Below are positions 1 to 64,000 of a stretch of 64,000 bases of DNA, piece after piece. Numbering within the stretch: position 1 is the stretch's first letter; each line of letters starts with the position of its first letter. A program made the position numbers and the translations under genes. The stretch covers positions 2,914,001 through 2,978,000 of the forward strand of contig BFBT01000001.1 in NCBI GenBank assembly GCA_003112755.1, read 5' to 3'. Origin of the DNA: Lawsonibacter asaccharolyticus. GTDB taxonomy: Bacteria > Bacillota > Clostridia > Oscillospirales > Oscillospiraceae. The notes beneath the pieces were generated by a model. That model was not told where the DNA came from. It saw only the letters and a program-made list of their open reading frames with translations, and searched no databases.

Positions 1-430
1 CGTGGGTGAGGACCACGAGCCCCAGCTCGCCGGCCCGGTCCAGGATGCGCAGATAGCGGATATCGTCGAACCGGGTGGCCTGATAGGCAGGGTGGAGCTT
101 GATGCCCTTCAAACCCAGGGCGGCGATCCGAGCCAGCTCTCCCCTGGGGTCCGGACAGTCCGGGTGGATGCAGCCGAAGGAGTAGATGCCGGTCCCGCGG
201 CCCCGGGCGTTGATCTGAGCGGCGCTCTCGTTGACATGGGCCACCTGATGGGGGTTGGTGGCCACCGGCAGGACTACGGAGCAGTCGATGCCCGCCCGGG
301 CCATGGAGGCGGCCAGGCCGGCGTTGGTGGCGTCGGTGAAGGCCCGGGTATGACAGGCACCCTGGAGCTTGCGGATGGTGGGGGCCGCAAGCTTGTCAGG
401 GAAGGTGTGGGTGTGGATATCAATGACCAT
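1..430 (-). CDS. Amidohydrolase-family metal-dependent hydrolase (3' part missing)
   Basis: N-terminal 143 residues of a TIM-barrel amidohydrolase; the rest lies beyond the window edge. The protein opens with the HTHT metal-binding H-x-H motif at residues 6-9 right after the first beta strand. It continues with GIYSFGCIHPDC and GIKLHPAYQ, typical of the amidohydrolase-2 (PF04909) family, which includes decarboxylases and hydrolases of aromatic or lactone-like substrates. The start is the ATG at 430 with GGAAGG about 7 bases upstream. The substrate cannot be told from this half; TatD-type proteins share the H-x-H start but not the following motifs. Family confidence is good; function is open. 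Confidence 0.8.
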   Translation of the reverse strand, partial: MVIDIHTHTFPDKLAAPTIRKLQGACHTRAFTDATNAGLAASMARAGIDCSVVLPVATNPHQVAHVNESAAQINARGRGTGIYSFGCIHPDCPDPRGELARIAALGLKGIKLHPAYQATRFDDIRYLRILDRAGELGLVVLTH

Positions 431-591
431 GGCGGTCCTTCCTTTCCTGGGAAATGATGCCGCAGCCAAGGGAGCGCGGCATGTCGGTCCCAAGCATACC
501 ACATTTTTCGCTCGGAGGCAACGACAGCCCGTTCGAGGTCCGTTTATCTTAAAACTCCAAACTCCGCTGGGGTTGAAGCGGCGGTTTCGTA

Positions 592-620
592 TTGCCATAC
601 AGAATCGGCTGCGGTATAAT
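592..620 (+). promoter_or_regulatory. SigA-type promoter for the SUKH-like gene
   Basis: TTGCCA (592-597), 17-base spacer, perfect TATAAT (615-620), 35 bases before the start codon. Upstream of it, 431-591 shows no gene. Confidence 0.65.
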
Positions 621-654
621 CAGGGCGGCAATCAAAAGCTGCGGAGGTATGTCC

Positions 655-1245
655 ATGAAAACGATCTATGAAAAGTATATGGCATCGCCGATCGACAAGG
701 AGCTTTTATGCTTGGAGCATGGCGAGATCACAGAGCCATATTTTTGCTACCCTGTCAATGCAGAGCCGATAGGATTTGAAGGGTGTATCCTGTACTGCTT
801 TTTGCCGGAGTATGGAGAGATGGTATTTGCCTGCGACCCGGAAAGCTGTGCAGATCGGAATGTATATCCACTGGCAAAAAATTTCGAGGATTTTCTCCGT
901 TTGATCCTGGCGTGCGGCACCGCTGATCCAGTGGAGCAGATCGTTTGGATGGATAAAAGGAAATTTGAGGAACACATGGAACACGAAGAAAAAATTTTGA
1001 CACAGGAGCAGAGGGCGGCGGTACAGCAGCTTCAACGCGAAATGGGTCTGCTGCCAATGGAAACCCCGTTTGAATATGTCAAGGCGATCCAAAAAGACTT
1101 TGATGACAGTAAAATACAGTACAGCGATGAATATTACGAGGTGACTGGCAGAGAGGCCCCGAAAGAAACAGACACGCCCAACAAAACTTTATTGGAATTT
1201 CAGACTGTCACAGTTGAAGTTCGCGGCCAAAATGATAGAGCCTGA
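655..1245 (+). CDS. SUKH (SMI1/KNR4)-like orphan protein
   Basis: 196-residue acidic cytoplasmic protein. The first half has the look of a SUKH-superfamily domain: an aromatic/glycine stretch (GFEGCILYCFLP) followed by a strand with an acidic turn and the helix NFEDFLRLIL near residue 85, matching the family's 'SFeeFL' element. Many SUKH proteins are immunity proteins of contact-dependent toxins, but no toxin gene lies next to this one. The start at 655 is preferred over 649 because GGAGG at 643-647 is then 7 bases away. It has its own promoter and is more AT-rich than its neighbours, which suggests acquisition. The family assignment is tentative. Confidence 0.55.
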   Translation: MKTIYEKYMASPIDKELLCLEHGEITEPYFCYPVNAEPIGFEGCILYCFLPEYGEMVFACDPESCADRNVYPLAKNFEDFLRLILACGTADPVEQIVWMDKRKFEEHMEHEEKILTQEQRAAVQQLQREMGLLPMETPFEYVKAIQKDFDDSKIQYSDEYYEVTGREAPKETDTPNKTLLEFQTVTVEVRGQNDRA

Positions 1246-1349
1246 CAACTTCTGATCTATCTGGCAGTTACCCGATAAGGGCAGCTGCGGCTTGACTGTT
1301 TTGTAAGGAGCATTTCCAAAACTGCTTCTCAGCTAAAAAGAGGAAAAGG

Positions 1350-1439
1350 GGACCGCCCCGGCGGGCGGGGGATGGGAGTCACAGCAGCAGACAAAGAGGA
1401 CGGGCTTCGCGGACCGCCCCGGCGGGCGGGGGATGGGAG
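1350..1439. repeat. Two direct copies of a 29-bp GC-rich palindromic repeat
   Basis: An identical 29-base block occurs at 1350-1378 and 1411-1439, 61 bases apart. Each copy contains CCGCCC-cggc-GGGCGG, able to form a hairpin. It lies in the 296-base gap between the SUKH-like gene and gltX, which otherwise holds only the gltX promoter. Confidence 0.7.
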
Positions 1440-1466
1440 GAGCGGTGCCGGACTGCGTTCCGGCCC

Positions 1467-1495
1467 TTGCCAAATGGCGGGAAAGCATCTATAAT
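1467..1495 (+). promoter_or_regulatory. SigA-type promoter of gltX
   Basis: TTGCCA (1467-1472), 17 bases, TATAAT (1490-1495); 46 bases before the gltX start. Confidence 0.7.
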
Positions 1496-1541
1496 ACCAG
1501 TAAAACAACGGCAGAACGTCTGCCGCGATGGAGGGAACGAC

Positions 1542-3029
1542 ATGGCTCTGGATATGAAGTATTTTGAGGAGATGGAGGCCAAGATCCCAAAGGGGAAGGT
1601 CCGCACCCGGTTTGCCCCCTCTCCCACCGGCTATATGCACGTGGGCAATCTGCGCACCGCCCTTTACACCTGGCTCATCGCCCGGCACCATCAGGGCACC
1701 TTTATCCTGCGCATCGAGGACACTGACCAGACTCGGCAGGTGGAGGGTGCCACAGAGGTGATCTACCGCACCCTGGCGGAGTGCGGGCTGGACCACGACG
1801 AGGGCCCCGACGTGGGCGGCCCGGTGGCCCCCTATATCCAGACCCAGCGCCGGGACACCTATGGAAAGTACGCCCGGCTGCTGGTGGAAAAGGGACACGC
1901 CTACTACTGCTTCTGTGAAAAGACCGAGTCGGAAGAGGACTCCGGCCAGTTCGACCGGGCTTCGGACCCCTGCCGCGCCCTGAGCCAGGAGGAGGCTCAG
2001 GCCCGGGTGGACGCGGGCGAGCCATACGTCATCCGCCAGAAGATCCCCAGCGGCGGGACCACTACCTTCCATGACGCCATCTTCGGGGACATCACCGTGG
2101 AGAACGACACCCTGGACGACCAGGTGCTCATCAAGCGGGACGGCCTGCCCACCTATAACTTCGCCAATGTCATCGACGACCACCTGATGGGCATCACCCA
2201 TGTGGTCCGGGGCAGCGAGTATCTGTCCTCTGCTCCTAAGTATGATCTGCTCTATCAGGCCTTTGGCTGGGAAGTGCCCACCTATGTGCACTGTTCCCCC
2301 GTGATGCGGGATGCCCACAACAAGATGTCCAAGCGCCACGGGGACCCCTCCTACGAGGACCTGAAAGCCCAGGGCTACCTCACCCCCGCCATCCTGAACT
2401 ATGTGGCCCTGCTGGGCTGGTCCCCCAGAGGAGAACTGGCGGAACAGGAAGTATTCTCTCTGGAGGAGCTGGTGGCCGCCTTTGATCTGGCGGGTGTATC
2501 CAAGTCCCCGGCCATCTTTGATATTGAGAAGCTCACCCACTTCAACGCCCTGTACCTGCGGGCCATGGAGCCGGCGGACTTTGCCCGGGCGGCAGAGCCC
2601 TATATCCGCCAGAGCGTGAAAGACCCGGCGCTGGACGCGGCGGAGATTGCCGGCCTGCTCCAGGCCCGGTGTGAGCGGCTCACTGACATCCCGGAGAAGG
2701 TGGACTTCTTCGATGCCCTGCCTGACTATGATGGGGCTCTGTTCACCAACAAGAAGTCCAAGACCGACCCGGAAGTGGCCCGGGCCATGCTGGAGGCCGC
2801 CATCCCCGCCCTGGAGGGGCTGGACGGCTGGACCACGGAGGGCATCCACGACGCCCTCATCGCTCTGGCGGAGAAGCTGGCGGTGAAGAACGCCACCCTC
2901 ATGTGGCCGGTGCGCATCGCCGCCGCCGGAAAGGCGGTCACTCCCGGGGGCGCGGTGGAGATCTGCCACGTGCTGGGCCGGGAGGAGACTCTGCGCCGCC
3001 TGCGCCTGGGGCTGGACAAGCTGCGATAA
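1542..3029 (+). CDS. gltX: Glutamyl-tRNA synthetase
   Basis: 495 residues, normal for bacterial GluRS. It charges tRNA-Glu with glutamate and ATP; in clostridia the enzyme is often non-discriminating and also charges tRNA-Gln, but the sequence alone does not settle that here. The class I signature is seen as APSPTGYMHVG near residue 25 and the KMSKR loop as NKMSKRHGD near residue 265. The start at 1542 has GGAGGG 6 bases upstream and follows a good promoter; the open frame extends further upstream, but into that promoter. A strong terminator follows, so it is probably monocistronic. Confidence 0.97.
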   Translation: MALDMKYFEEMEAKIPKGKVRTRFAPSPTGYMHVGNLRTALYTWLIARHHQGTFILRIEDTDQTRQVEGATEVIYRTLAECGLDHDEGPDVGGPVAPYIQTQRRDTYGKYARLLVEKGHAYYCFCEKTESEEDSGQFDRASDPCRALSQEEAQARVDAGEPYVIRQKIPSGGTTTFHDAIFGDITVENDTLDDQVLIKRDGLPTYNFANVIDDHLMGITHVVRGSEYLSSAPKYDLLYQAFGWEVPTYVHCSPVMRDAHNKMSKRHGDPSYEDLKAQGYLTPAILNYVALLGWSPRGELAEQEVFSLEELVAAFDLAGVSKSPAIFDIEKLTHFNALYLRAMEPADFARAAEPYIRQSVKDPALDAAEIAGLLQARCERLTDIPEKVDFFDALPDYDGALFTNKKSKTDPEVARAMLEAAIPALEGLDGWTTEGIHDALIALAEKLAVKNATLMWPVRIAAAGKAVTPGGAVEICHVLGREETLRRLRLGLDKLR

Positions 3030-3038
3030 GATCCACCT

Positions 3039-3073
3039 GTCCCCGGCGGCCTGTGCCGCCGGGGACATTTTTT
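3039..3073 (+). terminator. Rho-independent terminator of gltX
   Basis: GTCCCCGGCGGC-ctgt-GCCGCCGGGGAC followed by ATTTTTT. Confidence 0.9.
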
Positions 3074-3094
3074 CCGAAACAGGAAAAAACAGGC

Positions 3095-3123
3095 TGTTCA
3101 AGGCTGGGCCGGGATGGTATAAT
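3095..3123 (+). promoter_or_regulatory. Promoter of nrdR
   Basis: Perfect TATAAT (3118-3123) with a weak TGTTCA -35 (3095-3100) at 17 bases. Confidence 0.5.
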
Positions 3124-3179
3124 AGCGGAGAAAACACATGCCCGCGGCAGCCGGGCAACCACAGAATGGAGGAATCGAG

Positions 3180-3635
3180 ATGAAATGCCCCTTCTGCGCC
3201 TATCTGGAGAGCAAGGTGGTGGACTCCCGTCCCGCGGACGAGGGAGCCAGCATCCGCCGCCGCCGGGAGTGTCTGTCCTGCCATAAGCGCTTCACCACCT
3301 ACGAGACCATGGAGAGCCTGCCCCTGATGGTGGTCAAAAAGGACGGCAGCCGCCAGAGCTTTGACCGGAACAAGGTGATGAACGGCCTGATCCGGGCCTG
3401 TGAAAAGCGGCCGGTCTCCTTCAGCACCATGGAGGAGATCGTCAACGAGATCGAGCAGACCCTCCAGAACGAGATGGAGCGGGAGGTTAGCTCCGCCGAG
3501 ATCGGAGAGCTGGTGATGGAGCGGCTGAAAAAAGTGGACGAGGTCTCCTATGTGCGCTTTGCCTCCGTCTACCGCCAGTTCAAGGACATCAACACCTTCA
3601 TGCGGGAGCTGAACAAGCTGCTGGAAGATAAGTGA
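3180..3635 (+). CDS. nrdR: Transcriptional repressor NrdR
   Basis: 151 residues, the usual length. The N-terminal zinc ribbon has paired cysteines in CPFC (residues 3-6) and CLSC (about 32-35), preceded by the typical [10 protein letters not shown] segment and RRRREC. An ATP-cone domain follows ([14 protein letters not shown] onwards). NrdR senses dATP/ATP and represses ribonucleotide reductase genes by binding NrdR boxes. The start has GGAGGA about 7 bases upstream. No ribonucleotide reductase gene is in this window, so it acts at a distance. Confidence 0.96.
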
Positions 3636-3642
3636 GCAATCC

Positions 3643-3766
3643 GGCCCCGGGACCACATGGTCCCGGGGCTCAAATTGTCGCAAAAGGCCGTCGGGTCTTT
3701 TGCGACGAAGGGCTGCATGACAGATGAGGCCTATTTTTGCAGGAAAAAGCCGCCTCATCTGTCATG
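3643..3766. repeat. Three consecutive inverted repeats downstream of nrdR
   Basis: Three separate palindromes in 124 bases: CCCCGGGACCA/TGGTCCCGGGG (3645-3655/3658-3668), GTCGCAAAAG/CTTTTGCGAC (3677-3686/3697-3706) and a perfect 15-bp pair, CATGACAGATGAGGC with its complement (3716-3730/3752-3766). None is followed directly by a clear T-run. This is the main content of the 303-base gap 3636-3938. Confidence 0.75.
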
Positions 3767-3885
3767 AGAGGTGTCATTTTCCAGAAGCATGTCCCGGGAA
3801 ATAATGCTTTTTGATTTGATCCTGTCTTCCACGGACGACAGAACTCTTTGGGGCCCCCTCTGGGGGAGATTTTTCACTAGCGGAA

Positions 3886-3918
3886 GCGGGGGGCCGAGCC
3901 ATCGGCCTCCCGCTTTTT
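3886..3918 (+). terminator. Terminator between nrdR and the convergent gene
   Basis: GCGGGGGGCCGA-gcca-TCGGCCTCCCGC followed by TTTTT on the plus strand. It probably ends the nrdR transcript and may also serve the convergent gene at 3939-4370. Confidence 0.75.
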
Positions 3919-3938
3919 GTGCCGCGCCAGGGCGGAGC

Positions 3939-4370
3939 TTAAAGGAACCGCTTCATCTGCTGGATGTTCTGTTCCTCGGTGTGCAGCAGGCGGCTGCCCA
4001 GGGCCAGCAGCTCCGGGTCCGCCTTGCCGGTGTACTGGTGGATGCGCCGGGTCATCTCCACAGTGCCCATGGTGCTCCCCTGGATCATCAGCTGAGCCAG
4101 CTTGGAGGTGGTGTGGTCGGCGGCAGTGCGGGCCTTGAGCATGGCACCGGACATGGCCCGGACAGCCAGACCCGGGGTATGGAGCCGGGCACCATGCTTC
4201 CGGGCATAGGCCTGTGACTGGGCGGCGATGGTCCGGTATTCCTGGAGCTGGCTGTTCAGGGCCTGGCCCATGGCCCGGCTCTGGGGCAGGGACAGCACCT
4301 GGGGGATGGCGCTCACCCCCATAGCCGCGTTTTTATGAATGAAAGACAAAAACTGCTGATCGTGATCCAT
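3939..4370 (-). CDS. Uncharacterised all-helical protein
   Basis: 143 residues with no recognised family. It is predicted all alpha-helical, rich in Gln, Ala, Leu and Met, with no signal peptide or membrane segment. The pattern MDHDQQFLSFIHKNAAMGVSAI followed by three further helices suggests a four-helix bundle of the ferritin-like/coat-protein-like type, but no di-iron EXXH motif is seen. It is divergent from purF, and its GGAGGAAGGGAGAG ribosome-binding site sits just before the ATG at 4370. A reading frame of this quality with a strong binding site is very likely a real gene. Confidence 0.75.
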   Translation of the reverse strand: MDHDQQFLSFIHKNAAMGVSAIPQVLSLPQSRAMGQALNSQLQEYRTIAAQSQAYARKHGARLHTPGLAVRAMSGAMLKARTAADHTTSKLAQLMIQGSTMGTVEMTRRIHQYTGKADPELLALGSRLLHTEEQNIQQMKRFL

Positions 4371-4464
4371 GAAATTTCTCTCCCTTCCTCCATATTATCT
4401 GAAAAATTCTGCAAAATATACGAGAAAGAGCAGGGATTTTGTAAAAATATTTGAGATCCTGTCC

Positions 4465-4493
4465 TTGATGGTCGGAGCGGGGGGCGCTATAAT
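4465..4493 (+). promoter_or_regulatory. SigA-type promoter of purF
   Basis: TTGATG, 17-base spacer, TATAAT (4488-4493). It lies inside the upstream extension of the purF frame, so translation must start downstream of it. No purine riboswitch fold is seen in the short leader. Confidence 0.7.
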
Positions 4494-4551
4494 AAACTAT
4501 CTTTTTCCCGGGGCACGCGAGGCGCCGGAGTCGAAAGGGGCGGAGAATATC

Positions 4552-5946
4552 GTGAGTATGGAAGACATCCGGCTGGAGCAGGGGCTCCACGAGGAGTGCG
4601 GTGTATTCGGGATCTATGACCCGGAGGGCAGCTGCGCCCAGACCACCTATTACGGGCTGTACGCCCTCCAACACCGGGGGCAGGAGGCCTGCGGCATCGC
4701 GGCTATCAATGACCGGGAGCAGTCCTTTTATAAGGACGTGGGACTGGTCAGCGAGGTCTTCGACCGGGAGACCCTTCAGCGCCTGAATGGGACCATGGCG
4801 GTGGGCCATGTGCGCTACGCCACCACCGGCGCTGGGGCGCGGGAGAACGCCCAGCCCCTGACCATCAAGTATGTGAAGGGAACGCTGGCGGTGGTCCACA
4901 ACGGCAATCTGGTGGACGTGGACCGGCTGCGGGCCCGGTTCGAGTACCAGGGGGCAATCTTCCACACCACCAGCGACTCGGAGCTCATTGCCTACGCCAT
5001 TGCCCAGGCCCGGCTCCACGGGCCCAGCGTGGAGGACGCGGTGTGCCGGGCTGTGGGGGAGCTGCGAGGGGCGTTCTCCCTGATCGTCATGTCCCCCCGT
5101 AAGCTCATCGCCTGCCGGGACCCCTGGGGCTTCCGCCCCCTGTGCATGGGCCGGAAGGGGAAGGCGGTGCTGTTCGCCTCTGAGTCCTGCGCCATCGAGA
5201 GCGTGGGGGGCACCCTGGAGCGGGAACTGGACCCAGGAGAGATCGTGGTGGTGGAGGAGGGGCAGGTGCGCTCCATCCGAGACAACTGTTGCAGGGGCCA
5301 GTCCCACATGTGCATCTTCGAATATATCTACTTCGCCCGGCCCGACTCGGTGATCGCCGGGCAGTCAGTCCACGAGGCCCGGGTGAACGCCGGCCGTCTG
5401 CTGGCCCGCCGCCATCCAGTGGAGGCCGACCTGGTGGTGGGGGTGCCTGACTCCGGGCTGGACGCCGCCCGGGGCTATGCCCAGGAGAGCGGCATCCCCT
5501 ACGGGGTGGGCTTTGTGAAAAACCGCTACGTGGGCCGCACTTTCATCACTCCAGACCAGACCAGCCGGGAGCAGGCGGTGCGCATCAAGCTGTCTGCCTT
5601 GCGCAGTGAGGTGGAGGGCAGGCGGGTGGTGATGATCGACGACTCCATCGTCCGGGGAACCACCTGCCGCCAGATCACCAACCTGCTGCGGGAGGCCGGG
5701 GCGAAGGAGGTCCACATCCGGGTGTCCGCGCCCCCCTTCATCGCCCCATGCTACTTTGGAACCGATATCCCGGACCGGGAACGGCTCATCGCCTGCCAGC
5801 ATTCCCTAGAGGAGATCCGGGAGATCGCCGGGGCGGACAGCTTGGGCTATCTGCCTCTGGAGGACCTGCACCAGCTGGCCCCCAAGGCGGCCTGCGGCTT
5901 CTGTGACGGCTGCTTCACTGAGCGCTATCCGGTGGACCTGGAGTGA
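4552..5946 (+). CDS. purF: Amidophosphoribosyltransferase (glutamine PRPP amidotransferase)
   Basis: 464 residues. It catalyses the first committed step of purine synthesis: PRPP + glutamine to phosphoribosylamine. It has an N-terminal Ntn glutaminase domain with the nucleophile cysteine in ECGVFGIYD (residue about 16, so a short propeptide is removed) and a C-terminal phosphoribosyltransferase domain with the PRPP loop VVMIDDSIVRGTT. Cysteines in CGFCDGC near the C-terminus fit the Fe-S-cluster type known from Bacillus. GTG 4552 is chosen because AAAGGGGCGGAG is 6 bases upstream; ATG 4558 is an alternative. No other pur genes adjoin it. Confidence 0.95.
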   Translation: MSMEDIRLEQGLHEECGVFGIYDPEGSCAQTTYYGLYALQHRGQEACGIAAINDREQSFYKDVGLVSEVFDRETLQRLNGTMAVGHVRYATTGAGARENAQPLTIKYVKGTLAVVHNGNLVDVDRLRARFEYQGAIFHTTSDSELIAYAIAQARLHGPSVEDAVCRAVGELRGAFSLIVMSPRKLIACRDPWGFRPLCMGRKGKAVLFASESCAIESVGGTLERELDPGEIVVVEEGQVRSIRDNCCRGQSHMCIFEYIYFARPDSVIAGQSVHEARVNAGRLLARRHPVEADLVVGVPDSGLDAARGYAQESGIPYGVGFVKNRYVGRTFITPDQTSREQAVRIKLSALRSEVEGRRVVMIDDSIVRGTTCRQITNLLREAGAKEVHIRVSAPPFIAPCYFGTDIPDRERLIACQHSLEEIREIAGADSLGYLPLEDLHQLAPKAACGFCDGCFTERYPVDLE

Positions 5947-5953
5947 AAAACGA

Positions 5954-6001
5954 GCCCGCGCGCCTGCAGTGTTCTGCGGACGCGCGGGCCTGTTCTTTTT
6001 T
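5954..6001. terminator. Bidirectional terminator between purF and the membrane exporter
   Basis: GCCCGCGCG-c-CTGCAG / CTGCGG-a-CGCGCGGGC stem, T-rich tail on the plus strand (5992-6001) and a run of A before it (T-run on the minus strand). Confidence 0.85.
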
Positions 6002-6033
6002 GGTGGGTTCTTGCTGACAAGGAGTTCAGCCTG

Positions 6034-6573
6034 TCACTTATCCTGGGGCTGTGGATTTCTGGTGGGGAGCAGGGAGTTGATGAGGAAGGCCACCGTTACT
6101 CCCACCACCGTCTCCGACACCCGGGCGGCGGCGTAGTAGTAGCGCTGGATGCCGGACACGTCACCGGAAATGAGCATGACGCAGGGGAGGATGCAGGCCA
6201 TGCCGCAGGCCGCGGGCCGGTTGAAGAGCATGCAAAGCCAGATCCCGCACACACAGGCGGCTCCCAGCATCAGGACGATGCCCACCCAGTGGGACAGCAG
6301 GGGCTCCAGGAGTAGCATAGCCACCCCCAGGATGGCACCGATGAACACCCCCACAAAGCGGGAGAGCCCAACCTGGAGGGTCTGCTCCAGGGAGCTCTGC
6401 ATGCACACGATGCAGGCGATGCAGGAATAGGTGGGGCCCACATAGGCCAGCACCCCAGGGTAGCTCTCGTTATAGAGGAGGCCGAAAGGGACAAAGATCA
6501 GGTAGGAGAGCATCACTGCCACGGCGGTCTTAGTGGTGCGCATCCCGATATGTGGGAACTTGAACTGTTTCAT
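6034..6573 (-). CDS. Aromatic-acid-exporter (ArAE/FUSC) family membrane protein
   Basis: 179 residues with four to five hydrophobic segments and short loops. After a basic start (MKQFKFPHIGMRTTKTAVAV) comes the pattern of the ArAE family N-terminal domain, seen in putative aromatic-acid exporters such as YgaE/YqjA relatives in Firmicutes. It lacks the C-terminal cytoplasmic domain found in longer members. The start at 6573 is preferred to upstream codons because AGGAGG lies 8 bases away and the promoter at 6692-6720 lies within the longer frame. The exported substrate is unknown. Confidence 0.85.
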   Translation of the reverse strand: MKQFKFPHIGMRTTKTAVAVMLSYLIFVPFGLLYNESYPGVLAYVGPTYSCIACIVCMQSSLEQTLQVGLSRFVGVFIGAILGVAMLLLEPLLSHWVGIVLMLGAACVCGIWLCMLFNRPAACGMACILPCVMLISGDVSGIQRYYYAAARVSETVVGVTVAFLINSLLPTRNPQPQDK

Positions 6574-6691
6574 GGGGCAGACCTCCTGCTGTGTCCTGTT
6601 GTGCCAGGCCCCGCAGCCGGGGCGCCCTGCTAGGATGCCCGGAAAGTCTGAGCAGTAACAGGGGAGAGGGTAGAGTTTGGGAAACAACTCG

Positions 6692-6720
6692 ATTGTATCC
6701 TGAGGCGGGGGGAAAGTCAA
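6692..6720 (-). promoter_or_regulatory. SigA-type promoter of the ArAE gene
   Basis: On the minus strand TTGACT (6715-6720), 17 bases, TACAAT (6692-6697). Confidence 0.75.
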
Positions 6721-6823
6721 GCCGTCCACGCCCTGTACCCTTTTCCCCTATGGACCGGTCTTCAGGACAGAAACCCTCCCCGCGTCCATTCAGATGAGGG
6801 GGATCTGCTCCAGGTCACACGGG

Positions 6824-7333
6824 TCAATAAGCAGAAGGCGAATTATCATTCGCTCTAGTGATCTCAATCACTTCTAATTGCAGATGATATGTGTTTTCCT
6901 CTCCATCCAAATCAACTGTTTTCAGCTCAAACCAAAGACCATCAACTAAATTATCAATATCATCAGGGATAAGAATGTCCCCGGTTATTTTTCCTATATC
7001 CTCGGAAATATTTATTGCGCCTCCTGTTTTATCTTCAACTCTATTGGACATTAAAATATTCTCTTCACCATCTGATGTAAAATAAATGGTAGCTGAGTAT
7101 GAAGCAATATCCGTAAACTTATCTTTTCTTGTCTCCAAATTACCGCCATAACAGATCTCTTCTTCAGCGTCTAAAACGATGACCCCATTTGAAACAGAAA
7201 TAAATTCATTTTCCCCGCTAAAAGAATAGACTGCTAGCGGCTGCCCTTGCCTGCTTTGAGAAGAAATACTGCACCCTGCGAGCAGCAAAGCGCAGAATAC
7301 GATTGCCATCAAAACTGGTGTTACCTTTTTCAT
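6824..7333 (-). CDS. Small AT-rich lipoprotein of unknown function
   Basis: 169 residues. A lipoprotein signal is clear: MKKVTPV, a hydrophobic stretch, then the lipobox LLAGC with the cysteine near residue 21. The mature part is acidic and predicted mostly beta. No family is recognised. Base composition is distinctly more AT-rich than both neighbours, suggesting horizontal acquisition. The ribosome-binding site before ATG 7333 is weak (GGGTGG); GTG 7345 is an alternative start adding four residues. No promoter or terminator is obvious. It is a stand-alone gene between the exporter and dapL. Confidence 0.75.
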   Translation of the reverse strand: MKKVTPVLMAIVFCALLLAGCSISSQSRQGQPLAVYSFSGENEFISVSNGVIVLDAEEEICYGGNLETRKDKFTDIASYSATIYFTSDGEENILMSNRVEDKTGGAINISEDIGKITGDILIPDDIDNLVDGLWFELKTVDLDGEENTYHLQLEVIEITRANDNSPSAY

Positions 7334-7440
7334 GACACCACCCACTTAAAATTGTGATTTATCCCTTTTTGCTTTCATTAACGGGATGAAAGGGGGAAGT
7401 CGTCCTCTGCCGCTCCAAAGGGAACGCTCCCTCCGGGCAA

Positions 7441-7473
7441 GAAAAAATTCCCCGTGCCCCTGGCACGGGGAAT
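7441..7473 (-). terminator. Terminator of the glnA-dapL operon
   Basis: On the minus strand ATTCCCCGTGCC-agg-GGCACGGGGAAT then TTTTTT, directly after the dapL stop. Confidence 0.9.
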
Positions 7474-7476
7474 GGA

Positions 7477-8700
7477 TCACTTGCGGACAGCGGCCTTCAC
7501 CCGCTCCACGGCTTCCACTGTGGCGGCGGCGTCGCCAAAGGCGGTGAGGCGGACGTAGACCTCACCGCTGGGGCCGAAGCCGGCGCCGGGGGTGGTGGCC
7601 ACATTGGCCTGATCCAGCAGCAGATCAAAGAAGTCCCAGGACCCCATACCGCCGGGGGTCTTGAGCCAGATATAGGGAGCGTTGACCCCGCCGAACACCT
7701 GGAGCCCGGCAGAGGTGAGGCCCTCCCGGATGACCTGGGCGTTTTTGCGGTAGTAGTCGATGGAGGCGCGGGTCTGCTCCCTGCCCTCGGGGGTGTAGAT
7801 GGCGGCGGCGCCCCGCTGGACCACATAGGGGACCCCGTTGAACTTGGTGCACTGGCGGCGGTTCCACAGGCTGTTCAGCTTGGCACCGTCCCGCTCCAGC
7901 TCCATGGGGACCACGGTGTAGGCGCAGCGGTTGCCGGTGAAGCCGGCAGTCTTGGAGAAGGAGCGGAACTCGATGGCACAGGTTCGGGCACCCTCGATCT
8001 CAAAGATGCTGTGGGGGACATCCTCCTCGCAGATGAAAGCCTCATAGGCGGAGTCGTAGAGGATGACGGAGCCGTTGGCGTTGGCGTAGTCCACCCACGC
8101 CTTCAGCTGCTCCCGGGTGGCTACCGCGCCGGTGGGGTTGTTGGGGAAGCAGAGGTAGATGATGTCCACCTTCTCACGAGGGGGAACAGGGGTAAAGCCG
8201 TTCTCCTCCACACAGGGCATGTAGACCAGCTTGTTCCATCGGCCCAGCTCCTCCTGGTAGTCACCGGCCCGGCCGGCCATGGCGTTGGTATCGACATAGA
8301 CAGGGTACACCGGGTCGCACACCGCCACCACGTTGTCCAGACCGAAGATGTCGCCAATGTTGCCGCAGTCGCTCTTGGCGCCGTCGGAGACAAAGATCTC
8401 CTCCGGCTTGATGTCCACGCCCCGGGCGGCGTAGTCGTGCTGGGCAATGGCCTCCCGCAGGAAGTCGTAGCCCTGCTCCGGGCCATAGCCGTGGAAGCCC
8501 TCGAAGGTGCCCATCTCGGTGACGGCCTGGTGCATAGCCTCGATGACAGCAGGGGCCAGGGGGCGGGTCACGTCGCCGATGGACAGCCGGATGATCTTGG
8601 CGCCGGGGTGGGAGGCGGAGTAGGCGGTGATCCGGCGGTTGACCTCGGAGAAGAGGTAGCTGCCGGGCAGCTTCAGATAGTTTTGGTTGATGTGGGCCAT
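7477..8700 (-). CDS. dapL: LL-diaminopimelate aminotransferase
   Basis: 407 residues, the usual DapL length. This PLP enzyme converts tetrahydrodipicolinate directly to LL-diaminopimelate, bypassing the acylated routes of lysine and peptidoglycan synthesis. The DapL-type N-terminus ([20 protein letters not shown]) is present, with [10 protein letters not shown] and the PLP-lysine motif [12 protein letters not shown] near residue 250. It lies 67 bases after dapF, which epimerises its product to meso-diaminopimelate, so the two act in sequence. AAAGGAGG lies 9 bases before the ATG. Confidence 0.96.
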
Positions 8701-8767
8701 GGGGAGACCCCTCCTTTGCAGAAAAACTTACAAACTATTATGGCGGAATTTTGCCCCGCTGTCAATC

Positions 8768-9562
8768 CTAACCTCCGGGCCACTCCCCCTCGAACACGGT
8801 GACGGCGGGGCCGGTCATGCGGATGTGCCCGCTGGCTGTGTCCAGAGACAGGACCAGGGAGCCTCCGGGGAGAAGGGCGGTGACCTCTGGGGGGCACAGT
8901 CCCAGGAAGTGGGCGGCAGCCAGGGCGGCGCAGGCGCCGGTGCCGCAGGCCAGAGTCTCGCCGCTGCCCCGCTCCCACACCCGCAGCCGCAGCTGATCCC
9001 CCTCCACGGCCACAAATTCCACGTTGGTCCGGTCGGGAAAGACGGGGTGGCGCTCCAGGGCGGGGCCCAGCACGTCCAGGGCGATCTCCTCCGGGTGGGG
9101 GCAGAAGAGGATGCAGTGGGGGTTGCCCATAGAGACGGGCATGACGGAGTAGGTGAGCTCCATCAGAGGGATGGAGATCTGGGGAAAGACGGAGGGCTCC
9201 CCCATGTCCACCTCCACCTGTCCGATGCCGGCAGGACCGGGGAGGAGCCGGAGGGCACGCAGGCCGGAGTCGGTGTCCACCTGGAGGCTGGTGCGGCGGG
9301 TGAGCCCCTTGTCGTACACATACTTGCCCAGGCAGCGGATGCCGTTGCCGCACATCTTTCCCCGGGAGCCATCGGCGTTGTACATCTCCATGGCAAAGTC
9401 CCCCCGCCGGCCGGGGCAGACGCAGATCAAGCCATCCGCCCCCACACCAAAGTGGCGGTCGGAGAGCCGGACCGCCAGACCGGCGGGGTCGGGGGGACGG
9501 TGGGAGAGGCAGTTGAGGTAGATGTAGTCGTTTCCCAGCCCCTCCATTTTGGTGAAGCGCAT
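8768..9562 (-). CDS. dapF: Diaminopimelate epimerase
   Basis: 264 residues. It interconverts LL- and meso-diaminopimelate with a two-cysteine mechanism. Both catalytic cysteines are visible: MCGNGIRC near residue 72 and ACGTGAC near residue 215. The N-terminal FTKMEGLGNDYIY motif confirms the family and the start at 9562, which has AAGGAG 7 bases upstream; the longer open frame to 9781 overlaps the upstream gene and is not used. Third gene of the glnA-ANTAR-dapF-dapL operon. Confidence 0.96.
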   Translation of the reverse strand: MRFTKMEGLGNDYIYLNCLSHRPPDPAGLAVRLSDRHFGVGADGLICVCPGRRGDFAMEMYNADGSRGKMCGNGIRCLGKYVYDKGLTRRTSLQVDTDSGLRALRLLPGPAGIGQVEVDMGEPSVFPQISIPLMELTYSVMPVSMGNPHCILFCPHPEEIALDVLGPALERHPVFPDRTNVEFVAVEGDQLRLRVWERGSGETLACGTGACAALAAAHFLGLCPPEVTALLPGGSLVLSLDTASGHIRMTGPAVTVFEGEWPGG

Positions 9563-9644
9563 GCCATCACTCCTTTTCGGGGCGCGGCGGGCGCGCCCGG
9601 TCTGGAGGATGGATATGCGCCGGCAGGCGGGAATATGCCGCAAC

Positions 9645-10184
9645 TCAGCCTCCGCCCTGGGCGAGGGTCCGCCGGGCGGTCTGGACCAGTGTGAGGCCCT
9701 GGTCCATACTCCGCTTCTGGAGGGTCCGGTGGGCCTGTTCCTCGGTGAGCCCGTCCCGCTCCATGAGCAGGGCCTTGGCACGAGCGATGAGATCCTGCTC
9801 TAAGGGGGAGCGGCGGTGGCGGGTATAGCGCTCCATCCGGTGTCCGAACTGGAGCAGCAGGGAGACGGTGGAAAGGGCCTCCTCACGGCGGATGGGGGTC
9901 GGCAGCTTGAATATGTCCGGGTCAGAACACAGGGCCAGCTGGTGGGCGGGCCCCACCATCAGCAGGGAGCAGAAGGGGGGCAGATCCCCGCACAGCCACT
10001 CCGCCGGGCCGTCGGACAGACGGGTGCCGCAGACCACGCAGTAGATGGGCTGGGCGGCGGCGGCGCGGCGCACCTGGCTGCCCGAGTGGCAGATGAGGCA
10101 GGCGGCGGAGCCGGAGCCCTCCAGCAGATCCCGGAATTTGCGGCAGAGGGAGTCACTCTCAAAGGCGACGATGACCGTATCCAA
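9645..10184 (-). CDS. ANTAR-domain RNA-binding regulator (degenerate receiver)
   Basis: 179 residues. The first 115 or so form a receiver-like fold (TVIVAFESDSLCRKFRDLLE) without a convincing phosphoacceptor aspartate. The last 55 form an ANTAR domain: LEQDLIARAKALLMERDGLTEE, then QAHRTLQKRSMDQG and TLVQTARRTL. ANTAR proteins bind paired hexaloop hairpins in nascent RNA and prevent termination. It sits 36 bases after glnA, an arrangement common in clostridia, and a hexaloop-terminator leader lies before glnN (11960-11998). The start appears to be TTG 10184 with AAGGAG 12 bases upstream. Confidence 0.85.
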   Translation of the reverse strand: MDTVIVAFESDSLCRKFRDLLEGSGSAACLICHSGSQVRRAAAAQPIYCVVCGTRLSDGPAEWLCGDLPPFCSLLMVGPAHQLALCSDPDIFKLPTPIRREEALSTVSLLLQFGHRMERYTRHRRSPLEQDLIARAKALLMERDGLTEEQAHRTLQKRSMDQGLTLVQTARRTLAQGGG

Positions 10185-10220
10185 TGGGGGGCTTCACTCC
10201 TTTCAGCGGGGGGACGGGGC

Positions 10221-11552
10221 TCAGTAGGTGACCAGATACTTCTCCAGTTCCCAGTTGGACACCCGGATGCAGTACTCGTTCCACTCCTTCATCTTGCCGT
10301 GGATGTAGTGAGAGGCCACATGGCCGCCCAGCACGTCCATGATGACGGGGTCGGCCTCCATCTCCCGCAGGGCCTCCTCCAGGGAGGAGGGCAGGGCCTG
10401 GATGCCGCTGGCGGCCCGGGTGCTGTCGTCCATCTCATAGATGTTGCCGGTGATCTCAGGGGGAGGGGTGAGGCCCCGCTGGATGCCGTCCAGGCCGGCG
10501 GCCAGGCAGGCGGCCACCGCCAGATAGGGGTTGCAGGAGGGGTCAGGGCTGCGCAGCTCCACCCGGGTGGACTGGCCCCGGGCGGCGGGGATGCGGATGA
10601 GGGCGGAGCGGTTGGAGGCGGACCAGGCGCAGTAGCAGGGAGCCTCGTAGCCGGGGACCAGCCGCTTGTAAGAGTTGACCAGGGGGTTGGTGAGGGCGGT
10701 GAAGCCCTTCACATGCTCCAAAAGGCCGGCAATAAAGGAATAGGCCAGGGAGGAGAGCTGTTTTTCCCCCTTCTCGTCAAAAAAGATATTTTTTCCGTCC
10801 CGGAACAGGGACATGTTGATGTGCATGCCGGAGCCTGCCAGCCCGAACAGAGGCTTGGGCATGAAGGTGGCGTGGAGTCCGTTCTTTTGGGCAAGGCTCT
10901 TCACCGCCAGCTTGAAGGTCATGATCTTGTCCGCACAGTCCAGGGCTTCATCGTACTTGAAGTCGATCTCATGCTGGCCCTGGGCGCACTCATGGTGGCT
11001 GGCCTCGATCTCAAAGCCCATCTGTTCCAGATTCAGGCAGATCTCCCGGCGGGTGCTCTCACCGTGGTCCAGGGGGCCCAGGTCGAAGTAGCCCGCCTCG
11101 TCCCGGGTGAGGGTGGTGGCGTGGCCCTGGTCGTCAGTCTCAAAGAGGAAGAACTCCAGCTCCGGCCCGATGTTGAAGGCATCAAAGCCCATGTCCCGGC
11201 TGCGCTGGAGCACCCGGCGGAGCACCCCGCGGGGGTCGCCCACAAAGGGGGTTCCGTCAGGGTTATACACGTCGCAGATCAGCCGGGCCACCTTGCCCTG
11301 GGCGGGCCGCCAGGGGAAGATGGCAAAGCTGTTCAGATCGGGGTAGAGGTACTGATCGGACTCATTGATGCGGGTGTAGCCCTCGATGGAGGAGCCGTCA
11401 AAGGTGATCTGGTTGTTCACCGCCTTTTCAATTTGGGAGGCGGTGATGGCCACATTCTTCAGCTGTCCGAAGATGTCCACAAACTGCATCCGAATGAATT
11501 CGATGTCCTCCTCCTTCACGATGCGGATAATGTCTTCCTTAGTATAGCTCAT
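10221..11552 (-). CDS. glnA: Glutamine synthetase type I
   Basis: 443 residues, the size of the short GSI-alpha form found in Firmicutes. It makes glutamine from glutamate, ammonia and ATP as a dodecamer. Visible motifs: the latch DGSSIEGY (near residue 53), the GPELEFFLF metal site, [10 protein letters not shown], and [13 protein letters not shown] for ATP/glutamate binding. There is no adenylylation tyrosine loop of the GSI-beta kind, so control is more likely by feedback inhibition and by RNA or protein regulators. It is the first gene of an operon with the ANTAR regulator. GAAAGGGG precedes the ATG. Confidence 0.96.
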
Positions 11553-11606
11553 GGTGTGTCTGCCCCTTTCTCACCGCCCCAGGGACGGAAAATGTTTGGA
11601 TAAAAC

Positions 11607-11636
11607 AGTATTGCACTGAAGGGGGGCGGCTGTCAA
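11607..11636 (-). promoter_or_regulatory. SigA-type promoter of the glnA operon
   Basis: Minus strand TTGACA (11631-11636), 18 bases, AATACT (11607-11612). The leader to glnA is short and shows no attenuator. Confidence 0.65.
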
Positions 11637-11659
11637 GACTTTTCCGAATGGGAGTGCTG

Positions 11660-11880
11660 GAGAGGACGAGTACCGAGCCCGCCGCGCCCTGCGCGGCGGG
11701 CCGGCAAATGGATGGGGCGGACTTCCTTGGGGCACTTTACGGGCAAAGGCGGCCCCGCGCGGCCACCCGGTCTCCGGGAACCTGCCGGCGCCATCTCACG
11801 GGAGAGGGATTTGTGCGTTTTCGCAACTCCTGCCCCAGAGGGCCCCAAAAAAATGGGCGTTATGGTGGAAATGAAAAAAA
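11660..11880. other. Unexplained GC-rich intergenic block with palindromes
   Basis: Between the divergent glnA and glnN promoters lies about 220 bases with no convincing gene. It includes the strong palindrome CCCGCCGCGC/GCGCGGCGGG near 11680-11702. Frames open across it on both strands, but without ribosome-binding sites or recognisable proteins. Confidence 0.5.
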
Positions 11881-11883
11881 CAC

Positions 11884-11912
11884 TTGCAAAAACTTCCGGA
11901 AAGGAGTATGCT
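11884..11912 (+). promoter_or_regulatory. SigA-type promoter of glnN
   Basis: TTGCAA (11884-11889), 17 bases, TATGCT (11907-11912). Transcription would begin near 11919, giving a leader of about 143 bases. Confidence 0.6.
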
Positions 11913-11940
11913 GTCAACCAGAAAGCAGTCCGGTCCGCCG

Positions 11941-11998
11941 GTCCGTTTGGGAACGAATGAAGACAAAGACGTCTTGATAGGATGTCTTTGTCTTTTTT
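11941..11998 (+). promoter_or_regulatory. Probable ANTAR-controlled terminator/antiterminator leader of glnN
   Basis: A terminator forms from AGACAAAGACGTC (11961-11973) and GATGTCTTTGTCT (11981-11993), followed by TTTTTT. A competing hairpin, AAGAC-[AAAGAC]-GTCTT (11960-11975), reuses the 5' arm and shows a six-base loop with A at position 1 and G at position 4, the hallmark of ANTAR target RNA. A weaker hexaloop hairpin CGT-[TTGGGA]-ACG (11944-11955) sits just upstream but lacks the first-position A. The ANTAR gene lies close by at 9645-10184. Confidence 0.65.
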
Positions 11999-12061
11999 GT
12001 TTTTGCGGCTGGGAGATCAGGAGCGGCTTGGAATTACGGAAATGGAAAGGGTTGACTGGAA

Positions 12062-14170
12062 ATGAGTACTGCGATCACCGAGTTGTTTGGCACAAATGTG
12101 TTCAGCGTCTCCGTCATGCGGGAGCGCCTGCCCAAAAAGGTGTTTGCCGAAGTGACCAATGTGATGGAGAATGGCGGCAGCATCAGCATGAGCACCGCCG
12201 ATGTGGTGGCCAACGCCATGAAGAATTGGGCGCTGGAGAAAGGGGCTACCCACTATACTCATTGGTTCCAGCCCCTTACCGGCATCACTGCGGAGAAGCA
12301 CGACTCCTTCCTCACCGCCCCGGTGGAGGGCAAGACCCTGCTCCAGCTGTCGGGCAAGCAGCTGATCCAGGGGGAGCCGGACGCCTCCTCCTTCCCCTCC
12401 GGGGGCCTGCGGTCCACCCACTACGCCCGGGGCTACACCGCCTGGGACATGACATCCCCCGCCTTTGTGAAGGAGATGTCCTGCGGCACCATCCTGTGCA
12501 TCCCCACCATCTTTGTCTCCTACACCGGCGAGGCACTGGACAAAAAGACTCCCCTGCTGCGCTCCATGGAGGCCATCAACACCCAGGCCCTGCGCATCCT
12601 GCGGCTGTTCGGAAACACCGAGGCCCACAAGGTGACCCCCTCCGTAGGGCCGGAGCAGGAGTATTTCCTGGTGGACCGGGAGAAGTACCTGAAGCGTCGG
12701 GACCTGATCTACACCGGGCGGACCCTGTTCGGTGCCCCTGCCCCCAAAGGGCAGGAGCTGGATGACCAGTACTTCGGCGTCATACGGGAGCGGGTGGGCG
12801 CCTTTATGAAGGACCTGAACGTGGAGCTGTGGAAGCTGGGCATCCCGGCCACCACCCAGCACAACGAGGTGGCCCCCGCCCAGCATGAGATGGCCCCCAT
12901 CTATTCTATGTGCAACTTAGCGGTGGATCAGAACCAGCTGGCCATGGAGACCATGAAGCGGGTGGCGACCCGCCACGGGCTGGTCTGTCTGCTCCATGAG
13001 AAGCCCTACGCCGGCGTCAACGGCTCGGGTAAGCACAACAACTGGTCCATCGGCACAGATACCGGGGAGAACCTGCTGGACCCCGGGGACACCCCCAATG
13101 AGAACATGCAGTTCCTGCTGGTGCTCTCCTGCATCATGAGAGCGGTGGACCGCCATGCCGACCTGCTGCGCCAGTCCGCCTCCTGCGTAGGCAATGAGCA
13201 CCGTCTGGGTGCCCAGGAGGCCCCTCCCGCTATCATCTCCATCTTTTTGGGGGATCAGCTGGACGATGTGGTGAGCCAGATTGTCTCCAACGCGGACTCC
13301 ATCAAGCTGCTCACCTCCAGCGGACTGGATACCGGTGTGTCCACGGTTCCCGTCATCAAGAAGGATGCCACCGACCGCAACCGCACCTCCCCCTTTGCCT
13401 TCACGGGCAACAAGTTCGAGTTCCGCATGGTGGGCTCCTCCGACTCCATCGCCGACGCCAACACCACCCTGAACGCCATCGTGGCGGAGTCCTTCTGTGA
13501 GGCGGCAGACGAGCTGGAAAAGGCGGCGGACTTTGACTCCGCCTGCACCAAGCTTATTCACGATATGATGACGGAGCATCAGCGCATCGTATTCAACGGC
13601 AACGGCTACTCCGACGAGTGGGTAGAGGAGGCGGAACGCCGGGGCCTGCCCAACCTGCGCTCCATGGTGGACGCGGTGCCCGCTCTGCTCACCCCCAAGG
13701 CGGAGGCTCTGTTCACCAAGTTCGGCATCTACACCAAGGCGGAGCTGGAGGCCCGGGCAGAGATCATGTATGAGACCTATGCCAAGGTGCTGAAGATCGA
13801 AGCCAAGACCATGACCCACATGGCAGGCAAGCACTATGTCCCCGCAGCCATCACCTATACCACCCGGCTGGCCGAATCCATCACCGCCGTCACCGCCGCC
13901 TGTCCCCAGGCCGACCTGACGGTGCAGCGGGAGCTGCTGGAGAAGGTGAGCCTGCGCCTCACCGCCGCCACCAAGGCCCTGAACAGCCTGACCGAGCTGG
14001 TGGAGCAGGTGGACGCCATGGAGGATGTGAAGGAGATGGCCCTGGCCTACCACGACCAGATCGTCCCAGCCATGGCCGCGCTGCGCAAGCCGGTGGATGA
14101 GATGGAACTGCTGGTGGATAAGTCCATCTGGCCGGTGCCCACCTACGGCGACCTGATGTTCGAGGTGTAA
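12062..14170 (+). CDS. glnN: Glutamine synthetase type III
   Basis: 702 residues, matching the large GSIII family of Bacteroides, Clostridia and cyanobacteria. Typical features: N-terminal LFGTNVFS, the GSIII signature around [29 protein letters not shown], the [12 protein letters not shown] region and the [14 protein letters not shown] nucleotide loop. It makes glutamine from glutamate and ammonia as a double hexamer, usually expressed under nitrogen limitation. Divergent from glnA, so the organism has two unrelated glutamine synthetases side by side. The leader carries a conditional terminator. GGAAAGGG precedes the ATG. Confidence 0.96.
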
Positions 14171-14196
14171 GGACCAGCAGAGATCCTGATGCATAC

Positions 14197-14230
14197 AGAG
14201 CCCCGGCGTCTGACGGCGCTGGGGCTCTTT
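14197..14230 (+). terminator. Terminator of glnN
   Basis: AGAGCCCC...GGGGCTCT stem (14197-14204/14221-14228) with further pairing inside; only a short T-run. Confidence 0.65.
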
Positions 14231-14296
14231 CCGCTCAAAGAAATCTGCCTTTTCAGAACGGCGGAAAAAGAAAAAGATTTTCAATGGCGGAGGGTA

Positions 14297-14325
14297 TTTA
14301 CTCCAGGCCACCGGTCTCGTATAAT
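14297..14325 (+). promoter_or_regulatory. SigA-type promoter of the acetyltransferase-grpB unit
   Basis: TTTACT (14297-14302), 17 bases, TATAAT (14320-14325). Confidence 0.7.
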
Positions 14326-14375
14326 AAAGCGTCCCACCCGAGCTATGAAGCAGGAGGGAGACAGGAGGAGAAGCC

Positions 14376-14942
14376 ATGACTGAGCGGGAAAAGATGCTGT
14401 CCGGCGCACTATATGCTTCAGAGGACCCGGAGCTGGCCGCGGCCCGCATCCGGGCCCGTACCCTGTGCGGCAGGCTGAACCAGACGCCGCCGGAGGAACG
14501 GGAGGCGCAAGAGGAGATCATCCGCAGGCTGTTCGCCTCGGTGGGGGAGAACAGCACAGTCAATCCTGTCTTCTGGTGTGACTATGGCAGCAACATCACC
14601 GCTGGGGACAATTTTTATGTCAACTACAATTGTGTCATCCTGGACTGCGCACCCGTCACCTTTGGGGACAACGTATTCATTGCCCCCAACTGCGGCTTCT
14701 ATACCGCAGGCCACCCCCTGGACGCCCCTACCCGGAATGCCGGACTGGAGTACGCCAGGCCCATCACCGTGGGCAGTGACGTGTGGTTCGGAGGAAACGT
14801 GGTGGTACTGCCCGGGGTGACCATCGGCTACGGCTCGGTGATCGGCGCGGGCAGCGTGGTCACCAGGGACGTGCCGCCCGGGGTGCTGGCGGCGGGCAAC
14901 CCCTGCCGGGTGATCCGCCGCCTGGTACCGGAGGAGGGGTGA
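14376..14942 (+). CDS. Maltose/galactoside O-acetyltransferase-type hexapeptide transferase
   Basis: 188 residues. The N-terminal MTEREKMLSGALYASEDPEL is the maltose-acetyltransferase (Mac) domain, and the rest is a left-handed beta-helix of hexapeptide repeats (ITVGSDVWFGGNVVVLPGVTIG). The catalytic histidine is in YTAGHPLD. Such enzymes acetylate sugars or glycosides with acetyl-CoA; the true substrate is usually uncertain. It ends 2 bases before the next gene, so the two are co-transcribed. Confidence 0.9.
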   Translation: MTEREKMLSGALYASEDPELAAARIRARTLCGRLNQTPPEEREAQEEIIRRLFASVGENSTVNPVFWCDYGSNITAGDNFYVNYNCVILDCAPVTFGDNVFIAPNCGFYTAGHPLDAPTRNAGLEYARPITVGSDVWFGGNVVVLPGVTIGYGSVIGAGSVVTRDVPPGVLAAGNPCRVIRRLVPEEG

Positions 14943-14944
14943 GC

Positions 14945-15472
14945 ATGCCGCAGCACGTGCGGGTGGTCCCGCCGGACCCGGCCTGGGCGGAGGGCTATCG
15001 CCGGGAGCGGGCCCTGCTGATGCCAGTCTTCGGGCCGCTGCTGGTGGAGCTGCACCACATCGGCAGCACGGCGGTGGAGGGACTGTGGGCCAAGCCCATC
15101 CTGGACCTCATGCCGGTGGTCACCAGCCTGGAGGCGGTGGACCGGCTGGACCCGGAGCTGGAGGCCCTGGGCTACCAGTGCATGGGGGAGTTCGGCATCC
15201 CGGGCAGGCGGTATTTCCGCAAGGGCGGGGACCATCGGACCCACCAGCTCCACGTCTTTCAGGCGGGCGACCGGAAGAATATCCTCCGGCATCTGGCGGT
15301 GCGGGGCTATCTGCGGGCCTGCCCGGCGGAGCGGGAGGCCTATGGGGCGCTGAAGCGGTGGCTGGCCGGACGGTACCCGGAGGACATTGAGGGTTACTGC
15401 GACGGAAAGGACGCCTTTGTCCGGGCGCTGGAGCGGCGGGCCCTGGACTGGTACGACGAGAAACGGCCGTGA
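14945..15472 (+). CDS. GrpB family (UPF0157) nucleotidyltransferase-fold protein
   Basis: 175 residues. The motif VELHHIGSTAVEGLWAKPILDLMP is the GrpB/UPF0157 signature (G-S-T and D-L resemble the nucleotidyltransferase active site). Some relatives are fused to dephospho-CoA kinase; the biochemical role of free members is unknown. ATG 14945 is preferred, with GGAGGAGGGG just upstream; the frame is open further back only because it overlaps the acetyltransferase gene. GTG 14939 is an alternative. Confidence 0.9.
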   Translation: MPQHVRVVPPDPAWAEGYRRERALLMPVFGPLLVELHHIGSTAVEGLWAKPILDLMPVVTSLEAVDRLDPELEALGYQCMGEFGIPGRRYFRKGGDHRTHQLHVFQAGDRKNILRHLAVRGYLRACPAEREAYGALKRWLAGRYPEDIEGYCDGKDAFVRALERRALDWYDEKRP

Positions 15473-15561
15473 TATGAGATATGAGGGCCCGCCGCCCCTG
15501 GCGGTGGCCTTGATATACCAGCTTCGCAGAGAGAAAGGAGGACCATGGGCTCTGGCCCATC

Positions 15562-15765
15562 AGAAGCGCCAGCGCCCTTCCCGGCAGAACGCCCGGGGAG
15601 GGACGACGAGGGGAAGGGAGTATCGAGGGGGAGCGCCGCCGGCACAGGGGGCGCTCCGGTTCGGCGGATGCCCTTCCGCGCCGCTCCGGGCGCGTGACAT
15701 GGCTCGAAATATGCGGGCGACCGCAAAACAGAGGGGCCGTGACCGGGGAACGAGGTGCAAATGGC
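15562..15765 (+). ncRNA. glmS: glmS ribozyme (glucosamine-6-phosphate-activated self-cleaving RNA)
   Basis: Conserved blocks appear in the right order: cleavage site A|GCGCC (cut after 15565); P1 stem CCCTTCCCGG/CCGGGGAGGG; core GACGAGG and TATCGA; TTCGGCGGATGCCC; then ATGCGGGCGACCGCAAAACAGAG corresponding to the P3/P4 pseudoknot region of known glmS ribozymes. It lies 45 bases before the glmS start and accounts for most of the 337-base gap 15473-15809. GlcN6P binding triggers cleavage and mRNA decay. Confidence 0.9.
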
Positions 15766-15809
15766 TGCGAGTTTGTCCTCCATTTCAATTCAGGAGGATC
15801 ATCATTGCA

Positions 15810-17642
15810 ATGTGTGGTATCGTAGGATATATTGGAACGGAAGAGGCGGCCCCCATCCTGCTGGAGGGGCTGCGCCGCCTGGAGTACCGGGGGTATGACT
15901 CCGCGGGGCTGGCGGTGCTGGACCCAGAGCAGGGGCTCCAGGTGGCCAAGGCCAAGGGGCGGCTCCAAGTGCTGGCCGACCTCACCGGTCAGGGGCAGAA
16001 GCTGACCGGACACATGGGGCTGGGGCATACCCGCTGGGCTACCCACGGGGCGCCCAACGACGTCAACTCCCACCCCCAGGTGAGCCAGTCCGGCCGGATC
16101 GCTGTGGTCCACAACGGGATCATCGAGAACTATGCCCGGCTGAAGGAGTTTTTGGAGTCCAAGGGGATAGCCTTCGTCTCGGAGACAGATACGGAGGTGG
16201 TGGCCCAGCTGCTGGACTACTACTATGAAGGCGACCTGCTGGACGCGGTGGGCAAGGTGCTCCACCGCATCGAGGGGGCTTATGCCCTGGGCATCGTCTG
16301 CACCGACGAGCCAGACCGGCTGGTGGCAGTGCGGAAGGACTCGCCCCTGATCTTGGGATACGGGGCGAACTTCCACATGCTGGCCTCTGATGTCACCGCC
16401 GTCATCCAGCACACCCGGGAGGTGTGCTATCTGGAGGATGGGGAAGTGGCGGTGCTTACCGCCCATGGGGCCCAGGTGTACAACTCCCTGCTCCAGCCGG
16501 TGGAGAAGGAGATCTCCCATGTAGATTGGGAGATCTCTGCCGCGGAAAAGGGGGGCTATGAGCACTTTATGTTCAAGGAGATCATGGAGCAGCCCAAGGC
16601 CCTGCGGGACACCATTTTCCCCCGCCTGCGGGACGGGGAAGTGGTGCTGGACGAGGTCTCCCTCACCCGGGAGGAGCTGGAGAGGCTGGACCGGCTGTAC
16701 GTCATCGCCTGCGGCTCCTCCTACCATGTGGGGGTTGCGGCCAAATACACCCTGGAGCGGATGCTGCGCATCCCGGTGGAGGTGACACTGGCCTCAGAGT
16801 TCCGCTACTGTGACCCCATCGTCACCCGGCGCACCCTGGCCGTCGTCATCAGCCAGTCCGGCGAGACTATCGATACCCTGGCCGCCATGCGGGAGGCCCG
16901 GAGGCTGGGAGCCCGGCTGCTGTCCATCGTCAATGTGGTGGGGTCCACCATTGCCCGGGAGTCGGACGACGTGATCTACACCTGGGCCGGGCCAGAGATC
17001 GCCGTAGCCACCACAAAGGCATACTCCACCCAGCTGGCGGTCATCTATCTGCTGGGCCTGCGTTTCGCCCATCTGCTGGGCACAGTGGGGGAGGAGGAGT
17101 ACGCCGGCATGGTAGCCCAGCTGAGGCAGCTCCCCGCCAAGGTGGAGGAGATCCTGTCCGACACAGAAAAGATCCAGTACTACGCCTCTATCTACTTCAA
17201 CCACGACTCCGTGTTCTACATCGGGCGGAACATCGACTATGCGGTGGGGCTGGAGGGGTCTTTGAAGCTGAAGGAGATCTCCTACATCCACTCGGAGGCC
17301 TACGCCGCCGGGGAGCTGAAGCACGGCACCATCTCCCTCATCGAGGACGGCACCCTGGTAGTGGCCCTGGCCAGCTGGGGGGACCTGTTTGACAAGCTGA
17401 TGAGCAATGTGAAGGAGGTAAAGGCCCGGGGGGCGGACGTGGTTGGCATCACCACACGCAGCCATGGGGCGGAGCTGGCCAAGAGCGTGGACAGCGCCAT
17501 CCAGATCCCGGACACCCACCCCATGTTCCTCCCCTCCCTGGAGGTGGTGCCCATGCAGCTGTTCGCCTACTATGTGGCCCTGATGCGGGGCTGTGACATC
17601 GACAAGCCCCGGAATCTGGCGAAAAGCGTCACGGTGGAGTGA
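15810..17642 (+). CDS. glmS: Glutamine-fructose-6-phosphate aminotransferase (isomerizing)
   Basis: 610 residues, the usual GlmS length. It makes glucosamine-6-phosphate from fructose-6-phosphate and glutamine, the entry to UDP-GlcNAc and cell wall synthesis. Cys2 of MCGIVGYIG is the glutaminase nucleophile, so the start at 15810 is certain. The two SIS domains carry CGSSYHVG and SQSGETIDTL; the C-terminus ends KPRNLAKSVTVE as in other GlmS proteins. AGGAGG is 12 bases upstream. It is regulated by the ribozyme in its leader. Confidence 0.98.
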   Translation: MCGIVGYIGTEEAAPILLEGLRRLEYRGYDSAGLAVLDPEQGLQVAKAKGRLQVLADLTGQGQKLTGHMGLGHTRWATHGAPNDVNSHPQVSQSGRIAVVHNGIIENYARLKEFLESKGIAFVSETDTEVVAQLLDYYYEGDLLDAVGKVLHRIEGAYALGIVCTDEPDRLVAVRKDSPLILGYGANFHMLASDVTAVIQHTREVCYLEDGEVAVLTAHGAQVYNSLLQPVEKEISHVDWEISAAEKGGYEHFMFKEIMEQPKALRDTIFPRLRDGEVVLDEVSLTREELERLDRLYVIACGSSYHVGVAAKYTLERMLRIPVEVTLASEFRYCDPIVTRRTLAVVISQSGETIDTLAAMREARRLGARLLSIVNVVGSTIARESDDVIYTWAGPEIAVATTKAYSTQLAVIYLLGLRFAHLLGTVGEEEYAGMVAQLRQLPAKVEEILSDTEKIQYYASIYFNHDSVFYIGRNIDYAVGLEGSLKLKEISYIHSEAYAAGELKHGTISLIEDGTLVVALASWGDLFDKLMSNVKEVKARGADVVGITTRSHGAELAKSVDSAIQIPDTHPMFLPSLEVVPMQLFAYYVALMRGCDIDKPRNLAKSVTVE

Positions 17643-17670
17643 CGGCCCGGGGCTGCACAGAAAAACAGGA

Positions 17671-17714
17671 GCGCGCGTCTCCTTCTGACGCAGAGGGGGG
17701 CGCGCGCATTTTTG
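17671..17714 (+). terminator. Terminator of glmS
   Basis: GCGCGCGTCTCC / GAGGGGGGCGCGCGC stem followed by ATTTTT. Confidence 0.85.
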
Positions 17715-17731
17715 CGGAGGAAAAGAGAGAG

Positions 17732-19177
17732 ATGGGACATCTGCTGTGTTTTTATCTGCTGGAGCTGGGGATGGCGGCAGCCTGGTGCCGGTGGGTCATC
17801 TGCCGCGAGGTAGACCTGCCCGCCCTGCTCCGCACCGCCCGAACCGTGTGGAGCGGGGAACGGCAGGTGCTGGGGGAGCTGCTGCTGGTCCGCCGCCGCT
17901 GGACAGAGGGGGAGGAGACAGAGCGCTTCCGCCAGGCCTGGCGCAGGATCGCCCTGCGCCTGCTCCCGCCTCTGCTATACCTCACCCTGGGTGGGGCGCT
18001 GGCCCCAGTGCTGGCCTGGAGCATGTTTCCGGAGGGGGCCGGCCAGCTGGCGATGGGCTGCTGTGTGCTGGCGGGGCTGGCAGGCGGCTGCTTCAAGGCG
18101 GGGACCCAGAGGACCGTAGAGGAGCTAAGCTGGATGCAGGGGGAGCTGGAGGGCCTGCGTTCCCGACCTGGGTTTCTGAAAGAGCACACGCGGCCGGTGG
18201 AGTGGGACCAGAAAAAGAGAGGGCTCCTTGTCTTGCTCCTGCTGGCTGCGGCGGCCGTTTTTGGAACCGTCTGGGGGCTGAGCCACAGTCTGGCCGCCGC
18301 CGGTCCGATGGGAGAGTCGGCGGCCCTGGTTCTGCTGGCCCTGCTGTGGCTGCTCTCAGAACAGCCCTGGCGGAAGAAAAAGGGGAGGAGCGCAGCAGCA
18401 GAGCCGGGCGTGACCATCCAAGGGAGCAGCCTGGAGCGGTATCAGGAGGCGCTGGAGGACTTCTGCCGGGCGATGAAGATCCCGGCCCTGCTGGTAACGG
18501 AGACCCAGGAGGGGACGGTCAACGCCAGCGCCCGCCTCTCCCCAGGCCAGGTGCCCGAGCTGCGGGTGACCGGGGGACTGCTGAAGCAGGCTGAGCTCCT
18601 CTTCCGGCGGACGGGAAACCTGGAGCAGATGGACCGGACAGTGCTTTCCATCCTGGGCCATGAGCTGAGCCACATCGCCCACCGGGATGCCCTCCAGCTG
18701 GAGCGGCGGGCACGAAAGGCGGCACTGGTCAGCGGAGGGCTCTTCCTGCTGCTGGCGGGAGCGGTCCTGCTCCTGCCGGCGGCTGCCCCACTGCCCGCTC
18801 TCCTGCTGGTCCTCTATCTGGGGGCAGACCTGCTCTTTGGGAAGATCCTGACGGACCGCCGGTTCTGGGGACAGATGTGTGAGCTGCGGGCGGACCGGAC
18901 CGGCCTGCGCCTGAGCGGGGCGTCCGGGGAGGAGTGGATGCAGTTCTGGGAGATCGCGCGGCTGCTCCAGGCGGAGGAGAAGCGGCAGGCGCGGCTGAGA
19001 GGGGAAAATGTGCTGTACCAAGGTTACCGGCGCTATCTCAGAGTGGAGTTCCACCCTTCCCTCCGGCGGCGAAGAGCCATGATGGAGCGGGGGCGGCCCT
19101 GGGGGTGGCGGGACTATCTGGATCAGCTCTGGTATCTCCGGATGGCTCTGTGGCAGGGGAGGGGCTGGAATGAGTGA
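17732..19177 (+). CDS. Membrane-embedded M48-type zinc metalloprotease
   Basis: 481 residues. Two hydrophobic hairpins in the first half (residues about 90-140 and 165-210) precede a protease domain with HELSH at about residue 310, and a downstream ELRADRTG that matches the third zinc ligand E-x-x-A-D of M48 peptidases. A further hydrophobic pair lies between them, as in HtpX-like enzymes. The substrate is unknown. It stops 24 bases before an ECF sigma factor gene, so the two are likely co-expressed. The ATG at 17732 follows GGAGGAAAAGAGAG; the frame stays open to 17639 through the glmS terminator, which is not credible. Confidence 0.8.
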   Translation: MGHLLCFYLLELGMAAAWCRWVICREVDLPALLRTARTVWSGERQVLGELLLVRRRWTEGEETERFRQAWRRIALRLLPPLLYLTLGGALAPVLAWSMFPEGAGQLAMGCCVLAGLAGGCFKAGTQRTVEELSWMQGELEGLRSRPGFLKEHTRPVEWDQKKRGLLVLLLLAAAAVFGTVWGLSHSLAAAGPMGESAALVLLALLWLLSEQPWRKKKGRSAAAEPGVTIQGSSLERYQEALEDFCRAMKIPALLVTETQEGTVNASARLSPGQVPELRVTGGLLKQAELLFRRTGNLEQMDRTVLSILGHELSHIAHRDALQLERRARKAALVSGGLFLLLAGAVLLLPAAAPLPALLLVLYLGADLLFGKILTDRRFWGQMCELRADRTGLRLSGASGEEWMQFWEIARLLQAEEKRQARLRGENVLYQGYRRYLRVEFHPSLRRRRAMMERGRPWGWRDYLDQLWYLRMALWQGRGWNE

Positions 19178-19201
19178 GAGACATGGGGAGGAGAGCCGCA
19201 T

Positions 19202-19852
19202 ATGAGTTTGGAGCGGGCCCGGCAGGCCGCCCTGGTCCAGGCTGCCCTGCGAGGAGACGAGCATGCCCGGGAGGAGTTGGGCGCGCTGGCAGAGGAATAT
19301 TTGCGCCGCTGTTTCTTCCGGCACGCACGGCGGTGCTATGGGGACGGTGTGAAAGAGGAGTTGGAGGACATCGCATCCGATGCGGTGGAGAAATGCCTGG
19401 CAAGGCTGGACCGGTTTCAGGGGGGAAGAGCTCTGTTCACCACCTGGGTCTATGGGTTCGCGAAGAATGTTCTTCGGAACCACCACAGGAAGAGGGCACG
19501 CCGAGATCAAATCTGGGAGGAGGTGCGGAAGGATCAGAGTGCATGGTGGCATGAGCCGCCACCGGATGAGCCCCACTTCGGCGGCGACCCGCTGAGGTGG
19601 GTGATCCATCAGGAGAAACTGGAGGCCCTCCACTTGGCTATGGCGGATCTTCCAGTCAACGATGAGGTCATTTTGACGCTGAGGGTGGCAAAGGCACGGC
19701 CTGAGGCAGAGACAGCCAGACAGCTGAAGCTGGAGGATGAGGAGGCGGAAAAGCTCTATCGGTGCGCCCTGGAGCTGCTTCGGGAGCGGTTTTTCCGTTA
19801 CTATTACGGAGTCCCCAGGCGGAAGAGAGTGGGGCAGCCGAAGTCGGCCTGA
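19202..19852 (+). CDS. ECF-type RNA polymerase sigma factor
   Basis: 216 residues. Sigma-70 region 2 is seen in EELEDIASDAVEKCLARLDRF and FTTWVYGFAKNVLRNHHRKR (residues about 55-105). A region 4-like helix-turn-helix follows (LPVNDEVILTLRVAKARPEAETARQL). It is rather divergent and has a basic C-terminus. No anti-sigma factor is adjacent; instead a membrane M48 protease lies immediately upstream, which may serve as its signal input. GGGGAGGAG precedes the start. Target promoters cannot be named from the sequence. Confidence 0.8.
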   Translation: MSLERARQAALVQAALRGDEHAREELGALAEEYLRRCFFRHARRCYGDGVKEELEDIASDAVEKCLARLDRFQGGRALFTTWVYGFAKNVLRNHHRKRARRDQIWEEVRKDQSAWWHEPPPDEPHFGGDPLRWVIHQEKLEALHLAMADLPVNDEVILTLRVAKARPEAETARQLKLEDEEAEKLYRCALELLRERFFRYYYGVPRRKRVGQPKSA

Positions 19853-19863
19853 AAAAATTGTCC

Positions 19864-19916
19864 TTGACAAAAGGATGGGACCGCCTTTAATATATAGATA
19901 TCCGATATATAGGAGG
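19864..19916 (+). promoter_or_regulatory. Promoter and probable PadR operator
   Basis: TTGACA (19864-19869) with a TAATAT-type -10 at 19888-19893. Directly after it TATATAGATATCCGATATATA (19891-19911) is a near-palindrome of TATATA half-sites, the kind of site self-regulating PadR proteins bind. AGGAGG follows. Confidence 0.6.
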
Positions 19917-19923
19917 TCTATCT

Positions 19924-20262
19924 ATGGGCATCGATAAAGGATGGATGGCCGGGAGCACAGCGATGCTGCTCCTCCGGCTGCTGGAGGAGAGAGACCGGTA
20001 CGGCTATCAGATGATCGAGGAGCTCCGCCGCCGCTCAGACCATACGTTTGACTTGAAAGCAGGAACACTTTACCCTTTGCTTCATGGGCTGGAGGAGAAG
20101 GGGTGGATTACCTCCTATCAGGGGGAGGGGGGCGGAAGAACCCGAAAGTATTATCACTTAACAGAAAAGGGAGGGCGGGAGCTGAAGGAGAAGCGGGCGG
20201 AGTGGGACCGCTACACCCGGGCGGTGTCCCGGGTGCTGGAGGGGGGCGTCTGTTTTGGATGA
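19924..20262 (+). CDS. PadR family transcriptional regulator
   Basis: 112 residues, the short PadR subfamily 2 form. The winged-helix core is recognisable: GSTAMLLLRLLEERDRYGYQMIEELRRRS, then LKAGTLYPLLHGLEEKGWI and RKYYHLTEKG. It probably represses its own operon from the site at 19891-19911. Its 3' end overlaps the HAAS-SEDS gene by 8 bases, which implies translational coupling and a shared function: such PadR proteins typically control proteins with a HAAS prefix domain. Confidence 0.9.
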   Translation: MGIDKGWMAGSTAMLLLRLLEERDRYGYQMIEELRRRSDHTFDLKAGTLYPLLHGLEEKGWITSYQGEGGGRTRKYYHLTEKGGRELKEKRAEWDRYTRAVSRVLEGGVCFG

Positions 20263-21637
20263 CTTTTTTGCGGATTACATGGATCAGGCCATGGAGCAGG
20301 TGCGCTGGAGGCGCGCCCGGCCCGCTCTGGCCCAGGAGCTGCGCACCCACCTGCTGGACCAGCGGGACGCCTGCCTGGCCCAGGGGATGAGCCAGACGGA
20401 GGCGGAGGCGGAGAGCCTGCGGCAGATGGGGGACCCGGTGGAGGTGGGTACCCAGCTGGACCGGGTGCACCGGCCTGCGCCCCAGTGGGGCATGCTGGCC
20501 CTGGTTGGGCTGCTGCTGTGCTCCGGATTTTTCATCCAGGCCACCGTGATGCAGCAGCTAGGCAGAGTTCAGCCCTATATGCCTACCGTGATCGTAAGCA
20601 TTCTCTTGGGGGTGGCCGCTATGGCGGCGGTGTACCTGGGGGACTATACCCTGCTGGGACGGCGTCCGGTCCTTCTCTATGGGCTGGGCATGACCGGCCT
20701 GGTCCTCCTGACGGTGACGAGTGAAGTCAAGGCCCAGGGCGTCAAGTTGGATGCGATTAGCTATCTCCTGCTGGGGCCGGTGCTCTACGCCCTGCTGGTC
20801 TATGGCCTGCGAGGGAAGGGCTGGCGGGGACTGCTACTGGCCCTGGCGGGGCTGGTCCCGCCGGTGGTCCTGCCCTGCCTCATCCCGAATTTCACCAGCG
20901 GTGCCATCGCCGGCCTCAGCGGAGCAGCGGTGGTGCTCACCGCGGCGTGGAAGGGCTGGATGGGGGTGCCCCGGAAGAAGGGGGCAGCCGCCGTGGCCGT
21001 TGGGCTCCTGGTATTGAACGGGGCCGCGCTGTGGCATCTGTCTCAAAGCCCTTATGCGTTGGAGCGGGTCCGATTCGCCCTCCACCCGGAGCTGGACCCC
21101 CTGGGGCTGGGATATTTCCCCATGATGGTCCGGGAGATGCTCTCCGGCGCCCAATGGCTGGGGAAAGGGGAGCTGGGGGAACTGAGCGGAGCGGCTGGCT
21201 ATCTCCCTGGCGTTTCGGATTACTGGCTGGCCCGGGTGATCCACGAGCTGGGCTGGGCCGCTGGGCTGGCCCTTCTGGCCCTGATGACTGCCCTCTTCGC
21301 ACTGGGGCTGCGGCGCTGTATGCGGCAGAGGGGGATGCTGGGACGCCTGCTGTCCACCGCGGCCCTGACGACTCTGGTCCTGGAGACAGTGTGCTTTGTG
21401 GTCTATGATCTGGGATTCCCCCTGGCCGCGCCGCTGGTGCTCCCCTTCCTGTCCACCGGCGGGCGGTATATGGTGGTCAATCTGCTGCTGCTGGGGCTGA
21501 TGCTGTCCGCCTTTCGGGAAGAGAGGCTCCCGCAGGGGCAGAAGGGGCCCGCCGCACAGTCAAGCCGGGGCCGCCCTCTGATCTCCTGGAGGGACGGGGA
21601 TCTGGTCATCGCCTTGGGCAGAAGGACGGGAAAATGA
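20255..21637 (+). CDS. HAAS-domain / FtsW-RodA-SpoVE (SEDS) fusion membrane protein
   Basis: 460 residues. Residues 1-75 form a HAAS/permease-prefix domain (VRWRRARPALAQELRTHLLDQ, GMSQTEAEAESLRQMGDPVEVG). About ten membrane segments follow, ending in SEDS-type motifs: YLPGVSDYWLARVIHELGW, which matches the FtsW/RodA 'P-x-x-x-D-F-x-F-x-x-x-x-E-E-x-G' element, and PLVLPFLSTGGRYMVVNL. SEDS proteins polymerise peptidoglycan glycan strands; this one has diverged and catalysis is not assured. The start is TTG 20255 with GGAGGGGGG 8 bases upstream. Controlled together with padR. Confidence 0.82.
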   Translation: MDDFFADYMDQAMEQVRWRRARPALAQELRTHLLDQRDACLAQGMSQTEAEAESLRQMGDPVEVGTQLDRVHRPAPQWGMLALVGLLLCSGFFIQATVMQQLGRVQPYMPTVIVSILLGVAAMAAVYLGDYTLLGRRPVLLYGLGMTGLVLLTVTSEVKAQGVKLDAISYLLLGPVLYALLVYGLRGKGWRGLLLALAGLVPPVVLPCLIPNFTSGAIAGLSGAAVVLTAAWKGWMGVPRKKGAAAVAVGLLVLNGAALWHLSQSPYALERVRFALHPELDPLGLGYFPMMVREMLSGAQWLGKGELGELSGAAGYLPGVSDYWLARVIHELGWAAGLALLALMTALFALGLRRCMRQRGMLGRLLSTAALTTLVLETVCFVVYDLGFPLAAPLVLPFLSTGGRYMVVNLLLLGLMLSAFREERLPQGQKGPAAQSSRGRPLISWRDGDLVIALGRRTGK

Positions 21638-21760
21638 CCGCAGGGGAAGTCTCCGACGCATCTTGAATAAAAGGCCCTCCAGCGGGGATTATCTGGAATT
21701 TTGTTTTTTCCCGGGACATGTGTCTGGGAAGGGACATCCCATACAAAAGATGCCTCAGAC

Positions 21761-21795
21761 AGACAAAACCTCCGGCTCAGCCGGAGGTTTTGTCT
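21761..21795. terminator. Bidirectional terminator
   Basis: Perfect 16-bp stem AGACAAAACCTCCGGC with loop TCA and its complement, between the convergent HAAS-SEDS and SLH genes. Confidence 0.85.
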
Positions 21796-21824
21796 TAAAA
21801 GTGGAGCTGTTTCGGATCTCCGCA

Positions 21825-23150
21825 TCAGGACCAGCTGAACCAGATGCTGCCGTCCTGATCCGCCATCACGTCCATCGCGCCGTCCAGCAGCTCGGCCACG
21901 TCGGCCCGGGTCAGCGGGTCGGCCATGGCCTGGGCGCTGTCGTCCCCGCCGTGGATAACGCCTGAGGCGGACAGGTTGGCCGCGGCCTGGCCGGCCCAGT
22001 GGCCGCCGCTCTCAGAGGCAAAGACCTCCGCGGGCACGTCCAGGATGCCCATGAGGTTATCCAGCATCACCGTGGCCTCCCCCCGGGTCACCGTCTCACC
22101 GGAGCCGAAGACGGGCTGGCCCTCCTGGTCCAAACTGCCTTGGATAGCCCCTGCCTTCAGGGCAGAGGAGACATAGCCCTTGGCCCAGGTGGGGATGGCC
22201 TCGTCGTCATAGAAGCCGGTGAGGGTCACGTCCTCCAGGGGTTCCAGGCCGGTGGCCGCCATGGCCATGGTCAGAAATTCCGCCCGGCTGACCGGCTGGT
22301 CTGGGTCAAAGAAATAGCTTCCGTTGACATAGGAGCCCACAAAGATGCCCTCTTCGGCCAGGCGGATGGAGGCCTTGTGGGCAGGGTTGCCCTCCATATC
22401 AGCGTAGGTCACCTTGGTGTCCGGCTTTTCGATCTGGATGGATACCTTGGCCTCGGGAGATACGTTGCCCGCCGGGTCCACCGCCACATAGGTGAAACTA
22501 TCCTTGCCAGTCTTGTTCTCATAGGGGGTATAGACGAACTGGCTGGAGCCGTCCTCCGCCACAGTCACGGCCCCCCGGGCGGGGGTGGAGGTGAGCTGGA
22601 AGGTGAGGGAGTCCCCTTCGCCGTCCTCCGCGTCGAACCAGCCGGTGATGGCCACATTTTTATAGGTGGACAGGTCCATATTCCGGGCGATGGGGGCCTC
22701 GTTGGCCTCGGTGAGCAGATATAGGGTGACGGTCACCTCCTCACCGGTCTCTCCGGTGGTAAAGGAGGGAAGGAAGGTGAAGGCAGTCTCGTTGACAGAG
22801 GGGGTGGGCAGAGCTTGGAACTGGAGCCCGCTCAGGGCGGAGGCGTCCACCAGGGCGCCCTCGGTCAGGGGCTGTCCTCCTACGGTGAGCATCCCTGTGC
22901 CGATATCGGGCAGAGTTTTCAGCGTAATGGCGGCCAGCGCGGTCCCACCGCTGCCGCCGGAGACAGGGAAGTCCTCGGCAGAAAAGGAAATGACCTGCCC
23001 CACCATGCCGTTTTTGGAGAAATCGGAAACGCTGGGGACATCAGTTTTCTTGTTCCAGAAGAAGGCGGAGGCGGGCAGGGACAGGGTACAGACCAGCGCC
23101 AACGCCAGCACCGGGGCGAGCATCCTGCGGAAAGCTGGGGAATGATTCAA
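21825..23150 (-). CDS. Secreted SLH-domain surface protein with cadherin-like module
   Basis: 441 residues. Signal peptide RRMLAPVLALALVCTLSLPASA (cleavage after about residue 29). A beta-rich region follows, including a Big/cadherin-like module (FQLTSTPARGAVTV, FVYTPYENKTGKDSFTYVAVD near residues 185-240). The C-terminal 180 residues hold three S-layer homology motifs (FFDPDQPVSRAEFLTMAM; GSGETVTRGEATVMLDNL; ADPLTRADVAELLDG) that bind pyruvylated wall polysaccharide. The start is TTG at 23150 with AAGGAGG 8 bases upstream; no ATG fits. Confidence 0.85.
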   Translation of the reverse strand: MNHSPAFRRMLAPVLALALVCTLSLPASAFFWNKKTDVPSVSDFSKNGMVGQVISFSAEDFPVSGGSGGTALAAITLKTLPDIGTGMLTVGGQPLTEGALVDASALSGLQFQALPTPSVNETAFTFLPSFTTGETGEEVTVTLYLLTEANEAPIARNMDLSTYKNVAITGWFDAEDGEGDSLTFQLTSTPARGAVTVAEDGSSQFVYTPYENKTGKDSFTYVAVDPAGNVSPEAKVSIQIEKPDTKVTYADMEGNPAHKASIRLAEEGIFVGSYVNGSYFFDPDQPVSRAEFLTMAMAATGLEPLEDVTLTGFYDDEAIPTWAKGYVSSALKAGAIQGSLDQEGQPVFGSGETVTRGEATVMLDNLMGILDVPAEVFASESGGHWAGQAAANLSASGVIHGGDDSAQAMADPLTRADVAELLDGAMDVMADQDGSIWFSWS

Positions 23151-23493
23151 AGGAATGACCTCCTTACTTTGTTGATGTGCCCTTATTTTCTGTGCTAACA
23201 GGAAAAATATGCGGGCCCACATGCCGGAAAAGCCCATGGAAGATATTGAGAACCAGCAAAAGGAAGTGCAAAAGGAGCTTTGAGGCAGATCCTCCACATC
23301 ATCTTATTTAGATACAGAACGGGCAGAACGAAGTGCTGCCGTGATGAATGAGGGGGATGTTCTTCCATCAGAACAAATCGCCGGGATCGGGCGTGTATGG
23401 GACACGCCCCTGTGTGAGACGGCAAGACCTGGCGCGCCGCGCCGGGCTCAGCGGTCAAAACCATCCGAAAGAGGGAAGATAATGACAGGTGCC
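23151..23493. other. Intergenic region without recognised gene
   Basis: Between the divergent SLH and patatin genes. A 24-codon frame (23209-23283, plus) with AGGAAAA before its ATG is the only candidate and is weak. No riboswitch or clear minus-strand promoter is seen. Confidence 0.4.
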
Positions 23494-23522
23494 TTGACGG
23501 GGGGCGGCAAAGGGGATACAAT
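23494..23522 (+). promoter_or_regulatory. SigA-type promoter of the patatin gene
   Basis: TTGACG (23494-23499), 17 bases, TACAAT (23517-23522). Confidence 0.75.
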
Positions 23523-23591
23523 GAAAAAAACTATGGATGTCCACGGGATGCCGCCGGGGGCGCGGCACCGGCCTGGAAAGGAAGTTTCATC

Positions 23592-24452
23592 ATGAAGACT
23601 GGATTGGTGCTGGAGGGCGGAGCTCTCCGGACGATTTTTTCCAGCGGGGTGTGCGACGCCCTGCTGGACGGCGGCGTGATGGTGGACTACGTGATCGGGG
23701 TGTCCGCCGGGATCGCCTATGGGGTGAGCTATATCTCCCGCCAGCCCCGCCGCAACCTGGAGATCGTGACCCGGTACGCCGGGGACCGGCGGTATATGGG
23801 GATGAACAACCTGGCGGACCGGCACAACAGGAGCTACTTCGGCCTGGAGTTCGTCTATGACACCATCCCCAACGAGCTTGTCCCCTTTGATTACCAGACC
23901 TTTGCCGCCTATCCCGGTCAGGTGGAGGCGGTGGTGACCAACCTGAGCACGGGGGAGGCGGAGTATATGCCAGTCCCGCGGGAGGATGACAAATTCCTGC
24001 TGCTCCAGGCCACCTGCGCCCTGCCTCTGATGTTCCCCATCTACCATCTGAATGGACAGCCCTATCTGGATGGCGGCGTGGCCGACTCTATCCCCTATGA
24101 ACGGGCCTTCCAGCAGGGGTGCGACCGGGTGGTGGTGGTGCTGAGCAAGACCCGGAGCTATGTGCGCCGGCCGGAGAAGCTCCAGCCGGTGATCGAGCGG
24201 ACCTACCGGGAATATCCCAACTTCTGCCGGGCTATGGCGCGGCGGGCAGAGCAGTACAACACCTGCCGGGAGCGCCTGTTCCAGCTGGAGCGGGAGGGCA
24301 GGGTACTGGTGCTGGCCCCGGTGTCCACCCACAAGGTATCCCGCATCGAGCGGGATACCAAAAAGCTGAGGATGCTGTGGGGAGATGGGTATCAGCAGGC
24401 GGTGGACCGAATGGACGAGATCCGGGCTTTCCTCACGCCGGACAGGGCGTGA
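23592..24452 (+). CDS. Patatin-like phospholipase
   Basis: 286 residues. The Ser-Asp dyad is seen: oxyanion GGALRTIFSSG near residue 9, nucleophile motif GVSAG near residue 38, and the aspartate in DGGVADSIP near residue 160. The family hydrolyses acyl esters of phospholipids or lipids. There is no signal peptide, so it is cytoplasmic or membrane-peripheral. The sequence is of the bacterial YjjU/RssA-like type of Firmicutes. GGAAG lies before the ATG. Confidence 0.92.
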   Translation: MKTGLVLEGGALRTIFSSGVCDALLDGGVMVDYVIGVSAGIAYGVSYISRQPRRNLEIVTRYAGDRRYMGMNNLADRHNRSYFGLEFVYDTIPNELVPFDYQTFAAYPGQVEAVVTNLSTGEAEYMPVPREDDKFLLLQATCALPLMFPIYHLNGQPYLDGGVADSIPYERAFQQGCDRVVVVLSKTRSYVRRPEKLQPVIERTYREYPNFCRAMARRAEQYNTCRERLFQLEREGRVLVLAPVSTHKVSRIERDTKKLRMLWGDGYQQAVDRMDEIRAFLTPDRA

Positions 24453-24630
24453 CCTCGTCCTCCTCCGCAGCTGGACAGCTGGGCTGGAGGGCCAGCAGAG
24501 CCAGGGCGTCCCCCAGCACAGTGAAGAAGGCGGCCATGCGGCCCCGCTCGTCCACGTCGGCCTCCCAGGCCAGGAGGACGGCCAGCAGGACGGCCGCCGC
24601 CAGAAGGATGTAGGAATTTCGGGAAAACAT
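24433..24630 (-). CDS. Small predicted membrane protein
   Basis: 65 residues: MFSRNSYILLAAAVLLAVLL forms one membrane helix, then WEADVDERGRMAAFF, a second hydrophobic stretch and an acidic Cys/Pro-rich tail. No family is recognised. The start lies next to a strong terminator and the ribosome-binding site is poor (GGTGG), so expression is uncertain. The 3' end overlaps the end of the patatin gene by 20 bases. It is kept because the helix pattern looks protein-like; it may be a chance frame. Confidence 0.35.
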   Translation of the reverse strand: MFSRNSYILLAAAVLLAVLLAWEADVDERGRMAAFFTVLGDALALLALQPSCPAAEEDEVTPCPA

Positions 24631-24637
24631 ATGGGAC

Positions 24638-24696
24638 AAAAAAGACCACCCCCCGCAGTCCATTCTATGTGGACGGCGGCGGGGCGGTCTCTTTTT
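24638..24696. terminator. Bidirectional terminator after the XRE-lipoprotein operon
   Basis: Long imperfect stem from AAAAAAGACC...GTCCA and TGGAC...GGTCTCTTTTT around loop TTCTATG. Confidence 0.8.
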
Positions 24697-25129
24697 AGTC
24701 AGAAAGTGGGGCGGTACAGTAGACCGTCACACCCCCGGCAGTGAGATAGAGGGCGGCCTCCCGGCTGCCATCGGTGTGCTCTGTGATACCATACACCGCC
24801 CAGCCTGCCTCGGCGCCGGGGAAGGACAGGGGGTAGGCGGTAGTGCCGTCGGAGAGGGCCTCGCCGGGGGCGAGGGTGCCGCTCCATCGCTCTCCGGTCT
24901 CCGGCCGGGTGAGGACCACGCTGTCTGCCTCCACCTGGACGGACAGGGAGAGACGGGGAACGTCCTTTCCCCCTTCCCAGCCTGGGGCGGCGGAGAGCAG
25001 CGCGCCTCCCTTCTGGTCAGTGACGGTGAGGGCCTGCCAGTCCAGACCGCGGGGGATCCCATTCCCCAGCCCACAGCCGGGCAGGGGGAACAGGAGCAGC
25101 GTCAGCAGGAGAGGGAACAGGCGCTTCAT
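24695..25129 (-). CDS. Small lipoprotein
   Basis: 144 residues. MKRLFPLLLTLLLFPLPGC is a lipoprotein signal with the lipid-modified cysteine at residue 19. The mature part is predicted beta-sandwich; it has no recognised domain. The start codon overlaps the stop of the upstream regulator gene (ATGA), so it is translationally coupled to it. The pair resembles membrane-sensing regulators with an accessory lipoprotein, but no function can be assigned. Confidence 0.75.
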   Translation of the reverse strand: MKRLFPLLLTLLLFPLPGCGLGNGIPRGLDWQALTVTDQKGGALLSAAPGWEGGKDVPRLSLSVQVEADSVVLTRPETGERWSGTLAPGEALSDGTTAYPLSFPGAEAGWAVYGITEHTDGSREAALYLTAGGVTVYCTAPLSD

Positions 25130-25698
25130 TTCAGCCTCCTCTCCAGGCAGTGGAGCCGGAAAACCAGTACGCCGCAGGCGGCGCACAGGAGGGCCAGCAG
25201 TGCCGGCCGGAACCAGGCGGGGAACAGGGGAGCCGAGGAAGTGATGATAACGGTGGGGCCCTCCGCGCTGCCGATGACCCCCATCTGGGGCTCGATCACC
25301 CAATGAAAGTAGAGCTGGGAGACGCCGTAAACCAGGTACGGCAGCAGAAAGAGGAAGCAGAAGACCGCCGCGGCGGTGCAGACCCACCGGAACAGCCGGA
25401 GATAGCGCAGGACGGTGGTCTGCTGGTACTGGTCCATAGCGCGGGCCGCCACCTGTCCCGCCTCCTCTACGGACAGAGTGGGGGAGGAGGTCCGCTCCCC
25501 CTGGAGCAGCTCCACCAGAGAGACCTCCAGGGTCTGGGCCAGGGGCTCCAGCAGCTTCAGGTCGGGAAATCCCCGTCCTGTCTCCCATTTTGAGACGGCC
25601 TTGTCCGTCACGTGGAGCCGCTGGGCCAGCTCCTTCTGGGTCAGCCCCCGCTCCTTTCTCAGCTGGGCCACAAAGGACCCAAAGCGTATGTTGTCCAT
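25126..25698 (-). CDS. XRE-family helix-turn-helix regulator with C-terminal membrane domain
   Basis: 190 residues. An N-terminal Cro/C1-type HTH (FVAQLRKERGLTQKELAQRL, VSKWETGRGFPD) spans residues 7-60. The C-terminal half has two membrane helices (about 100-125 and 160-180) flanking a short extracellular loop. Membrane-anchored XRE proteins of this kind are common in clostridia and may report envelope state. AAAAGGAGGGG precedes the ATG. It is coupled to the following lipoprotein gene and divergent from the TepA-like protease gene. Confidence 0.88.
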   Translation of the reverse strand: MDNIRFGSFVAQLRKERGLTQKELAQRLHVTDKAVSKWETGRGFPDLKLLEPLAQTLEVSLVELLQGERTSSPTLSVEEAGQVAARAMDQYQQTTVLRYLRLFRWVCTAAAVFCFLFLLPYLVYGVSQLYFHWVIEPQMGVIGSAEGPTVIITSSAPLFPAWFRPALLALLCAACGVLVFRLHCLERRLK

Positions 25699-25720
25699 AC
25701 AGCCCCTCCTTTTCTATTTT

Positions 25721-25748
25721 ATTATGACATGGGGCGGAAAAAAGTCAA
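25721..25748 (-). promoter_or_regulatory. Promoter of the XRE-lipoprotein operon
   Basis: Minus strand TTGACT (25743-25748), 16 bases, CATAAT (25721-25726). CTAC-gaaaa-GTAG (25751-25763) just upstream is a possible operator. Confidence 0.55.
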
Positions 25749-25840
25749 CCTACGAAAAGTAGACAGGGCCAATGAGGGAAAATCAGGAGTAAAATTCCGG
25801 GCTTCGGCGCAAGCTACTTCTGAAAAAGGAGGAATGCATT

Positions 25841-26548
25841 ATGGAGGAGAACCAGCAGGGGGAGCAGCAGGAGATGGAGCAGGCCATCCAGCCCATCGTG
25901 GAGATGGGGTCCTCCACCATTCGGACCGGCCGCGGTACGGTCCATGTCCTCACCATCGTGGGGCAGATCGAGGGACATCAGCTGCTGCCTCCCACCAGCA
26001 AGAGCACGAAGTATGAGCATGTGATGCCGCTGCTGGCCATGGTGGAGGAGAGCGAGGAGGTGGACGGACTTCTGGTCCTGCTGAACACGGTGGGCGGGGA
26101 TATCGAGGCAGGGCTGGGCATCGCGGAGCTGATCGCCAGCATGTCCAAGCCCACGGTGTCCCTGGTGCTGGGCGGAGGGCACTCCATCGGCGTGCCGCTG
26201 GCTGTGTCGGCCAAGCGCTCCTTTATCGCCCCATCCGCCGCCATGACTATCCATCCGGTGCGGCTGAATGGGCTGGTGATCGGCGTGCCCCAGACCTTTT
26301 ATTATTTTGAGCGCATCCAGGAGCGTATCCTGCAATTTGTGACTGCCAACAGTTCCATAAAAAGGGAGACCTTTACAAAGCTGATGCTCCAGACCGGAGA
26401 GCTGGCCGCCGACGTGGGCAGCGTGATCTACGGTGAAGAGGCGGTGGAGCTGGGGCTGATTGACCGGATCGGCGGCTTGTCAGATGCCCTATCCTGTCTG
26501 CACGAGATGATTGAGGAACGGAAGAGCGGGACCGCCCCTTCCCCGTAG
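25841..26548 (+). CDS. ClpP-fold serine protease, TepA-like
   Basis: 235 residues. ClpP/crotonase fold with the catalytic serine in GGGHSIGVPL and the histidine in TIHPVR; NTVGGDIEAGL supplies the oxyanion region. It matches the translocation-enhancing protein TepA of Bacillus more than housekeeping ClpP. TepA is a cytoplasmic, membrane-associated signal-peptide peptidase-like enzyme thought to clear cleaved signal peptides. AAAAGGAGGAATG precedes the start. No Clp ATPase gene is near. Confidence 0.9.
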   Translation: MEENQQGEQQEMEQAIQPIVEMGSSTIRTGRGTVHVLTIVGQIEGHQLLPPTSKSTKYEHVMPLLAMVEESEEVDGLLVLLNTVGGDIEAGLGIAELIASMSKPTVSLVLGGGHSIGVPLAVSAKRSFIAPSAAMTIHPVRLNGLVIGVPQTFYYFERIQERILQFVTANSSIKRETFTKLMLQTGELAADVGSVIYGEEAVELGLIDRIGGLSDALSCLHEMIEERKSGTAPSP

Positions 26549-26685
26549 GGGACCCATCAAAGCTGGTGCGGCCCGGAGGATACTTTCGGTTCTTGCATAA
26601 GGGAGGGGGGCCCCTCCCGCCTCCATCTTATAGGGGGAGTTGTCACGGCGGATGCAGTGACGGATGAGAGGACACCAGAGCAGTC

Positions 26686-26723
26686 AAAAAAGCTGTGAGG
26701 AATTTTCCTCACAGCTTTTTTTA
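26686..26723. terminator. Bidirectional terminator
   Basis: AAAAAAGCTGTGAGGA-attt-TCCTCACAGCTTTTTTT, between the convergent protease and CoA-transferase genes. Confidence 0.92.
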
Positions 26724-26804
26724 TAAATCGGTACTCTGAAGCTTTTCTGAAGAGAACAGTGAACTAAAGGGGAGGAGCGATAGACTGCGGGAAAGGCCAG
26801 GAGC

Positions 26805-28133
26805 CTATCTGGTCCCAAAATGTTCGCCAGCGTAGCGGAGGAGCTCCTCCCGGAAGCTTGGGTGGGCGATGGAGGCCATAGCCTGGGCCCGCTCCAGCAG
26901 GGACAGGCCGGTGAGGTTGACGACCCCGTACTCCGTCGCCATATACTGGATCATGGTACGGGGGGCGGAGACCACGCTGCCCGCCGGGATGCAGGGGACG
27001 ATGTTGGACTTCAGTGTGCCGTCCTTCTTTTGGTGTGTGGAATTGAGGCAGATGAAGCCCTTTCCGCCCTTAGACCGGAAGGCACCCTCCAGGAAATCCA
27101 GCTGCCCGCCGATGCCGGAGAGCTGCCGGGCGCCGGCGCTCTCTGCGTTTTCCTGGCCCATAAGGTCCAGTTCCACACCGCCGTTGATGCTGATCACATT
27201 GCTCATCTGCCCGATGCGTTCCGGGGAGTGGACATAGTCCACATCGCTGGGGCGGAACAGTCCGGGCTCCCGGTCCAGCCAGTCATAGAGCTCCTGGGAG
27301 CCCATGGCCAGGTTCCAGGTTGCATATCCCCGGTCCACCTCCTTGCGGCTGTTGGTCAGCTTTCCCTTCTGGAACAGGCGCAGAAAAGCGTCGCTGATGG
27401 TTCCGGTGTGACAGCCCAGATCCTTGATGTCGGAGTCGGCCAGCATACTTGCTACCGCAAAGGGGACGCTTCCCACCCCCAGGGAGAGGACCGCTCCGTC
27501 CGGAATCTCCTGGGCCACCAGCTGGGCGATCCTGAGATCAGTGGGGCTGGGGTCCCGGTAGGTGCGCAGGGGCAGGGGTTCATGCTCACCCTCCACGATA
27601 TAATCCGCCTCCGAGAGATGGACGCGGTGGCTGCCGTCCACCCCTTGCAGCCGGGGCAGGCGCTCGTTGATCTCAAAGACCACCGTGCGGGCGGACTGGA
27701 AGATGGTACGCCAGGCGTAGTTGGAGATGCCCAGGCCGCAGTAGCCCTGGTCATCCGGCAGAGAGACGGGGACAAATGCCGCGTCGCAGCGGATGTGCCG
27801 GTCCCGGTAGAGGCAGGGCAGGGAGCGCAGGATCATGGGCAGGAACTGGACCAGGCCACGGGCCTGCAGCTTCCGCTCGTAATCCCCCAGGTGCCAGCTG
27901 TAATAGTGGAAGGAGATCTGCTCCGGGTCGCACTCCACCACCTCGATCCTGGGGCGGATGACCAGTCCGCCGCGGATCTTCACGTCTGTCAGCCGGCCTT
28001 TCCGGGCGGCCAGCGCCCTGTCCATCAACTCCGGATATCCGCCGCCGAAGCCGTAGTCTACCCAGTCACCGGAGCGGACCGCCCTCTCCGCGGCCACCTC
28101 CGGTGTCACAAATTTGCTCCTGTCAAGCTCCAT
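26805..28133 (-). CDS. Butyryl-CoA:acetate CoA-transferase family enzyme
   Basis: 442 residues, colinear with the acetyl-CoA hydrolase/transferase family and close in pattern to the butyryl-CoA:acetate transferase of gut butyrate producers: AVRSGDWVDYGFGGGYPE at the N-terminus, LSLGVGSVPFAVAS, INGGVELDLMGQENAESAG, GGQLDFLEGAF and TEYGVVNLTGLS. It would release butyrate (or another short acid) while forming acetyl-CoA. Related 4-hydroxybutyrate or propionate CoA-transferases share these motifs, so the substrate is inferred. GGAGGACAAGG precedes the ATG. Monocistronic. Confidence 0.88.
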   Translation of the reverse strand: MELDRSKFVTPEVAAERAVRSGDWVDYGFGGGYPELMDRALAARKGRLTDVKIRGGLVIRPRIEVVECDPEQISFHYYSWHLGDYERKLQARGLVQFLPMILRSLPCLYRDRHIRCDAAFVPVSLPDDQGYCGLGISNYAWRTIFQSARTVVFEINERLPRLQGVDGSHRVHLSEADYIVEGEHEPLPLRTYRDPSPTDLRIAQLVAQEIPDGAVLSLGVGSVPFAVASMLADSDIKDLGCHTGTISDAFLRLFQKGKLTNSRKEVDRGYATWNLAMGSQELYDWLDREPGLFRPSDVDYVHSPERIGQMSNVISINGGVELDLMGQENAESAGARQLSGIGGQLDFLEGAFRSKGGKGFICLNSTHQKKDGTLKSNIVPCIPAGSVVSAPRTMIQYMATEYGVVNLTGLSLLERAQAMASIAHPSFREELLRYAGEHFGTR

Positions 28134-28209
28134 ACTGACCTTGTCCTCCGTTTCTGTCTCTGTGTGGTGCGGCCCGATAGAGATCCGCCGGTGATTTGCT
28201 ATGTCCCAT

Positions 28210-28238
28210 ATAGTACACAGAAATGCGGGCTCTGTAAA
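28210..28238 (-). promoter_or_regulatory. SigA-type promoter of the CoA-transferase gene
   Basis: Minus strand TTTACA (28233-28238), 17 bases, TACTAT (28210-28215). Confidence 0.65.
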
Positions 28239-28342
28239 TAGAAATGAGCATAAGAAATATCTCCGGAAACAGAAAGCGCTCTGGAGAGAGGAGGCCCGCT
28301 CAGGAATACAAAATGGGATCGGGAGAAATTTTTAAAAAGGGG

Positions 28343-28371
28343 TTGACAAATTTGCACCAATGTATTATTGT
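28343..28371 (+). promoter_or_regulatory. Promoter of the GntR-ABC operon
   Basis: TTGACA (28343-28348), 17 bases, TATTGT (28366-28371). Confidence 0.8.
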
Positions 28372-28395
28372 ACTAATTGCTTAATACAATAATAC
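28362..28395 (+). promoter_or_regulatory. Probable operator of the GntR regulator
   Basis: Perfect 11-bp inverted repeat GTATTATTGTA (28362-28372) and TACAATAATAC (28385-28395), 12-base spacer, overlapping the -10 box. This is the expected place for autorepression. Confidence 0.75.
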
Positions 28396-28415
28396 GAACA
28401 GAAAGGAGCACAGAC

Positions 28416-28787
28416 ATGCAATGGCAGCTGGAAGGCGACCGGCCCATCTATCAGCAGCTGGTGGACCAGATCATGATGCAGATCGTCAGCGGGCAGCGGA
28501 AGGCGGGGGACAAGGTCCCTGCCGTGCGGGAGCTGGCGGCGGAAGCTGGGGTAAATCCCAACACCATGCAGCGGGCGCTGGCCGATCTGGAGCGCCAGGG
28601 CCTTCTGTACACCAATCGGACCAGCGGACGGTATGTGACGGAGGATGAGGAAATGATCACAAAGATCAGGGAACGGATCGCGGAGGAGCGGATCTGTGCC
28701 TTTTTGGAGAGCATGTCCCAGCTGGGCTTCACCCAGGAGCAGGTCCTGGGGCTGATCCAGCGGGAGAGAGAGGAGAAGAACGCATGA
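28416..28787 (+). CDS. GntR-family regulator, YtrA subfamily
   Basis: 123 residues. Winged-helix GntR domain (RPIYQQLVDQIMMQIVSGQ, KVPAVRELAAEAGVNPNTMQRALADLE) with the short dimerising tail of YtrA-type regulators and no ligand domain. In Firmicutes these repress the ABC transporter genes beside them and respond to cell-wall antibiotics or related stress. ATG 28416 has AAAGGAG 7 bases upstream. Its stop overlaps the ATPase start by 4 bases. Confidence 0.93.
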   Translation: MQWQLEGDRPIYQQLVDQIMMQIVSGQRKAGDKVPAVRELAAEAGVNPNTMQRALADLERQGLLYTNRTSGRYVTEDEEMITKIRERIAEERICAFLESMSQLGFTQEQVLGLIQREREEKNA

Positions 28788-29491
28788 GACAAGACAACGA
28801 TTTGGTGGTCTGTCAGGGACTGACCAAGCGGTTCGGCCGCCAGACGGCCCTGGACCGTCTGGACCTGAATTTGCCCAGGGGCAAATTCATCGGCCTTCTG
28901 GGCCCCAACGGGAGTGGAAAGACCACCATGATCAAGCTGATCAACGGGCTGCTGACTCCCACCGAGGGGACCGTTCTGGTGGACGGACAGGCGCCGGGGC
29001 CCTATACTCACAGCATCATCAGCTATCTGCCGGACCGCCCCTACCTCAGCGACTGGATGCGGGTGTCCGACCTGCTGGCCTTTTTTTCCGACTTTTACAA
29101 GGATTTTGACCAGGTGAAGGCGGACGAGATGCTCAAGGACCTGAAGATCGGCCCGGGGCAGAGACTGAAGGTGCTCTCCAAGGGCACCAAGGAGAAGGTG
29201 CAGTTGATCCTGACTATGAGCCGGAAAGCCCAGCTCTATGTGCTGGATGAGCCCATCGCCGGGGTGGACCCGGCGGCTCGGGACTACATCCTGGGCACTA
29301 TATTGTCCAATTACAGCGAGGAGGCCAGTGTCCTGCTCTCCACCCACCTGATCGCCGACATCGAGCGGGTGCTGGACGAGGTGGTCTTTATCCGGGAGGG
29401 CGTCATGGTCCTGCACAAGGACGTGGACGCCATCCGGGAGGAGACGGGCAAGTCGGTGGATACTCTGTTCCGGGAGGTGTTCGCATGCTGA
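28784..29491 (+). CDS. ABC transporter ATP-binding protein
   Basis: 235 residues. Walker A GPNGSGKTT near residue 39, signature region LSKGTKEKVQ, Walker B LYVLDEPIAGVDP and switch histidine in LLSTHL. The non-canonical LSKGT signature is typical of exporters paired with YtrA-type regulators. It supplies energy to the permease encoded next, whose gene overlaps by 7 bases. The substrate is unknown; efflux of a peptide or drug is plausible from the family. Confidence 0.93.
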   Translation: MRQDNDLVVCQGLTKRFGRQTALDRLDLNLPRGKFIGLLGPNGSGKTTMIKLINGLLTPTEGTVLVDGQAPGPYTHSIISYLPDRPYLSDWMRVSDLLAFFSDFYKDFDQVKADEMLKDLKIGPGQRLKVLSKGTKEKVQLILTMSRKAQLYVLDEPIAGVDPAARDYILGTILSNYSEEASVLLSTHLIADIERVLDEVVFIREGVMVLHKDVDAIREETGKSVDTLFREVFAC

Positions 29492-30285
29492 GCAAACTGA
29501 TTCGATACGAGTGGAAGGCGGTCGCGCGGGTGTGTATCCCCATGTATGGCGGCCTGATCCTGGCGGCGATGCTGACCCACTTCCTGCTGGGGAACCTGGA
29601 GCGGTTCAGCTCCACGCTCTATGATATCATCACTATGGCGATGAGCACCCTGTGCTTCGGACTCTTTATGGCTGCCTTCGTGCTGACCCTGATCATCCAG
29701 ATCCAGCGCTTTTCCAAAAATCTGCTGGGGGACGAGGGATACCTGATGTTCACCCTGCCCGCCAGTGTGTCCCAGCATATCACTGCCAAGCTGGTTGTGG
29801 CGGTGCTGCTGGACGTGCTTTCTGTGGCGGCCGCCATCCTGGCCGTGCTGGCCCTGGCCCTGGACGGCACCATGTGGCTCGACCTGCCCGGTGATTTTTT
29901 TGACATGATCGTATATGTGGACTGGAGCGACTGGCTGCTCCTCCTGGAGCTGCTCCTCCTGTGTCTGGCCGCCGGCGCCGTGGGCATGCTGCACATCTAT
30001 GCCAGCATCGCGGTGGGCCACCTGGCCCGGAAGCACCGTACCCTGGCAGCCTTCGGCGCCTATTTTGGCTTTGCAGTGGCGCTGAATATCCTCTTTACCG
30101 GTATGCTGGAGATCTTCGTCTCCTCCCCCTGGATGGCGGAGATTGGCCGCTGGTTTATGGAGCTGAAGGGGGATACGGGGGGACACCTGCTCATGTGGCT
30201 GCTGATCCTGGGCATCGCGGTGCTGGGTGCCGGGTTCTTTGCTCTGACCCGGTATCTCCTGAAAAACCATCTGAACCTGGAATAA
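29485..30285 (+). CDS. ABC transporter permease (ABC-2 type)
   Basis: 266 residues with about six membrane helices. It carries the EGYLMFTLPAS motif found in permeases that accompany YtrA/GntR-regulated ATPases. It starts with a basic cytoplasmic end (MLSKLIRYEWKAVAR) and ends in a basic tail. Last gene of the three-gene operon; a strong terminator follows at 30306-30345. Confidence 0.88.
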   Translation: MLSKLIRYEWKAVARVCIPMYGGLILAAMLTHFLLGNLERFSSTLYDIITMAMSTLCFGLFMAAFVLTLIIQIQRFSKNLLGDEGYLMFTLPASVSQHITAKLVVAVLLDVLSVAAAILAVLALALDGTMWLDLPGDFFDMIVYVDWSDWLLLLELLLLCLAAGAVGMLHIYASIAVGHLARKHRTLAAFGAYFGFAVALNILFTGMLEIFVSSPWMAEIGRWFMELKGDTGGHLLMWLLILGIAVLGAGFFALTRYLLKNHLNLE

Positions 30286-30305
30286 GGGATGCCGGACCGT
30301 TTTCA

Positions 30306-30345
30306 AGGGGGGCGCCGCGGACTGCGCGGCGCCCCCCTCTTTTTT
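30306..30345 (+). terminator. Terminator of the GntR-ABC operon
   Basis: AGGGGGGCGCCGCG / CGCGGCGCCCCCCT stem, then TCTTTTTT. Confidence 0.92.
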
Positions 30346-30425
30346 GCGGGCAGGCGGGGCATAGGACGGGCCCGCAGCTCATAATCTGAGGGCAGGAAGA
30401 ACATCCCCTGGAAGGAGGTCCGAGC

Positions 30426-30692
30426 ATGGAGACCAGGATCGCGGAGCTGCGGTACAAGGAGGTCATCAGCGTCACCGACGGCAGCCGGTTTGGATATGTG
30501 GGGGACATGGAGGTGGACCTGGAGAGCGGGCAGGTCCGGGCCCTGGTGGTGCCGGGGCGGCTGCGGCTGTTCGGCCTGCTGGGCCGGGAGGAGGACCGCT
30601 ATATCCCCTGGGACCGGGTGCGGCGGTTTGGGGAGGACATCATCCTGGTGGAGCAGGAGCCCCAGCCTCGGGCACTGCGCCGCCGCCGGTGA
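30426..30692 (+). CDS. YlmC/YmxH family PRC-barrel protein (sporulation-associated)
   Basis: 88 residues, a single PRC-barrel-like domain: ELRYKEVISVTDGSRFGYVGDMEVD, then RALVVPG and YIPWDRVRRFGEDIILVE. This family (YlmC/YmxH) is restricted to endospore-forming Firmicutes; its molecular role is not well established. GGAAGGAGG lies 7 bases before the ATG. The arginine-rich tail (RALRRRR) is a small oddity. Confidence 0.9.
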   Translation: METRIAELRYKEVISVTDGSRFGYVGDMEVDLESGQVRALVVPGRLRLFGLLGREEDRYIPWDRVRRFGEDIILVEQEPQPRALRRRR

Positions 30693-30706
30693 GAGAGGCG
30701 CGGAAC

Positions 30707-30745
30707 GGGAAAGGCCCGCCGGTCTGTGACCGGCGGGCCTTTCCC
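30707..30745. terminator. Bidirectional terminator
   Basis: Perfect 18-bp stem GGGAAAGGCCCGCCGGTC with loop TGT; T-rich arms on both strands; between the YlmC gene and the convergent SLH gene. Confidence 0.9.
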
Positions 30746-30770
30746 TATGAGGGGAACAAAAAGGGGGAGG

Positions 30771-33700
30771 TCAGCGAGCAAGATCCTCACAGAAGTTCAT
30801 GAGGATCTGGGCCACTTCGGCCCGGGTGGCGGTGCCGGCAGGGTCCAGATAGCCTCCGGGTCTGCCGGAGATCAGGCCCTCGGACACGGCCCAGCCCATG
30901 GAGTCGGCCGCCCAGACGGCGACGCTGTCCCGGTCGGCGTAACCGCTCAGGCTGACGGAGGCGCTGGTGTCATAGCCCTTGTATCTGGCGTAGCCATAGA
31001 GGATCAGGGACAGCTGCTCCCGGGTCACCGGGGCATCAGGAGCGAAGGAATTTTCACCCATGCCGGCCACGATGCCCTGGGCCGCGGTCCAGTTCACCGC
31101 ATCGGCGTACCATGCGCCGGCGGCCACATCGGAGAAGGTGGCCGCGCCGGAGACAGCGGGCTTGTCCTCCATAGCATAGAGGATCTGGGACAGCATGGCA
31201 CGGGTCAGTGTGCCGTTGGGGGAGAAGCAGGAGCCATCGGTGCCCGACATGATGCCGTTTTCGGCCACATAGGCCACTGCATCATAGTACCAGTCGTCCT
31301 CTGCCACATCGGAGAAGAGGGGCTGTTCCTCCTCCTGCTCCAGAGCCGTAAAGACGGCCTCTACCGTGACCTTGGAGGCGGGCATGGTGAAGGTGAACCT
31401 GCCGTCGCCCTTGTCCTTGAGCTTGATGGAGTCCCCGTCCTTGTCGGTAACGGTCAACTCATCCAGTTCATAGCCGTCATCGGGCTTGACAGTGATGGTG
31501 ACCGTGGTGCCCTTGGAGGCGCTCTTGGGGGAGACAGTGACATCGCCGTGGCGGCTGCTGTCCACGCTGACCGTGTAGGTGGCGGAGCCGCTGGAGCCGC
31601 CGCCAGAAGAGCGGCGGGAGATGGTATAGGAACCGTTGCCGTGATCCGTCAGACGGTACCCGGAGGCGGCCACCAGAGTGGGCAGGGTATCGACGTCCTC
31701 ACCCTTGACCAGGGTAAAGGTCTTACTGCCCTGAATGGTGACCGTGCCCAGGCCATCCTTCAGCACGGTGATAGTGCCTCCGTCAGCAACCGCGTCGATA
31801 GCGTCCTGAAGATCAGCGTAACCCACATCTCCCACCTGGGCCGCTGCCTCGTTGGTCAGAGAGAAGGTGAAGGGGCTGAAGCCGTGGCGGGTGCTGAAGG
31901 TGAGATTGGCTCCCTCATCCGCCTCCGCGGTGTAAAAATAGGTCCTGCCGTTAGAGGCCTGATGCTTGATATAGATGGTCTTGCTGGCAAAGTCGTCGGG
32001 CAGGGTTAGGGTGACATGAGCGGTTCCAGTGATGTTCAGGTCCTCCTGGGGGATCTCCTTGACCACCACGGAGTTGCCCTGGTTGATATCGCCTGCGGTG
32101 CTGGCGGTGGAGGCCACCACCTGTCCCTTGGGCGAGATGTCCAGGGTGACGGAGTTAATACTGCCGTCCGTACCGGTCAGAGCGTCTACTGTGGTGACCT
32201 GCAGATAGGTCTGAGTATAGAGGACAATCTCCTCGCTCCCAAGTTCGGACTGTCCTTTTTGTAGCAGTTCGTCCTTTTCTGCGCTGTCGGCCAGCTGGCC
32301 GGCCTGTTCCTGGGCTGCCTGAGACAGGGCGGAGTCCGCATTCACAGTGCCGGCCGCCTCGTTTACGGCCTCCTTGACCTCATCATTCAGGCCGTCAGGC
32401 AGCTGGTCCTCAGTCTCGGTAGGCTCGGTGCTGGGGAGAACGTCTACGTCCGCCCCGGTGACGGTGACAGTGCAGGAGGCGCGGTAAGCGCCAGCAGAAG
32501 CAGTGATGATGGCCTCACCGGCGGCCACGGCGGTGACGGTGCCGTCTTGAGCCACAGTGGCAACGGCCTCGTCGCTGCTGGTCCAGGTCACCGTCTGGTC
32601 TGCATTGGAAGGGGAGACGGTGGCGGTCAGGGCAGTGCTGCCGCCGCTGACGAGTGTCAGGGCGGAGCGGTCCAGGGAGATGCCGTCCACACCGGCGTAG
32701 CTGACTGTGACGGAGCAGGTCAGTGATTTTCCGTTTACCTCAGCGGTGATGGTAGCCGTCCCGGGAGCCGCAGCGGTCACAGTGCCGTTGTCCACAGCGG
32801 CCACAGCCTCATTGTCGCTGGACCAGGACACAGCGGAAGCAGGCACAGCGCCCCAGGGCTCGGCATTGACAGACAGGACAGCCTCGCCGCCCTTGGTCAG
32901 GGCGAGGGTCTGCTGGCTCAGGGCCAGCGTGCCCACCATGTACTGGTAGCCATCCTGATTGCTGGCTACGGCATCCTTGCCGCTGACAAGATAACTGGTA
33001 GGATCGGCGGTGAAATAGCCGCCGGAGATGCTCAGGCCATGGGCGGTCCCGGTCTGGATATCGCCCTGGAAAGAGCCGCCGGAAATGTTCAGAGCCGCCT
33101 GTGCGGAGTTGGCCATGATCACAGCGGGGGGGAAGGTATTCTGTTCGGTCCCCTCGGCGGGAGTGACGGCGTAGGTGCCGCCGGTGATGTTGAGGGAACT
33201 GGTGCCGCCGACGGAGGAGGAATAAGCCACATAAACGGCCCTGGAATTCCCGGCGACGGACACAGAGACATCTCCGCCCATTTCGCCGATCATGCCGTAG
33301 TTGGTGATGCCATAGCGGGCTGCGGGGTTGGGCTGTCCAGCGATAAGATATCCGTCATCGCTGCTTCCAATGGCTCGGAAGGCGCCGCCTGTGATGGAGT
33401 CGATGGTGCCGTAGTTCTGGAGCACATTGTTGCCGCCCCAGAAGTGCTGCTCCTGGTTGTCCATGGTAAAAGTGCCTCCAGTGATCGTGCCGATTTTGCC
33501 GTTGGGTTCATTTTTCAGCACATTGGCAGCGCCGGTAAAGGTGCCACCGGAGATCAGTTTGATCTCCCCAGGATGCGGATCAGCGGAATCATCCACTCCG
33601 TTTCGGATCACACTGGAGAGGTTTCCGAGGGCTTTGGAAGTGCCATCACCGGTGGTGAAGGTGCCCCCGGAGATCTCCTCGATGACACCGCCGTTGACCA

Positions 33701-35351
33701 CAGTGTACCAGGAATTAGCGGCGGTGCCGCCGGAGACGGGATATTGAGTCTCCTTGCTGCGGGTGAACATACCGCCGGAGATCTCGGTAATGGTGCCGTA
33801 GTTGTACAGAGCTGCCTTGCCATGGGTGACCACATCCACCACACCGCCGCCGGCGCTGTCCAGAATGGTCAGGGCGCCCTGATTGACGATGGTGTGGCTG
33901 GACACATTGGTCAGGGTTTGGCCGTTCAGGTCCAGGGTGAGGGTGCTGTTTTCAGAAATCACCACATCCTCAGAAATGTTGTGGAGCAGCTTCACGCTGG
34001 TCTCACCGGCTTTCAGCGCTTCGGAGATAGTGGCATAGCTGCCTATGCTTCCCTCCACGTTGTCGGTAGACACCTCGCCCTCGGTGACCAGTGTGCCCAG
34101 CTCGGTGGATGCGTCATAGTTGAAGGTGACCTCACGCCCCTCATCCGACATGCCGTAGACATAGGTCCCGGTGTAACCGCTGGTGGCGGTGACAGTCACA
34201 TTGGACAGGGTACAGTCGGTGGGATAGTTGTAAGCGTTGCTGCGGTTACCCACCACCAGAGCCGCCATGGGGACCTCGTTGCCGCTGCCCCAGTTGCCAT
34301 CCAGGTACTTGTCTTTTCCATCGATGTAAGTGGCGTTCAGCTGGATGTCGGTGTTGGAGATCTTGGCGGTCCCGCCCCGGACTAAAACACCCTGCCGTCC
34401 ACCAATGACAGTGCAGCTGTCCATGGTCAGCTTACCGGGGATATTGATCATCACCGGGCAGGAATCGCCTTTGCTCAATTCGGAGGGGAGTCTGGCCTGG
34501 AAGGTGGAGTCTTTCAGGTCAATAACGACATCATAGTTATCTGTCTGGCCTGCATTGGTAGCCACCGCATACACATCGGCAGTGATGGTGGAATCGATGA
34601 CCGTAACTTTGGCTGCATTTCCCTGGGGATACAGTGCACTGCCTGTGCAGTCATATGTCACATTATCGAGTTTAATAGAGGAACCGCTCTGGATATTGAA
34701 AGCAGTTACTGTGGGATTCTCCAGAGGTTTGGAAACAAGATTGCCATTCTGGATGGTAAGTGATTTCCCATCAGCCAGCAAGATAGAAGTGTTGTTTGTC
34801 AGGGTCAGGGTGTTCTTGCCCAAATCGATGGTAAGAGTTTTGACACCCTCGGGGAAGGAGAAAGATATCTCTGCGTTATCCGTGAGCGTGATCGTGTCGT
34901 CATTCTCCGCAGCACTCAGAGCGGCGTCCAGCGTCTCGTACTCAGTGGTACCGATCACGGCCACCTTGGCGGCACCGGCATAGAGTTGAGTGTCATCCGT
35001 CGGAAGAACGACCGGATTTTCGTCTCCGGGCAGGCTGGGGTCGTCTCCAGCATCTGGGCCATCTCCGGGGAGGCTGGGATCGTTCCCCTCGTCCGGGCCG
35101 TCTCCGGGCAGGGTGGGATCATTCCCCTCGTCCGGGCCGTCCCCGGGCAGGGTGGGATCGTCCCCCTCGTTCGGGTCGTCCCCGGGAAGCGGATCGTCCC
35201 CGCCGCCTCCGGTGTTCCCCAGATCGGGGTCCTCCTGCACCTGCCCCGCGGGCTGACTGCTGATGTCCGCACCGTCAGCCAGTGCTGTGACAGGGAGCAG
35301 AGACAGTGCCATGGCCATCGTCATCACGATGGCCAAAAGCCGTTTTTTCAT
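30771..35351 (-). CDS. Large secreted SLH-anchored surface protein with beta-helix and Big2 domains
   Basis: 1526 residues. Signal peptide MKKRLLAIVMTMAMALSLL, cleavage near ALA-D (residue 25). Residues 53-110 are a 13-residue Pro/Gly/Asp tandem repeat (unit like DPTLPGDGPDEGN). Residues about 120-800 look like a parallel beta-helix (repeated ISGGTF-type turns). Two Big2 Ig-like domains lie near 808-885 and 886-968, an InlB-repeat-like domain near 1255-1335, and three SLH motifs from about 1345 to the end. It is probably an S-layer-associated adhesin or glycan-binding protein. AAAGGAG lies 8 bases before the start. A long structured leader precedes it. Confidence 0.9.
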   Translation of the reverse strand: MKKRLLAIVMTMAMALSLLPVTALADGADISSQPAGQVQEDPDLGNTGGGGDDPLPGDDPNEGDDPTLPGDGPDEGNDPTLPGDGPDEGNDPSLPGDGPDAGDDPSLPGDENPVVLPTDDTQLYAGAAKVAVIGTTEYETLDAALSAAENDDTITLTDNAEISFSFPEGVKTLTIDLGKNTLTLTNNTSILLADGKSLTIQNGNLVSKPLENPTVTAFNIQSGSSIKLDNVTYDCTGSALYPQGNAAKVTVIDSTITADVYAVATNAGQTDNYDVVIDLKDSTFQARLPSELSKGDSCPVMINIPGKLTMDSCTVIGGRQGVLVRGGTAKISNTDIQLNATYIDGKDKYLDGNWGSGNEVPMAALVVGNRSNAYNYPTDCTLSNVTVTATSGYTGTYVYGMSDEGREVTFNYDASTELGTLVTEGEVSTDNVEGSIGSYATISEALKAGETSVKLLHNISEDVVISENSTLTLDLNGQTLTNVSSHTIVNQGALTILDSAGGGVVDVVTHGKAALYNYGTITEISGGMFTRSKETQYPVSGGTAANSWYTVVNGGVIEEISGGTFTTGDGTSKALGNLSSVIRNGVDDSADPHPGEIKLISGGTFTGAANVLKNEPNGKIGTITGGTFTMDNQEQHFWGGNNVLQNYGTIDSITGGAFRAIGSSDDGYLIAGQPNPAARYGITNYGMIGEMGGDVSVSVAGNSRAVYVAYSSSVGGTSSLNITGGTYAVTPAEGTEQNTFPPAVIMANSAQAALNISGGSFQGDIQTGTAHGLSISGGYFTADPTSYLVSGKDAVASNQDGYQYMVGTLALSQQTLALTKGGEAVLSVNAEPWGAVPASAVSWSSDNEAVAAVDNGTVTAAAPGTATITAEVNGKSLTCSVTVSYAGVDGISLDRSALTLVSGGSTALTATVSPSNADQTVTWTSSDEAVATVAQDGTVTAVAAGEAIITASAGAYRASCTVTVTGADVDVLPSTEPTETEDQLPDGLNDEVKEAVNEAAGTVNADSALSQAAQEQAGQLADSAEKDELLQKGQSELGSEEIVLYTQTYLQVTTVDALTGTDGSINSVTLDISPKGQVVASTASTAGDINQGNSVVVKEIPQEDLNITGTAHVTLTLPDDFASKTIYIKHQASNGRTYFYTAEADEGANLTFSTRHGFSPFTFSLTNEAAAQVGDVGYADLQDAIDAVADGGTITVLKDGLGTVTIQGSKTFTLVKGEDVDTLPTLVAASGYRLTDHGNGSYTISRRSSGGGSSGSATYTVSVDSSRHGDVTVSPKSASKGTTVTITVKPDDGYELDELTVTDKDGDSIKLKDKGDGRFTFTMPASKVTVEAVFTALEQEEEQPLFSDVAEDDWYYDAVAYVAENGIMSGTDGSCFSPNGTLTRAMLSQILYAMEDKPAVSGAATFSDVAAGAWYADAVNWTAAQGIVAGMGENSFAPDAPVTREQLSLILYGYARYKGYDTSASVSLSGYADRDSVAVWAADSMGWAVSEGLISGRPGGYLDPAGTATRAEVAQILMNFCEDLAR
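35022..35195 (-). repeat. 39-bp in-frame tandem repeats (Pro-Gly-Asp linker)
   Basis: About 4.5 units of 39 bases encode residues 53-110 of the SLH protein. They probably form a flexible stalk; unit number could vary by slippage. Confidence 0.85.
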
Positions 35352-35452
35352 GCATAACACTCCTTTACAAAAAATAGGGTCTGCTGTATGAATAAGCGGA
35401 TGATACCGCTGATTCAATAAAACGAAATATAAATTACGTCTATAATTAAAGC

Positions 35453-35534
35453 GCGTTTTAGTGGGAAACGCCTGCCATCTTCAATCTTGAAGATGGATCA
35501 TGCCCATATGGGCATGATCATGAAATTTGGCGTT
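35453..35534 (-). promoter_or_regulatory. Structured leader RNA element of the SLH gene
   Basis: AACGCC/GGCGTT (35467-35472/35529-35534) encloses two back-to-back perfect hairpins: CATCTTCAA/TTGAAGATG (35476-35495) and the palindrome GATCATGCCCAT/ATGGGCATGATC (35496-35519), forming a three-way junction. The GGCGTTT side can instead pair with AAACGC at 35453-35458, so two folds compete. It lies within a leader of about 275 bases. Confidence 0.55.
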
Positions 35535-35632
35535 CTATTTTTTAAAAGAAGAAAAGCATCTCAAGCTGATCTCCTGGTTCCCGATACATGAGCAATAATA
35601 TTCAAAATAATTATTATGTTATTTTTGGGATA

Positions 35633-35661
35633 AGTATAGCACAAGTGCAGACTGTTTTCAA
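35633..35661 (-). promoter_or_regulatory. SigA-type promoter of the large SLH gene
   Basis: Minus strand TTGAAA (35656-35661), 17 bases, TATACT (35633-35638). Confidence 0.8.
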
Positions 35662-35764
35662 GGGAACTCTTCTTTTTTGCTTTTGCGAAATTTGAAGAAA
35701 TTTCCTGAAGGGCAGGGCAGAGACAGAAAAGGGGAGCTGCCCGCTCACTTTTTTCAAAAAATAC

Positions 35765-35793
35765 TTGTATTCGGCGGAAAACTGTGATATACT
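35765..35793 (+). promoter_or_regulatory. SigA-type promoter of rpsB-tsf
   Basis: TTGTAT (35765-35770), 17 bases, TATACT (35788-35793). Confidence 0.75.
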
Positions 35794-35821
35794 ACCAGCG
35801 CATTATGCCTGGGAGTGCTGA

Positions 35822-35862
35822 TTTTCCGCCCAGTGCCCGGCCTCGGCCGGGTTGGCGGGGAA
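35822..35862 (+). promoter_or_regulatory. Hairpin in the rpsB leader
   Basis: TTTTCCGCC / GGCGGGGAA enclosing CCCGGC-ctcg-GCCGGG, a two-tier stem in the 113-base rpsB leader. It could be an S2 autoregulatory element; that role is inferred only from its position. Confidence 0.4.
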
Positions 35863-35912
35863 TATGAGGCGCCCAGAAAGATCAAACTGAATTTTAGGAG
35901 GAAACAAGAATC

Positions 35913-36647
35913 ATGGCAGTCGTATCTATGAAGCAGCTGCTGGAGGCCGGCGTGCACTTCGGCCACCAGACCCGTCGTTGGAACCCCAAGATGGCCGCTT
36001 ACATCTACACCGAGCGCAACGGCATCTATATCATCGACCTGCAGAAGACCGTGAAGAAACTGGAGGAGGCCTACAACTTCGTCCGTGAGCTGGGCGAGAA
36101 GGGCGAGACCCTGCTCTTCGTGGGCACCAAGAAGCAGGCCCAGGAGGCTATCAAGGAAGAGGCTTCCCGCGTGGGCATGTACTATGTGAACGCCCGCTGG
36201 CTGGGCGGCATGCTCACCAACTTCAAGACCATGCGGGGCCGTGTGGACCGCCTGAATCAGCTCAAGCGGATGCAGGAGGACGGCACCTTCGACATGCTGC
36301 CCAAGAAGGAAGTCATGAAGCACCTGGGCGAGATCGCCAAGCTGGAGAAGTACCTGGGCGGCGTCACTGAGATGAAGAAGCTGCCCGGCGCCCTGTTCGT
36401 GGTGGACCCCCGCAAGGAGCGCAACGCCATCAACGAGGCCCGCAAGCTGAACATCCCCATCGTCGCTATCGTGGACACCAACTGCGACCCCGATGAGATC
36501 GACTACGTCATCCCCGGCAACGACGATGCCATCCGCGCCATCAAGCTGATCTCCTCCGTCATGGCCAACGCCATCCAGGAGGGCAAGCAGGGCCAGGATG
36601 AGGCCCCCGCTGCTGAGGAGGCCGCTCCCGCCGCCGCGGAGCAGTAA
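35913..36647 (+). CDS. rpsB: 30S ribosomal protein S2
   Basis: 244 residues. Canonical S2 motifs: [53 protein letters not shown] and [11 protein letters not shown]. It ends with a clostridial Ala/Glu-rich tail. It binds late to the 30S head and is needed for S1-dependent initiation. AGGAGG precedes the ATG. It is followed by tsf as in most bacteria, with an attenuating hairpin between. Confidence 0.98.
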
Positions 36648-36659
36648 GCCTTGACCCAA

Positions 36660-36688
36660 AGCGCCCGCCCGACGGACGGGCGGGCGCT
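36660..36688 (+). terminator. Partial terminator between rpsB and tsf
   Basis: AGCGCCCGCCCG / CGGGCGGGCGCT stem followed by a broken T-run (CTCTTTCT). It probably lowers tsf transcription relative to rpsB. Confidence 0.65.
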
Positions 36689-36740
36689 CTCTTTCTGTAT
36701 TCCAGAGAAAAAACGATCATATTTTATGGAGGTAATACAA

Positions 36741-37664
36741 ATGGCTTTTACCGCGAAAGACGTACAGGCCCTGCGCGAGATGACTGGCGTGGGCATGATG
36801 GACTGCAAGAAGGCGCTGACCGCCGCTGACGGCGACAAGGACAAGGCTATCGAGTGGCTGCGTGAGAAGGGCCTTGCCGCCCAGACCAAGAAGGCCGGCA
36901 AGGTGGCCGCCGAGGGTGTCTCCTACGCCATCGTCAATGAGGCTGGCGTGGGCGTCGTGGTGGAGGTCAACTCCCAGACCGACTTCGTGGCCAAGAACGA
37001 GGTGTTCCAGGGCTTTGTCAAGGACGTGGCCTCCGTCATCGCCGCCGAGGACCCCGCCGATGTGGCCGCACTCCAGGAGATGACCTACCCCGGCACCGAC
37101 CGCACCATCGCCTCCGTCACCGCCGACAAGGTGCTCTCCATCGGGGAGAACATCCAGATCCGCCGCTTCGTCCGCTATGCCGAGGGCGTCAATGTGCCCT
37201 ATATCCACATGGGCGGCAAGGTCGGCGTGCTGGTGAACCTGGCCGTGGAGGGCATCGCTGACATGGCCAAGGTCGTCGAGGTGGGCAAGGATGTGGCCAT
37301 GCAGATTTGCGCCATGAACCCCACTTTCCTGGACAAGAGCGACGTGGATCAGGCCACCCTGGACAAGGAGAAGGAGATCCTGATGGTCCAGGCCAAGGAG
37401 GACCCCAAGAACGCCAGCAAGCCCGAGAATATCATCGAGAAGATGGTCATGGGCCGCATTGGCAAGTATTACGAGGAGAACTGCCTGCTCCAGCAGGCCT
37501 TCGTTAAGGAGAATAAGATCTCCGTGGAGAAGCACGTGGCTGAGGTGGCCAAGCAGCTGGGCGGCAAGATCACCGTCAAGGCCTTCACCCGCTTCCAGAC
37601 CGGCGAGGGCATCGAGAAGAAAGAGGACGACTTCGCCGCCGAGGTCGCCAGCATGATTAAGTAA
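36741..37664 (+). CDS. tsf: Elongation factor Ts
   Basis: 307 residues. The N-terminal UBA-like domain has VQALREMTGVGMMDCKKAL; the core has NSQTDFVAKNEVF, the TDFV motif that disrupts the EF-Tu magnesium site. It exchanges GDP on EF-Tu. ATG 36741 is set by TGGAGG 8 bases upstream; earlier in-frame codons lie in the attenuator. A strong terminator ends the operon. Confidence 0.98.
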   Translation: MAFTAKDVQALREMTGVGMMDCKKALTAADGDKDKAIEWLREKGLAAQTKKAGKVAAEGVSYAIVNEAGVGVVVEVNSQTDFVAKNEVFQGFVKDVASVIAAEDPADVAALQEMTYPGTDRTIASVTADKVLSIGENIQIRRFVRYAEGVNVPYIHMGGKVGVLVNLAVEGIADMAKVVEVGKDVAMQICAMNPTFLDKSDVDQATLDKEKEILMVQAKEDPKNASKPENIIEKMVMGRIGKYYEENCLLQQAFVKENKISVEKHVAEVAKQLGGKITVKAFTRFQTGEGIEKKEDDFAAEVASMIK

Positions 37665-37700
37665 GACCGCTTTACAGCGCCTGACAGATAACTTGATGGA

Positions 37701-37745
37701 GAGAGCCCGAGGCAACGAGAGTTGCCTCGGGCTCTCTTTTAGTTT
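37701..37745 (+). terminator. Terminator of rpsB-tsf
   Basis: Perfect 16-bp stem GAGAGCCCGAGGCAAC, loop GAGA, then TTTTAGTTTTT. Confidence 0.93.
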
Positions 37746-37758
37746 TTCCACAATAGAA

Positions 37759-37789
37759 GATCCCCCGCCGCAGGATTCGGCAGGGGATC
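37759..37789 (-). terminator. Possible terminator of the osmolyte transporter operon
   Basis: GATCCCCTGCCG / CGGCGGGGGATC stem on the minus strand, followed only by TTCTATT. Confidence 0.5.
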
Positions 37790-37798
37790 AAAAGGACA

Positions 37799-39334
37799 TC
37801 AGGCATCCAGCAGACCGGACTGGACCAAGAAGTCGTGGGCGACGGTCTCCACCTCCTCGCCCGCCACGTCCACCCGATAGGTGAGCTCACTCATCAGTTC
37901 GTCGGTGAACTGCTCGTTGAGGAGCTGGATGGTCTCCTTGAGGCCGGGAGCATCCTCCGCGAAGCGTTCGAATACGTCGTTACGGGCCAGAATGGTGCCA
38001 TAGTAGTCGGGGAAGAAGTGCTGGTCATCGTCCAGAAGAGTCAGATTGGCCCGTTTGTTCAGGCCGTCGGTGGCGTAGACCACCATCACATCGTAAGCGC
38101 CCTGCTCGATCAGGGTGTACTTCATCATAATGTCCACCGGGTTGGCCACCTGGAAGTTCAGGCCGTAGGTCTCCACCATGGGACCGAACTTCATGTTGCC
38201 CGCGTCGGTGAAGAAGTCCTGCTCAGCGCAGAAGCGCAGCTCTCCGGCGATGGGCACCAGGTCGCTGATGGTCTCCGGGTGGTAGGTATCCACCACCTCC
38301 TGAGTGACACCGATGACGTAGGTGTTGTTGACACCGATCTTGCCCAGCAGCTGGAGGTCGTACTCCTCATTCATCTTCTCGTTGACAAAGTCGTAGAGGG
38401 TCTGTCCCTCTGGGATATCGGTGGTGTCCAGCCCCATGATGGTGGTGAGGAGGGTGCCGTCCCACGTGTACATCAGATCGCAGGAGTGATTGGCGGCGGT
38501 GAGGGCGTTGAAGTTGTTCACCGCGGTCATCTCGTCCTGGATGGTGACAGGGATGCCATGGCGGTCCTCCACCAACTGCTTGATCATGCTGTTGACCAGC
38601 TGTACCTCGGAGAACTGGCCCTCATAGAGGAGCAGGCCGGCGGTGCTCTTGGGCAGGAAGGCGTACACGCACAGGGCCAGGGCCGCCGCACAGGAGAGGA
38701 CGGCAGCTCCCCGGGCGGCCATCCTGCGGCCCCTGGGGCGCTGGCTGTCCCGGCTGTTGAGATACCGCTCCGCCATGCCCATCAGCAGGTCCAGAACCAG
38801 GGCCGCCGCCATGAGTACGCCGGTGCCGCCCAGGATGGCCTGCATGTCCTCCTGGCGGATGCCGGTGGTGATGACGCTGCCCAGGCCTCCGCCGCCCACA
38901 AAGGAGGCAAAGACCGCGGTGCCGATGGCGTTGACTGCGGCAATGCGGATGCCGGTGAAGATGATGGGGGCGGCGATGGGGATCTCCACATGGACGAGGC
39001 GGTAGGTACGGGTCATGCCCATGCCCCTGCCCGCCTCGATCAGGTGCTCAGGCACTTGGTCCAGCCCCAGGCAGGTGTTGCGGACGATGGGCAGCAGGGA
39101 GTAGAGGGCCAGACCCACGATGACAGTGGGCTTGCCCGGACCGATGAACACCATGATGATGCCCAGCAGTGCCAAGGCGGGGGTGGTTTGGATCAGGTCC
39201 ACCACTCGGAGGACGATCTTCCGGGCAGCAGGATAAAAGTGGCAGAGGATGCCAAGGGGAACACCCGCCAGGACGGCGAAGATGAGGGCGGCGACCACCA
39301 GAGACAGGTGCTCTAAGATCATGGAAGCGGTCAT
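37799..39334 (-). CDS. OpuC-type permease fused to its substrate-binding protein
   Basis: 511 residues. Residues 1-205 form an ABC permease domain (EAA-loop region EAGRGMGMTRTYRLVHVEIP, several helices). After a further helix near 215-235, residues 240-511 form a choline/glycine-betaine-type periplasmic-binding domain facing outside (DLMYTWDGTLL, VNNTYVIGV, YDVMVVYATDG). Fused OpuBC/OpuCC-type proteins are known from Firmicutes importing quaternary ammonium osmolytes. Its start overlaps the end of the second permease gene by 4 bases. The exact ligand is unknown. Confidence 0.9.
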   Translation of the reverse strand: MTASMILEHLSLVVAALIFAVLAGVPLGILCHFYPAARKIVLRVVDLIQTTPALALLGIIMVFIGPGKPTVIVGLALYSLLPIVRNTCLGLDQVPEHLIEAGRGMGMTRTYRLVHVEIPIAAPIIFTGIRIAAVNAIGTAVFASFVGGGGLGSVITTGIRQEDMQAILGGTGVLMAAALVLDLLMGMAERYLNSRDSQRPRGRRMAARGAAVLSCAAALALCVYAFLPKSTAGLLLYEGQFSEVQLVNSMIKQLVEDRHGIPVTIQDEMTAVNNFNALTAANHSCDLMYTWDGTLLTTIMGLDTTDIPEGQTLYDFVNEKMNEEYDLQLLGKIGVNNTYVIGVTQEVVDTYHPETISDLVPIAGELRFCAEQDFFTDAGNMKFGPMVETYGLNFQVANPVDIMMKYTLIEQGAYDVMVVYATDGLNKRANLTLLDDDQHFFPDYYGTILARNDVFERFAEDAPGLKETIQLLNEQFTDELMSELTYRVDVAGEEVETVAHDFLVQSGLLDA

Positions 39335-39957
39335 ACCTTATCCCCTCCCTTCCGCATCCCCTTGGGGACCACCTGACGCTGGACCAGATCCACCAGAGAG
39401 CCCAGCACGAAAGCCAGGAGGGCGGCGGGGATGGCACCCATCAGGATGAGGCCGTTGTCATTGGAGCTGATCCCGGAGTAGATGAAGTCCCCCAGGCCGC
39501 CGCCGCCGATCATGGAGGCCAGTACCGCCCAGCTGACGGTGTAGACGGTGGACATGCGTAGCCCGCCGATGATGGTGGGCATGGCCAGGGGCAGCTCCAC
39601 CCGGATCAGGCTCTGTATGGCGCTCATGCCGCAGCCACGGGCAGCCTCGATGTACTGCTGGTCCACGGATACCAAGCCGGCATAGGTGTTTTTCAGCACC
39701 GGGAAAGTGGCGTAGATGCCCAGGGCAACCAGTACCGTTGCGGTGCCCGCCCCCCAGGCCAGCACCAGCAGACCGATGAACACGATGCCCGGGATGGTGT
39801 TGAAGACGGACAAGACGGGCAGGACTACTCCGGAGAGCTTGGGCCGCCGGGACAGCAGGATGCCCAGCACAAGGCCCAGGGCAAAGCCGATGGCGACGGA
39901 CACCAGGGTGAACAGAAGATGTTGGCCGATGGCCACAGGAAGTTTATCCCATCCCAA
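39331..39957 (-). CDS. OpuC-type ABC permease subunit
   Basis: 208 residues, about five membrane helices, with the permease coupling loop EAARGCGMSAIQSLIRVELPLAMP. It would pair with the permease half of the fusion protein to form a heterodimeric pore. It lies between the ATPase gene (6 bases downstream of it) and the fusion gene in a tight operon. Confidence 0.9.
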   Translation of the reverse strand: MGWDKLPVAIGQHLLFTLVSVAIGFALGLVLGILLSRRPKLSGVVLPVLSVFNTIPGIVFIGLLVLAWGAGTATVLVALGIYATFPVLKNTYAGLVSVDQQYIEAARGCGMSAIQSLIRVELPLAMPTIIGGLRMSTVYTVSWAVLASMIGGGGLGDFIYSGISSNDNGLILMGAIPAALLAFVLGSLVDLVQRQVVPKGMRKGGDKV

Positions 39958-39963
39958 TGTGTC

Positions 39964-41076
39964 TCACCCCCAAAGCTGTTCCGCCATAGCGGAGGTCATG
40001 CTGGTCTTGGTGATGATGCCGTCCACCTTTTCCTCCTCGTTCAGGACGATGAGGTAGGGGGCGCCGCTGGAGATCAGCAGGTCGAAGCAGTCCTTGGCGC
40101 TGTCCCCCGTGTGGACGGTGGGGGTGTTGCAGCGGATCAGGGGCTCGATGGTCTTGACCACATGGCCGGTGAGGCGGATGTCCGCAATGGACACGGTGCC
40201 CTGATAGCGGTCCTGGTCGTCCACCACGATCAGGGTGTCCACGTTGCGCCGCTGCATCTTGCTGACGCACTCGTTGACGCCCCGGCGGGCGGAAACGGTG
40301 GACACGCCGGAGCGCATGAAGTCGGCGGCGGTGAGCTCCTTCTGAGCGTGGGTGTCGATGAAATTGCCCAAAAAGTCCTGGATCTGTCCGCTGGCGGGGT
40401 GGGCCAGCATCTCTTCCGGAGGCGCCATCTGGACGATGTTGCCGTGGTCCATGAAGATAATGACGTCGGCCAGATCCAGAGCCTCCGCCATGTCGTGGGT
40501 GACGAAGATGAAGGTCTTGTGCAGCTTCTGCTGGAGGCCCTTCACCTCCTGCTGCAGGGAGCGGCGGGTCATGGGGTCCAGGGCGCTGAAGGGCTCATCC
40601 ATCAGGACGATAGGAGGGGAGGCGGCCAGTGCCCGGAGGATGCCGATGCGCTGCTGTTGTCCGCCGGACATCTCCGAGGGGTACTTGTTGGCGTACTGCT
40701 CATAGGGCATCTCCACCATGGCGAGCATGTCGCGGACGATCTGGTCGCACTGCTCCTTGGAGTACTTCAGCAGCTTGGGCACCACGCAGATGTTTTGGGC
40801 CACCGTCATGTTGGGGAACAGGCCGATCTGCTGGATCACATAGCCGATGTGGCGGCGCAGCTCCACCTTGTCCTTGGAGGTGATGTCCTCCTCGTTCAGA
40901 TAGATCTTTCCTGTGTCGGGCTGGATCAGACGGTTTATCATCTTCAGTGTGGTGGTCTTACCGCAGCCGGAGGGGCCGATGAGCACGGCGAACTGCCCCT
41001 CCTCAATTTCAAAACACAGATCGTTTAGGATCTTTTGGCTGCCGTAGGACAGGGATACATGGTCGAATCTTAACAA
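39964..41076 (-). CDS. OpuC-type ABC ATPase with CBS domains
   Basis: 370 residues. Walker A GPSGCGKTT near residue 35, signature MSGGQQQR, Walker B IVLMDEPFSALDP, and a C-terminal pair of CBS domains (residues about 250-370) that in OpuA/OpuC sense ionic strength or nucleotides. It drives uptake of betaine-like osmolytes; carnitine or choline are alternatives. First gene of the operon, behind a consensus promoter. Confidence 0.93.
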   Translation of the reverse strand: MLRFDHVSLSYGSQKILNDLCFEIEEGQFAVLIGPSGCGKTTTLKMINRLIQPDTGKIYLNEEDITSKDKVELRRHIGYVIQQIGLFPNMTVAQNICVVPKLLKYSKEQCDQIVRDMLAMVEMPYEQYANKYPSEMSGGQQQRIGILRALAASPPIVLMDEPFSALDPMTRRSLQQEVKGLQQKLHKTFIFVTHDMAEALDLADVIIFMDHGNIVQMAPPEEMLAHPASGQIQDFLGNFIDTHAQKELTAADFMRSGVSTVSARRGVNECVSKMQRRNVDTLIVVDDQDRYQGTVSIADIRLTGHVVKTIEPLIRCNTPTVHTGDSAKDCFDLLISSGAPYLIVLNEEEKVDGIITKTSMTSAMAEQLWG

Positions 41077-41222
41077 ATGAGACCTCCTTTTCCGGTGTGG
41101 CCGGAGACCGGCCAGCGGGCCAACGAGAACGGCACCGGAGGGGCGCCCTTCAGGTATCAGGTGCGGGATGGAGGGGGAGAGCCCTCTGCTCCAGGTAGAA
41201 AATTGGGTAACATTACAACTTT

Positions 41223-41251
41223 ATTATAGCAGTACCAGAAAAAACTGTCAA
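41223..41251 (-). promoter_or_regulatory. Consensus SigA promoter of the osmolyte transporter operon
   Basis: Minus strand TTGACA (41246-41251), 17 bases, TATAAT (41223-41228), a perfect match. The rest of the 321-base gap 41077-41397 shows nothing else clear. Confidence 0.9.
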
Positions 41252-41397
41252 ATAAACAAAATGTAAATATGGGTCGGATGACATAAATATGGAATTAAAC
41301 TGGGAAATTAAGAAACTTTTTATAAAATCTTAACCATATCCCGGGCCTGTCCTTAAAAAACGTCTGGTACACTCGAACCAGCAAAGGAGGCGAGCGC

Positions 41398-42660
41398 ATG
41401 AATCTGGAAATCATCCTGGTCAGGACGGTCCTGGTGCTGACCGCCGCGCTGTCGGTGGGGATCTCTCTGTGGGGCGGATACTATCTGCTGACGGGCCTGA
41501 TGTCTTGGCGCAGGCCCATGGACTACGGCCGGCACCCCGCCGGCACCCGGTTCGCGGTGCTGATCGCGGCCAGAAACGAGGAACTGGTCATTGGTCCGCT
41601 GATCAACAGCCTGCTGGAGCAGGAGTATCCGGCGGAGCTGTATGACATCTATGTGATCCCCAACAACTGTACGGATAACACAGCGCTGGCCGCCCGACAG
41701 TTCGGGGCGGAGGTGCTGGAGTGCACCGTGCCGGTCCGGTCAAAGGGGGAGGTGCTCCGCTTTGCGGAGGAGCAGCTCTCCGGGCGGCACTATGACGCCT
41801 TCTGCGTCTTTGACGCGGACAATGTGGTGGACCGGTGCTTCCTGAAGGAGATGAACAATGCATATCGGGCCGGGGCCCGGGCGGCCCAGGGCTATCGGGA
41901 CAGCAAAAATCCCTATGACAGCGCCATCTCGGGATGCTACTCCATCTACTACTGGATGATGGACCGCTTTCACAACCAGGGGAAAGCCGGACTGGGGCTG
42001 TCCGCCATGATCAACGGCACAGGCTTCATGGTGGCCGCCTCTACTCTGAAGAAGCTGGGGGGCTGGCGGACGGAGACCATCAGCGAGGACCTGGAGATGA
42101 CCGCCCAGTGCGTGCTGGCGGACGTGCAGGTGGCTTGGGTGCCGCTGGCCGTCACCTATGACGAGCAGCCCCTGACTTACCGGGAGTCGGTAAAGCAGCG
42201 CAGGAGGTGGAGCAGTGGCACCATCCAGGTGGCGCGGCAGTACCTGCCACGGACCGGACGCCAGATGACAGCGGCCCCCCGGGGAGCGCTTCTGGACATA
42301 GGCATGACGATGCTGATCCCGGCCTATCAGCTGGTGGCGGTGGTCAATACGCTGGCCGCGGCCGCGGCGGCCGGCCTGAGCGGACGGCCCTTCACCTTCG
42401 CGGCAGGGGCGTTCTGCGGTGCGATCCTGCTGAACGTGGGACTGACGGCGGTGTTCGCCACCTTGAGCGGCGCCCTGGTGCTGACAGTGGAGAGAAAGTG
42501 GGACCGCCGCCTTTGGAAGAGCTTGCTGGTCTATTGGCTCTTCCTGCTGAGCTGGCTCCCCATCACCATCGGGAGCTTTTTCAAGCAGACTACGGTCTGG
42601 GAGGAGATCCGGCACACCCGCAATGTGCTGCCGGAGCCGGTCCTGGCCCGGAAGTGGTGA
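41398..42660 (+). CDS. Family 2 glycosyltransferase, processive membrane type
   Basis: 420 residues. One N-terminal helix (residues 7-30), a GT-A domain with LIAARNEELVI, the metal-binding FDADN, the acceptor-site acid in ISEDLEM and QRRRW (the Q-x-x-R-W motif of processive synthases), then three to four C-terminal helices. It resembles BcsA/IcaA/NodC-like synthases of beta-linked polysaccharide. No partner genes (deacetylase, exporter, c-di-GMP domain) adjoin it, so the polymer is unknown. AAAGGAGG precedes the ATG. Confidence 0.92.
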   Translation: MNLEIILVRTVLVLTAALSVGISLWGGYYLLTGLMSWRRPMDYGRHPAGTRFAVLIAARNEELVIGPLINSLLEQEYPAELYDIYVIPNNCTDNTALAARQFGAEVLECTVPVRSKGEVLRFAEEQLSGRHYDAFCVFDADNVVDRCFLKEMNNAYRAGARAAQGYRDSKNPYDSAISGCYSIYYWMMDRFHNQGKAGLGLSAMINGTGFMVAASTLKKLGGWRTETISEDLEMTAQCVLADVQVAWVPLAVTYDEQPLTYRESVKQRRRWSSGTIQVARQYLPRTGRQMTAAPRGALLDIGMTMLIPAYQLVAVVNTLAAAAAAGLSGRPFTFAAGAFCGAILLNVGLTAVFATLSGALVLTVERKWDRRLWKSLLVYWLFLLSWLPITIGSFFKQTTVWEEIRHTRNVLPEPVLARKW

Positions 42661-42675
42661 TACATGTGGAAAAAG

Positions 42676-42705
42676 GAGGACCGCCCATGCCCATGGGCGG
42701 TCCTC
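42676..42705 (+). terminator. Hairpin after the glycosyltransferase gene
   Basis: GAGGACCGCCCATG-cc-CATGGGCGGTCCTC; no T-run, so termination is uncertain. Confidence 0.45.
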
Positions 42706-42851
42706 TCAGTTTGTGGGAAAAGCCCTCCTGCAAAAAGCTCCGGGGACCGATGGGCGGCGCCAAATCGAAGCCAAACGCAGTGGATTCGATTTGGAACGGA
42801 GGAGCAAGGGAGCGGCAGAATGAGTGCGCGATGAGCTTTGCAATTGAAATG

Positions 42852-42890
42852 AAAAGGCTCGTGGCAAGCGATATGTCGCTTGCCACGAGC
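42852..42890 (-). terminator. Terminator of the tRNA-Ser pair
   Basis: GCTCGTGGCAAGCGA / TCGCTTGCCACGAGC stem (42857-42890) followed on the minus strand by CTTTTC. Confidence 0.75.
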
Positions 42891-42982
42891 TGGCGCAGAA
42901 GGAGGGATTCGAACCCTCGCACGGTTTAACCCGTCTACTCCCTTAGCAGGGGAGCCCCTTATAGCCACTTGGGTACTTCTGC
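42891..42982 (-). tRNA. tRNA-Ser (anticodon GCU)
   Basis: Acceptor GCAGAAG/CTTCTGC, anticodon loop CTGCTAA inside the CTCCC/GGGAG stem, a long variable arm typical of serine, T-loop GGTTCGAATCC, discriminator G and encoded CCA (42891-42893). Confidence 0.95.
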
Positions 42983-43013
42983 AACTATCAATAGCGCCTC
43001 GTCAGGAAAGAGG

Positions 43014-43100
43014 TGGCGGAGAGAGTGGGATTCGAACCCACGGCTCTTGCGAGTCACCGGTTTTCAAGACCGGCTCCTTAAACCACTCGGACATCTCTCC
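43014..43100 (-). tRNA. tRNA-Ser (anticodon UGA)
   Basis: Acceptor GGAGAGA/TCTCTCC, anticodon loop CTTGAAA inside the CCGGT/ACCGG stem, long variable arm, T-loop GGTTCGAATCC, discriminator G and encoded CCA (43014-43016). It is transcribed before the GCU gene from one promoter. Confidence 0.95.
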
Positions 43101-43130
43101 CTGTTGATCTCCAACTCAGAGGCGAATGAA

Positions 43131-43159
43131 AGCATACCATATTTTGAGCCGTATGTCAA
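43131..43159 (-). promoter_or_regulatory. SigA promoter of the tRNA-Ser genes
   Basis: Minus strand TTGACA (43154-43159), 17 bases, TATGCT (43131-43136). Confidence 0.85.
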
Positions 43160-43306
43160 CCTTAAACTGCGTTTTTTGTGGGCTGTTTTTTCTGAGCCTC
43201 AAAACAGGGGCGGTCAGCCCGCCGGGCCCCGACTGAAAAGGCCCCTGGAAAAAACGGGCAGTGCATGTTCCGCAGGGCGCTTTCGGTTTTTGATATAATA
43301 AGAAGG

Positions 43307-43341
43307 ACCCCGTCCAAATTCATATTTGGGACGGGGTTTTT
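43307..43341 (+). terminator. Terminator upstream of the recombinase gene
   Basis: ACCCCGTCC / GGACGGGGT stem (43307-43315/43329-43337), then TTTTT on the plus strand. It insulates the recombinase gene from upstream transcription or acts as a leader attenuator. The interval 43160-43443 holds nothing else clear. Confidence 0.75.
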
Positions 43342-43443
43342 GATGGAACTTCCCGATTCCCATTTGGTGCGGCTTGTTTATGCAGGGCGTTCTCTGCCGC
43401 ATCGATCTGAATTGGGGCGATGAAAGAGGAGGAGCCGGAAAGC

Positions 43444-44055
43444 GTGGAATATGGATATGTTCGGGTGTCGGGAAAGAGTCAGAATGAGGAGAGGCAGCTC
43501 TATGCCATGGAGAAGGCGGGGATCGCCAGGGAGAGGCTTTACATCGACAAGCAGAGCGGGAAGGATTTCAACCGCCCGGAATACCAGCGCCTGCTCCGCA
43601 AGCTGCGGGAGGGAGACGCGCTCTTTGTCCAGAGCATCGACAGGCTGGGGCGGAACTATGAGGAGATCCTGGAGCACTGGGGGCTGCTGACCCGGAAAAA
43701 GAAGGTGGATATCGTGGTATTGGACTTTCCTCTCCTGGACACCAGGGGGAGGGGAGAGGACCAGAGCCTCACCGGGAAATTCCTGGCCGACATGGTGCTG
43801 CAGATACTGGCCTATGTGGCACAGAAAGAGCGGGAAAACATACGTCAGAGACAGGCGGAGGGCATCGCCGTGGCGAAGGCCAGCGGGAAGCGCTGGGGGA
43901 GAAAAAAGAAAAACTTACCTCCTGATTTCCCGGCACTCTACACGGCCTGGAAAAATGGGGAGATAAGTGAGGGGCAGCTTCTGGAAGTCTGCGGAATGAA
44001 GCGCAGCACGCTGTATAAACGTCTGCAGGAGAAGAGGGCGTGCCAGAGGGAGTAG
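43444..44055 (+). CDS. Serine recombinase (resolvase/invertase family), candidate flagellar-switch invertase
   Basis: 203 residues from GTG 43444 (AGAGGAGGAG 9 bases upstream; ATG 43420 is the alternative). The catalytic domain has the nucleophile Ser9 in YVRVSGKSQ, the arginine motif SIDRLGRNYEEIL, and helix E region ERENIRQRQAEGIAVAK. The C-terminal 45 residues form a Hin-type helix-turn-helix ending CGMKRSTLYKRL. Size and layout match invertases/resolvases of the Tn3/Hin group. It stops 15 bases before a perfect inverted repeat pair that flanks the likely promoter of csrA-flagellin, so it probably inverts that segment. Not part of a visible transposon. Confidence 0.9.
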   Translation: MEYGYVRVSGKSQNEERQLYAMEKAGIARERLYIDKQSGKDFNRPEYQRLLRKLREGDALFVQSIDRLGRNYEEILEHWGLLTRKKKVDIVVLDFPLLDTRGRGEDQSLTGKFLADMVLQILAYVAQKERENIRQRQAEGIAVAKASGKRWGRKKKNLPPDFPALYTAWKNGEISEGQLLEVCGMKRSTLYKRLQEKRACQRE

Positions 44056-44069
44056 GAAGAAAAGTCCCA

Positions 44070-44194
44070 AAAAGTGTACTCAGATAGACGAAAGAAAAAA
44101 TCTTTTCTCTCTGTAATACTTAACTTTTCCGCCGGAATGCCGAAGTACATAACAGAGACCAGGAGCAGACAGAAGTCTATCTGAGTACACTTTT
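44070..44194. other. Candidate invertible promoter element (20-bp inverted repeats around 85 bp)
   Basis: Perfect inverted repeats at 44070-44089 and 44175-44194 (arm AAAAGTGTACTCAGATAGAC). Similarity extends outward with mismatches to about 30 bases. Each arm is itself quasi-palindromic (GTnTA-N6-TAnAC), as expected of a serine recombinase core site. The AT-rich interior carries the only promoter-like sequence before csrA. Confidence 0.7.
44120..44146 (+). promoter_or_regulatory. Sigma-D (sigma-28)-like promoter inside the invertible segment
   Basis: TTAA (44120-44123), 15 bases, GCCGAAGT (44139-44146), close to the flagellar consensus TAAA-N15-GCCGATAA/T. It points at csrA and flagellin in the orientation shown. 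Confidence 0.55.
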
Positions 44195-44233
44195 CTGGAC
44201 TTGGAAAAGCCTTGGGCGTTTGGAGGGAAGAGC

Positions 44234-44488
44234 ATGCTGGTGTTGGGAGTGCGCTCCGGCGAATACATCACCATCGGACAGGATATCGTGATCCAGGTCG
44301 TCAAGGCCGGTGAAGTGACGCGGCTCGCCGTTCAGGCGCCCAGGGAGTGCCCTGTGGTGCGGGGAAAGCTGGTGGAGTCCAGCGGCGGGGCGCCCGACTG
44401 CATCCGTAAGCTGCGCCAGAAGAAGACACCTCCCCATACATCAAGATTCAAACAGGACCGGGACGAGACCGGGGCCCTGTCTGAATAG
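44234..44488 (+). CDS. csrA: Carbon storage regulator CsrA
   Basis: 84 residues. The CsrA core is clear: MLVLGVRSGEYITIGQDI, then VIQVVKAGEVTRLAVQAP and the RNA-binding strand VVRGKLVE. A C-terminal tail of about 35 basic/polar residues is longer than usual. CsrA dimers bind GGA motifs in mRNA leaders; in Bacillus the protein blocks flagellin translation until FliW sequesters it. It lies 69 bases upstream of flagellin, the classic csrA-hag order, but no fliW is present here. GGAGGGAAG lies before the ATG. Transcription appears to come from the invertible segment. Confidence 0.88.
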   Translation: MLVLGVRSGEYITIGQDIVIQVVKAGEVTRLAVQAPRECPVVRGKLVESSGGAPDCIRKLRQKKTPPHTSRFKQDRDETGALSE

Positions 44489-44503
44489 TACCATCCACCC
44501 CTG

Positions 44504-44544
44504 CGGACCGGAGGGAAGGAACCGTCCGGGAATATCAAAAATAA
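44504..44544 (+). promoter_or_regulatory. Probable CsrA-binding leader of flagellin mRNA
   Basis: Hairpin CGGAC...GTCCG (44504-44508/44524-44528) presents two GGA motifs in its loop, and a further GGA is part of the AAAGGAG Shine-Dalgarno. This matches the two-site CsrA repression known for Bacillus hag. Confidence 0.5.
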
Positions 44545-44557
44545 AGGAGAAATCACT

Positions 44558-45655
44558 ATGCGTATTCAGCACAACATCATGGCGATGAACGCCTACCGCA
44601 ACTACAGCAACAACACCAGCGCCCTGTCCAAGAACCTGGAGAAGCTGTCTTCCGGCTATAAGATCAACCGGGCCGGCGACGACGCCGCGGGTCTGGCCAT
44701 TTCCGAGAAGATGCGCGCCCAGATCACCGGCCTGGACAAGGCCCAGGACAACGCCAAGGACGGTATCTCCCTGGTGCAGACCGCCGAGGGCGCCCTCACC
44801 GAGGTCCACGACATGCTCAACCGCATGTACGAGCTGGCCGAGCAGTCCGCCAACGGCACCTATGAGGACGCCACCGACCGCAATCAGCTCCAGAAGGAGG
44901 TCGACCAGCTCAAGAGCGAGATCGACCGCATCGCCGACTCCGCCAACTTCAACGGCATCAAGCTGCTGGACGGCTCCATGAAGGACGGCACCACGGTGGC
45001 TATCGATGCAGGCAGCGTCACTGGTAAAGTGAATGGCCAGGCTATCACCGCTGCTAGCGGAACGGCCAACCTGTCTGGTAACTTCAAGGCGGGTGACACC
45101 GTCACCATCAACGGCGTTACCTATACCTGTGCGAGCCAGGCCACAGGCGCTGACGGCAAGACCTTTAAGGATTTCGACGCTCTGAAGTCTGCTGCCAATG
45201 TAAACGGCGTGACCATCGGCGGTACTGCCTCCAAGGCCACCTTCTCCAAGGCGGGCAAGGATCTGACCCTCCAGATCGGCGACACCAGCGAGACGTTCAA
45301 CCAGCTGGAGGTCTCCATCAACGACTGCCATGTGGCCGCGTTGAATCTCACCGACATGAATATCTCCGACCAGGACAGCGCCGCCGAGGCTCTGAACATG
45401 ATCAAGAGTGCCATCAACTATGTCTCCGACGTCCGCGGCACCCTGGGCGCCACCCAGAACCGTCTGGACCACACCATCAACAACCTGTCCGTCATGCAGG
45501 AGAACATCCAGGATGCCGAGTCCACCATCCGCGACACCGACGTGGCCGACGAGATGATGGCCTATACCAAGAACAACATTCTGATCCAGTCCGCCCAGGC
45601 CATGCTGGCCCAGGCGAACCAGGTGCCCCAGGGTGTGCTGCAGCTGCTGCAGTGA
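44558..45655 (+). CDS. hag: Flagellin
   Basis: 365 residues. Conserved D0/D1 ends: MRIQHNIMAMNAYRNYSNN, LSSGYKINRAGDDAAGLAIS at the N-terminus and the C-terminal NLSVMQENIQDAESTIRDTDVA with a QVPQGVLQLLQ end. The middle (about residues 140-245) is variable, Gly/Thr/Ala rich and surface exposed, the usual place for glycosylation. Secreted through the flagellar export apparatus. It is encoded alone, with no other flagellar structural genes in the window; translation is probably under CsrA and transcription under the invertible sigma-D promoter. A strong terminator follows. Confidence 0.97.
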   Translation: MRIQHNIMAMNAYRNYSNNTSALSKNLEKLSSGYKINRAGDDAAGLAISEKMRAQITGLDKAQDNAKDGISLVQTAEGALTEVHDMLNRMYELAEQSANGTYEDATDRNQLQKEVDQLKSEIDRIADSANFNGIKLLDGSMKDGTTVAIDAGSVTGKVNGQAITAASGTANLSGNFKAGDTVTINGVTYTCASQATGADGKTFKDFDALKSAANVNGVTIGGTASKATFSKAGKDLTLQIGDTSETFNQLEVSINDCHVAALNLTDMNISDQDSAAEALNMIKSAINYVSDVRGTLGATQNRLDHTINNLSVMQENIQDAESTIRDTDVADEMMAYTKNNILIQSAQAMLAQANQVPQGVLQLLQ

Positions 45656-45687
45656 TCCCGGGCAGTTGTTCTGGAACAGCGACCACA

Positions 45688-45721
45688 GGGGGCCGGGCTC
45701 AGTGCCCGGCCCCCGTTTTTT
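45688..45721 (+). terminator. Terminator of flagellin
   Basis: GGGGGCCGGGC-tcagt-GCCCGGCCCCC then GTTTTTT. Confidence 0.93.
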
Positions 45722-45777
45722 AGGCGCGGAGGGCGCTGGCCCCTCGCAGGAATACTTGCGGACCGTGAGGTTTTTCT

Positions 45778-47724
45778 ATGGATACGATCAAAATCGCCCG
45801 CCGGCTGGCGGAGCTGGGACAGACGGCGGACGCCCAGCGGGCCTACACCCTGGCGCTCCAGGCGGCAGGATTGTCCCCGGAGGAGGAGCTGGAGGCCGCC
45901 AGCTATCTTCTCTTTTCCAAAGGCGACTACCGGGTGGCCTATACCAGCTTCCTGTCTCTTTACCGCCGGGGCCTTTTTCAAAAGGAACTGCTGGAGCTGA
46001 TGACCCAGGCCTTCTACCTGCCCAATGTGGAAGCTCTCCGCAGGCAGTATGAGGAGAACTGCACACTGCTCTCCCGCTATCCCTATCTGTTTCGGAGAGA
46101 CTTTCTTCCCTTTGAGGACCTGCCTATTCAATTTTACCCCTATGACGATGACGGCTATCTTCCCTTTGACTGGAAGAGCGGCCTTTTTTCCGACTATGTG
46201 AATTTCCATACTCCAGTGATCGACCGAAATTTTTTCCATGACCTCGAAAAGCCTGTACTGGCATCAGATGTGTACTCCCAGTATCAGCTGGAGTACCTGA
46301 ACGACACGGTGCGCAAGAGTGAGTGGGTGGGCCGGGAGAATCATATCTACCTTCACTACACGGATTGGGGGACCTTCTGCGCCCATCTCCAGTGTCTGTC
46401 CTTCAAAAAATTGCTGAAGGAAGAGAAGCTTGTTTTCCTGATCGAGGACGAGCTTGCCCAATATCCCATCGATTTTCAGGCTCGGTTCCATATCGATTAC
46501 AGCCGTTACCCGGTGCGCCCGGTGGGCATCCGGGAGGTGAACCGCCTGATCTGGCACACCCAGCTGGCGGCCCACAACGGCGGCGACTTCTTCAACGAGA
46601 TCTTTTATGGGCACCCCAATCTTCTGGCCTATGAATCCGTTATTCTGGATGGTATCGACAACCTTTTGGACGAGATGCGCCGCCGGGTGCGCGAGCGTCG
46701 GCTGGAGACCGCCACCGACCGTCAGCTCCTCCAGATCAAACATCCCACTGACAAGGACCTGCTGGTTGCCTATTTTTTAAACCAGCAGGAAAGCAACAGC
46801 AGCCTCGATCCCGATTCCCGCATCACCCCGATCCTCTTCTTCCAGCCCCACTTTTATAATATTTCGTATGATATCTCAGTGGACACGAAGAGCAACAAGA
46901 CCGTGCTCCACTCGGAGCAGTACGACCGCATCCGTTCCTCCGCTGTGTTCCAGAACTTCAAATACATCAAGACCTTCACCCCCATCCGCCGTCCCACCAC
47001 CAGCTATGCCGCGACCATTCGCTTCATGGAGCCGCAAATTGAAAAAGAAGGGCGTATTGTGGCCGATGACCTGACCGCCCGCATGCTCAACCGCAGCTTT
47101 ATGGTGGACCCCTGGGATCGACTCTACCGGGACAGCGTCCTGGTGCGCTTCGAGGACGGCAAGCTGAACCCCAAAGCCACCTTTACTGCCCTGGCGGAGT
47201 TCCTTGACCTCCCCTACACCCAGAGCATGACCTATTGCTCCGGGGCCAGCGGCATCGACCCGGAATCTCTGGCCGGAAATGCCCGCGGCTTTGACCCGGC
47301 TACGGTGTATCGGACCTATGATGAGTTTGCAAATGATGATGAGCGGGCATTTCTGGAATACTTCCTCCGCGATGTCTATGAAACCTATGGATATGATTTT
47401 CACTATTATAAGGGCGAGCCGGTCGATGAAGAGTGGGTGACGAAAAAAATATCCAGATTCACCACTCTCAACCGGTTTATCAGCCGTTCTTGGGAATCTC
47501 TATACCGGAATACTCATAATCAGAAAACTGGAGCTCCCTTGGATCAGGAAGAGATCGAACGGCGTATTCAGGATACCCTCTCCGGCCTGGATTCCAACCG
47601 GCTGCACGTTTCCAAGCTTCTGATGCGGGGACTGCGTTTTATCAATGAAGATGGTCAGCCCCTGAAAATGATGACGCCGCTCAAGCTGGACCCGGCCCTG
47701 CTGGAACAGCCGCTCTATCACTGA
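45778..47724 (+). CDS. Sulfotransferase-like protein with TPR-like N-terminus
   Basis: 648 residues, cytoplasmic. The first 90 residues resemble paired TPR-like helices (AQRAYTLALQAAGLSPEEELEAASYLL). The C-terminal half carries the sulfotransferase-type element YRDSVLVRFEDGKLNPKATF followed by LAEFLDLP, which in sulfotransferases helps bind PAPS; a canonical 5' PAPS loop is not obvious. The next gene makes PAPS and the third could remove 3',5'-ADP, which supports a sulfation role. Its place behind flagellin suggests the acceptor is flagellin or its glycan. An alternative is another transferase of motility-associated glycosylation loci. GAGG precedes the ATG. Confidence 0.6.
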   Translation: MDTIKIARRLAELGQTADAQRAYTLALQAAGLSPEEELEAASYLLFSKGDYRVAYTSFLSLYRRGLFQKELLELMTQAFYLPNVEALRRQYEENCTLLSRYPYLFRRDFLPFEDLPIQFYPYDDDGYLPFDWKSGLFSDYVNFHTPVIDRNFFHDLEKPVLASDVYSQYQLEYLNDTVRKSEWVGRENHIYLHYTDWGTFCAHLQCLSFKKLLKEEKLVFLIEDELAQYPIDFQARFHIDYSRYPVRPVGIREVNRLIWHTQLAAHNGGDFFNEIFYGHPNLLAYESVILDGIDNLLDEMRRRVRERRLETATDRQLLQIKHPTDKDLLVAYFLNQQESNSSLDPDSRITPILFFQPHFYNISYDISVDTKSNKTVLHSEQYDRIRSSAVFQNFKYIKTFTPIRRPTTSYAATIRFMEPQIEKEGRIVADDLTARMLNRSFMVDPWDRLYRDSVLVRFEDGKLNPKATFTALAEFLDLPYTQSMTYCSGASGIDPESLAGNARGFDPATVYRTYDEFANDDERAFLEYFLRDVYETYGYDFHYYKGEPVDEEWVTKKISRFTTLNRFISRSWESLYRNTHNQKTGAPLDQEEIERRIQDTLSGLDSNRLHVSKLLMRGLRFINEDGQPLKMMTPLKLDPALLEQPLYH

Positions 47725-47734
47725 GGAGGACCAC

Positions 47735-48889
47735 ATGGAACACAAGGGAACCGTTTACTTTTTCACCGGCCTCTCCGGCGCGGGCAAGACCACCGTAGGC
47801 AGCCTCTTTTACCGGCGGCTCAAAAACACCAAGCCCAACGCGGTCTATCTGGACGGTGACGAGATCCGGGTGGCCTTCGGTGAGGATGTGGGCTACACCA
47901 ACGACGAGCGCCTCCGATGGGCGGGGCGGATCTTCCGGGTGTGTAAGCTCCTCTCCGACCAAGGCATCGACGTGGTGTGCTGCTCCATCGCCATGTATCA
48001 GAGCGTCCGGGCCTGGAACCGGGCCAATATCCCCAATTACAAGGAGATCTATCTGAGGGTGAAGCCGGAGACCCTGCTGGCCCGGAACCAGAAGGGGCTC
48101 TACACCGGGGGGCACAATGTGGTGGGGGTGGACCTGCCCTTTGACGAGCCCCAGACCCCCGATCTGATCATTCAGAACGACGGAGAACGCACCCCTCTGG
48201 AGGCGGTGGAGGAGATCGAGCGGGTCCTGTATCCCAACATCGTCGAAAACCCCATCGATAACCGGGACTACTGGAACCGCTATTATCAGGACGGCCTCTG
48301 TCCCATGGACCCCTCCCCCTTTGCCCGGTATGCCGCCACTCTGGTGGAACCGGGACGGACCCTGGTGGACCTGGGCTGCGGCAACGGGCGGGACGCCCTC
48401 TACTTTGCCTCCCTGGGCCTCTCTGTCATCGCCATTGACCTGTCAGATACGGCCATTCAGACGCTGCGGGAGCGGGGCGGAGACAACCCGCGCTTCCTCT
48501 GCGGGGACTTTATCAACGCCCCCATCCACCGGCCTGCCAGCTATGACTATGCGTACAGCCGCTTTACCATCCACGCCATCAACCAGCAGCAGGAGCGGAT
48601 GCTGCTGCTGGCCATGCACCGCGCGATCAAGCCCGGCGGAAAGTTTTTCATCGAGGTGCGGGGCGTCCATGATCCGCTGTACGGCAGGGGACAGCCCCAG
48701 GAGAAAAACGCGTTCTTCTACAACAATCATTACCGACGCTTCATCGTCATGGAGGAGCTGACCGCCTCTCTGCAGGAGGCGGGGTTCCGCGTAGAGTACG
48801 CTCAGGAGCGGACCGGCTTCGCCCCCTACGGAAATGATGACCCGCCGGTGATACGGATCGTTGCTATCCGCAAGGAGATGAAAGCATGA
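47735..48889 (+). CDS. Adenylylsulfate (APS) kinase fused to a SAM-dependent methyltransferase
   Basis: 384 residues. Residues 1-170 are an APS-kinase-type P-loop domain: GLSGAGKTT (Walker A, about 12-20), LDGDEIR, DQGIDVVCC and QKGLYTG. Residues about 185-384 are a class I methyltransferase with VDLGCGNGRDALYFA. APS kinase makes PAPS, the sulfate donor. A caution: the APS-kinase homologue Cj1415 of Campylobacter phosphorylates cytidine diphosphoramidate in capsule modification, so the true substrate could differ. No ATP sulfurylase is nearby. The start is 10 bases after the sulfotransferase-like gene, with GAGGAGG upstream. Confidence 0.85.
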   Translation: MEHKGTVYFFTGLSGAGKTTVGSLFYRRLKNTKPNAVYLDGDEIRVAFGEDVGYTNDERLRWAGRIFRVCKLLSDQGIDVVCCSIAMYQSVRAWNRANIPNYKEIYLRVKPETLLARNQKGLYTGGHNVVGVDLPFDEPQTPDLIIQNDGERTPLEAVEEIERVLYPNIVENPIDNRDYWNRYYQDGLCPMDPSPFARYAATLVEPGRTLVDLGCGNGRDALYFASLGLSVIAIDLSDTAIQTLRERGGDNPRFLCGDFINAPIHRPASYDYAYSRFTIHAINQQQERMLLLAMHRAIKPGGKFFIEVRGVHDPLYGRGQPQEKNAFFYNNHYRRFIVMEELTASLQEAGFRVEYAQERTGFAPYGNDDPPVIRIVAIRKEMKA

Positions 48890-49698
48890 CCGTCCTGGCA
48901 GACCTCCACACCCACTCCACCGCGTCTGATGGGCAGTATGCGCCGGCGGCGCTGGTGGAAAAGGCTGCCGCCGCCGGCATCCAGGTGCTGGCGGTCACCG
49001 ACCACGACACCATTGACGGCGCCGAGGAGGCGGTCCGGGCGGGCACGGCCCTGGGCCTTACAGTGCTGCGCGGCGTGGAGCTGGGGGCGGCCGAGGACCG
49101 GCACATGCACATACTCGGCCTGCACCTCGGCCCGGAGTGCCCCGCCCTGACAGCGCTCTGCCGCAAGCTGCGCGCCAGCCGGGACGAGCGGAAGTTCCGC
49201 ATCGTGGACTTTCTCCGGGAAAAGGGCATGGATGTGTCCCTGGAGGAAGTGGAGGCGCTAGCAGGCGGCGGGGTCGTCGCCCGGCCTCACTTCGCCCAGG
49301 TGATGCTCCGGCGCGGGTATGTCACCTCCCTCCGGGAAGCATTCGACCGCTATCTGGATTCCGATGAATATCAGCGCATCGAACGCTGGAAGGCCGGCGC
49401 CGCGGAGTGCATCGCCGCCGTCCACAGCGCCGGCGGCAGGGCCGTGCTGGCACACCCTTACCATCTGGGCTATGCGGATGATCGATTGGAGGAGACCCTC
49501 CGTACCCTGCGGGAGAAGGGGCTCGACGGTTTGGAGTGCTTCTATCCCCGTCATACCCCGGGACAGACTGCCGCCTATCTGCGTCTTGCGGAAAAATATG
49601 GGCTCCATATCACAGCAGGCAGCGATTTCCACGGGGAAGCCGTCCGTCCGGACACCAGACTGACGCCCATTTCCCTCGAACTGGGGTGGCTGATTTAA
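48886..49698 (+). CDS. PHP-domain phosphoesterase (YciV/TrpH type), probable pAp phosphatase
   Basis: 270 residues. PHP metal motifs are complete: DLHTHSTASDG, VTDHDTIDG, HMHILGLH, LAHPYH and GSDFHG. The layout is that of the YciV/TrpH group, which hydrolyses 3',5'-nucleoside bisphosphates such as pAp and short RNA ends. pAp is the by-product of PAPS-dependent sulfation, and this gene overlaps the APS-kinase fusion gene by 4 bases, so clearing pAp for the preceding enzymes is a reasonable inference. A general RNA-turnover role is the alternative. Confidence 0.87.
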   Translation: MTVLADLHTHSTASDGQYAPAALVEKAAAAGIQVLAVTDHDTIDGAEEAVRAGTALGLTVLRGVELGAAEDRHMHILGLHLGPECPALTALCRKLRASRDERKFRIVDFLREKGMDVSLEEVEALAGGGVVARPHFAQVMLRRGYVTSLREAFDRYLDSDEYQRIERWKAGAAECIAAVHSAGGRAVLAHPYHLGYADDRLEETLRTLREKGLDGLECFYPRHTPGQTAAYLRLAEKYGLHITAGSDFHGEAVRPDTRLTPISLELGWLI

Positions 49699-49754
49699 CA
49701 GCGGGGGAGGTAGACTTGACAAACACATTGCTTCCATCAGCGCAGGTAATATGA

Positions 49755-49792
49755 GACCGGGTTTGGCAAGAGCGCCAAACCCGGTCGTTTTT
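49755..49792 (+). terminator. Terminator of the sulfation cluster
   Basis: GACCGGGTTTGGC-aagagc-GCCAAACCCGGTC then GTTTTT. Confidence 0.92.
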
Positions 49793-49816
49793 CAGCCATC
49801 CCAGCTTCCAGTATGT

Positions 49817-50575
49817 TCAAAATTCCTCTTTTTCCTTGAGAAAGACATAGTGATCGTGCCCGGAATGGGCGGCGTCATACCGGTAACCCAGATCCTGAAA
49901 GTCTTTCAGCTCCTCGCTCCGGCGGACGCCACGCTCTGCCATCCATCGGACCATCTGCCCCCGGGCCATCTTGCACAGCGTGCCCTTTTCCACCACCCGG
50001 CCGTCCTTACGCAGCTCGCCGAAGGTGCAGGTGAGCACCTCCACAGAGGGGGGCAGGTGGGGGAGCACCGCCCGGCTGTACTCCTGGGAGGCCAGGTCCA
50101 CCACCAAGCCGGCCTCTCCGGCCAGCGCTCGGGCCAGCCTGTCTCCCCAGAAGGCGTACAGATCAGGGCAGCCGTTCACCGACAGACGGGCCTGCATCTC
50201 CAGGCGGTAGGGCGTCACGCCGTCGAAGGGGCGGAGCATGCCATAAAAGCCGGAGAGGATGCGCAGATGTTCCTGAAGATAGGTGAACTGGCCGGTCTCA
50301 AAGACACCGGGGGCCATGTACTGATACTGGATGCCCTGATAGGAGAGCAGGGCGGGGGTGAGGCCCTTCCCCAGCTCCATGCGGGCCAGCCGCTCCACAT
50401 TCAGATCAGTGATGGCATCGCTGCACCGCCACAGCTGCTTCAGCTCCTGCCGGGACAGGGAACGCAGAGCGGAGAGCAGGCGCTCCGTCTCTGGGAGAAA
50501 GGCGGGCAGAGCCTGGGGAGAGAGCGTGTCGGTGTCGGTCCGCATCTTTTTGGCGGGGGAGATGAGGATCTTCAT
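49817..50575 (-). CDS. yaaA: Peroxide stress protein YaaA
   Basis: 252 residues, the usual length. Family motifs: MKILISPAKKM at the start, LLSYQGIQYQYM, ILSGFYGMLRPFD, YAFWGDRL, VVDLASQEYSRAV and GTLCKMARGQMVRWM. In E. coli YaaA limits free iron during peroxide stress and has a DNA-binding fold; its chemistry is unknown. The start overlaps the upstream hydrolase stop by 4 bases. Confidence 0.95.
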   Translation of the reverse strand: MKILISPAKKMRTDTDTLSPQALPAFLPETERLLSALRSLSRQELKQLWRCSDAITDLNVERLARMELGKGLTPALLSYQGIQYQYMAPGVFETGQFTYLQEHLRILSGFYGMLRPFDGVTPYRLEMQARLSVNGCPDLYAFWGDRLARALAGEAGLVVDLASQEYSRAVLPHLPPSVEVLTCTFGELRKDGRVVEKGTLCKMARGQMVRWMAERGVRRSEELKDFQDLGYRYDAAHSGHDHYVFLKEKEEF

Positions 50576-51273
50576 GTGCTCTCATCCTCCCACTGCCTCA
50601 GAACCGCCAGCTGTTCCGGGGTATGGAACCAGTGCTCCATCCCCTCCGCCGCAGTCAGGGAGCAGCGGAAGCGGCGGGCAAAGCGGTCCACTGTGTCCCG
50701 GGGCACCAGATGGTCCTTTTGGGCCCAGAGGATGCGGGTGGGGGTCTCCCAGCGGGAGACAGGGTGGGCGCGGACGTACTGGAGATAGGGCCAGGACAGG
50801 GTCTCACCGAACTCAGTGGAAATCTCTCCCTCGGCCTCCAGGCGTGACTCGGTCACCCCGGCCCAGGACATCATCTCCTGGATCAGGCGCTCCATGTCCA
50901 GCACCGGGGAGACGAAGAGGGCTCGGTCCAGGGGGCGGTCCTGAAAGGCCAGCAGGGAGAACCAGGCCCCCAGGCTGACGGCCCGGAGGGCCAGGCGGTT
51001 CCACTTCTGTCCGGACAGGGAGAGCAGGTCTCTCAACTCGGGGACAGCGTGCCAGGGGGTGAAGAGCTCCGGCCCGCCGGACCGTGCCCCGTGGCCGGGC
51101 AGGTCGATGGCCAGTACCTGCCAGCCCTTGGGGCAGACCACCTGGGCGAAGGACTCGGCCTCCTCCTTGCGGCCGCCCTTGCCGTGGAGGCAGAGCCAGA
51201 CCTGAGGGGACGGGGAGCCGTAGAGGACAGCGGGGACGGAGGCGTGGTTCAGAGTCAGAGTCATGGTATCCAT
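50572..51273 (-). CDS. Alpha/beta hydrolase
   Basis: 233 residues. Alpha/beta-hydrolase fold: oxyanion region LCLHGKGGRKEE, IDLPGHGARSGG, nucleophile elbow AVSLGAW (serine near residue 99), acid in ILWAQKDHLVP and histidine in GMEHWFHTPEQ. The substrate is unknown; esterase or thioesterase activity is typical. First gene of a two-gene unit with yaaA. GGGAGGAACC precedes the ATG. Confidence 0.88.
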   Translation of the reverse strand: MDTMTLTLNHASVPAVLYGSPSPQVWLCLHGKGGRKEEAESFAQVVCPKGWQVLAIDLPGHGARSGGPELFTPWHAVPELRDLLSLSGQKWNRLALRAVSLGAWFSLLAFQDRPLDRALFVSPVLDMERLIQEMMSWAGVTESRLEAEGEISTEFGETLSWPYLQYVRAHPVSRWETPTRILWAQKDHLVPRDTVDRFARRFRCSLTAAEGMEHWFHTPEQLAVLRQWEDEST

Positions 51274-51327
51274 AAGGTTCCTCCCGCTCCCTGGGGAGCG
51301 ATCTGTCGTAGGATGGCTGGGGAGGCG

Positions 51328-52362
51328 TCAGGGCTGGATGGCCACCTTGATGACGCCCTCCCGCCGGGACTCGAAGAGCTGGTAGGCCGCGTCGATGTCC
51401 TTGAGAGGGTAGGTGTGGGTGATGAGGGAAGTGGTGTCCAGCTTCCCGGCGGCGATCAGGTCCAGGGTCTGGGCACAGTTGCAACCATCCACCCCGCCGG
51501 TCTTGAAGGTGAGATTCTTGCCGTACATGTCGGGCAGAGGGAGCAGCTGCGGCCGGTCGTAAAGGGCCACCACCGTCACCACCGCATTGGGCCTGGCGCA
51601 CTCCCAGGCCAGACGGAAGGTGTCCTCGCTGCCCGCTACCTCCAGCACTACATCCGCCCCTCTATGGGCGCTGTGGGCCAGGACCGCCTCCCGGAGCCCC
51701 TCCGGCTCCAGTGCCAGCACCTGAGGATAGTGGGCACGGACGAAAGCCAGGCGCTGGGGGTCCCGCTCACAGACGATGACCCGCCTGGGGTTTTCCAGCA
51801 GGACGCACTGGAGAGTGCACAGGCCGGTGGGGCCGGCGCCCAGGACGAGCACCGTGTCCTCCGGTGAGATCTGGGAGATCTGAGCGGCCCAGTATCCGGT
51901 GGCCAGGATGTCCCCCACGAACAGGGCCTGCCGGTCCGTTACGGCGTGAGGGATCTTGGTCAGCCCCTGGTCGGCATAGGGGACCCGGACATACTCCGCC
52001 TGCCCGCCGTCGATGCGGCAGCCAAGGGCCCAGCCGCCGCTGGGATCGGTGCAGTTGTTGACCCAGCCGTGTCGGCAGAAAAAGCAGGAGCCGCAGAAGG
52101 TCTCCACATTGACGGCCACCCGGTCTCCGGGGCGGAGGGTACGGACGTCCGGGCCTGTCTCCTCCACCACGCCTACCATCTCGTGTCCCACCGTGACGCC
52201 GGGCACCGCCCGGGGAACAGAGCCGTGCTTGATGTGCAGATCGCTGGTGCAGATGCTGGCCAGCGTGACCCGGACGACCGCGTCCCCAGGGTCCAGCAGG
52301 ACCGGCTTTGGCTTGTCCAGCAGGGCGAATTTCCCCCGCTCCAGATAGGTGTAGGCGAGCAT
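51328..52362 (-). CDS. Zinc-dependent alcohol/polyol dehydrogenase (MDR family)
   Basis: 344 residues. Catalytic zinc site: cysteine in SICTSDLH near residue 38 and GHEMVG near residue 60. Structural zinc site: CGSCFFCRHGWVNNC (about 90-104). Rossmann motif VLGAGPTGLC. It belongs to the medium-chain alcohol/threonine/sorbitol dehydrogenase group using NAD(P). The spread of the lobe residues does not fix the substrate. Own promoter; CAGGAGG before the ATG. Confidence 0.92.
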   Translation of the reverse strand: MLAYTYLERGKFALLDKPKPVLLDPGDAVVRVTLASICTSDLHIKHGSVPRAVPGVTVGHEMVGVVEETGPDVRTLRPGDRVAVNVETFCGSCFFCRHGWVNNCTDPSGGWALGCRIDGGQAEYVRVPYADQGLTKIPHAVTDRQALFVGDILATGYWAAQISQISPEDTVLVLGAGPTGLCTLQCVLLENPRRVIVCERDPQRLAFVRAHYPQVLALEPEGLREAVLAHSAHRGADVVLEVAGSEDTFRLAWECARPNAVVTVVALYDRPQLLPLPDMYGKNLTFKTGGVDGCNCAQTLDLIAAGKLDTTSLITHTYPLKDIDAAYQLFESRREGVIKVAIQP

Positions 52363-52488
52363 GGATCAGACCTCCTGTGTTTTGAGATGGATGAAGGCGG
52401 CGCCGGATCGGAGAGAAGGTGCCGGTGCCCATTTCACACAGCGCGCCGGAACCCAGGGCGCGCCCTAACAGCGCCGCCCGGCCTGCCC

Positions 52489-52517
52489 ATTATACCTCAG
52501 GAAGAGAAAAACAGCAA
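52489..52517 (-). promoter_or_regulatory. SigA-type promoter of the alcohol dehydrogenase gene
   Basis: Minus strand TTGCTG (52512-52517), 17 bases, TATAAT (52489-52494). Confidence 0.75.
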
Positions 52518-52594
52518 CTCGGGAAGTTAGGGGGAGCGGCAGGGGACATGTGATGATAAAACCTGAGAGGAACTAAGGCCGTCAGGCAGTTTGG

Positions 52595-53458
52595 TCAAAT
52601 GTCCTGATAGTTTGTTCCCTGAAAAAGCTGCAGTAATCTGCAGACTCCCCAAGGAATTTCATCCTGATAGGACAGAGAGGCTTCTGACTGCTCCTGCGCT
52701 AGTTTTATGATGGTGCTGTCTGTTGCTTCGAGTTCATTTCCGTTTGGATCTAAAAGCTTTCCCAATAACAGCACTCCGTGCGGCCCGCAGAGTTCCTCTT
52801 TAAATTTCAAGGCGTCAATAGCCTTATTTTCTTGTTCTGGAGTCACTGTATAAAACATCAGCTTCTTTTCAATCTGCTCCAGTTGTTCTTTTGCTGTTTT
52901 AAAAATCGGGAACAAATCGAAGCACTCTTCCAGTTTGGTAAAAGCGGCGCGCTGGGGAGCGGTAAAGCGGGAGTTGTCGAGCAACCGTTGACGATGTGCA
53001 TATATCTGCGCGGGCATGCCTAAACGCACGGATATACCGTCAAAAACATCGTCTACATGTTGGAAATTTCGAAGGGCATATGTAATTTTATACTCATCGT
53101 AAGTATCGAAGGCAAGCGTGGTCAGCTTTTGATAAGCGGAAAAATAGTTGGATCCCTCGCCATAAGCTCTGACTATATAGGTTCTCCAATGATCAAGACA
53201 CTCGTTGAAAGAGTACAAGAAATTTGCCACAGCATCCTTTGCGTTACGTTCTAACTTTGCGGCGTTTTTTTCAGGGGCTTCCAGGATTTCCGCTAATGCA
53301 GAAAATCGATCTTCTACCCTCTGAAAACGGTCAATATTCTTCTGATAGGGGCCCAGCTCCTGTGCTAATGAGTGATACCACTTGCGCTCATCGCTTGTGG
53401 CCGGACGCAGATGCTGAAGAGTGCTATCATCGACATAGAAAAAATACTCTATATCCAT
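52595..53458 (-). CDS. Uncharacterised AT-rich accessory protein
   Basis: 287 residues with no recognised family. It is predicted mostly alpha-helical, acidic, soluble, with a middle region SFNECLDHWRTYIVRAYGEGSN and no signal peptide. Base composition is more AT-rich than the core genes and similar to the adjoining defence pair, so it is probably acquired DNA. ATG 53458 is chosen (AGAGGAG 7 bases upstream); TTG 53479 is possible. It lies just outside the tRNA-fragment boundary at 53658. A role in defence is only a guess from location. Confidence 0.7.
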   Translation of the reverse strand: MDIEYFFYVDDSTLQHLRPATSDERKWYHSLAQELGPYQKNIDRFQRVEDRFSALAEILEAPEKNAAKLERNAKDAVANFLYSFNECLDHWRTYIVRAYGEGSNYFSAYQKLTTLAFDTYDEYKITYALRNFQHVDDVFDGISVRLGMPAQIYAHRQRLLDNSRFTAPQRAAFTKLEECFDLFPIFKTAKEQLEQIEKKLMFYTVTPEQENKAIDALKFKEELCGPHGVLLLGKLLDPNGNELEATDSTIIKLAQEQSEASLSYQDEIPWGVCRLLQLFQGTNYQDI

Positions 53459-53513
53459 ATCTATATTCTCCTCTCTCAAATTTTAAAATCAAGAATCTCA
53501 TAGAGTTACTTTT

Positions 53514-53542
53514 GGTATATCATTTATTAAAAATCCTGTCAC
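53514..53542 (-). promoter_or_regulatory. Promoter of the accessory gene 52595-53458
   Basis: Minus strand GTGACA (53537-53542), 17 bases, TATACC (53514-53519). Confidence 0.55.
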
Positions 53543-53620
53543 TCAATTTTGCTTTCGAGTGTAGTTATAGGATTTCCAGTTATGAATATTCCTACTATTC
53601 CACATGCACACAGGCATAGC

Positions 53621-53651
53621 AAAAGACCGCCGATAAACGTCGACGGTCTTT
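53621..53651 (-). terminator. Terminator, probably the original one of the tRNA-Pro gene
   Basis: AAGACCGTCGA / TCGGCGGTCTT stem with TTTT after it on the minus strand. It directly follows an 11-base copy of the tRNA-Pro 3' end. Confidence 0.7.
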
Positions 53652-53657
53652 CCAATT

Positions 53658-53668
53658 TGGTCGGAGTG
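53658..53668 (-). other. Displaced 3' end of tRNA-Pro (candidate att site)
   Basis: CACTCCGACCA on the minus strand, identical to the last 11 bases (with CCA) of the tRNA-Pro gene at 55898-55908 and in the same orientation, 2.24 kb away. Confidence 0.6.
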
Positions 53669-53760
53669 GAATTATAGGATTTCAGAAAACGCAGATATAT
53701 CAACGGTTTGCTGGCAGTCGGAAAGAGGTATTTATTCTAAAAATCTAAAATGACAAGAAC

Positions 53761-53792
53761 AACGCCGCCCAAACAGGACAACGGGCGGCATT
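53761..53792 (-). terminator. Hairpin after the DUF4276 gene
   Basis: TGCCGCCC / GGGCGGCG stem around a 12-base loop, no long T-run. The gap 53459-53845 otherwise holds the att copy and terminator already listed. Confidence 0.4.
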
Positions 53793-53845
53793 GTGCATGT
53801 TACTTTTGAAATATTAGACCCGTTGAGTACCTTTATGACGAGGGT

Positions 53846-54499
53846 TTATGAAACAAGGCGCCTTTCAATCTCATGAATGAAATCATTGAAACTCGGCGAT
53901 TCGTTCGATTTCAAATCCATATGTATTCCTATATTTTGCGCCCATTCAGCTTTCAACTTTCCGATTTCAATAAAGGAGGCATGCTCTCTGGATAACTTCG
54001 AAGTTCCACCCGGATAGACAGCATCAGCGAGTACTTCCCAAGTTCCACATATGCTATCCTGAACATAAGTATTTAATACATGCATTTTTGCATGAGGATA
54101 TGCGGACAAAAGTGCATGCCTATCGCCCAGCAGCCATGCTTCAATTTCTTCAACCGCAAGGCAAAACACATGATCTATCTTTATCATGTTCTGCATTGCG
54201 ACAGCTTCTAATTCAGATCGAAATTGTTGCACATCGTGATCATCGCTATCTAAGACAACAATGATTACAGAAGGAAAACTTTGAAGACTTCTGTCAAAGC
54301 CGCGCAAGTATGTTGCTAAATCGTTGAGTAACTTTCCTGTTTTTGTTTCTTTTATCGTATTTTTTCTTGTGAATCCACCGATCCCTCGAAAACCTTTGCA
54401 ATCATACGTTGCATTTGGGTAAAGCTCCACGATTTTTTGCATCAAAATTCGAATAAGCGCAGCACCTGACTGATCTTCAACAAGATACTGAAAATGCAT
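53846..54499 (-). CDS. DUF4276 / TOPRIM-like protein, second component of an ATPase defence pair
   Basis: 217 residues. The pattern of a TOPRIM-like fold is visible: the early acidic motif YLVEDQSGAALIRIL (glutamate near residue 7), the metal motif VVLDSDDHD near residue 80 and AVEEIEAWLLGD near 110, as in DUF4276. Such proteins occur next to AAA/ABC ATPases in anti-phage systems (for example PARIS AriB-type and RloB-like effectors) and act as nucleases. ATG 54499 has GAGGAGG 7 bases upstream; ATG 54505 is too close to it. It lies 12 bases after the ATPase gene. AT-rich. Confidence 0.75.
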   Translation of the reverse strand: MHFQYLVEDQSGAALIRILMQKIVELYPNATYDCKGFRGIGGFTRKNTIKETKTGKLLNDLATYLRGFDRSLQSFPSVIIVVLDSDDHDVQQFRSELEAVAMQNMIKIDHVFCLAVEEIEAWLLGDRHALLSAYPHAKMHVLNTYVQDSICGTWEVLADAVYPGGTSKLSREHASFIEIGKLKAEWAQNIGIHMDLKSNESPSFNDFIHEIERRLVS

Positions 54500-54511
54500 A
54501 TGCATTCCTCC

Positions 54512-55735
54512 TCAGCCAAAGTACTTATCATTCCACAAGTCGCCAATATATGCGCCTTCTTGAACCAAGTCACTCACAAAATCATATTCAGATGAGCGCT
54601 TTATAGTCGAAAAGCCGTCTGCCCCTTTATCTAAGACCCAGACTTGTTCTGGCGAAAGTGCATTAACAAAAAATGGACTATGCGTCGTAACAAATAGCTG
54701 CTTATTGTATCCTGTTCCTACATTTTTTGACATTTCAATAGCCAAATCAGCCAAGTATTGATGGTACAGGCCATTTTCAGGTTCCTCGATAAAAACTAAT
54801 TGGCGGGGATTCTTTTCATGCAAGAGCATATAATAAGCAAACAATTTCAAGGTACCATCTGACATTCGCTGGGAAAAAAAGGGCTCATTAAATCCATTTT
54901 GCCAAAATTCTAGTACCATTTGTCCGTTTTTAAGTTTTACAGGTTCGATTTTCTTTATATTAGGAATTTTTGTTTGAATGCTCGTGAGAATTCTCTTAAA
55001 ATCACCAGGATTCTCACGATACATAAACTGCGCCACGTTATTCAGGTTGCTCCCTGTACGATTTAAATACGGAGCAGGGGCCGCTGTCTGAATTTGTCTT
55101 GCAGTATCGGGAGTAAAATAACACAGATACCAGCTCTTTAAGAATGTCAGGAACTTTTCTATTCTTGAATATTGCTTCATTGCGCCAAGCGTTACAATTC
55201 CCAGCTTACGGATATCACTTAATTCGACATCTACTTTACTTCCGGTTACGACTCCTTCGTCGTCTTGCCCCCCTTCAGCGCCTTCAAATGCATACCCTTT
55301 TCCATCGATGAGGTACAAGAACGATAAAGGCCGACCACTTTTGTTTCCCGGTCTACGTTGACGCAACCTTTCGTCCTTTACATAAGGCCTATCATATTTG
55401 TCTTTTCCGATTGTCAACTCATATGTTATTGGACGAGAATTACTATTCTCTTTATAATAGATTTCAAAGTGTATAGGGCCATTGCTTCCTTGCGAAACAA
55501 GCTTGTCATATCCGCCCCGATTACTAGCATCACAAGCACTCTCAACATCGGTTGTAAGTGCATCAGCAATAAAACCGAAGGCATCAGCTAATGTGCTTTT
55601 TCCATTTCCACTAGGGCCAATAATCGCAACCATATTGCCGAGCGGTACACCTGTCTGTCCCGAATACAATTGTCCCATTTTAATATCTTTAAGCGACCCG
55701 TAGTTTTTTATGGCGATTCCAAGAATTTTTCCCAT
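54512..55735 (-). CDS. AAA/ABC-type ATPase of a defence pair (AAA_15/AAA_21-like)
   Basis: 407 residues. SMC/ABC-like ATPase: Walker A GPSGNGKST at residues 40-48, signature-like MSDGTLKLFAYY, Walker B LVFIEEPENGLYHQYL and the D-loop/H-loop TTHSPFFVNAL. This is the arrangement of stand-alone defence ATPases such as AriA, RloA and OLD relatives, not of transporters. With the TOPRIM-like partner it forms a probable abortive-infection module. Clearly AT-rich compared with the core genome. It has its own promoter and lies next to tRNA-Pro. Confidence 0.82.
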   Translation of the reverse strand: MGKILGIAIKNYGSLKDIKMGQLYSGQTGVPLGNMVAIIGPSGNGKSTLADAFGFIADALTTDVESACDASNRGGYDKLVSQGSNGPIHFEIYYKENSNSRPITYELTIGKDKYDRPYVKDERLRQRRPGNKSGRPLSFLYLIDGKGYAFEGAEGGQDDEGVVTGSKVDVELSDIRKLGIVTLGAMKQYSRIEKFLTFLKSWYLCYFTPDTARQIQTAAPAPYLNRTGSNLNNVAQFMYRENPGDFKRILTSIQTKIPNIKKIEPVKLKNGQMVLEFWQNGFNEPFFSQRMSDGTLKLFAYYMLLHEKNPRQLVFIEEPENGLYHQYLADLAIEMSKNVGTGYNKQLFVTTHSPFFVNALSPEQVWVLDKGADGFSTIKRSSEYDFVSDLVQEGAYIGDLWNDKYFG

Positions 55736-55811
55736 AGCACTTACCTCGCAAATATATTTTACAGTTGTTATGTCACGACAGACTACAAAGTATACTACTA
55801 TTATTGATATA

Positions 55812-55840
55812 ATAATAGCATATTAAGTGAGAGTTTTCAA
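55812..55840 (-). promoter_or_regulatory. Promoter of the ATPase-TOPRIM pair
   Basis: Minus strand TTGAAA (55835-55840), 17 bases, TATTAT (55812-55817). Confidence 0.6.
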
Positions 55841-55860
55841 ATATAACATTCCCAATGTCT

Positions 55861-55898
55861 AAATAAAAAATGGGTGAGTCCTATAAGGACTCACCCAT
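55861..55898 (-). terminator. Terminator directly after tRNA-Pro
   Basis: ATGGGTGAGTCCT-tat-AGGACTCACCCAT followed on the minus strand by TTTTTTATTT; it touches the CCA end. Confidence 0.9.
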
Positions 55899-55974
55899 GG
55901 TCGGAGTGCCGGGATTCGAACCCGGGGCCTCTTGGACCCGAACCAAGCGCGATACCAAACTTCGCCACACCCCG
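55898..55974 (-). tRNA. tRNA-Pro (anticodon CGG)
   Basis: Acceptor CGGGGTG/CACTCCG, anticodon loop TTCGGGT in the CTTGG/CCAAG stem, T-loop GGTTCGAATCC, discriminator A and encoded CCA (55898-55900). 77 bases. Confidence 0.96.
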
Positions 55975-55991
55975 ATGCAGTTAGCTTATCT

Positions 55992-56020
55992 ATTATATTT
56001 TCTTTTCTAAGATCTGTCAA
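55992..56020 (-). promoter_or_regulatory. Consensus promoter of tRNA-Pro
   Basis: Minus strand TTGACA (56015-56020), 17 bases, TATAAT (55992-55997). Confidence 0.9.
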
Positions 56021-56088
56021 GAGGAATATAGCATCTTTTCTCGGAATAGATTGGGGGTATCCATCAAACAGGACAGGGAGGGGCATCT

Positions 56089-57099
56089 ATGTACAGCCAG
56101 TCCACACAGGCGGCGCGTCGGAGGAGACCGGCCGCGCAGGGGAGACGCACGGGGAAGCAGGAGGAGAGCGGCAGGAGGGAGCGTGTCCGGCTGGTCCAGC
56201 TGCTGGCGTGTCTGGCACTGTTCCTCACCGTGTTCATCGGAAAGGGAGTCTTTCCCCAGCGGCTGGACCAGCTGGGGGAGGATATCCTGGCGCTGATCGG
56301 CTCCAACACTGATTTCCGGGCGGCGTTTTCCGACCTGGGTGAGTCACTGGCGGAGCAGGACTCCGTGCTGGGAGACATCGGGGAGTTCTGCATCCAGGTG
56401 TTCGGGTCCGGGCAGGACTCCGGCGGAGAGGCATCTCCCGCCCTGGCTGGCGGGGTGGAGGAGGAGAGCCGCTTCCTTAACAGCCGGCCGGACATGGCGG
56501 AGCTCACCGCCCACTATCTGCGGCTGGACCGGGTGCCCGACAGCTGGCTGCCGGGGGAGCAGGCGGAGGGAGAGGCAGCCCAGCAGACACCGCAGGCCCA
56601 GACGGCAGTGCCTGCGGTGGGAACGGTGCTGCTGAAAGCCAATTATAACGGCCCGGAGCTGCCAGCTAACTATACTATGGACCAGATCTCCCTGGGGGAC
56701 CTGGAGACCGTGACCCCGGTGTTCGGCCCCCTCTGGTCCACCTACGGCTACCGGGACCACCCCATTGACGGAGAATACAGATTTCACAACGGAGTGGATA
56801 TCGGCGCCTATCAGGGGGACCCCATTCTGGCATTCGCCGCAGGCACGGTGGAGTATGTGGGGGAGAACGACGACCACGGACTGTATTTCCAAATCGACCA
56901 CGGCAACGGCATCAAATCATTTTACGCACATTGCAGCAGGATCTGTGTGACCACGGGACAGACCGTGTCCGCGGGGGAGAAGGTGGCAGAGGTGGGGTCC
57001 ACAGGGAACTCCACTGGTCCCCACCTGCACCTGGAGCTGAAATACGCGGGGACCCATCTGGACCCGGCATACTATATCGACTACAAGCAGGCCGTCTGA
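56089..57099 (+). CDS. Membrane-anchored M23 peptidase, SpoIVFA-like
   Basis: 336 residues. A basic cytoplasmic N-terminus (RRRRPAAQGRRTGKQ) precedes one membrane helix at about 34-52. A linker follows and then a C-terminal LytM/M23 domain with the zinc ligands in FHNGVDIG and PHLHLEL, both intact. It is followed without a gap by an M50 protease, the same pairing as SpoIVFA (inhibitory M23-fold protein) and SpoIVFB in endospore formers. Unlike SpoIVFA the M23 zinc site is complete here, so it may also cut peptidoglycan. GGGAGGGG lies before the ATG. Confidence 0.85.
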   Translation: MYSQSTQAARRRRPAAQGRRTGKQEESGRRERVRLVQLLACLALFLTVFIGKGVFPQRLDQLGEDILALIGSNTDFRAAFSDLGESLAEQDSVLGDIGEFCIQVFGSGQDSGGEASPALAGGVEEESRFLNSRPDMAELTAHYLRLDRVPDSWLPGEQAEGEAAQQTPQAQTAVPAVGTVLLKANYNGPELPANYTMDQISLGDLETVTPVFGPLWSTYGYRDHPIDGEYRFHNGVDIGAYQGDPILAFAAGTVEYVGENDDHGLYFQIDHGNGIKSFYAHCSRICVTTGQTVSAGEKVAEVGSTGNSTGPHLHLELKYAGTHLDPAYYIDYKQAV

Positions 57100-57720
57100 G
57101 TGGGGCGGGGGAGGATCACGGTCACGCCCGGATTCCTGTTCCTGATGGCCTGGTGCAACTATGCGGACCAGCAGGGGCTCCTGCTCCCGGCCCTGGCAGG
57201 GTGCGCGCTCCACGAGCTTGGCCACCTGGCGGCCATCTGGGGGCTGGGCGGATCGGTGCGGCGCCTGCGGCTGACGGCTGTGGGGGCGGAGATCCAGATG
57301 GAGCGGCCTATGTCCTATCCGGGGGAGCTGGCAGCGGCGCTGGCGGGCCCGGCGGCCAACCTGGCGGCGGCCTGGCTGTGCTGCCGGGCAGAGGGCGGGG
57401 CCCTCTTCGCCGGGCTGAATCTGGCGCTGGGCTGCTTCAATCTGCTTCCAGTGGGCAGGCTGGACGGGGGACGGGCGCTGCACTGTCTGCTGTCCATGTC
57501 CATCGGGCCGGCTGCGGAGGAGGCGGAGGCGGTCCTGGACCGGGTCCTCATCGCCTTTTTGCTGGCGCTGGGCGTGCTCCTGATCGGCTGGGGAGGCAGT
57601 TTTACCCTCCTCCTGGTGGCGCTCTGGCTGCTGGCAAAAGAAAAAGAGGGGAAAAAGGGAAGAAATAGGTCTTGTCAAGGGCTTCAGAAACGGGTAAAAT
57701 GGTTCCTGCACTCGAAATGA
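57100..57720 (+). CDS. M50 intramembrane metalloprotease, SpoIVFB-like
   Basis: 206 residues. HELGH at residues 38-42 in the first membrane helix block and the second zinc motif NLLPVGRLDGGRAL near 115-128, as in site-2 proteases. Four to five membrane segments. In Bacillus SpoIVFB processes pro-sigma-K in the mother cell; the pairing with the upstream M23 gene supports that role here. GTG 57100 directly follows the M23 stop; coupling is likely. Confidence 0.88.
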   Translation: MGRGRITVTPGFLFLMAWCNYADQQGLLLPALAGCALHELGHLAAIWGLGGSVRRLRLTAVGAEIQMERPMSYPGELAAALAGPAANLAAAWLCCRAEGGALFAGLNLALGCFNLLPVGRLDGGRALHCLLSMSIGPAAEEAEAVLDRVLIAFLLALGVLLIGWGGSFTLLLVALWLLAKEKEGKKGRNRSCQGLQKRVKWFLHSK

Positions 57721-57740
57721 GAGTTACCTGGAGGGACATC

Positions 57741-59585
57741 ATGAACCGGACACTGGAGCGTATTCTGCCAAAAGTACAAAAGCCCGCCCGTTACACCGGC
57801 GGAGAATATAATGCGGTGGTGAAGGATCGGGCCCAGGTGGACACCCGGTATGCCCTCTGCTTTCCAGACACCTATGAGATCGGTATGTCCAACCTGGGGA
57901 TGCGTATCCTGTATGGGGCCATGAACCAGGTTGAGGGCCTGTGGTGCGAGCGGGCTTTTGCTCCCTGGGGAGACATGGAGGAGGAGATGCGCCGGGAGGG
58001 CATCCAGCTGTACGGCCTGGAGAGCGGCGATCCTCTGTGCGACTTTGACATTATCGGATTCTCGCTGGGCTACGAGATGGCCTACACCAATGTGCTGAAC
58101 ATGCTGGATCTGGCGGGCCTGCCTCTGCGCTCGGAGGAGCGGCGGGACCTGGCCCCGCTGGTGGTGGCGGGGGGGACCTGCGCCTATAACCCGGAACCCC
58201 TGGCCCCCTTTGTGGACTTCTTCGTGCTGGGGGAGGGGGAGGAGGTCACCCTGGAGTACATCGCCCTCTACCGCCGGGCCCGGGACGAGGACTGGACCAA
58301 GGAGGAGCTGCTCCGGGAGGCGGCCCGTATCCCGGGCATCTATGTGCCCTCCTTCTACGAGCCGGTCTACCGCCCCGACGGAACCCTGGAGGAGATGCGC
58401 ATCCGGGAGGGCTCCGGCGCGCCGGAGCTGGTGCGCAAGCGGGTGGTGGAGGACATGAACAAGTCCTATTTCCCGGTGAAGACCATCATCCCCTCTACAG
58501 AGATCGTCCACGACCGGGTGATGCTGGAACTGTTCCGGGGCTGTATCCGGGGCTGCCGGTTCTGTCAGGCCGGATACGTGTATCGCCCGGTGCGCAGCCG
58601 GGACCCCAAACAGCTCGCAGAGTATGGAAAGGCGGCCTGTGAGGACTCCGGCTATCAGGAGATGACCCTGTCTTCTTTGTCCTCCACCGACTATCCCTGC
58701 CTGCTGGAGCTGTGCGATGACCTGCTGGACTACTGCGCCCCCCGGGACATCGGGCTCTCACTGCCCTCCCTGCGGGCGGACACCTTCTCCATGAATCTGA
58801 TGGAGCGGCTCCAGCGGGTGAGGAAGGGAGGCCTCACCTTCGCGCCGGAGGCGGGGACCCAGCGGCTGCGGGACGCCATCAACAAGAACCTGCGGGAGGA
58901 GGACCTGCTCCAATCCTGCCGCACCGCTTTCGCCGGCGGGTGGAGCGGCGTGAAGCTCTACTTCATGCTGGGCCTGCCCACCGAGACTGATGAGGATGTG
59001 CTGGGGATCGCGGATCTGGCCCGCAAGGTCTATTTCGCCTGGCGGGAGTACACTCCCAACCCCAAGCGGGGGGTGCGGATCACGGTGTCCACCTCCTGGT
59101 TCGTGCCCAAGCCCCACACGGCCTTCCAGTGGGAGGCCCAGATCCCCGTGGAGGAGTACCAGCGGCGGGTGGGCCTGCTGCGGGACGCCCTGAAGCGGGA
59201 CAAGTCCATCACCTACAACTGGCACGACCCCCAGACCAGTTATCTGGAGGCTATCTTCTCCCGGGGGGACCGCCGCCTGGCCGACGTGTTGGAGTGGGCC
59301 TGGCAGCATGGGGCCAAGTTCGACTCCTGGAGCGAGTATTTCGACTACCAGCGGTGGATGGATGCCCTGGAGGCCTGCGGGCTGGATGGGGACTTCTACG
59401 CCCACCGGGAGCGGCCGCGCAGCGAGGTGTTTCCCTGGTGCCGCATCGACCCCATGGTGACCCCCGCTTTCCTGTGGCATGAGCGGGAGCTGTGCTACCA
59501 GTCCCAGACAACCCCGGACTGCCGCACCCGTTGTTCCGGCTGCGGGGCCAACCGTCTGCTGAAAGGAGGGGTGTGCAATGGCTGA
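57741..59585 (+). CDS. B12-binding/radical SAM protein, TIGR03960 family
   Basis: 614 residues. The N-terminal B12-binding-like region (residues 1-180) includes FPDTYEIGMSNLGMRIL and FSLGYEMAYTNVLNML. The radical SAM core has the cluster motif CIRGCRFCQAGYVYRP near residue 260. A C-terminal part ends with cysteines CRTRCSGCGANR. TIGR03960 proteins are almost always followed by a DUF2344 protein, as here (8-base overlap), often upstream of RNase G; the reaction is not established. ATG 57741 has TGGAGGG 7 bases upstream. Longer frames upstream overlap the M50 gene. Confidence 0.92.
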   Translation: MNRTLERILPKVQKPARYTGGEYNAVVKDRAQVDTRYALCFPDTYEIGMSNLGMRILYGAMNQVEGLWCERAFAPWGDMEEEMRREGIQLYGLESGDPLCDFDIIGFSLGYEMAYTNVLNMLDLAGLPLRSEERRDLAPLVVAGGTCAYNPEPLAPFVDFFVLGEGEEVTLEYIALYRRARDEDWTKEELLREAARIPGIYVPSFYEPVYRPDGTLEEMRIREGSGAPELVRKRVVEDMNKSYFPVKTIIPSTEIVHDRVMLELFRGCIRGCRFCQAGYVYRPVRSRDPKQLAEYGKAACEDSGYQEMTLSSLSSTDYPCLLELCDDLLDYCAPRDIGLSLPSLRADTFSMNLMERLQRVRKGGLTFAPEAGTQRLRDAINKNLREEDLLQSCRTAFAGGWSGVKLYFMLGLPTETDEDVLGIADLARKVYFAWREYTPNPKRGVRITVSTSWFVPKPHTAFQWEAQIPVEEYQRRVGLLRDALKRDKSITYNWHDPQTSYLEAIFSRGDRRLADVLEWAWQHGAKFDSWSEYFDYQRWMDALEACGLDGDFYAHRERPRSEVFPWCRIDPMVTPAFLWHERELCYQSQTTPDCRTRCSGCGANRLLKGGVCNG

Positions 59586-60243
59586 CCGCCTGCTCTTCTC
59601 CAAGACTGGGAGAGCCAAGTACATCTCCCATCTGGACCTGATGCGCACCTTCCAGCGGGCCTTTTTCCGCTCCGGCATCCAGATCAGGCACACGGAGGGC
59701 TTCAATCCCCACCCCTTCGTCTCCATCGCGCTGCCTCTGTCAGTGGGCTACTCCAGCCAGTGCGAGATCCTGGAGTTCGGGCTGGTGGGGGGCGCATCCT
59801 ATGAGGAGGTGCCGGCGCGGCTCACTGCCGCCATGCCGGAGGGCATCGTGATCCATAGCTGCTATCCGGCCCAGCGGCCGGTGAAGGAGCTGTCCCGGGT
59901 CAACTACATCATCAATATGGAGTACGAGGAGGGGCGGCCTTTGGAGGCAGAGACCGCCCTGAGCCGCCTGCTGGGGCAGGAGAGCCTGGTGGTGCGGAAG
60001 AAGTCGAAGAAGGCCAAGGCCGGCTTCACCGAGGTGGACCTGATCCCTCTGATCTACAGCTGGAACCTGGAGGTGCAGCGGGACACCATGACCCTGGATG
60101 CGGTGTTGGCGGCCCAGAACCCGGGACTGAATCCAGAACTGATCCGGGCGGCTTTTTGCGAGACTTACCCAGATCTCCAGCCGGATTTCGTCACCTTCCA
60201 CCGCCGCGCGGTGCTGGACGGGGAGGGAAAGGAGTTCCGCTGA
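59578..60243 (+). CDS. DUF2344 / TIGR03936 family protein
   Basis: 221 residues. DUF2344 signature: FSKTGRAKYISHLDLMRTFQRAF, HTEGFNPHPFVSIALPLSVGY. It is the usual partner of TIGR03960 radical SAM proteins and in some genomes is fused to them, so the two act together on an unknown substrate. The gene overlaps the radical SAM gene by 8 bases. Confidence 0.92.
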   Translation: MADRLLFSKTGRAKYISHLDLMRTFQRAFFRSGIQIRHTEGFNPHPFVSIALPLSVGYSSQCEILEFGLVGGASYEEVPARLTAAMPEGIVIHSCYPAQRPVKELSRVNYIINMEYEEGRPLEAETALSRLLGQESLVVRKKSKKAKAGFTEVDLIPLIYSWNLEVQRDTMTLDAVLAAQNPGLNPELIRAAFCETYPDLQPDFVTFHRRAVLDGEGKEFR

Positions 60244-60285
60244 CCGGCGTGTAAAACCAGGTTTGAGAAAATTTGCAAAAAAGGC

Positions 60286-60314
60286 TTGTCAACCGAAGGG
60301 GAAACAGGTATAAT
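60286..60314 (+). promoter_or_regulatory. SigA-type promoter of yajC
   Basis: TTGTCA (60286-60291), 17 bases, TATAAT (60309-60314). Confidence 0.85.
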
Positions 60315-60364
60315 GACAAAGACGCCTTTTGGCAGCACTACCGAATTTTTGGAGGGAATCTACC

Positions 60365-60649
60365 TTGGATAGTGGGATGTACAGCATTGTTTTGTTAGTC
60401 CTGATGTTTGCGCTGCTCTACTTCTTTATGATCCGCCCGGAGAACAAGCGGAAGAAGCAGGCGCAGGCCATGCGGGACTCTCTGACCGTTGGGGACGAGA
60501 TCACCACCATCGGCGGCATCATCGGCACCATCTGTGCTGTGAAGGAGAACACCATCGTTATCGAGACCGGTGCCGACCGTGTGCGGATCGAATTCACCAA
60601 GTGGGCCGTGTCCACCAAGGGGGCCCAGACTTCCGAGACCACGAAGTAA
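60365..60649 (+). CDS. yajC: Preprotein translocase subunit YajC
   Basis: 94 residues. One N-terminal membrane helix (SIVLLVLMFALLYFFMI) followed by RPENKRKK and the conserved L-x-x-GDEITTIGGIIG segment. YajC associates with SecDF at the Sec channel and is usually dispensable. The start is TTG 60365 with GGAGGG 9 bases upstream; the next ATG (60377) is too far from the ribosome-binding site. secD/secF are not in this window. Confidence 0.9.
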   Translation: MDSGMYSIVLLVLMFALLYFFMIRPENKRKKQAQAMRDSLTVGDEITTIGGIIGTICAVKENTIVIETGADRVRIEFTKWAVSTKGAQTSETTK

Positions 60650-60711
60650 AGGACTCCGTGCCGTGCTTCCGGGCTGCTGTGCCCTGGGGCAGAAATGACA
60701 GGCATGACAAG

Positions 60712-60764
60712 CACCCTTCCCGCATAAGATTCCATACCTGGAACTTGCGGGGAGGGTGTTTTTT
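60712..60764 (+). terminator. Terminator of yajC whose 3' arm holds the next gene's ribosome-binding site
   Basis: CACCCTTCCCGC (60712-60723) and GCGGGGAGGGTG (60747-60758), then TTTTTT. GGGGAGGG in the 3' arm is the Shine-Dalgarno of the GTG start at 60765. Confidence 0.8.
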
Positions 60765-61184
60765 GTGAAAACGAAAGGAAAGCGGGAAGAGGCGGAGAGC
60801 CCCTGGCTGGGGACCATGTGCGGGATGCTGAAGGGGGGCGCACTGGCGTTTCTGACGGCGGTGGCCATCCTGTTCCTGTGTGCGCTGGCGGTGTCCAACC
60901 GCTGGCTGGGGCAGGGGATGATGGACAGCGCAGTGATGGCGGCCTGTGCCCTGGGGGCTCTCGCCGGCGGCCTGCTGGCCGTCCGTCAGGGCCGGGGCAG
61001 GAGCCTGCTGATGGGCTTCGGGGCAGGTCTGATCCTGTTCCTTCTGCTGCTCACTGCCGGTTTCCTGTTCTATGAGTCAGCGGATCTGCGCAACGGCGGG
61101 CTGGGACTGCTGCTCTCCTGTGGCTGCGGCGGCGCCCTGGCGGGCGTACTGGGGGGAAAACCAAAGAAAAAACGCAGAAGATGA
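60765..61184 (+). CDS. TIGR04086 family membrane protein
   Basis: 139 residues with four membrane helices (about 20-42, 48-70, 78-100, 108-130), a basic start and a basic tail KPKKKRRR. TIGR04086 proteins are typically encoded beside the SCIFF genes in clostridia, as here. Their function is unknown. GTG 60765 is chosen because GGGAGGG is 8 bases upstream. Confidence 0.85.
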   Translation: MKTKGKREEAESPWLGTMCGMLKGGALAFLTAVAILFLCALAVSNRWLGQGMMDSAVMAACALGALAGGLLAVRQGRGRSLLMGFGAGLILFLLLLTAGFLFYESADLRNGGLGLLLSCGCGGALAGVLGGKPKKKRRR

Positions 61185-61213
61185 TTGAAATCCCGGCCTG
61201 TGTATGGTATAAT
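61185..61213 (+). promoter_or_regulatory. SigA-type promoter of scfA
   Basis: TTGAAA (61185-61190), 17 bases, TATAAT (61208-61213). Confidence 0.85.
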
Positions 61214-61278
61214 CCTACCATACATATTGGCGGGGCCATGCTCCGCCCTATGACAGCATATTAGGGAGGAAGATTCCG

Positions 61279-61425
61279 ATGAAGCACATCCAGACTCTGA
61301 ACGGAGCCACTTTGAAGAACAGCGCAGCCCACGGCGGCTGCGGCGAGTGCCAGACCTCTTGCCAGTCCGCCTGCAAGACTTCCTGCACGGTCGCCAATCA
61401 GAAGTGCGAGAACGACAACAAGTAA
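61279..61425 (+). CDS. scfA: SCIFF six-cysteine ribosomal peptide precursor
   Basis: 48 residues. MKHIQTLNGATLKNSA is the recognition leader; the core has exactly six cysteines (residues 21, 24, 28, 32, 36 and 43) in the SCIFF pattern GGCGECQTSCQSACKTSC. The peptide is nearly universal in Clostridia and is modified by the radical SAM enzyme encoded next, which forms a thioether link. The mature product's role is unknown. GGGAGGAAG precedes the ATG. A partial terminator separates it from scfB, consistent with more peptide than enzyme. Confidence 0.95.
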   Translation: MKHIQTLNGATLKNSAAHGGCGECQTSCQSACKTSCTVANQKCENDNK

Positions 61426-61447
61426 GGACAACATCCTGACCGGAAAG

Positions 61448-61473
61448 GGGCGGGCGTCAGCCTGCCCTTTTTT
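61448..61473 (+). terminator. Attenuating terminator between scfA and scfB
   Basis: GGGCGGGC-gtca-GCCTGCCC then TTTTTT. Confidence 0.8.
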
Positions 61474-61522
61474 CGCGGCTGAAATCGGCCGCCAATCTTT
61501 GCAAATTCGGAGGAATATCATT

Positions 61523-62944
61523 ATGGTACACACATTTTCCGCGCTGGGCCGGAACTTGGCGGTGGATGTGAACAGCGGGGCTGTCCATGTGCTGGACAAG
61601 CTGTGCTGTGACCTGCTTTCTCTGGTGGAGGGCCCCATGGGAGATGCCTGTCCCCAGGATCTGAAGGACCGCCTCTCTCAGTACGACGCCAGGGAACTGG
61701 ACGAGGCCTGGACGGAGCTGCTGGAGCTCCAGCGGGCGGGGCTGCTCTTCTCAGATGACGACTACATCGACCCGGCTGCCGCCATGGCCCTGCCCAAGGC
61801 GGCGGTGGTGAAGGCACTGTGTCTGCATGTCTCCCACGACTGCAACCTGCGTTGCCGCTACTGCTTTGCCTCTACTGGCGACTTCGGTACCGGACACCGC
61901 ATGACCATGGACTTTGATACCGCCAAGCGGGCCATCGACTGGGTGGTGGAGAAGTCGGGCAAGCGGCGGAACATTGAGGTGGACTTTTTCGGCGGGGAAC
62001 CGCTGATGGCGCTGGACACCGTCAAGCGGACGGTAGAGTACGCCCGCTCCCTGGAGGAAAAGCACGACAAGTGTTTCCGCTTTACGATCACAACCAACGG
62101 TGTCCTGCTGGACCAGGACACCATCGACTACATCAACCGGGAGATGTCTAACGTGGTGCTCTCCCTGGACGGCCGGCGGGAGGTCAACGACCACATGCGC
62201 CCCACTGTCAACGGGAAGGGGAGCTATGACGTGATCGTCCCCAAGTTCCAGCAGCTGGTCTCTCAGCGGGGGACCAAGGACTACTATGTGCGGGGCACCT
62301 TCACCCGGGAGAACCTGGACTTTGCCGACGACGTGGAGCACCTGGCTTCCCTGGGCTTCCGCCATGTTTCGGTGGAACCGGCCAGCGGACCGCTGGACGA
62401 CCCCTTCGCCATCAAGGAGGGAGACCTGCCCGCAGTGGAGGCGGAATACGAGAAGCTGGCCCGGCAGCTGCAGGGGAGGAAGGACGTGAACTTCTTCCAC
62501 TTCAATGTGGATCTGGCTCAGGGGCCCTGTGTCATCAAGCGGCTGCGGGGCTGCGGGGCGGGCTGTGAGTATGTGGCCATCACTCCTGATGGGGACATCT
62601 ATCCCTGTCACCAGTTTGTGGGCAGGGAGGAGTACCGGATGGGCAATGTCCGCTCCGGGGACTTCGATATGGACATCTCCGGGAAGTTCGCGGAGCTGAA
62701 CATCTACACCCGGGAGGACTGCCGGAACTGTTGGGCCCGCTTCTATTGCAGCGGCGGCTGCTCCGCCTCCAACCTGCTTGTCAACGGCGACATAAAAAAG
62801 CCCAATGCGGTAGCCTGCGAAATGGAGCGTAAGCGGCTGGAGTGCGCCATCGCCCTGCGTGCCATTGCGGCCGGGATGGGAGAGACGGAGAATACAGAAT
62901 GTAATAATACGGACTGTAGTCTGTGCGGCTCCTGCGCGGAATAG
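61523..62944 (+). CDS. scfB: SCIFF radical SAM maturase
   Basis: 473 residues. N-terminal peptide-recognition (RRE-like) region, then the radical SAM cluster CNLRCRYC near residue 105 and a C-terminal SPASM domain with cysteines in GCGAGCEYVAI, YPCHQFVG, CRNCWARFYCSGGC and CNNTDCSLCGSC for auxiliary Fe-S clusters. It installs thioether bonds in the SCIFF peptide. GGAGGA is 8 bases before the ATG. Confidence 0.95.
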   Translation: MVHTFSALGRNLAVDVNSGAVHVLDKLCCDLLSLVEGPMGDACPQDLKDRLSQYDARELDEAWTELLELQRAGLLFSDDDYIDPAAAMALPKAAVVKALCLHVSHDCNLRCRYCFASTGDFGTGHRMTMDFDTAKRAIDWVVEKSGKRRNIEVDFFGGEPLMALDTVKRTVEYARSLEEKHDKCFRFTITTNGVLLDQDTIDYINREMSNVVLSLDGRREVNDHMRPTVNGKGSYDVIVPKFQQLVSQRGTKDYYVRGTFTRENLDFADDVEHLASLGFRHVSVEPASGPLDDPFAIKEGDLPAVEAEYEKLARQLQGRKDVNFFHFNVDLAQGPCVIKRLRGCGAGCEYVAITPDGDIYPCHQFVGREEYRMGNVRSGDFDMDISGKFAELNIYTREDCRNCWARFYCSGGCSASNLLVNGDIKKPNAVACEMERKRLECAIALRAIAAGMGETENTECNNTDCSLCGSCAE

Positions 62945-62997
62945 CAGGAAACACAACATCTGCGGTGCCTGACGGTACAAAATCACTATATTTAGAA

Positions 62998-63034
62998 AGA
63001 AGGCGGGCCAGCAGACACTGGCCCGCCTTCTTTT
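62998..63034 (+). terminator. Terminator of scfB
   Basis: AGAAGGCGGGCCAG-cagaca-CTGGCCCGCCTTCT then TTTG. Confidence 0.85.
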
Positions 63035-63112
63035 GTCAACAAAGTTTACATAATCATGTTGACATAAAGTATTGACGGAAATGACGAATTTTCACAAATC
63101 CTTCAAAACCCC

Positions 63113-63141
63113 TTGCGGAAACGGGCGCCGAGCGGTATATT
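63113..63141 (+). promoter_or_regulatory. Promoter of the SpoIIM-like gene
   Basis: TTGCGG (63113-63118), 17 bases, TATATT (63136-63141). Confidence 0.6.
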
Positions 63142-63232
63142 AAGGATAAATTCAGATTCGGTAGGGGGATCCAAGGGTTCCCCGCTTCTATTTTTTTATC
63201 CCGCCTCATAGGCTGACACTGAGGTGAGCGCC

Positions 63233-63856
63233 ATGGGGAGACAGGGAAAGATCATGCTGGATGTGCCGTCTGGGACGTTGGCCGCGATGGCGGTGCTGGG
63301 TATGGCGTTCCTGCTGGGGGGCGGCGCGGGCTGCCTGCTGGGCGGCATGGTGAATGGTGCGGGCGGCAGCGCCCTGTCCGACTATCTCCAGACCTATCTG
63401 ACGCTGGCCCAGGACGGGACGGAGGGAGCCCCGGGCTTTTGGGCGGTGCTGTGGGAGCAGATGCGTTTTCCCCTGGCGGCCCTGCTGATGGGATTCACGG
63501 CGTTGGGGGTGATCGGACTGCCAGTGCTGTTTGCCGTGCGGGGCTTTTTATTTTCCTTTTCCGTGGCCTGCTTCTGCCGCTTGTTCGGCGGGGCGGGGCT
63601 GATCCCGGCGCTGTTCTTGTTCGGGCTGCCGGCGCTGCTGTGGGCGCCAGCCCTCTTCGTGCTGGGGGCCCAGGGGATGCTGGGGGCCTACGGCCTTCTG
63701 CGGCGGGTGACGGGGGACAGCCGCTATCCCCTCAGCTATGACACCGCCTACGGGGTCCGCTGCGCGCTGTGCGGCGGGGCAGTCATGCTGTGTGTGATCT
63801 TGGAGCTGAGCATCGTTCCGGTGCTGGTGGGGGCTTCGGCCCGCTTTGCGCTGTGA
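63233..63856 (+). CDS. SpoIIM-like membrane protein
   Basis: 207 residues with five to six membrane helices. The central element GFLFSFSVACFCRLFGGAGL followed by LPALLWAPALFVLGAQGM matches the stage II sporulation protein M family, which with SpoIID and SpoIIP drives membrane migration in engulfment. It is followed by a xerD-type gene, as spoIIM is in many endospore formers. ATG 63233 is preferred (GAGGTGA just upstream); GTG 63224 is an alternative. Confidence 0.8.
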   Translation: MGRQGKIMLDVPSGTLAAMAVLGMAFLLGGGAGCLLGGMVNGAGGSALSDYLQTYLTLAQDGTEGAPGFWAVLWEQMRFPLAALLMGFTALGVIGLPVLFAVRGFLFSFSVACFCRLFGGAGLIPALFLFGLPALLWAPALFVLGAQGMLGAYGLLRRVTGDSRYPLSYDTAYGVRCALCGGAVMLCVILELSIVPVLVGASARFAL

Positions 63857-63898
63857 CTTGCGGGAGGGCCCGCAATCTGGAATCAGGGAGTTTTGTGT

Positions 63899-64000
63899 GT
63901 GTCGAATCTGTTGGAGGACTATGAGAGCTATCTGACAACTGAAAAGAAGGCCTCGGCCAACACGGTGAGCTCCTATCTGCGGGACGTGCATCAGTTTGCC
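63899..64000 (+). CDS. xerD: Tyrosine recombinase XerD (start only)
   Basis: First 34 residues, cut by the window end. LLEDYESYLTTEKKASANTVSSYLRDVHQFA is the N-terminal core-binding (SAM-like) helix pair of XerC/XerD recombinases, which resolve chromosome dimers at dif. The catalytic domain is not in view, so XerD versus another tyrosine integrase rests on the position after the SpoIIM-like gene. GTG 63899 has AGGGAG 9 bases upstream. Confidence 0.8.
   Translation, partial: MSNLLEDYESYLTTEKKASANTVSSYLRDVHQFA

Follow-up and report, generated by a model that had tools for sequence, protein, structure and literature searches.

The Hin/hix/fljBA system of Salmonella comprises a serine invertase, 26-bp sites, an invertible segment of about 1 kb that contains hin itself, and the partner protein FljA. 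Hin has, in addition, a recombinational enhancer bound by Fis. RecV of Clostridioides difficile is a tyrosine-type recombinase. In the RecV flagellar switch of that organism, the invertible element lies upstream of the flgB operon (PMC7446863). Closer to the present case, one paragraph of a recent study (PMC13418256, 2026) describes loci of Flavonifractor plautii and Oscillibacter in which hin is followed by inversions of about 120 bp with a FliA-dependent promoter and by csrA-tldR. The same study reports, from RIP-seq, that a related CsrA is enriched at the 5′UTR of an alternative flagellin. Full-text searches of the PMC open library turned up this one paper on such a switch, which is already on record there; judged against it, the locus analysed here is a tldR-free form. 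It lies in a 64-kb stretch of DNA, referred to throughout as the window, and is best explained, with a probability of about 0.9, by recombinase-driven inversion that switches the sigma-D promoter of a csrA-flagellin unit, csrA2-hag2.

The recombinase, the inverted repeat and the candidate promoter

The recombinase gene (43444..44055, + strand) encodes a serine recombinase, or invertase, of about 203 aa (Resolvase, PF00239, E 1.4e-29). Its reading frame opens at an ATG at 43420; by eye, the GTG at 43444 is preceded by the better ribosome-binding site and is taken as the start. Alignment with Sin and gamma-delta resolvase covers the RVS and DRLGR motifs, with the Sin match spanning the catalytic domain and the gamma-delta match spanning residues 11-204, C-terminal part included. 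The predicted protein thus combines the two parts expected of a Hin/Gin-type invertase, a Resolvase catalytic domain with its Ser/Arg motifs and a C-terminal DNA-binding part. All NCBIfam matches, the Mpi master invertase among them, fall below cut-off. Among the best 80 of 574 matches, relatives from named genomes are 51-61% identical and come mostly from records titled clostridia; relatives within the genus are only about 60% identical. Two further recombinases of the family are encoded in the same genome (G000:C1:593737-594318 and 3076865-3077416; 42% and 39% identical), the latter with an internal TGA, and no inverted repeat was detected beside either. Near the switch in three loci of the genus (L155:4338-4580, L160:4461-4700, L184:7097-7417) there is a fragment that lacks the catalytic part and resembles the recombinase in its C-terminal part alone, perhaps as a decoy that binds the sites or as a leftover of a gene.

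The gene ends outside the region bounded by the inverted repeat (44062-44202). The repeat arms, to which no strand is assigned, occupy 44062..44089 and 44175..44202; each is 28 nt long, 26 of the 28 positions are complementary (93%), and the interior of the segment (44090..44174, no strand) is 85 bp. The perfect 20-bp pair that the initial annotation had placed at 44070-44089 and 44175-44194 is present as part of these longer arms. It is the only perfect inverted repeat of at least 20 bp with a gap of 30-200 nt in the 64-kb window, and no repeat of that size and gap arose in 200 dinucleotide shuffles of 42000-47000. With up to three mismatches allowed, the 20-mer arm occurs twice in the 4.28-Mb genome, both times at this locus. 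Where recombination would occur within the arms is better judged from relatives, whose sites are 26-bp dyads around a GTGTAC- or GTATAC-like core, rather than centred on the GTnTA-N6-TAnAC dyad proposed initially. The probable 26-bp crossover sites of the window, with bounds taken from those dyads, are 44064-44089 and 44175-44200. The dyad inside each window arm is weak under either centre (6 and 7 of 13; at best 4 of 8).

Within the segment lies a motif that, as the initial annotation had noted, resembles a sigma-D (FliA-type) promoter directed toward csrA and flagellin (44120..44146, + strand). It consists of a -35 element TTAA, a 15-nt spacer and a -10 element GCCGAAGT, and is predicted from the motif. 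Six of 2000 shuffles of the segment interior attained its score (12.5 on an ad hoc scale), and so did just one of 752 85-bp tiles of the window, namely the tile that contains it. The further claim that csrA has no other visible promoter also stands: from the right arm to hag, sigma-D matches on the same strand reach no more than 8.5, and no sigma-70-like site was found. Inverted repeat and promoter exceed what is expected by chance. As the predicted promoter faces csrA2-hag2, the window is in the ON orientation.

Downstream, csrA2 (44234..44488, +) encodes a divergent, switch-linked CsrA of 84 aa, with a PF02599 score of 50.9 bits against a curated cut-off of 27 and scores below the NCBIfam csrA equivalog cut-offs. 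Next comes hag2 (44558..45655, +), a flagellin of 365 aa with Pfam Flagellin_N and Flagellin_C domains and, by alignment with the second flagellin gene of the genome, a short variable middle. Two named flagellins appear among the best 120 of 7996 scored, from a Dysosmobacter MAG (89%) and from Lawsonibacter (75%). A predicted intrinsic terminator follows (45688..45714, +; 11 pairs, all G-C, then a T run), in a region where four terminator-like sites were found against 3.3 expected. The order is segment, csrA2, hag2, with no tldR homologue between segment and hag. Directly after hag2, window positions 45778-47724 encode a 648-aa protein without a Pfam match. In L151, L152 and L183, flagellin genes are followed by proteins with similar first residues; as a guess, the window protein could possibly serve in flagellin modification.

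Orientation and gene content among relatives

When 44056-44240 was compared at the nucleotide level with 60 other genomes of the genus, the segment had no homologue there except for one 26-nt match (G067), so the likeness of the window to its relatives rests on layout. That layout recurs: relatives repeat the order recombinase, inverted repeat, sigma-D promoter, csrA and flagellin, with the promoter in both orientations. Arm sequences differ among them, while the spacing is similar and the promoter lies inside. We compared 31 loci, namely the 29 csrA2 loci of the genus and two named loci from outside it, L049 and L070 (Flavonifractor sp. An306), the latter with a tldR homologue after csrA. A sigma-D match of at least 11.5 is present within 2.2 kb upstream in 28 of the 31, and 23 of these score at least 12. 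Judged by promoter orientation alone, 11 loci (the window included) are directed toward csrA-hag and 17 away from it. In the three without a promoter, the contig breaks off 32, 1399 and 1400 nt upstream. Automatic detection flagged an inverted repeat at 21 of the 31 loci, one of which (G067:C18) was spurious by eye and had its promoter rescored; since the dyads reported in relatives, and in the window row as well, are not always true arms, only promoter orientation was used. The reversed state predicted by the initial annotation for related genomes is thus found in the genus; for the window's own species, represented by one genome, only the ON state is seen, and that genome holds no reversed copy of the segment. 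In viral contigs, neither the ON nor the OFF junctions of this segment had a match.

Two genomes carry paired segments. Two segments that share a contig in G009 have arms that are identical but for one base, right flanks identical at 190 of 200 positions and left flanks at 166 of 211, the latter matching well close to the arm. Their interiors are 84/87 identical after one is reversed, versus 46/108 in direct comparison, and one promoter points to its own tldR-csrA-hag, the other away from its own tldR. In G034, likewise, two segments match at 108/122 positions reversed versus 83/132 direct. These pairs are copies at different places, rather than two states of one locus; nevertheless, the opposite orientations of the paired copies within each genome require an inversion at some point. 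This kind of segment, to judge from these alignments, inverts. At the level of sequence, then, genes, repeats, promoter motif and, among relatives, both orientations are all seen.

How widely the linked CsrA occurs was surveyed in 64 genomes of the genus. The search returned 65 CsrA matches: 36 score at least 65 bits and the other 29 no more than 56.6 bits, with two of the 29 under the family cut-off. Every one of the 29 low-scoring, csrA2-type genes precedes a flagellin gene, at 302-594 nt from start to start. With one query, a homologue of the TnpB/TldR family, called tldR here by sequence likeness (three checked genes carry TnpB-type Pfam domains), was found upstream of csrA in 16 of the 29 loci. 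Of the 13 without one, a single locus has only 32 nt upstream, which leaves 12 informative cases, the window and 11 others. In the genome of the window, all 11 PF07282 (TnpB/TldR-family) matches are on contig C2; the csrA and flagellin genes are on C1. G010:C166 has the same three genes 3′ of flagellin as the window, on comparison of the first 60 residues: a 648-aa-type protein, an APS-kinase/methyltransferase and a metal-hydrolase-like protein, which we take by eye to be of the PHP type. As G010:C166 has a TnpB-type gene between recombinase and csrA and the window does not, two loci that are otherwise alike differ by the gain or loss of that gene. No recombinase lies within 4.5 kb upstream in 9 of the 29 loci, and 4 further loci offer just 32-1400 nt upstream, one of them showing a recombinase start at the contig end. 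In L162, L163, L165, L166, L184 and L254 the layout is divergent, with the recombinase pointing away from csrA-hag. From an OFF-state sigma-D promoter, transcription would then run toward the recombinase gene, and in the window it would run antisense to that gene.

The recombinases themselves can be viewed as a family. Among 112 loci with a recombinase match (L001-L113 minus L004, which has none), 42 have an inverted repeat with a gap of 80-150 nt no more than 500 nt 3′ of the gene and none has one 5′ of it; in 41 of the 42, an arm contains a GTnTAC-like core. This suggests a family of invertases that often adjoin a small invertible segment. A sigma-D score of at least 11.5 in the interior marks 13 of 13 flagellin-linked repeats (11 loci of the genus and the two named outside loci) versus 1 of 13 others (Fisher p 2.7e-6), in a test on the 26 of 67 recombinase rows with a detected repeat, where the cut-off was picked after the scores were seen, related rows are non-independent, and the 41 excluded rows without a repeat include 7 that are flagellin-linked. 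A single origin of the flagellin-linked recombinases was considered and found unsupported: on a tree of 64 rows, of which 12 lie near contig ends and for which the bootstrap is not settled, 17 changes of the label are required, versus 17.4 in shuffles. The absence of one flagellin-linked clade fits repeated recruitment, on a tree that is weakly resolved.

Possible consequences of inversion for the two flagellins

By its position, the adjacent serine recombinase would act on the crossover sites 44064-44089 and 44175-44200, and recombination between them would reverse about 110 bp carrying the sigma-D promoter. In the ON state, that of the window, the flagellar sigma factor would transcribe csrA2-hag2; in the OFF state, the promoter would face the recombinase gene from its 3′ end, leaving csrA2-hag2 silent. 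For the window's own species, we infer both the inversion and its effect on expression. Searches of the genome gave two genes each for flagellin and CsrA. The other flagellin gene, hag1 (C1:325048-326565; 506 aa from the ATG that it shares with hag2), lies about 2.6 Mb from hag2, and the proteins match in their N- and C-terminal regions and differ in the middle. Two rows labelled csrA1 (L267, L285), read from the wrong strand, were disregarded in the alignment set. No recombinase match was found in 16 kb around hag1. The 1500 nt upstream of it contain one 11-bp inverted repeat only, about 1 kb away and about 0.8 kb from the best promoter match, which is weaker (10.0). With no comparable segment immediately before hag1, it is Hag2 whose production would differ from cell to cell. 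Behind hag1, its 3′ end and a terminator-like hairpin are tandemly repeated with a 230-bp period (L153:4075-5046; G000:C1 at about 324-325 kb).

What CsrA2 does in the ON state is the point on which readings of the switch diverge. A GGA in a hairpin loop is the mark of a CsrA site. That signature is described in part in PMC13418256. The hag1 leader contains a strong 7-bp hairpin, GGGCAAG-AAGGAA-CTTGCCC, whose loop is AAGGAA, together with CAAGGAGG as ribosome-binding site. Neither element has an exact counterpart in the hag2 leader: CAAGGAGG is absent, and the weaker GGA-bearing hairpin there (44504..44528, +), a possible weak CsrA site from the predicted fold, is missed by our short-loop criterion for GGA hairpins. 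In a genome with two flagellins and two CsrAs, this would suit an exchange in which CsrA2 is produced by ON cells alone and keeps hag1 from being translated, giving Hag2 filaments when ON and Hag1 filaments when OFF. The published RIP-seq enrichment of a related CsrA on the 5′UTR of an alternative flagellin (PMC13418256) points the same way, as does CAAGGAGG in 4 of 19 flagellin leaders classed unlinked versus 0 of 25 classed linked, in classes that are impure since L163 and L181 count as unlinked yet are csrA2-linked in the CsrA survey. On the other hand, GGA hairpins of the CsrA-site type, tried as a discriminator of switched flagellins, do not separate these same impure classes (13/25 linked versus 14/19 unlinked). 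The hag2 leader too folds into a GGA-bearing hairpin, and a csrA1-fliW pair about 6 kb from hag1 (C1:332 kb) could do the same job. Because the leader test does not discriminate over the genus, we place repression of hag1 by CsrA2 slightly short of an even chance. It is also possible, if on the doubtful side, that the switch only adds or removes Hag2 and that CsrA2 brakes its own transcript. The location of csrA2 and hag2 in one unit behind the promoter and the GGA-bearing hairpin in the hag2 leader would fit such a brake, but the CsrA binding reported in PMC13418256 is to the leader of an alternative flagellin.

Other explanations dispense with a working switch. The repeats may be old sites in a segment that no longer inverts in this species, which would account for the single orientation in the one genome, the weak dyads in the arms and the lack of a nucleotide homologue in the genus. 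We consider this improbable, given that the recombinase motifs are intact, the inner arms are identical at 20 of 20 positions, the promoter motif is kept, and the other loci include 10 ON and 17 OFF. Small resolvases serve in many settings. The gene could be an unrelated resolvase or transposon remnant, with the repeat forming a hairpin in the transcript, and the failure of the flagellin-linked recombinases to form one clade is compatible with this. Such a coincidence is very hard to reconcile with a layout that recurs with different arms, similar spacing and an inner promoter, and for the relatives it is contradicted by the reversed paired segments within one genome. The preferred reading, inversion of the promoter of csrA2-hag2, can be extended tentatively, at rather less than even odds, to a tldR-free switch with fljBA logic built from unrelated parts. 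CsrA2 would shut off hag1 through its leader so that the isoforms alternate; many flagellin loci of the genus would be flipped independently by repeatedly recruited recombinases; and the OFF promoter would drive the recombinase in divergent layouts and run antisense to it in the window.

Comparison with described switches

The locus offers a compact, testable flagellin phase switch. In its lineage, the closest named flagellins belong to Oscillospiraceae of the gut type, a setting in which the immune system targets flagellin. That paired segments face opposite ways inside one genome is direct evidence of inversion at the sequence level, and the paired-segment loci can be checked in existing read sets. 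If flagellin loci across the genus do flip independently, the result would be a combinatorial flagellin repertoire. Moreover, the invertible promoter is found with and without a TnpB/TldR-family gene, which indicates that the switch and the RNA-guided repressor are separable.

Like Salmonella Hin/fljBA, which PMC13418256 also cites, the window combines a serine invertase with probable 26-bp sites, and inversion would move the promoter of an operon of flagellin and regulator; unlike in that system, the recombinase gene flanks the segment, which measures about 0.1 kb, and CsrA takes the place of FljA as partner. The initial annotation had set the locus apart from the Salmonella repressor circuit. 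This contrast may be smaller than stated, because CsrA may repress the other flagellin, hag1. With the C. difficile switch (PMC7446863), the locus shares clostridial flagellar phase variation by way of a small invertible element, but here a serine recombinase precedes csrA and one flagellin. Other modules of the same recombinase family likewise have an inverted repeat 3′ of the gene and a GTnTAC-like core; they differ in their sigma-D scores, which stay below 11.5 in 12 of the 13 genus segments without a flagellin link. The closest match is to the hin-csrA-tldR loci (PMC13418256), which have the same upstream recombinase, segment of about 120 bp, FliA-type promoter, csrA and flagellin, and from which the window differs in having no tldR homologue at the locus.
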